DNA of 20,694 nt, taken from the IMG/VR virus record IMGVR_UViG_3300037089_000574, positions 1 to 20,694 of that record. The stretch is one strand, 5' to 3'. The DNA is from a virus. This document shows positions 1-20,694 of this stretch, piece by piece. Under the pieces are notes generated by a model that saw only the letters and a program-made list of their open reading frames with translations, searched no databases and was not told where the DNA came from. Numbering within the stretch: position 1 is the first letter of the stretch; each line of letters begins with the position of its first letter. The translations under genes and the position numbers were made by a program.

Positions 1-1
1 T

Positions 2-871
2 AATGAACACAATAAACTTTCAGGCAATATTGAAAACGATGCTAATTATTTAAAGGAATTTATTGCATTAAGTGAAAAAGAAGACTTTGACCCATATGCA
101 CATCTTAGAAATACAGAAAAGATCAATGAAAAAGAAGATTGTGTTTTGACGATTAGTCCGTTTAATGATAAATTAGATCATCCATATTTATCATTACCTG
201 CTGGTTACACTTGTCCTTTTGCAAATATTTGTAAAACAAAAGTCCCAAGAAACAGGGAACGTGACCCTGAAACTGGACTAATGGTACAGGACTTTGGAGA
301 TATAAGATGTTATGGTGCAAGTGAAGAAGCAATGTATCCTCACGCACAAAAGATGCGCTGGACTAACTTAGACCTTTTAAATAAGTTTGACATGCAGGGT
401 AAAGTTGATCTTATTTTAAGATCATTGAAATATTTTGAACAAGGACATGGTAAGATTGATGTATTTAGAGTACATGAATCTGGTGACTTTTATAAGCTGG
501 AGTATTTTGATGCTTGGCTTGAGGTTGCAAGACAAAGACCTGATATTCTTTTTTATGCATACACAAAGTCATTGCCGTTTTGGATTAAAAGAATGAAAGA
601 AATACCACAGAATTTTAAATTAATTGCAAGTGTTGGCGGAACAAAAGATGAATTGATTAGTAAACATGATTTAAAACATTCAGTTATTGTTAATTCACCT
701 GAAGAAGCAATAAATTTAAGATTGCCAATTGATATTGATGATACTATGGCATATAAACATGATGGTAATTTTGCATTATTATTGCATGGCGCACAACAAG
801 CTGGTGAAAAAGCAAAGCAATCATATAAAAATAGAAAGACAATAAAAGACATAAAGCATGGCAAATTCTAA
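2..871 (+). CDS. GP88-like phage protein of unknown function (5' end outside window)
   Basis: The reading frame is open from base 2 to the stop at 869-871, so the true start lies left of the window; a TTG at 146 should not be taken as the start because open codons continue upstream. The protein has a cysteine-containing segment YTCPFANICKT followed about 30 residues later by RCYG, then FRVHESGDFYKLEYFDAW and FYAYTKSLPFW. From memory this pattern matches the GP88 (gene product 88) family of phages and mobile elements, whose function is not established. The three conserved cysteines could bind a metal or an Fe-S cluster; that is inference. The end overlaps the next gene by 14 bases, so the two are probably translated from one message. 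The family call is moderately sure, and no biochemical role is claimed. Confidence 0.65.
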   Translation, partial: NEHNKLSGNIENDANYLKEFIALSEKEDFDPYAHLRNTEKINEKEDCVLTISPFNDKLDHPYLSLPAGYTCPFANICKTKVPRNRERDPETGLMVQDFGDIRCYGASEEAMYPHAQKMRWTNLDLLNKFDMQGKVDLILRSLKYFEQGHGKIDVFRVHESGDFYKLEYFDAWLEVARQRPDILFYAYTKSLPFWIKRMKEIPQNFKLIASVGGTKDELISKHDLKHSVIVNSPEEAINLRLPIDIDDTMAYKHDGNFALLLHGAQQAGEKAKQSYKNRKTIKDIKHGKF

Positions 872-1145
872 AAATACAAAAAAACAACTCTTTGAAATGG
901 TTGCAAAGTTAGACCCTAAGTTTAAGTTAAGAGAAGACTTTGATAAGGGTTATGATATTAATAAGTTTGGAGAAAACAATCCTGATTATGCAATAAAGGC
1001 GGAAAAACTAAAAGCGGTTATTGATCAGTTGTTTGATGAACAAGATTATGATGTGATTGACACATTATATAGATTAATGGTAGAAAGAAAACCGAAGTTT
1101 ACTCAAGCCATTAAGCAAATAAGTGAAATGTTAGATAGAGAATAA
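858..1145 (+). CDS. Small hypothetical protein, 95 aa
   Basis: I do not recognise this protein. It starts at an ATG that overlaps the end of the GP88-like gene by 14 bases and stops one base before the next start, so it is the second gene of a compact translationally linked cluster. The product is highly charged, rich in Lys, Asp and Glu, and looks mainly helical, with no membrane segment, signal peptide or cysteine. It has no recognisable catalytic motif. Its reality rests on tight packing with both neighbours and on codon use like theirs. Confidence 0.7.
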   Translation: MANSKNTKKQLFEMVAKLDPKFKLREDFDKGYDINKFGENNPDYAIKAEKLKAVIDQLFDEQDYDVIDTLYRLMVERKPKFTQAIKQISEMLDRE

Positions 1146-1146
1146 T

Positions 1147-1959
1147 ATGTTTGAAGAAGAAAAGAAACCAAGATTTTGGTCAAGCAGATATTGGTCAAGA
1201 AATAATATTTCAGATGTACTGAAAGAAGTTGTTGAACCTGACACAGTTGATGTATCATCAATAAAATTTAATGATACACTTAGTTCGCTTATTTGGGAGT
1301 CTGAAGAAAAAATGAAACCAGACGTAAGAAAGATATTGTTATTGAATGCAAAAAGGTTTATTCAGTTCAGTGATGTTGAAAATTTGAAATTCAATGACAT
1401 TATGTTGACAGGCAGTATGGCTAACTATAATTATAATGATGAATCTGATTTGGATGTACATATCATATTGGATTTTAATCAGATTTCTGAAAATAAAGAA
1501 TTTGTTGGCGACTTTTTTAAGTTGAAGAAACAGCTTTGGGCAGATCATCTTCCAATACAGGTAAAGGGTCATGATATTGAAACGTATTTCCAAGACGCAA
1601 ATGAACCACATCATTCATCTGGCACATATTCGTTGGTTAAAGACGAATGGATTAGAAAACCAACCAAAAAAATTGTAAACGTTGATACTGCTAATGTTCA
1701 ATTGAAATCTGCAGACATTATGAATGCAATTGATGATCTTGAAACTAATAAAAATAAGAATGACTTCTTAAAGAAACATGAACAGTTAAAAAACAAAATA
1801 AAAAAATACAGACAATCTGGACTTGATAGCAGTGGTGAATTTTCAACTGAAAATCTTGTATTTAAAGTATTAAGAAACACTGGCTATCTTGAAAAAATGG
1901 TTGAATTTAAAAACGACTATTTAACTAAGGAATTAAGTTTAAATGAATTTTTAGCATGA
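1147..1959 (+). CDS. Nucleotidyltransferase-fold protein, 270 aa
   Basis: Residues 89-103 carry the nucleotidyltransferase signature: GS at 89-90, then a short spacer and DLD with acidic residues D101 and D103 (context NDESDLDVHIILDF). A plausible third metal-binding carboxylate is D143 or E145 in HDIETYF. This is the hG[S]...Dx[D] pattern of the polymerase-beta/MNT superfamily, which transfers nucleotides to protein, RNA or small-molecule targets. The domain is followed by a charged helical tail rich in Lys (about 170-270), so the protein is longer than a minimal MNT. It starts one base after the preceding stop and ends in an ATGA overlap with the next gene. The target is unknown; possibilities include modification of a host factor or tRNA. 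No partner antitoxin of the HEPN type is evident beside it. Confidence 0.75.
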   Translation: MFEEEKKPRFWSSRYWSRNNISDVLKEVVEPDTVDVSSIKFNDTLSSLIWESEEKMKPDVRKILLLNAKRFIQFSDVENLKFNDIMLTGSMANYNYNDESDLDVHIILDFNQISENKEFVGDFFKLKKQLWADHLPIQVKGHDIETYFQDANEPHHSSGTYSLVKDEWIRKPTKKIVNVDTANVQLKSADIMNAIDDLETNKNKNDFLKKHEQLKNKIKKYRQSGLDSSGEFSTENLVFKVLRNTGYLEKMVEFKNDYLTKELSLNEFLA

Positions 1960-2207
1960 ACAGATATATTTTAACAGAAGCACAGTTACTTGAGTATGTC
2001 GAAATGAAAAAATCCGAAAAGATTTTTTACGACATTGTGGAAGATTTGCATAAAAACGTGAGGTTTTTAAATGAAAACATTTCCCGTGAAAAAGCAAATC
2101 TATCAATTATTGAGAATTATCGTAGAAAAAACCTACTAACTCCCAGAGTTATAGAAATGCTAATTAAGAACAAAATAATCAACGAAAAGCACGAATTAAT
2201 ACTCTAA
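1956..2207 (+). CDS. Small hypothetical protein, 83 aa
   Basis: I do not recognise this protein. Its ATG overlaps the stop of the nucleotidyltransferase gene in an ATGA arrangement, a usual sign of coupled translation. The product looks helical and charged, with a predicted coiled-coil-like middle (about residues 15-60) and no membrane segment or cysteine. The N-terminus MNRYILTEAQLLE loosely resembles the start MNRILLQESKIL of the homing endonuclease at 17412; this may be chance, or a common N-terminal style in this phage. It is the last gene of the left cluster, before the promoter motif at 2233. Confidence 0.65.
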   Translation: MNRYILTEAQLLEYVEMKKSEKIFYDIVEDLHKNVRFLNENISREKANLSIIENYRRKNLLTPRVIEMLIKNKIINEKHELIL

Positions 2208-2231
2208 TAGTATTTTTTTGGTCATAATAAA

Positions 2232-2240
2232 GTATTTATA
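2232..2240 (+). promoter_or_regulatory. GTATTTATA late-promoter-like motif for the 905-aa protein gene
   Basis: GTATTTATA followed by an A-rich run. It lies in the 77-base gap between the left cluster and the 905-aa gene, with 44 bases between motif end and ATG. The same octamer precedes most transcription units in this window, always in sense orientation. Confidence 0.6.
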
Positions 2241-2284
2241 AAAAAAATATAAAGTTAAATAATACACATTTTAAAAATATTCAC

Positions 2285-5002
2285 ATGAAAAGACATGCAT
2301 CAGAAGAAGCATTTTACCAAAGACTAAAAGAATTGGCAGAAGTAAATAAACCAATCTTAAAGGATAACACCCGTAATTTAGGTACTTTGATAGACTACAA
2401 AAGAGCAGCAGACGGTATAGCATATGGCATCGTTAAAGAAAATCATAACTACTATATTAAGAAAGCTGGTATTAAACAAGACCCTAACATTGCTGATTTT
2501 GCATATATTGGTGGCTTGTCAAACATTAAAGAATTCCAATATTCTAAATTATCTGAAGCTGAAAAGCAAAGAAATATGATTTTTGGTACTATTAATGAAG
2601 GTCTTACAAAAGTAGACAAAAACGGTAGTAAAAAGAAAAGACTTAATGAAGACAAAGCTGGTGCAGAAATTGACAATGCGGAAAGCAAATTGGGTGATTT
2701 AGAAGCTGCTACAAGTGCAGAAGCTGCTCCAGAAATAGGTCCTGAAAGTCCTGAAACAGCAGGTGCTCCTTTGGACGCTCCTGCAGAACCTGTTGCTGAT
2801 GCTGGTGGTGAACCTCCTGCAGATAATGCAGAACCTATTCCTGCTGGTGGAGAAGAAACTGATGTTACTACTGGTGACGAAACTCCTGCACCTGAAGGTG
2901 ACGGAACTGGTAGTGAAGAACTCCCACCTGCTGATGATGCTGCTCCTGCTGGTGATGCAACTGGTGAAGAAGTACCTGTTGGTGACGAAGAAGTTGATAA
3001 ATTGATCGGTAAGTTAGGTGAAAAAGTTAGAAAAACTGACATGGAAGATAATATTGTTGCAGGTAATTTGAAATCAATTATTGCAGCATACAAACCTAAA
3101 CTAAAAAATATGGATATCGAAGACAGAAAAGAAATTGCTGACGGTATTCTTAAAGTTGTGGGTGATGATGAAGTTGAAGATTTGGCTCAAAGTGTAGATC
3201 AGGGTGAGCCAAAAGCAGAACCAGAAGCTGGAATCGAAGAAGATCAGTGCGCAGAATGCGGTGGTTTTGGTAAATATGCTGAATCACGTGGTTATTCAAG
3301 TCCAGAAGCATTCATGGAATGCGGAAGTGAAGAACAAGCAAATGTTGTAAACGGTTATGTTGGTGCAGGTGAAGAAGGTATGAATGATGGTGACGAAAAA
3401 ACAATTAGTTTAATTATAAAATTAGCTCCTGAAGTTCTTGATAAATTGAAATCAGATTATGGTCGTGATGACTATGCTGAAAAAATGCAACCACAGGTTG
3501 ATTCAATGAATGAATCAAGTGAAGAAGATGCAATGACTCAGCTTAAAGAATCATGGGGCGGTGGTTTAGCTGGTTTAGGTAAAGCTGCTCTTGGTGGAAT
3601 TGGCAAAGGTATTGCTGGTGCTGCTAAAGGTGTTGCTGGTGGTGTTAAGAGTGCTGCACAAGGTATTGGTAATGCTGCAAGTGGTGCTTATAACGCAGTT
3701 AAGACTGGCGTTGGAAATGCTGTTGATACTGCTAAACAAGCATATCAGGCAGGTAGTCAGGCACAGGATGTTAGATCAGGTATAAAAGGTAAAAATGCTG
3801 CATTAGGTAAACTTGAAGCAATGGCTGCTGACTTAGGTAAGCAAATCGCTGCTGCAAATGCTGGTGCTGCAAAAGCTGGTCAACCTGCAATTGATGTAAG
3901 AAGTCTTGCACAAATAATGTCAAATCAACTTAGAGGTTCTAAGGGTGCTCTTGACTTAAGTAAATTTAAATCAGAAGGTACAATGCCAGTTGATCAAGTT
4001 CAGGCACAACCAAATATATTAAAGGAAGAAGATGAACCAGAAACTGACGAACCCGAAACAGATAATACAGAAGTAGCTACACCAGAAACTGGTGAAGAAA
4101 CTCCTGCAATTGAAACTGGTGAAGAAACTCCAGAAGTAGGTGCTGATAATGTAGCTCCAGAACCAGAAGCAAAACCAAGTTTTAGTTTTGCTCCAGATGC
4201 TCAAACATTGGGCGGTGGCGTTGTTAAACCTGAAGGTGCTGGCGTTGAAATTAAAATTGAACCAGATAAGACTGTTACGCTTAACATGAATGAAGCTAAA
4301 AAAAGATTAATCAAACAAATAGCTGAAGGCGTTAATGCATATCTTAAAGAAGGTGACGACAAATGGATTCAGAAAGCAGTTAATCCTGAACATAAAGGTG
4401 ATTGCACTCCAATGACAAAACCAAGTTGTACTCCTGCAAAAAAAGCACTTGCAAAACGTTTCAAAAAAGGTATTGAAAACGAAAGTGTACAAATGAGTGA
4501 ATCAGAACAGAAACTCAGAAAGTATATTCGTGCACGTCTTGAAGAACATGCTGGCATAAGAAAACCAAGTTTGAATGAAGGTAAAAAATCTCCTACATTA
4601 GTAAAACTTGACGCAGTTATTGACAACCAGTTTAAATTGTTTGAAGCCGTTGCTTTAAAAAAAAAGGAAAATCTAAATGAAATATTTGGGTTTAGTGTAA
4701 AAGAAAAATTCACTAAATTAGACCCAAATGATCAAAAAGGAGTTTTCGATCTTTTTAATGAAGCGTTCAGATTGATTTTAACTAACCCACAAATGGGAGC
4801 AATTGCAAGAGCAGCACAAAAAGCACCAATAAATGTAAAATATGATCTTCTTAAGCAATATGTTGAAAATAATGGTGGTACTTTAAGAACAAATCCTGAT
4901 GGAACATTGTTATTTGCACCAGAAACACTTAAGAGTGCAGCAACCAAGAGTAGTTTTGGAAGTGGTGGCACGATGGGACACACAGCAATGGGTGGAGTTT
5001 AA
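2285..5002 (+). CDS. Mosaic 905-aa probable virion or internal-core protein
   Basis: I do not recognise the whole protein. An N-terminal domain (about 1-110) has YGIVKENHNYYIKKA and DFAYIGGLSNIKEF. Residues 140-235 are a Pro/Ala/Glu/Asp-rich linker. Residues 235-425 are acidic and hold CAECGGFG at 322. Residues 424-495 are Gly/Ala-rich with repeated GAAKGVAGG-like units that could form an amphipathic or membrane-active helix. A second acidic linker (580-630) has repeated TGEETP. A basic Cys-containing module (693-730, WIQKAVNP...CTPMTKPSCTP) resembles short modules I recall from other phage proteins. Several (I/L)NE sites occur, the cleavage pattern of T4-type prohead proteases. The gene has its own promoter motif and a terminator. 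A capsid-internal or ejected role is inference. Confidence 0.75.
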   Translation: MKRHASEEAFYQRLKELAEVNKPILKDNTRNLGTLIDYKRAADGIAYGIVKENHNYYIKKAGIKQDPNIADFAYIGGLSNIKEFQYSKLSEAEKQRNMIFGTINEGLTKVDKNGSKKKRLNEDKAGAEIDNAESKLGDLEAATSAEAAPEIGPESPETAGAPLDAPAEPVADAGGEPPADNAEPIPAGGEETDVTTGDETPAPEGDGTGSEELPPADDAAPAGDATGEEVPVGDEEVDKLIGKLGEKVRKTDMEDNIVAGNLKSIIAAYKPKLKNMDIEDRKEIADGILKVVGDDEVEDLAQSVDQGEPKAEPEAGIEEDQCAECGGFGKYAESRGYSSPEAFMECGSEEQANVVNGYVGAGEEGMNDGDEKTISLIIKLAPEVLDKLKSDYGRDDYAEKMQPQVDSMNESSEEDAMTQLKESWGGGLAGLGKAALGGIGKGIAGAAKGVAGGVKSAAQGIGNAASGAYNAVKTGVGNAVDTAKQAYQAGSQAQDVRSGIKGKNAALGKLEAMAADLGKQIAAANAGAAKAGQPAIDVRSLAQIMSNQLRGSKGALDLSKFKSEGTMPVDQVQAQPNILKEEDEPETDEPETDNTEVATPETGEETPAIETGEETPEVGADNVAPEPEAKPSFSFAPDAQTLGGGVVKPEGAGVEIKIEPDKTVTLNMNEAKKRLIKQIAEGVNAYLKEGDDKWIQKAVNPEHKGDCTPMTKPSCTPAKKALAKRFKKGIENESVQMSESEQKLRKYIRARLEEHAGIRKPSLNEGKKSPTLVKLDAVIDNQFKLFEAVALKKKENLNEIFGFSVKEKFTKLDPNDQKGVFDLFNEAFRLILTNPQMGAIARAAQKAPINVKYDLLKQYVENNGGTLRTNPDGTLLFAPETLKSAATKSSFGSGGTMGHTAMGGV

Positions 5003-5030
5003 TAAATGACACAAATAAGATTAATATAAA

Positions 5031-5058
5031 GAACCCGAAGAAATTCGGGTTTTTTTTG
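5031..5058 (+). terminator. Rho-independent terminator after the 905-aa gene
   Basis: A perfect 8-bp stem, AACCCGAA (5032-5039) with TTCGGGTT (5044-5051) and loop GAAA, runs into an uninterrupted T tract (5050-5057). It lies 29 bases after the stop codon of the 905-aa gene and ends that transcription unit. Confidence 0.9.
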
Positions 5059-5103
5059 TAACCTTTATAAAATAATTTCCGTATAAGTAACAAAATATTA
5101 ATT

Positions 5104-5526
5104 ATGTTTGATATAGAAGTAGAGATAGTCGAAAACAAATACCGCAGAACATATATAGGCGGGTCAAAGAAAAAAGAAGATGAAATCTTTCTTAAGGTGC
5201 AGGGCACGAAAGAAGATAATTCTGATTGCGACTGGATTGAATACAGAAGACTTTTAAAAACGTACAAAGACGATGTGTTGCTTGTAATGGGTTCTTGGAA
5301 ACAAACTCTTCATTATGAAAGTTATATCATGTTATTCATGGCATTACTTTGGATGAAATACAGTACTTTGGTTTACGTTTCAATTGGTCTGGGAGTTTTG
5401 TTTCAAATTGCATATTTAATTATTAAAAATAAAGAAAATAAAAAATTAAGACAATTCGATATGTGTATAACCATACTACATGAAGAAATAAAAAAAGTTA
5501 CTGGATTAAATCTCGATAAATTTTAA
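5104..5526 (+). CDS. Hypothetical protein with a membrane hairpin, 140 aa
   Basis: I do not recognise this protein. A charged N-terminal part (1-70) is followed by a long hydrophobic stretch (about 72-107), long enough for two transmembrane helices joined by a short turn around MKYS. A Lys-rich segment (108-117) and a cytoplasmic-looking tail follow. The arrangement suits a small inner-membrane protein with both ends on the same side. It has no signal peptide or catalytic motif. It lies between two hairpin terminators, so it is probably transcribed alone; no exact promoter octamer precedes it, only the partial match CTTTATA near 5062. A holin is possible in principle, but the long soluble N-terminus is unusual for one. 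Confidence 0.65.
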   Translation: MFDIEVEIVENKYRRTYIGGSKKKEDEIFLKVQGTKEDNSDCDWIEYRRLLKTYKDDVLLVMGSWKQTLHYESYIMLFMALLWMKYSTLVYVSIGLGVLFQIAYLIIKNKENKKLRQFDMCITILHEEIKKVTGLNLDKF

Positions 5527-5550
5527 GCTACATAAAGTGGCTTTTTTTTT
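5525..5550 (+). terminator. Rho-independent terminator overlapping the stop codon of the 140-aa gene
   Basis: AAGCTAC (5525-5531) pairs with GTGGCTT (5537-5543), including one G-T pair, around loop ATAAA, and runs into a T tract ending at 5550. The stem begins inside the TAA stop of the upstream gene. Confidence 0.8.
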
Positions 5551-5557
5551 CAGGGGT

Positions 5558-5566
5558 GTATTTATA
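5558..5566 (+). promoter_or_regulatory. GTATTTATA late-promoter-like motif for the 161-aa gene
   Basis: An exact GTATTTATA directly after the terminator ending at 5550, with 14 bases between the motif and the ATG at 5581. If transcription starts several bases downstream of the motif, the leader is only a few nucleotides long. Confidence 0.65.
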
Positions 5567-5580
5567 AAAAACATCTGATC

Positions 5581-6066
5581 ATGGAATATGAAGATAGCAA
5601 GTTGAGGTTGATTTATGTACTTAAGATTGGGTACAATTCGAAAGATGAAGGCTTATATGAATTTATATTTTCCATTGATGAAACAAACATTGACATGGAG
5701 AGTTGGTGTTGGGATTTAGAGCCAGCTTGTAATAATGCAATGCCACCAACAGAAGATTATATAAATGCTGTTTTTAATTTAAAGACTAAATCATTTGATT
5801 TATTCTGTTTGCATGAAGATACAACAAGACCATACATGCATGGTTATCACACAATACATGCGCTTGCGTATGAAGTTGAAAAGAAAGACGCTGATGGTAA
5901 TCCTTCAAGTGATTACGACAATATGTTCACTGAAGAAAATGCTGACGTACCTTTATTGGTGTTTCATTATGGCATGACATTAGCTAAAGTGAAAGATTTA
6001 CTTAATTCAAGAAAAATCATTTTAAAAAATAATGAATTTATAGAAACGTCTTCTATAAAGTTTTAA
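5581..6066 (+). CDS. Hypothetical protein, 161 aa
   Basis: I do not recognise this protein. It has no membrane segment or signal peptide. The pattern of short hydrophobic stretches (RLIYVLKIGY, YEFIFSIDE, LLVFHYGM) suggests a mixed alpha/beta soluble fold. The most distinctive part is ESWCWDLEPACNNAMPP at about residues 40-56, with two cysteines and two tryptophans. A promoter motif lies 14 bases before the start and a terminator separates it from the gene upstream, so it appears to be its own transcription unit. It lies two positions before the large terminase, where a small terminase might be expected, but it lacks the helical coiled-coil character of T4 gp16, so I do not call it TerS. Confidence 0.65.
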   Translation: MEYEDSKLRLIYVLKIGYNSKDEGLYEFIFSIDETNIDMESWCWDLEPACNNAMPPTEDYINAVFNLKTKSFDLFCLHEDTTRPYMHGYHTIHALAYEVEKKDADGNPSSDYDNMFTEENADVPLLVFHYGMTLAKVKDLLNSRKIILKNNEFIETSSIKF

Positions 6067-6067
6067 C

Positions 6068-6076
6068 GTATTTATA
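6068..6076 (+). promoter_or_regulatory. GTATTTATA motif in front of the tandem structured RNA
   Basis: An exact GTATTTATA, beginning two bases after the stop of the 161-aa gene. The first conserved RNA unit starts at 6083, six bases after the motif. That is about where transcription would begin if this element acts as it does before the protein genes. Confidence 0.6.
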
Positions 6077-6082
6077 ATTGCC

Positions 6083-6155
6083 CATCTTACCAGATTCGGA
6101 AGAAGGGGTTTCGGGGCACGACAGTACAAGATTATTGCCTTGCCCTGCGGTTTTT
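6083..6155 (+). ncRNA. Structured RNA candidate, copy 1 of 2
   Basis: This is the first of two tandem units starting 86 bases apart that share CATCTTACC, GGAAGAAGG, the loop C(A/C)AGAT and TGCG. A small hairpin pairs CTTACC (6086-6091) with GGAAG (6098-6102), leaving one bulged A. The main hairpin stacks TCG (6111-6113) on CGG (6148-6150), GGGCA (6114-6118) on TGCCC (6141-6145), and CAGTA (6122-6126) on TATTG (6133-6137), closing loop CAAGAT. A five-T run follows, as at a factor-independent end. The stems differ from copy 2 at positions that preserve pairing. No known RNA family was recognised, and no ORF of useful size fits here. Confidence 0.65.
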
Positions 6156-6168
6156 AAATAAAAGAGTT

Positions 6169-6240
6169 CATCTTACCATGTGGAAGAAGGAAATCGAAAC
6201 CCGATAGCACCAGATTGCTATTGGGTTTTGCGATTTTATG
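6169..6240 (+). ncRNA. Structured RNA candidate, copy 2 of 2
   Basis: This is the second unit of the tandem pair. The main hairpin is very stable: AATCG (6192-6196) with CGATT (6231-6235), AAACCC (6197-6202) with GGGTTT (6223-6228), and GATAGCA (6203-6209) with TGCTATT (6216-6222), closing loop CCAGAT. Only a TG bulge interrupts the 3' strand. The 5' hairpin CTTACC...GGAAG is retained. No promoter octamer lies between the copies, so both are probably on one transcript. Copy 2 could instead act as a terminator or leader element for terL, since a short T run follows the stem. Confidence 0.65.
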
Positions 6241-6248
6241 CTGGGAGA

Positions 6249-6257
6249 GTATTTATT
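6249..6257 (+). promoter_or_regulatory. GTATTTATT promoter-like motif for terL
   Basis: GTATTTATT, one base off the window's consensus, ends 13 bases before the terminase ATG. This is the same spacing as at other units and lets the terminase be transcribed independently of the structured RNA. Confidence 0.5.
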
Positions 6258-6270
6258 ATAAAAATTTATA

Positions 6271-8391
6271 ATGAGTGTTAAAGATATCAATCCCGATAAT
6301 ATTATTCAAAATGATAATGACGATCTGTTTCCCGAACACGTACCGTTAATCCCTCTTGACTTAAATCGAGAAAAACAAAAAGAAGAAATCAGAAAATTTG
6401 CTGCTGACCTTAGAAAGAAAGGCGGTACTGCTGAACCAATTATTGTTACAAAATCTGGCGTTGTTAAGAAAGCATCTGAATTAACTAAAGTAGAACAAGA
6501 AGAGGAAGTTGTTCGTTGTGGTATGAGTCCATTTTATTTTATTGAAACATATCTTACGGTCTTCGACTTAACACAAGGTACTGCTGGTTTGATAGTGCCC
6601 TTTAAGTTGTTTGATTTTCAGAAAGAATTGATACATACCTATATGGAGAATCGTTTTGTTGTGGCTAACAAATATCGTCAGGCAGGTGTTTCAACAACCA
6701 CTTGTGCTTATATTGCATGGTATGTAATGTTCAATTCAAACAGGCAAGTTGCTATTGTTGCTGACAAACTTGAAACAGCACGTGATGAAATCATGAGTGA
6801 TGTTGTTTTATTCATAGAAGGTTGTCCTAAATGGTTAAGACCAAAAACTGGTAGAGAGAGTATAAAAAATCTTAAAGACACTCAGAAAGATAAAATTTAT
6901 GACAATAATTCAAGAATAGGTGCTTTCTCTTCTAAAGGTCTTCGTGGTATGACACCAACATTGATTTTTTGGGATGAAACTGCATGGACAGAAAAAGGTG
7001 ATAAGTTCTGGACTGCTGCAAGACCTACTCTGGGTACTGGTGGTGGTGCAATCATGGTTTCAACTCCTTCAGGTCTTGATGCAGTATTCTACAAACATTT
7101 TATGGGTGCACGAGAATTAAATGAGGAAGGAAAAGGTAAAAATGGTTTTACTGCAGTTGAAATTTGGTGGTATAACGACCCAAGATATAATAAAGGTCTT
7201 GTGTGGTTAAAGAATAAAGGCAAAGAAAATGAAATTAAAATAGTTGATGAAGGTTGGGACAATAAAAAGAGAATCCAAATGATGGATGATGGCTGGGAAG
7301 CAAGTTCTCCTTGGTTTCAAGAACAAATTGATGGTTCAAATGGAGATATGCGTAAAATTGCACAGGAACTTTTATGTTCTTTCCTTGGTTCTGGTGACAA
7401 CTTCATTGCAGAAGAATATTTGAAACGTATTGAAGACGAAGAAGTGTTACCACCAATTCGTCAGGAATATACTGATAAAAATGTATGGATTTGGGAAGAC
7501 CCAATTGTGGGTGAAGATTACATCATGGCACTGGATGCCTCACCCGGACACGGAGAAGATAATTCTACTATGAATATGCTTAAAACAAAGGAAGTTATAG
7601 AAGAAAAAATTATTACAAAAAACGGTAAAACCAAAAAGTATAAAATAAAAAGACACAGGGTTGAACAGGTTGCTGAATATTATGGTAAAGTTACTCCACA
7701 AATGCTTGCTGAAATTGCACTTCAATATGGTAAAGCATATAATAATGCTTATGCTGTAGTTGATATCACTGGTGGTTATGGTGTACAAACAGTTGAAAAA
7801 TTACTTGAATATGGATATGAAAATGTTCATCATGCAGAAGTAACACATAAACCAAGTAGAGACAGATTACAAGGCTATATTAAAAAAGGTCAGAAAACTA
7901 TGGCTGATGGAACAGTTATAAACGTAGACTTGATACCCGGATTCTTCATCGGCACTAACCGTGCTTCAGTAGTTCTTGAATTACAAAGATCAATTCACTT
8001 AAAAGACGTTATAATTCACTCAATTAGATTATTAAACGAGTTAAAAACTTTTGTTACCGTCCCCGGTAATCGTGTTGCAGATCATAAACGTTCATTTCAT
8101 GATGATTCAATTATGGGACTATCTCTTGGTTTGTATGTACTTAATTTTGATATGGCTCGTTACAAACAAAGTAAAGGTATTACAGAAAAAATGCTTAATG
8201 CTATTATCACTGTCAATGAAATGAATGAGATTGGAAAGAGATTAAATAGTAGAACTGGTAATACACAAACCATTAGGGATACCAATGTTAAGAATAAGCC
8301 AATGATTTCACCCAATAGCACATCACCATTAAATCCCTATGGAGCAAATGCGTGGTTATTTAATGGTTTGAAAGAGAAAAAGAAAAATTAA
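6271..8391 (+). CDS. terL: Large terminase subunit (DNA-packaging ATPase and nuclease)
   Basis: This is the motor that pumps DNA into the prohead through the portal and cuts concatemers. The ATPase part has a Walker A-like YRQAGVST at 135-142, Walker B LIFWDETA at 231-238 with the catalytic Glu after the Asp, and a coupling-type motif MVSTPSG at 262-268. The C-terminal RNase H-like nuclease has acidic residues at D422 (MALDASPG), D498 (VVDITGGYG) and D611/D612 (FHDDS). The length of 706 aa is somewhat above T4 gp17 (610 aa); extra sequence includes a Lys-rich insertion around 440-463 and a Ser/Pro/Asn tail. The portal gene follows immediately, as expected in a packaging module. No small terminase gene was recognised nearby. 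Confidence 0.96.
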   Translation: MSVKDINPDNIIQNDNDDLFPEHVPLIPLDLNREKQKEEIRKFAADLRKKGGTAEPIIVTKSGVVKKASELTKVEQEEEVVRCGMSPFYFIETYLTVFDLTQGTAGLIVPFKLFDFQKELIHTYMENRFVVANKYRQAGVSTTTCAYIAWYVMFNSNRQVAIVADKLETARDEIMSDVVLFIEGCPKWLRPKTGRESIKNLKDTQKDKIYDNNSRIGAFSSKGLRGMTPTLIFWDETAWTEKGDKFWTAARPTLGTGGGAIMVSTPSGLDAVFYKHFMGARELNEEGKGKNGFTAVEIWWYNDPRYNKGLVWLKNKGKENEIKIVDEGWDNKKRIQMMDDGWEASSPWFQEQIDGSNGDMRKIAQELLCSFLGSGDNFIAEEYLKRIEDEEVLPPIRQEYTDKNVWIWEDPIVGEDYIMALDASPGHGEDNSTMNMLKTKEVIEEKIITKNGKTKKYKIKRHRVEQVAEYYGKVTPQMLAEIALQYGKAYNNAYAVVDITGGYGVQTVEKLLEYGYENVHHAEVTHKPSRDRLQGYIKKGQKTMADGTVINVDLIPGFFIGTNRASVVLELQRSIHLKDVIIHSIRLLNELKTFVTVPGNRVADHKRSFHDDSIMGLSLGLYVLNFDMARYKQSKGITEKMLNAIITVNEMNEIGKRLNSRTGNTQTIRDTNVKNKPMISPNSTSPLNPYGANAWLFNGLKEKKKN

Positions 8392-8394
8392 TAT

Positions 8395-8403
8395 GTATTT
8401 ATA
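8395..8403 (+). promoter_or_regulatory. GTATTTATA motif, distal copy before the portal gene
   Basis: An exact GTATTTATA starting four bases after the terL stop. A second copy lies 36 bases downstream. The segment between them (about 8409-8430) can form a weak hairpin from ATGA and TCAT arms. Confidence 0.5.
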
Positions 8404-8430
8404 TTCACATGACTTTTCACGGAAATCATA

Positions 8431-8439
8431 GTATTTATA
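8431..8439 (+). promoter_or_regulatory. GTATTTATA motif, proximal copy before the portal gene
   Basis: An exact GTATTTATA ending 24 bases before the portal ATG, followed by A/T-only sequence. Two tandem copies before the portal suggest a stronger or doubly used start. Confidence 0.6.
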
Positions 8440-8463
8440 AAAAAGTATAAAAAATTATAAAAA

Positions 8464-10479
8464 ATGGCTGACGAAAAAAAAGGCGGAACAATATATCAAC
8501 AACTTACTCAGTTTTTGAATGTTGGTGGCATGGATTTACAAACTGCACAACCAACGGTATCTGCAAGCACTCCACCTAAAGAAAGTAAAATTATTATCAA
8601 GGGTACTTCACCCGAAGAAATACATAGAAAAGGATTAGAGTTACAACAGAAACAAGAACTTCAAAATAAGTTCTTCCGTACCACAGACAGAGGTTTTCAG
8701 AAAGCACTTCAATATGAAGCAGCCAGACTTCCAGCATATATTGACTATGAAGGTATGGAGTATTACCCAATCATTTCAAGTGCATTGGATTTATTCATGG
8801 AAGAAGCAACTACCATTGGTTTGAATGGTAAGATGCTTAATGTTTATAGCAATAAAGAACGTATTAAAATGCTTTTGGAAGAGTTCTTTTATGATACTGT
8901 AAATGTGAATGTTAACTTACCTTTCTGGGTAAGAAATACGGTTAAATATGGTGACAACTTTGTATTATTATATGGTGAAAGAAAGAAAGGTATTACTCAC
9001 GTAAAACAATTGGTTAATTATGAGATTGAAAGATATGAAAGAATCCAGAATGGTAAGCCAAGTGTGAAATTTAAAGAAAGAATGACAGGTGACGAATTCA
9101 ATGTATTTGAAATTGCTCACTTTAGACTTCTTGGTGATGATAAATATCTTCCTTATGGTTCATCAGTACTTAATAAGGTACGTAGAGTTTTCAGACAGTT
9201 AGTTATGGCTGAAGATGCTATGTTAACTTATCGTATTATTCGTGCAGGTGAAAAGAAAGTATTCAAAATTGACGTTGGTAACATAGATGAAGACGATATT
9301 GAAGAATATATCTACAAGGTTGCCACCAAGTTTAAAAAAACTGCACAGGTAGCTCCGAATGACGGACAGATCGATTATCGTTTCAATATACTTGGTAACG
9401 ATGAAGATTATTTCCTTCCAGTAAGAAACGCAAATACACAAACAGGTATTGATACACTCCCCGGAGCAACGAACTTAGACGCAATACAAGACATTGAGTA
9501 TCTTCGTGATAACTTATTTATTGGTCTTGGTATACCAAAACCATTCTTATCATTTCAAGATGCTGCTGGTGCTGGTAAAAACATGGCACAATATGATATA
9601 AGATTCTCTAAAAAGATCAATCGTATTCAACAGGCAATGATTCAAGAACTCAATAAAATGGCAATGATACATTTGTATCTGTTGGGTTATAGCGGTGAAG
9701 ATTTAAGCGACTTTACATTGACACTTACCAATCCAAGTACACAACAAGAATTGCTTAAGTCAGAATTGTTACGTGAAAAAGCTCAAACATATACTGAATT
9801 AACACGTGCTGAAGCTGGTATTGCTGCAATGTCACATACTGGTGCAAAACGTATGTTATTCAATATGAGTGATAGAGAAATTGTTGAAGACTTGAAACAA
9901 CAAAAAATGGAAAAAGTTGTTATGCAAGAACTTATGGATTCTCCTGTTACAATTAAGAAATCAGGTTTATTTACAGACATAGATAAAAGATTCGGTGAAC
10001 CAGAAGCTGCATTAATTGGTGCTCCTACAACTGGTGGTACTGAAGGTGCTCCACCTGCTGGTGGTGCTCCTGCTGGTATGCCTCCTGCTGGCGGTGGTGG
10101 AATGCCACCTGCTGGTGGTGCTGGTGGCGGTATGCCACCTGCTGGTGCTGGTGGTGCTCCTGCTGGTGGTGCTGCTGGTGGCGGTATGCCACCTTTAGCT
10201 GAATCAAGAATGACTGAACAGCAATATAATGATCATCTTGAAAAATTAGTGTTCGGTACAACTAAACAGCCAGAACAGAAACAGGAAAACAGACATAGAG
10301 AGATCATTAAAGAAAATGATATGATCAATACTAAATTAAATAAAAACGCTGAAGACATGATTAATGAAATCAACATTTTACTTAAGAATACTGAAAGCAT
10401 TAATGAACAACAAAAAGTCAACGAATCAGAAGATATTGATTTTGAAAACATTGAGAACATCGAATTAAATGAAGAATAA
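8464..10479 (+). CDS. Portal vertex protein (T4 gp20-like) with Pro/Gly/Ala-rich extension
   Basis: The portal forms the dodecameric ring at the head vertex through which DNA passes and onto which terminase docks. The T4-type signature is clear at about 252-273: AMLTYRIIRAGEKKVFKIDV, followed by GNI. Other portal-like parts are YEGMEYYPIISSALDLFMEE (95-114) and the region near 350-362 ending GLGIPKPFLSF. T4 gp20 is 524 aa and this protein is 671. Most of the excess is after residue 519: a low-complexity stretch of PPAGG, GMPPAGG and GGAPAGG units (about 519-577), then a charged helical tail rich in Asn, Glu and Lys. The site PLAE-S at about 577-581 fits the (I/L)xE cleavage pattern of prohead proteases, so the tail might be removed on maturation; that is inference. 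Confidence 0.93.
   Translation: MADEKKGGTIYQQLTQFLNVGGMDLQTAQPTVSASTPPKESKIIIKGTSPEEIHRKGLELQQKQELQNKFFRTTDRGFQKALQYEAARLPAYIDYEGMEYYPIISSALDLFMEEATTIGLNGKMLNVYSNKERIKMLLEEFFYDTVNVNVNLPFWVRNTVKYGDNFVLLYGERKKGITHVKQLVNYEIERYERIQNGKPSVKFKERMTGDEFNVFEIAHFRLLGDDKYLPYGSSVLNKVRRVFRQLVMAEDAMLTYRIIRAGEKKVFKIDVGNIDEDDIEEYIYKVATKFKKTAQVAPNDGQIDYRFNILGNDEDYFLPVRNANTQTGIDTLPGATNLDAIQDIEYLRDNLFIGLGIPKPFLSFQDAAGAGKNMAQYDIRFSKKINRIQQAMIQELNKMAMIHLYLLGYSGEDLSDFTLTLTNPSTQQELLKSELLREKAQTYTELTRAEAGIAAMSHTGAKRMLFNMSDREIVEDLKQQKMEKVVMQELMDSPVTIKKSGLFTDIDKRFGEPEAALIGAPTTGGTEGAPPAGGAPAGMPPAGGGGMPPAGGAGGGMPPAGAGGAPAGGAAGGGMPPLAESRMTEQQYNDHLEKLVFGTTKQPEQKQENRHREIIKENDMINTKLNKNAEDMINEINILLKNTESINEQQKVNESEDIDFENIENIELNEE
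10033..10197 (+). repeat. Low-complexity GCTGGTGG-type repeat encoding PPAGG-like units
   Basis: Irregular tandem units built from CCACCTGCTGGTGG and GGTGCTCCTGCTGG lie inside the portal gene and encode Pro-Pro-Ala-Gly-Gly, Gly-Met-Pro-Pro and Gly-Ala-Pro-Ala blocks. They stay in frame and are much richer in G+C than the surrounding sequence. Such tracts change length easily by slippage. Confidence 0.8.
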
Positions 10480-10503
10480 AATAATCGTTTATAACTAATT
10501 ACA

Positions 10504-10512
10504 GTATTTATA
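10504..10512 (+). promoter_or_regulatory. GTATTTATA motif for the 261-aa gene
   Basis: An exact GTATTTATA in the 52-base gap after the portal gene, ending 19 bases before the ATG at 10532. Confidence 0.6.
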
Positions 10513-10531
10513 ATAAATCGAATAAGATCGT

Positions 10532-11317
10532 ATGAAAAGCATCAATATAGGAATCGTTAATTTAGTAGTTTCCAAGAAATTAAAGGACGCTTACTTTAGT
10601 AATACTTTAATTGAAGAATCGAAACAATTAACCAATAGCTTTTTCAATGTGATAAAAAATTCTCCAATCTTACAGTTGGAATTTAAAGTGTTTAGCAACA
10701 TTGAAAATAAACATATTGAAAATGATTTGGTTGCAACTCGTTATATTGACAATAATATTAAATTGTTTGAAGTTTATACACTTGATGAACTTGAAAAAGA
10801 ACATTTGAAACTAAAACCATTTCTTACTGAAGATATTCAGGTTGACGACAATAAAGTAGGACTATATATTGCTGTTGGTAATTTAATTAAAGAATCACTC
10901 AGCAATTATGATATAGTAGATGTTGATAACATTCATGAATCATTCGAAACTGTGTTAAATCACGTTAAATGTACCAAGCAAACAATTACAGAAGTAGTTG
11001 AACCTACTGAGCTTATAAATGAAGACGTTATTGAAATTGCAATCGATAAGTTTAATGCTAAATATGAATCCTTATCTGAAGACGATAGGACTTTGCTTCA
11101 GAAACTTATAAGATCAGACGATAAGGCAAAAGAAAATCTTCTTGAAAGCTATAAGAACGAAGACATTTCTATATTGGAAAGCGTTCATGAAGAAAATGCT
11201 GTTGTTAAAGATAGAGTAGCAAGTACTGTTAAGACATTAAAGGAAATGAAATTCAGTCCAGAATCTGTGGATGATGATATCATTAGACTTCATGAACTTA
11301 AAAAAGACTTGTTATAA
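10532..11317 (+). CDS. Hypothetical protein next to the portal, 261 aa
   Basis: I do not recognise this protein. The N-terminal half (1-130) has a mixed pattern with hydrophobic strands (INIGIVNLVV, VGLYIAVGNLI). The C-terminal half (about 150-261) is acidic, Lys/Glu-rich and helical, resembling a coiled coil. It has no membrane segment or catalytic motif. Its place between the portal and the gp21-like protease corresponds to where T4 carries the small prohead-core genes 67 and 68, so an assembly or core role is possible, on position alone. Its stop is one base from the stop of the convergent minus-strand gene, with no terminator between them. Confidence 0.7.
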   Translation: MKSINIGIVNLVVSKKLKDAYFSNTLIEESKQLTNSFFNVIKNSPILQLEFKVFSNIENKHIENDLVATRYIDNNIKLFEVYTLDELEKEHLKLKPFLTEDIQVDDNKVGLYIAVGNLIKESLSNYDIVDVDNIHESFETVLNHVKCTKQTITEVVEPTELINEDVIEIAIDKFNAKYESLSEDDRTLLQKLIRSDDKAKENLLESYKNEDISILESVHEENAVVKDRVASTVKTLKEMKFSPESVDDDIIRLHELKKDLL

Positions 11318-11318
11318 T

Positions 11319-14300
11319 TTATGCTTTATTTGGCGAATTAAAAAAATCTCTTTTCATCATATTCAAATCAATTTCATTTTTAGAATTTTGGTTTCCTTTA
11401 ACTTTACCTTGTGGACTAAATTGCCATACAGTCCATCCCTCATTTCCCTTTTTTGGGTCAGAATTAGGTTTTGCCCATGCAGTTGCAATTGAAGGGGGAG
11501 TTACTTCTGGAGTATATGGATATTGAGCATGCCATAAAGTAATATTATTAAAGTTTCCAGTTGTGTGGTCATCAAGCCAAGGCTTACCACTATAAAGAAT
11601 CATATTATATTTCGCAGCTTTTACTACTGAAATAAAAGTATTAATCCACAAATTATTATTTGGTTTAATTAGTGACCATTTTTTATTTCTTTCATCATCA
11701 TCTTCAATATCCAATATAAGAGGAAAGTCGGGTTTATTTGGTAAGTTATTTACGGTGCTTACAAAAAAGTTTGCCTGTTTGGTTGCATCTGCAATAATAT
11801 CAGCATTAACACTTGCGCCTCTATATTGTTCTGCATAGTGATAGTAACCAATTTTAAGTCCTGCTGCTTTTGCACCAATAGAATTTGCTACTACCTGACT
11901 ATCTTTAAAAGTACCCTGACTTGTTTTCATTAATGCAAATTCAATTTTTGGATTGTTATTACTTGGGTCAGTATTCATTTTGCTGCTATTAACGGCAAGA
12001 TTCCAGTTAAAGTTTCCTTGGGCATATGACACATCAACACCATAAACAGAGTTAAATGCATCTAATCTTGCCTGTGATATGGATTGTGCCAATGCTTTTG
12101 TAGCTTCGCCAGCACCTTGTGTATATGGATTTGTTTGATCAGAATCTCCACCGTCATATCCTAAGATTGCTGCTGCATTTAATACTCTTGGTACGGGATA
12201 TCTAAGTATTTTTGTACCAGAAAAATTTGTTGTCATTTTATTGGGTTCAATATTATGTTCAACAGTTAGAATAATATATGCTCCACTAAATAAAGGCACA
12301 TTTTCTAATTGAAAATATTGTGTTGGTTGTATCATGGCATTACCCAAACCAGTAATGGTGGCTCTATATGCTCTATTTTCATAAAGACTATATAAGTTTT
12401 GTCCTTTAGGTACTGGTGATTGTATTTTATTATCACCAGCTAATCTTGCCAATATTTGAATACTTTCGTTTGTTTCTGGGTATTCTTTACTATCAATCTT
12501 AATGTCATTAAACATTGACTGATTTTGTTCGCCAAATCTAACCCTGAATGCCCTTACTTGCCTCCAAGGAAATCCCATATTTTTTGTTTCTTGTTTACCG
12601 TCTTCTGAATTAATATCAATTGTTGGCGGTTTTGTTTTAAAATCAATTGTAGCCTGACTTCCACCTAAGTCAGTAATACCGTCATCAGTAAAACCGTTTG
12701 CAACACCAGTTGGATAACTTGATGAACCACCTATGTACATACAAACAAAAGCTGGTTGTGGTGTTGAATGTACATCTGTGCTGATCTTAAATGATTCAAT
12801 CCAGTTTTGCTGAGTATATGACATAAAGTTTTGTAACGGAAAGAATTCAAATCCATTCAATGATAATAATTGTGATATCACACTAAATATTGAAATGTTC
12901 GGGTCTTCAAGCATTTGTGAAAGAATTTCACAATTCAATATAGTATTACCAATTGGATTCATTGCTCTGTCAACAAATGCAAATGAATCGATTAGTCTTT
13001 TATTATTTTCATTTGATGGATAACCCTTAGTGTTAGCTCCATCAGGATTTGTAAGCCATTTGTCGTTAATGTTTTTAAATGAATAATATGTTTGTGTTAT
13101 AATGTCCTCATCACCTTTTAGTTTTTGTTGTGCCACTTCTTCTTTTTTAAGATCATCTTGTTTTGTGTTTATATTTGCCAATAGTTCAGCAAAAAATATC
13201 TTAAAGAAAGAATCATTAATTGTTTTTATTTTTGTATTTCCAGTATTAGCATTTAGTGTTTGAAGTGATGTATAACCGACCTTTGTTGCGCCTGTACTAA
13301 ATGTTGATTCGCTATAATTTACAATATTTGTTCTGGTGATCATAGGTGAAAGAATTTCATAATACCTGAAGCCAGAACCATTTTCTGTTGATTTTGGGTC
13401 TAAATAATATTTATATGAAAGAAATTTTACGATCTTTTGATTAATTAATCTGTCCTTTACGTCAGAATATAATCCCTGAACACCACTTAATATTGAAGTG
13501 TATTGTTGACTCATGAATGTATCAAACTGAGCTTTATATATTGCTTTATCGTTTGCTGATAAATAATGATTTATGTCATGAATATCAGCAAAGATAAACA
13601 GTCCTAAACTGTCTAAAACCTTTCCTTCGCCAGTGGTGAAAAAATCAGTTATTGTTTGTGTTGTAAATGTTGTATCGCTACCTTCAATTGCCGTTAATAA
13701 TGCGCCAATATATGCGGGTAAGTATTTTGGTGTTTCTAAAACCCCTGCAATGGTGAATAGCAATGGATTTAATCTATTTGGATATTGATTAAACGGACTT
13801 AGAGTATAACCATAATTAGATAAAAACATCAAGGCACTTAATTTCTGGTTGTATAACGGATTAGTACCACTAATTATTGTGTTATAAATTTGATCATCAT
13901 GTTCTGATAATTGTGATATCCAAGGATTAATGATATTATCAAAATTTCTTAAACTTGCAGCATCACTTTTAACATATCCACCAATTTGATAAAAATATGT
14001 GTTTCCGCTTGCCAATAAAGGTGCAATATATTTGGTACTCGGTTGAATTTTCATGTCTTCTGTTGATTGACCATATGGATTTAAACTCGAATATCCTGTA
14101 CCAAACGCATTTGAATCCAAGAATCTTGTATTAATATTAACACCTTGATTATCTGTAATTACTTTGTCTGTGTCAATCTTTCCGTCTTTACTGTATTGAT
14201 CAGCAACATATAGTAAATTTTCATTTGTAAAATTATAGAAACTTTGATGTTCTCTACCTAAAAATATGTTTCCAAATAGACCTCTTAAAACTCCGTTTTG

Positions 14301-16700
14301 AAATTTATCGACAGGTTTTGTTGATGATTTATCGTCACTAAATGTTTGTAATTCAATCTTTTCGTCTTTTACGATGCTGCCTTGATAGTTTGAATTATTT
14401 TTATTGGTATATGCGACAGTTCCTTGAAGATCATCACCAGCTAATGGAAATGATTCTCTTTCGATAGGAGTGAATGCATAGTGATCTTTCATTGCTGGAG
14501 TATTCAAAAAGGTATAGAAACTATCTACGCTATTTGTAAATTTATTAGCATTGTCTTTTATGTTGCTTGCATATTTTGTTTCAGTCATTGAGTTTGCCAA
14601 GTTAGCTGCTTCAGATTTTGCAAAAAATTCAACATATGCTTTACTGATTTTTTTGTCAGTATCATAAAAACTTGAAGGATATGAACTTTGTGATAAAATA
14701 TAAAATCTATCAAGCATTATTTTAATTACTTGTTGCAGTCTATTATCATTACTCACATTAATTGGCATAGCAGTGCCACCGTCAGTGGTGTCCACACCGT
14801 AATACGGACCTGTATATGCGGATTTGGTATCGTCACTGCCAAGTTTTGAATCAAGCGGTGAAACTGGTATCCATTTGTATGTACCATCATCATTCATTTG
14901 ATTTTTTGCATTCATGATCTCACTAAATTCTTTCTGTTTATTGAACGTATCAATAAAATCACTTATTAATGTAAGTTCAGGAAATGGTTTTGGTAATAGT
15001 TTACTTAAATTAGTTGGTGCAACTCTTACTTCTCTCTGACCACCAGTAACGTTTTGTTTGTCAATTACCAATGGAAATGAATAAATATGATTTGAAGTTG
15101 CTTGTGAATTTATATCTACATATTGATTTGGTGCAGTGCCAAGTATTGTTTTATTAAAATCTGGGTTGTTATGATGTCTTTCTGCTTCGGCTGATACGTC
15201 TCTAACTTTTTGAAAGAATGTATCAACGTCATTAAGAAGTATTTCAAAAATATTGTAAATTGTTGGCATCATACCAAGATTTTTCATTATCATATTGTTG
15301 ATAATGCCATTGATAGTGTTACTAAGAGTAGCTTTTGATTTAGTTAAAGAATCTTTTTCTTTATATAATTTCACATAAAGATTAGTAATGTCAATACCAG
15401 TATATATGGTAGATGGCTTATTATTACTGAATGTTGTTACATCATATTGATTACTGAATTTCACGCTGTCTATGCCAATATTGCTGTTTGCAACGCCAGT
15501 TTCTTTATAACTATTCAATAATTCATTTTTATAACCATCCATGTATAATTTAGCAATTGTAGATTTATCTTCAACTCCTGTGTATGGTATTTGATCTATT
15601 TTACCTGTTGCATATACCACGTATAATCTTTTGCTTACATCTAATGATTGTGCAGGTATTGCTAATGACTTAATATAAGCATTATAATCATTAAATGTCG
15701 TGATGGTAATTACGTTTTTTTCTGCAATAGGTACTTGCTGATTACTACTATTATAAACCAAATCATTCAATGAAAATTCATGTTGTTTATTATCTGACGG
15801 TGCAACGTCTACCATTAATAAATATGAATTACCGTTTTCTGCCAATTTACTATTATAGTCGCCAATTACTGCTTGTGTTGACGCATTTTTTGCAAGTTGA
15901 TTTAATGTAGTGTCGTATTTCTGTGTTTGTGGAAGCGATTTTAATTCTTTCGAAATTTCATCATATAAATTTTTTAACTTTAATATTAAAGCATATGTAT
16001 TTTCTGGACGTGTATTTGGATTTGCATTTAATGATATACCAGTATTTGTTGGAGATATCAACGGAAAGTTAACAACATATCTGAACAAAATGTCTGTTAG
16101 TGGAGCATAAGTGACTGCAACGAATTGAGCATCAATAATAAAATTACCATTTTCTGCTTTAAATTCAGAAGTATATTTAACAAGATGTAATTTATATTTC
16201 AATGATTTACCATAATATCCTTTAATTGTAAGATAAAAGATTGGTGGTGGAAAATCAAACAATATTCTATAAGGAGAATTTGTGCGATTGAAGAATGCCA
16301 GACCTCTTACGTCAATAAATTGAATACTCACCTGTGGTATAAATGATGAATTAATAATAACCTTAATGTTGCTCATACCAAATCCTTCATACTGGATGTT
16401 GTTACCGTTACTGCCGTCATAATATCTCGTAGTAAAGCTATTGTAATTTGGGCTGGTTTTATTTTGATCTGTGCCAAGAAAGTTAACTTCAGTAAAGTCT
16501 TCCATTCCAGTTTTCAGTATGTTGCCACCGTTGCCTTGTTCGCTTGATGTTTCCAATACTGTTCTGCCTTTTCTTACTGCTCTTAATTCTGCATATATGA
16601 ACATATCCTGATATTGTGGGATGCTATTAACCATACTTGGATTAGTATTCACATCGTTAGGGTCAAGTAATATGATATTTCCGTTATTTACAATTGCCAT
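11319..16700 (-). CDS. Giant baseplate-hub-like protein with C-terminal GH25 lysozyme, 1793 aa
   Basis: The C-terminal 240 residues are a glycoside hydrolase family 25 muramidase: GVDVSYAQG at 1554-1562, KTSQG near 1593, GYYHYAE near 1618, LDIEDDD at 1663-1669 (D1664 and E1666 match the catalytic DxE), LYSGKPW near 1703, LWHAQYP, and WQFSPQGKVKG before EIDLN. GH25 enzymes cleave the MurNAc-GlcNAc bond of peptidoglycan. Residues about 105-230 (GFGMSNIKVIINS, FNRTNSPYRILFDFPPP, IKGYYGKSLKYKLHL) and about 1420-1500 (YFQLENVPLFSGAYIILTVEH) look like tail-hub/late-control-D-type baseplate domains. The middle is long and Asn/Ser/Tyr-rich without clear motifs. It is the only minus-strand gene here, with a promoter motif 14 bases before its start. 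The lysozyme is near certain; the hub role is probable. Confidence 0.85.
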   Translation of the reverse strand: MAIVNNGNIILLDPNDVNTNPSMVNSIPQYQDMFIYAELRAVRKGRTVLETSSEQGNGGNILKTGMEDFTEVNFLGTDQNKTSPNYNSFTTRYYDGSNGNNIQYEGFGMSNIKVIINSSFIPQVSIQFIDVRGLAFFNRTNSPYRILFDFPPPIFYLTIKGYYGKSLKYKLHLVKYTSEFKAENGNFIIDAQFVAVTYAPLTDILFRYVVNFPLISPTNTGISLNANPNTRPENTYALILKLKNLYDEISKELKSLPQTQKYDTTLNQLAKNASTQAVIGDYNSKLAENGNSYLLMVDVAPSDNKQHEFSLNDLVYNSSNQQVPIAEKNVITITTFNDYNAYIKSLAIPAQSLDVSKRLYVVYATGKIDQIPYTGVEDKSTIAKLYMDGYKNELLNSYKETGVANSNIGIDSVKFSNQYDVTTFSNNKPSTIYTGIDITNLYVKLYKEKDSLTKSKATLSNTINGIINNMIMKNLGMMPTIYNIFEILLNDVDTFFQKVRDVSAEAERHHNNPDFNKTILGTAPNQYVDINSQATSNHIYSFPLVIDKQNVTGGQREVRVAPTNLSKLLPKPFPELTLISDFIDTFNKQKEFSEIMNAKNQMNDDGTYKWIPVSPLDSKLGSDDTKSAYTGPYYGVDTTDGGTAMPINVSNDNRLQQVIKIMLDRFYILSQSSYPSSFYDTDKKISKAYVEFFAKSEAANLANSMTETKYASNIKDNANKFTNSVDSFYTFLNTPAMKDHYAFTPIERESFPLAGDDLQGTVAYTNKNNSNYQGSIVKDEKIELQTFSDDKSSTKPVDKFQNGVLRGLFGNIFLGREHQSFYNFTNENLLYVADQYSKDGKIDTDKVITDNQGVNINTRFLDSNAFGTGYSSLNPYGQSTEDMKIQPSTKYIAPLLASGNTYFYQIGGYVKSDAASLRNFDNIINPWISQLSEHDDQIYNTIISGTNPLYNQKLSALMFLSNYGYTLSPFNQYPNRLNPLLFTIAGVLETPKYLPAYIGALLTAIEGSDTTFTTQTITDFFTTGEGKVLDSLGLFIFADIHDINHYLSANDKAIYKAQFDTFMSQQYTSILSGVQGLYSDVKDRLINQKIVKFLSYKYYLDPKSTENGSGFRYYEILSPMITRTNIVNYSESTFSTGATKVGYTSLQTLNANTGNTKIKTINDSFFKIFFAELLANINTKQDDLKKEEVAQQKLKGDEDIITQTYYSFKNINDKWLTNPDGANTKGYPSNENNKRLIDSFAFVDRAMNPIGNTILNCEILSQMLEDPNISIFSVISQLLSLNGFEFFPLQNFMSYTQQNWIESFKISTDVHSTPQPAFVCMYIGGSSSYPTGVANGFTDDGITDLGGSQATIDFKTKPPTIDINSEDGKQETKNMGFPWRQVRAFRVRFGEQNQSMFNDIKIDSKEYPETNESIQILARLAGDNKIQSPVPKGQNLYSLYENRAYRATITGLGNAMIQPTQYFQLENVPLFSGAYIILTVEHNIEPNKMTTNFSGTKILRYPVPRVLNAAAILGYDGGDSDQTNPYTQGAGEATKALAQSISQARLDAFNSVYGVDVSYAQGNFNWNLAVNSSKMNTDPSNNNPKIEFALMKTSQGTFKDSQVVANSIGAKAAGLKIGYYHYAEQYRGASVNADIIADATKQANFFVSTVNNLPNKPDFPLILDIEDDDERNKKWSLIKPNNNLWINTFISVVKAAKYNMILYSGKPWLDDHTTGNFNNITLWHAQYPYTPEVTPPSIATAWAKPNSDPKKGNEGWTVWQFSPQGKVKGNQNSKNEIDLNMMKRDFFNSPNKA

Positions 16701-16714
16701 TCTTCTGATTTTAC

Positions 16715-16723
16715 TATAAATAC
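16715..16723 (-). promoter_or_regulatory. GTATTTATA motif for the minus-strand hub-lysozyme gene
   Basis: Read on the minus strand this is an exact GTATTTATA ending 14 bases before the start codon at 16700. It has the same sense orientation and spacing as the plus-strand copies, which argues that the motif is a directional promoter element. Confidence 0.7.
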
Positions 16724-16771
16724 GTGCCGATAAAAAACATACAATTTAAAGTATCAAACAAGTTATCTGGA

Positions 16772-16780
16772 CTATTTATA
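16772..16780 (+). promoter_or_regulatory. CTATTTATA motif for the membrane coiled-coil gene
   Basis: CTATTTATA ending 13 bases before the ATG at 16794. Together with the minus-strand copy at 16715-16723 it forms a divergent promoter region. Confidence 0.6.
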
Positions 16781-16793
16781 TAAAAACTATTAA

Positions 16794-17210
16794 ATGGTAC
16801 TGTTACAAATAGCAAATTCGTCAGCAACACTCTTACACCAATATATAATAATAGGCATGATTGGCTTATGTATTGCATTTTTTATATACATGACATATGC
16901 TCTTATGAAGATATTAAGAAATAGAAATGCTGAAATAAAATTAATGCAACAGCAACATATTGCAAAAATTGACATGCTCAGAAAAGAGCATTCAGACGCA
17001 ATTGAAAAAATAAGACTGGATATGTTAAAACGTGAAGAAGAAAGAACACGTCAGTGGATGGAATCTGAGAAAGAAACCTTACATGTTTTGAATGGTGTTT
17101 CTACTTTATTGGATTTAAGCGATAAACTCGATAAATCTAATTCGGAAAAGATACTGAAAATACTTGGTGTAATCCAAGAAAAAGTAGAAAAATTAACAAT
17201 AAAAGAATAA
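16794..17210 (+). CDS. Membrane-anchored coiled-coil protein, 138 aa
   Basis: I do not recognise a family. One transmembrane helix spans about residues 16-39 (YIIIGMIGLCIAFFIYMTYALM), followed by positively charged RNRN, so the N-terminus probably faces outward and the rest lies in the cytoplasm. Residues 45-90 are a highly charged coiled coil (repeated Lys/Glu/Gln/Arg), and the C-terminus contains a Leu-rich helical segment. This layout is shared by several small phage membrane proteins, including some lysis-associated ones, but nothing in it is diagnostic. The gene is divergent from the hub-lysozyme gene and is followed by a 51-aa ORF after 11 bases. Confidence 0.7.
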   Translation: MVLLQIANSSATLLHQYIIIGMIGLCIAFFIYMTYALMKILRNRNAEIKLMQQQHIAKIDMLRKEHSDAIEKIRLDMLKREEERTRQWMESEKETLHVLNGVSTLLDLSDKLDKSNSEKILKILGVIQEKVEKLTIKE

Positions 17211-17212
17211 TC

Positions 17213-17221
17213 TTATTTATT
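17213..17221 (+). promoter_or_regulatory. Weak TTATTTATT match abutting the 51-aa ORF
   Basis: TTATTTATT differs from the consensus at both ends and touches the first ATG of the 51-aa ORF. If it is a real promoter, the ORF would have to start at the internal ATG at 17258 instead. Confidence 0.25.
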
Positions 17222-17377
17222 ATGAACAACAAACTGGATAAACTTAAAGAGGTTAATATGCAAATTAACAACATAATAAAAGAAATAGAAATTCGCATAT
17301 TCATCGAAAACATTGAAGATGTTCGAGAAAAAGTAATGCAACCAGAAAAACCTAATGTAGCCGTTGAGCTAAAATAG
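17222..17377 (+). CDS. Small hypothetical ORF, 51 aa
   Basis: The ORF runs from ATG 17222 to TAG 17375-17377 and fills the space between the coiled-coil gene and the homing endonuclease promoter. The product is charged and helical (MNNKLDKLKEVNMQINNIIKEIEIR and onward) with a short Pro-containing tail. An internal ATG at 17258 (codon 13) is preceded by AAAGAGG at 17247-17253, one of few purine-rich ribosome-binding-like sequences in the window, so a 39-aa product is an alternative. It is probably co-transcribed with the gene upstream. Function unknown. Confidence 0.5.
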   Translation: MNNKLDKLKEVNMQINNIIKEIEIRIFIENIEDVREKVMQPEKPNVAVELK

Positions 17378-17386
17378 TTATCATAA

Positions 17387-17395
17387 CTATTTATA
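17387..17395 (+). promoter_or_regulatory. CTATTTATA motif before the homing endonuclease gene
   Basis: CTATTTATA ending 16 bases before the ATG at 17412. It may originally have been the promoter of the prohead protease gene, now separated from it by the inserted endonuclease gene. Confidence 0.6.
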
Positions 17396-17411
17396 TATAA
17401 AGATATTTAAC

Positions 17412-18119
17412 ATGAATAGGATATTGTTACAAGAAAGTAAAATATTACAGAGAGGCGAAACGGGATTAACATATATATATTCATTATCTGACCCAATTAC
17501 CAATGAAATTAGATATGTGGGAAAATCAGATAATCCAAATTTGAGATTAATTGAACATATAAAAAAATGTAAATATAGTACTACACATAAAAATAACTGG
17601 ATTAAGTCATTATTAAATAGAAACTTAAAACCTATTGTTGAAGTTCTTGATGTTATATCTATAAAAGATTGTGGGTTTTGGGAAAATTATTGGATTAATA
17701 CAGTAAAAACATGGGGTTTCGATTTAACCAATATAGCAAATGGAGGTATTGGTGGTAATTTAGGTCCGATTGTTAATGCAAAAATTTCAGAAAAATTAAA
17801 AAACAGAATGTTTTCTGCAGAAACAATAGAAAATATGAGAATTTCTGCAACTAATAGAAGGCATAGTGAAAAAACAATATCTAAGATGGCAATATCTAAG
17901 ATGGGTGATAATAATCCAATGTTTGGTAAAGCACGAATAGAATCATCAAAAAAATATAGGAGTGTAGTACAATTAGATTTAAATCGAAATTTAATTAAAC
18001 CTTGGCAGGGAGTATCAATCGCATCTAAAGAATTAAAAATTAATCGTTGTACTATTTCAGATGTTTGTAATGGAAGAAAAAAGACAGCAGGAGGATATGT
18101 TTGGGAATATTCTCAATAA
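17412..18119 (+). CDS. GIY-YIG homing endonuclease with NUMOD-type DNA-binding modules
   Basis: The GIY-YIG nuclease lies at about residues 20-110: YIY at 21-23, RYVGKS at 34-39, R45 and H49 in RLIEHI, the metal-binding Glu E91 in FWENYW, and LTNIANGG. A NUMOD3-like segment follows (MGDNNPMFGK, 164-173), then a NUMOD1-like helix-turn-helix segment (VVQLDLNRNLIKPW, then SIASKELKINRCTISDVCNG) ending YVWEY. These are free-standing or intron-borne mobile nucleases that cut an allele lacking them. The N-terminus, before the nuclease, carries SKILQRGETG, which nearly matches SKILQKGEVG at the start of the next gene. The gene therefore seems to have inserted at the 5' end of the prohead protease gene and taken over its promoter and start. 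Confidence 0.93.
   Translation: MNRILLQESKILQRGETGLTYIYSLSDPITNEIRYVGKSDNPNLRLIEHIKKCKYSTTHKNNWIKSLLNRNLKPIVEVLDVISIKDCGFWENYWINTVKTWGFDLTNIANGGIGGNLGPIVNAKISEKLKNRMFSAETIENMRISATNRRHSEKTISKMAISKMGDNNPMFGKARIESSKKYRSVVQLDLNRNLIKPWQGVSIASKELKINRCTISDVCNGRKKTAGGYVWEYSQ
17436..17468 (+). repeat. Duplicated N-terminal coding segment, upstream copy
   Basis: Codons 9-19 of the homing endonuclease match codons 2-12 of the prohead protease (18138-18170) at 24 of 33 bases by hand count. Four of the differing codons (AGT/AGC, CAG/CAA, GGC/GGT, GAA/GAG) are synonymous. Residues SKILQxGExG are shared. Confidence 0.7.
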
Positions 18120-18122
18120 AAA

Positions 18123-18131
18123 TATTTTATA
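18123..18131 (+). promoter_or_regulatory. Possible variant promoter TATTTTATA before the prohead protease
   Basis: TATTTTATA, the consensus octamer with one extra T, lies in the 15-base gap between the endonuclease stop and the protease ATG. The spacing to the ATG is only three bases, so a promoter here would give a leaderless message at best. Read-through from 17387 is the alternative. Confidence 0.25.
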
Positions 18132-18134
18132 AAA

Positions 18135-18833
18135 ATGAGCAAAATATTACAAAAAGGTGAGGTAGGATTTGGGATTCTTATAGAATCAGATGCTGGTTTT
18201 ATTAATTCGGAAATTAACAAAGATATTCTCAATGAAAATTTTGAACTTAAACCAAACGAACCTGTTTTAATCAACTGTATTTTACAGAAATGGGGAGTTA
18301 AGAATAAGAATGGTCGTATATATCCGAAAGATGTTTTAGTACCACAGGTTAATGCATACCAAGAATTGGTTAACACTAACAGTGCCGTATCAGAAGCCGA
18401 TCACCCAGATAGTAGTATCATTTCATTGCAGAACATTTCACACATGATTGTAAAAATGTGGTGGGGTGAAGGTGAACAAGCAAATGTATTATATGGAAAA
18501 TTAAAAATCATCGTATCTCCGGGTTACATTCGTTATGGTGTTGTTTCCGTGGTTGGTGATAAGATCGTTCTTTATCTGCAAAATAAAATAAAATTAGGCA
18601 TATCTTCTCGTGGAGTTGGTACACTTAAAGAAATAAGCGGTGAAAACCTTGTTCAGAATGACTTTGAACTTATTGGTTTTGACTTAGTTGCGACACCAAG
18701 CACTCCGGGTGGGTATCTTTTTCCAGAAAAATCTGGTGTTAAGTTTGGTGAGCAATATGTGAAGAAAAATGGTATTTATCTTAAGGAAGAAGATAATAAA
18801 ATATTGACTGCTGTTAATAAGTTCTTGTTATAA
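18135..18833 (+). CDS. Prohead core protease (T4 gp21-like)
   Basis: This serine protease is activated inside the prohead, where it cleaves scaffold and core proteins after (I/L)xE. T4 gp21-type motifs appear in order: NKNGRIYPKDVL at 57-68, the catalytic His H90 in SEADHPDSS, VKMWW at 106-110, the catalytic Ser in ISSRGVGTL (S157 or S158), and the acidic FELIGFDLVATPSTPGGYLF (177-196, D183). The length of 232 aa is close to T4 gp21 (212). The homing endonuclease lies 15 bases upstream and the scaffold gene follows, the usual 21-22 order. The annotated ATG may be a secondary start: the endonuclease N-terminus suggests the ancestral protease began further upstream, with residues like MNRILLQE before SKILQ. 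Confidence 0.92.
   Translation: MSKILQKGEVGFGILIESDAGFINSEINKDILNENFELKPNEPVLINCILQKWGVKNKNGRIYPKDVLVPQVNAYQELVNTNSAVSEADHPDSSIISLQNISHMIVKMWWGEGEQANVLYGKLKIIVSPGYIRYGVVSVVGDKIVLYLQNKIKLGISSRGVGTLKEISGENLVQNDFELIGFDLVATPSTPGGYLFPEKSGVKFGEQYVKKNGIYLKEEDNKILTAVNKFLL
18138..18170 (+). repeat. Duplicated N-terminal coding segment, downstream copy
   Basis: Codons 2-12 of the prohead protease, matching 17436-17468 inside the homing endonuclease. Together the copies flank the endonuclease body and probably mark its insertion site. Confidence 0.7.
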
Positions 18834-18858
18834 TGGATTTTAAAACGGCTTAATGTAA

Positions 18859-18867
18859 GTATTTATT
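18859..18867 (+). promoter_or_regulatory. GTATTTATT motif, distal copy before the scaffold gene
   Basis: GTATTTATT in the 143-base gap after the protease gene. Between this copy and the next at 18931 there is no ORF, only A/T-rich sequence with possible arms AAAAGCA (18873-18879) and TGCTTTT (18911-18917). Confidence 0.4.
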
Positions 18868-18930
18868 TCGAGAAAAGCAAGAAAAATAAAGATGTTTTAA
18901 TTAAAATTTATGCTTTTTGATAAAAATAAT

Positions 18931-18939
18931 GTATTTATA
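18931..18939 (+). promoter_or_regulatory. GTATTTATA motif, proximal copy before the scaffold gene
   Basis: An exact GTATTTATA ending 37 bases before the scaffold ATG at 18977. As at the portal gene, two copies stand in tandem, in line with the high expression a scaffold protein needs. Confidence 0.6.
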
Positions 18940-18976
18940 TAAAAATTATAGTATTAGACACACGACATAAAATAAT

Positions 18977-20593
18977 ATGAAAGAGGAAAGAAAATCGATA
19001 ATCAAGGAAGCCTTAATTGATATGAAAGATATCCAACAGGCTGCTGATGCTAATGCTAAAAAAAGATTGGCTGAAGATTTCCCAAGGGAATTCGGCAATA
19101 TTTTGAAAGAAGAATTAAATAAAAATAAATCGGCAAAAGAATCTAATGTAGATAGTGCTGAAACAAATAAAGAATCTGATATGAAAAATTTAACTAAAGA
19201 ACCTGTTAAGGTTGTTAAGGAAACTGTTGGCAGTGGTAAACCATTTGCTGAAAAACCAAAAGGTGTACAAAAAGTAGCTGAAGATGTAAAAATCACTGAT
19301 ACTGTTGGTAAGGGTGACCCATTTGATGAAAAAGCAAAGGGTGCTAAGAAAATTGACGAAGAACGTGAAAAAGATTTCATGGGCGATGTTGAAAGTGCAA
19401 CACCAAATCAAGGTAAAGGCGAAGCTGAAAAAGGAAAAATCTATAATGAAAAACTTGTAGGTCCGACTTCTGGCAAACCAATAGCAAACACAAAAAAGGA
19501 CGTTTCAGAAAATTTTAACTTATCAGAACTTGATCAAACTGGTGCTAACCAGTCATTAGATGGAGCACAACCGATGGATGAACTTCTTACAATGGAACAG
19601 ATCGAAGAAGAAATTGCAAATATGGGCAATATGGCTGAAGAACTCCAAGGAGTTTCTGCAGCAAATGTTGCTCCAAATCAGGGTGGACAAGAAGGCGGTA
19701 TTGCTTATAATGAACTCGTTGAAATGAGAGATAAACTTAATAAAATGATTGGTGAGGCTGGCATTGGCGAACAAAAACAACATGGTGGATTAGGTGCAAA
19801 CAAAGTAAATCCGGGCGGACCTACTCAACCTATGATCGATGAATTCGGCATGGAAGAACAAAAAAATAATGGTGGACAGGGAGCTAACAAAGTAAATGCT
19901 GGCGGACCGACCACAGCAATGATCGATGAACTTAGTGAAATCACCGAAGAAGATATTAATGCAGTATTAGGTGCAAATGAAGCACCAGTTGAAGAAAGTC
20001 TTACACAGACTTTAGGAAATATGAAAAAAGTTCCTTCTTCAAACATCCCCGGTGTTCCTTATAAGAGCACTGCAGCAGTTAACAAAATGCGTTCAGGACT
20101 GCAAACAGAAACAGAGAAAAAGATTAGTAGTTTAATTGAAGAGAACAAGAAATTGACTAAGAAGTTAAACGAAGCTAAAAAAGATAAAGAAACTAAAAGC
20201 AAGTTGGTCGAAGGCTATCAAACAGTTATCGGCAAATATCGCAGTCAGTTAAAAGAAATGGCTGTGTTCAACACCAATTTATCTCATGTTAACAATTTAT
20301 TGGTAAATGAAGAATTGGCATTAACACAGGAAGACAAAGTAAAAATTATCAACGAATTTAAAAAAGTTGATGGTATTACATCATCAGTGAATGTGTACAA
20401 GAACCTTATGACAGAAATGAAAGTAGGTAAGAAAACACTCACAGAAAGTTTTGAAAACAAGGTATCGGCTTCTATACAACCGTCTTCAAAGCAAAAACTT
20501 GATGAAGTAAAAGAAAAAACTGCTTATACTAACGTTCCAAGAATGAAAGCGTTAATTGAAAGCATGGAAAAAAGAGGCAAAAAAATAATTTAA
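18977..20593 (+). CDS. Prohead scaffold protein in the gp22 position, 538 aa
   Basis: The scaffold forms the prohead core and is degraded by the gp21-type protease. The call rests on position between the protease and the probable capsid gene, acidic highly charged composition, lack of cysteine, and a coiled coil at about 375-430 rich in Lys/Glu. It has two internal repeats: TVGxGxPFxEKxKGxxK (about 84-99 and 110-125), and a 27-28-residue unit with GGxGANKVNxGGPTxxMIDE (about 264-290 and 292-319). Sites such as KLNE-A (396-400) fit the (I/L)xE cleavage rule. T4 gp22 is about half this size (269 aa), so the N-terminal linker with repeats is an expansion. Direct sequence similarity to T4 gp22 was not evident. 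Confidence 0.75.
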   Translation: MKEERKSIIKEALIDMKDIQQAADANAKKRLAEDFPREFGNILKEELNKNKSAKESNVDSAETNKESDMKNLTKEPVKVVKETVGSGKPFAEKPKGVQKVAEDVKITDTVGKGDPFDEKAKGAKKIDEEREKDFMGDVESATPNQGKGEAEKGKIYNEKLVGPTSGKPIANTKKDVSENFNLSELDQTGANQSLDGAQPMDELLTMEQIEEEIANMGNMAEELQGVSAANVAPNQGGQEGGIAYNELVEMRDKLNKMIGEAGIGEQKQHGGLGANKVNPGGPTQPMIDEFGMEEQKNNGGQGANKVNAGGPTTAMIDELSEITEEDINAVLGANEAPVEESLTQTLGNMKKVPSSNIPGVPYKSTAAVNKMRSGLQTETEKKISSLIEENKKLTKKLNEAKKDKETKSKLVEGYQTVIGKYRSQLKEMAVFNTNLSHVNNLLVNEELALTQEDKVKIINEFKKVDGITSSVNVYKNLMTEMKVGKKTLTESFENKVSASIQPSSKQKLDEVKEKTAYTNVPRMKALIESMEKRGKKII

Positions 20594-20615
20594 AAAAATT
20601 TAAAACCTTAATAAA

Positions 20616-20694
20616 ATGGGATTTTTAATGGAATCAGCAGAAGTTGGCAATATTGGTTTAAAGCAACTTCGTGAACAAAGAGAAATTACAACAA
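20616..20694 (+). CDS. Probable major capsid protein (gp23 position), N-terminus only
   Basis: An ATG at 20616, 22 bases after the scaffold stop, opens a frame that stays open to the window end (26 codons: MGFLMESAEVGN... with LKQLREQRE). The visible part is too short to identify by sequence. The call of major capsid protein comes from T4-like order, where gene 23 follows scaffold gene 22. A second ATG at 20628 is an alternative start. No promoter octamer lies in the short gap, so it is probably co-transcribed with the scaffold. Confidence 0.5.
   Translation, partial: MGFLMESAEVGNIGLKQLREQREITT

Follow-up and report, generated by a model that had tools for sequence, protein, structure and literature searches.

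The tandem RNA units and their surroundings

The window, the whole 20,694-nt stretch of viral DNA analysed here (IMG/VR record IMGVR_UViG_3300037089_000574), carries two RNA units of about 73 nt, each made up of two hairpins, at positions 6081-6153 and 6167-6239. They lie between a conserved gene for a 161-aa protein (5581-6066, plus strand) and terL, the gene for the large terminase (6271-8391, plus strand; PHROG phrog_2, E 5e-37). The 161-aa gene, for which searches of PHROG, Pfam and PADLOC gave no match, precedes the RNA in nearly all terL-linked relatives. The element is best explained as a phage gene for a small noncoding RNA, present as two tandem copies of a single RNA family.

Unit 1 (6081-6153, plus strand) belongs to subtype A and consists of hairpin H1 at 6081-6108 (CCC/GGG, TCTT-A-CC/GG-AAGA) and hairpin H2 at 6112-6150, with the loop CAAGAT at 6127-6132 and a U tract at 6151-6155. 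Unit 2 (6167-6239, plus strand), of subtype B, has H1 at 6167-6192 (TTC/GAA, TCTT-A-CC/GG-AAGA) and H2 at 6193-6234, with the loop CCAGAT at 6210-6215, a UG bulge and a U-rich tail. In general form H1 reads YYC-A-UCNN-A-CC / loop / GG-NNGA-AG-GRR; the stem of H2 is longer, is capped by a C-NN-GA-W loop, has a UG bulge close to its base and leads into the U-rich tail. The combination CATCTTACC-N-GGAAGAAGG occurs exactly twice in the window, at 6083 and 6169, where dinucleotide shuffles predict 0.00 occurrences. Re-checking of the sequence bore out the tandem pair and the stems that the first-pass annotation had described, and added to each copy an outermost H1 helix absent from that description (CCC/GGG in copy 1 and TTC/GAA in copy 2), which sets the starts of the units at 6081 and 6167. 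Subtype A, represented by copy 1, is marked by UUUCG between the hairpins, by the 3'-end sequence UUGCGG and usually by an A-C mismatch; subtype B, represented by copy 2, has AUCG between the hairpins and a stem that is usually fully paired. Relatives carry a single unit of either subtype, or one of each in either order.

The phage promoter motif TATTTATA (6069-6076, plus strand) ends 4 nt before the first stem, and the RNA transcript probably starts at about 6080. The earlier assignment of a promoter motif to this place proved sound, as 10 of the 11 occurrences of TATTTATA in the window, counted on either strand, are intergenic. Nine of these ten stand 21-68 nt before a start codon on the same strand, and the tenth is the motif before copy 1, 202 nt before terL. 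In relatives, most first units are preceded by TATTTAT at an equal distance, and we take TATTTATA to resemble the late promoters of T4-type phages. A second promoter-like motif, TATTTATT (6250-6257, plus strand), ends 13 nt before the start of terL and is likewise conserved in relatives, so that terL need not be read through the RNA; with separate motifs before the RNA and before terL, the RNA looks like a transcription unit of its own. Elsewhere in the window, a GIY-YIG/NUMOD homing endonuclease gene (17412-18119) has its own TATTTATA 24 nt upstream, and the minus strand at 11319-16700 encodes a structural-looking protein of 1793 aa whose C-terminal domain is endolysin-like (residues about 1540-1785; phrog_291).

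Folded as single sequences, copy 2 is strongly structured (z -6.2) and copy 1 only weakly (z -1.0), so the structure of copy 1 rests on its homologues, further units of which were obtained from terL homologues in IMG/VR. In an ungapped alignment of 24 type-B units, which is free of model-fitting inflation, 99.5% of the pair cells hold standard pairs, against 85.4% in shuffles, and there are 79 double-change cells against 20. A joint alignment of 71 host and phage units, fitted to the model and therefore somewhat inflated in its pairing, has 95.2% of pair cells paired (74.9% in shuffles), changes on both sides in 21 of the 25 pairs, and 403 double-change cells where shuffles give 120; when this alignment is slid as a control, pairing drops to 44-59%. 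The earlier proposal that selection acts on RNA structure, which had been made from the two copies and referred to homologues for covariation, is thus backed by these 71 units. In the same set, G-U or U-G cells number 88 and A-C or C-A cells 22, of which 20 fall at one conserved position; this excess identifies the folding molecule as the plus-strand RNA transcript. A covariance model built from the 24 type-B units, with copy 1 left out, gives copy 1 a score of 52 bits (E 6e-11) and detects no further copy in the window.

As the first-pass annotation had stated, no recognised family fits: Rfam searches of the region of the pair, at the gathering threshold and at E up to 10, returned chance matches only, and no tRNA or tmRNA was found. 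H1 resembles the MS2 operator in its bulged A two pairs below a tetraloop, but subtype A does not retain the sequence of the loop.

Occurrence among phages

Pattern scans of 2.9 million viral contigs, run without reference to terL, gave 67 phage stretches, 59 of which have a unit at the junction of the 161-aa gene and terL, a figure that reflects our own reading of the loci and contig counts that include near-duplicates. The other eight lie elsewhere, for example before groEL in two contigs (L158 and L222), where groEL follows directly 3' of the unit and, in L158, a groES-like gene is also present. In another (L107) the unit is near an unrelated gene that resembles the terminase of a different phage, and a record of 325 kb has two copies away from terL (L191 and L192), one of them before a baseplate-like gene. 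Phage records of 250-365 kb carry one or two copies each. Conversely, ten terL loci, at least eight of them distinct, are without a unit at the junction, and at some of these junctions a plain hairpin takes its place. Inheritance within one phage lineage may be all that lies behind the preference for the terL junction, and terL is probably a neighbour of the RNA pair and not its functional partner.

The junction is also occupied by other sequences. In six loci (L011, L018, L036, L037, L049 and L050) a reverse-strand sequence that looks like a homing endonuclease gene seems to have been inserted next to the RNA site or within it, between the 161-aa gene and terL, and in two of these loci (L011 and L036) a 3' fragment of a unit survives; the endonuclease gene does not include the RNA. 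One unit-carrying phage contig (L221) contains a reverse transcriptase gene on the minus strand (4677-5645; phrog_1423).

A homologous RNA in bacterial defence loci

A search with the H1 DNA pattern through the genomes of 84,980 bacterial and archaeal species gave 18 matches, all in Bacteroidota; in 17 of them the first stem is preceded, at 6-7 nt, by the Bacteroidota promoter TAnnTTTG. Fifteen of the 18 host RNAs adjoin the gene pair of PDC-M04, a candidate system in PADLOC composed of PDC-M04A, a DUF3800 protein, and PDC-M04B, a protein of 168 aa, with the genes on the strand opposite to the RNA. The neighbours identified comprise PDC-M04A (E 1e-82), PDC-M04B (E 1e-69), DUF3800 and ResIII/MTase, and the examined examples of PDC-M04 sit in type III or type I restriction loci. 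The host loci score 35-80 bits with a model for which phage units alone were used, which makes the scores independent of the host sequences. Subtypes A and B both occur in hosts and in phages; H1 with its bulged A, the AG bulge, the C-NN-GA loop of H2 and the UG bulge are kept in hosts and phages alike; and the phage units preceding groEL are 87-88% identical to a Flavobacterium PDC-M04 RNA. The phage and host RNAs are very probably homologous, the phage units being members of the same family as the RNA of PDC-M04, a relationship that is invisible from the window alone. Bacteroidota are likely to be the hosts of the phage.

Two other identities were tried against this wider set. A plain pair of intrinsic terminators, the mundane element that the first-pass annotation had considered, does not describe the units, in which conservation from host to phage takes in H1, the bulges and the H2 loop and so goes beyond a GC-rich stem and a U tract. 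A dispersed mobile repeat was rejected in view of the low copy number in the long phage records and of the single RNA copy found in 15 of the 16 host genomes searched; the remaining genome has weak extra matches at one place.

The relationship was also approached from the protein. Among 395 Bacteroidota genomes, 12 PDC-M04B genes were found, six of which, including all four with E below 1e-60, have the RNA convergent at their 3' end. In hosts, close-family PDC-M04B is linked to the RNA almost without exception. The other six are distant members with other hairpin RNAs, or no clear match, in that position; different antisense hairpin RNAs were seen 3' of distant PDC-M04B genes in L247, L248, L250, L251, L252 and L253, and each PDC-M04B subfamily may have its own cognate RNA. 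A covariance-model search of the same 395 genomes gave 14 RNA loci, of which five had already been found beside PDC-M04B, four have PDC-M04B remnants (L260, L261, L264 and L265), three are in an Abi_2-type context (by a Pfam test on L259) and two are in other settings.

The other host neighbours, Abi_2 and RnlA, are abortive-infection proteins or RNase toxins. Of the 18 pattern matches, one adjoins an Abi_2 gene (L205/L235), and in Puteibacter the RNA is divergent to rnlA, which encodes the RNase LS toxin (L212, 1260-2509), in a locus with no PDC-M04 genes. The abiF RNA (RF03085) was not matched, at E up to 10 in the window region and up to 1 in the Abi_2-linked loci, and the RNA unit itself matches none of the Rfam covariance models for the DUF3800-I to DUF3800-XI RNAs. 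A DUF3800-VIII RNA (RF03075) does lie about 190 nt from the RNA unit in one PDC-M04 locus (L242, 2255-2319, minus strand), and a sub-threshold match to the same family stands beside one Abi_2-linked copy (L235, 1427-1492); the two RNA families may be paired in PDC-M04-linked and Abi_2-linked loci. Searches of the literature found no paper on PDC-M04, or on DUF3800 together with defence and noncoding RNA.

An RNase H fold has been predicted for DUF3800 (PMC10910872). For PDC-M04B, an AlphaFold2 model from 14 sequences (pLDDT 74.1) superseded a first model from ten (pLDDT 48.6). Foldseek found nothing significant for it, with no match below E 0.07, and a sequence search against the PDB gave nothing useful. 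The longest VIA-align matches (77-92 residues) are to a CDI toxin, a Salmonella toxin, the colicin D tRNase, RelE and HigB, with Z of 4.9-5.6, which falls within the range of chance arrangements; their agreement on one fold class, that of the RelE/BECR RNases, is no more than suggestive for PDC-M04B.

The phages, for their part, carry the RNA without the cassette. Only two PDC-M04B genes occur in the 2.9 million viral contigs, both with the RNA; a search for PDC-M04A in 30 phage records of the group gave no credible hit and one chance-level match; and linked PDC-M04A and PDC-M04B genes were not seen in the window. Dozens of phage contigs, by contrast, have the RNA. The phage RNAs are orphans.

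Proposed function and comparison with known systems

The best explanation of its function, which we consider reasonably probable, is that the tandem RNA of the phage is an antitoxin mimic that neutralises a candidate defence of the PDC-M04 type. The proposal derives from a host cassette with a cognate RNA on the one hand and, on the other, from phages that have only the RNA, in duplicate and with its structure conserved. The host RNA would restrain the toxic protein of the cassette in the manner of type III antitoxin RNAs and of the AbiF RNA, the latter having two motifs and acting in trans to bind and silence its toxin (PMC12373285). The phage would transcribe its own copies from its own promoter, and these, acting in trans, would bind the toxic protein and stop it from becoming active when the host antitoxin is disturbed by infection; a tandem of A and B would raise the dose and cover two specificities. 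There is a precedent in phage PhiTE, whose pseudo-ToxI repeats silence the toxin on behalf of the phage (PMC3475682). Two observations sit less comfortably with the antidote proposal: the preference for the terL junction is left unexplained by it except through vertical inheritance, and the motif before the RNA is of a late-promoter-like kind, whereas an antidote might be expected earlier. The broader statement, that this is a widespread phage RNA family, often a tandem of two subtypes, which mimics the RNA of DUF3800/PDC-M04 cassettes, disarms them and is kept in environmental T4-type and jumbo phages as an antidote of two specificities, is favoured only slightly.

The location of the pair invites a role in packaging, whether as an RNA like the phi29 pRNA, as a part of the terminase or packaging machinery, or as a DNA packaging site, and the RNA is indeed directly upstream of terL in most relatives. 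Yet at least eight distinct relatives with the same terL have no RNA at the junction, and the RNA is found away from terL in other phages, beside groEL and baseplate-like genes, and in bacterial chromosomes, at defence loci; a DNA pac site was rejected both on this distribution and on the G-U excess, the G-U pairs pointing to RNA and not to a DNA site. A packaging role is accordingly largely refuted and very improbable. Of the first-pass annotation, then, the structured pair, its own promoter motif and the lack of an Rfam family stand, while its speculation about a packaging RNA does not. The same terL relatives without the RNA, and the same unrelated neighbours, disfavour a terL leader. More generally, the pair could act in cis as an insulator or leader that ends the upstream late transcript, regulates terL or does both, for instance with the bulged-A hairpin serving as the recognition site of a phage RNA-binding protein. 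Its usual place between the same two genes, the terminator-like appearance of H2 followed by a U tract, and the simple hairpin at the junction in some relatives without the RNA are all in keeping with such a role, which we nevertheless regard as unlikely: a separate promoter motif stands between the RNA and terL, the same RNA occurs beside unrelated genes in other phages, it lies on the strand opposite to the genes in host defence loci, and H1 and the H2 loop hold more conserved unpaired bases than a terminator requires.

A different possibility takes the homology of the host and phage RNAs as its starting point and supposes that phage and host have the RNA in common as a substrate, sensor ligand or trigger, which the host cassette detects or cleaves, the phage copies serving some other function. 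That the host proteins are probable nucleases would suit this idea; but phages keep and duplicate the RNA with a strict structure, whereas a trigger should be lost, and the host cassette itself carries the RNA with its own promoter. It seems a little less probable still than a role in cis.

Catalogues list DUF3800-associated RNAs to which no function has been assigned, and PDC-M04 is so far a candidate system. Against this background, a phage that keeps only the RNA provides a strong hint that the RNA probably inhibits the cassette. If the antidote proposal is true, phages of Bacteroidota would commonly counter host defence in nature by mimicking an antitoxin RNA of the host, and this class of DUF3800-associated RNAs would be antitoxins. 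Both the function of the RNA and the role of PDC-M04 are directly testable with small RNAs and two small genes.

The packaging RNA of phi29 is, like the present RNA, a phage noncoding RNA near a packaging gene, but the present RNA is found outside phages too, does not always accompany the packaging ATPase (at least eight terL relatives are without it) and differs in size and fold. The DUF3800-I to DUF3800-XI RNAs (RF02968, RF02969 and RF03075 among them), reportedly described in a 2017 paper from the neighbourhoods of DUF3800 genes, are similarly noncoding RNAs beside such genes, whereas the present RNA also occurs in phages without DUF3800. The AbiF RNA, or RCd22 (RF03085; PMC12373285), is a small RNA with two conserved hairpin motifs and its own promoter and terminator that acts in trans on an Abi_2 toxin, and some host copies of the present RNA also adjoin Abi_2, although its main partner is PDC-M04/DUF3800. 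The pseudo-ToxI of PhiTE, set against ToxIN, offers the same arrangement of a tandem phage noncoding RNA that resembles the RNA of a host defence cassette and is not accompanied by the toxin gene. ToxI, however, is a 36-nt pseudoknot repeat, and the present RNA is a 73-nt two-hairpin RNA of another sequence family, associated with another cassette and found in many environmental phages.
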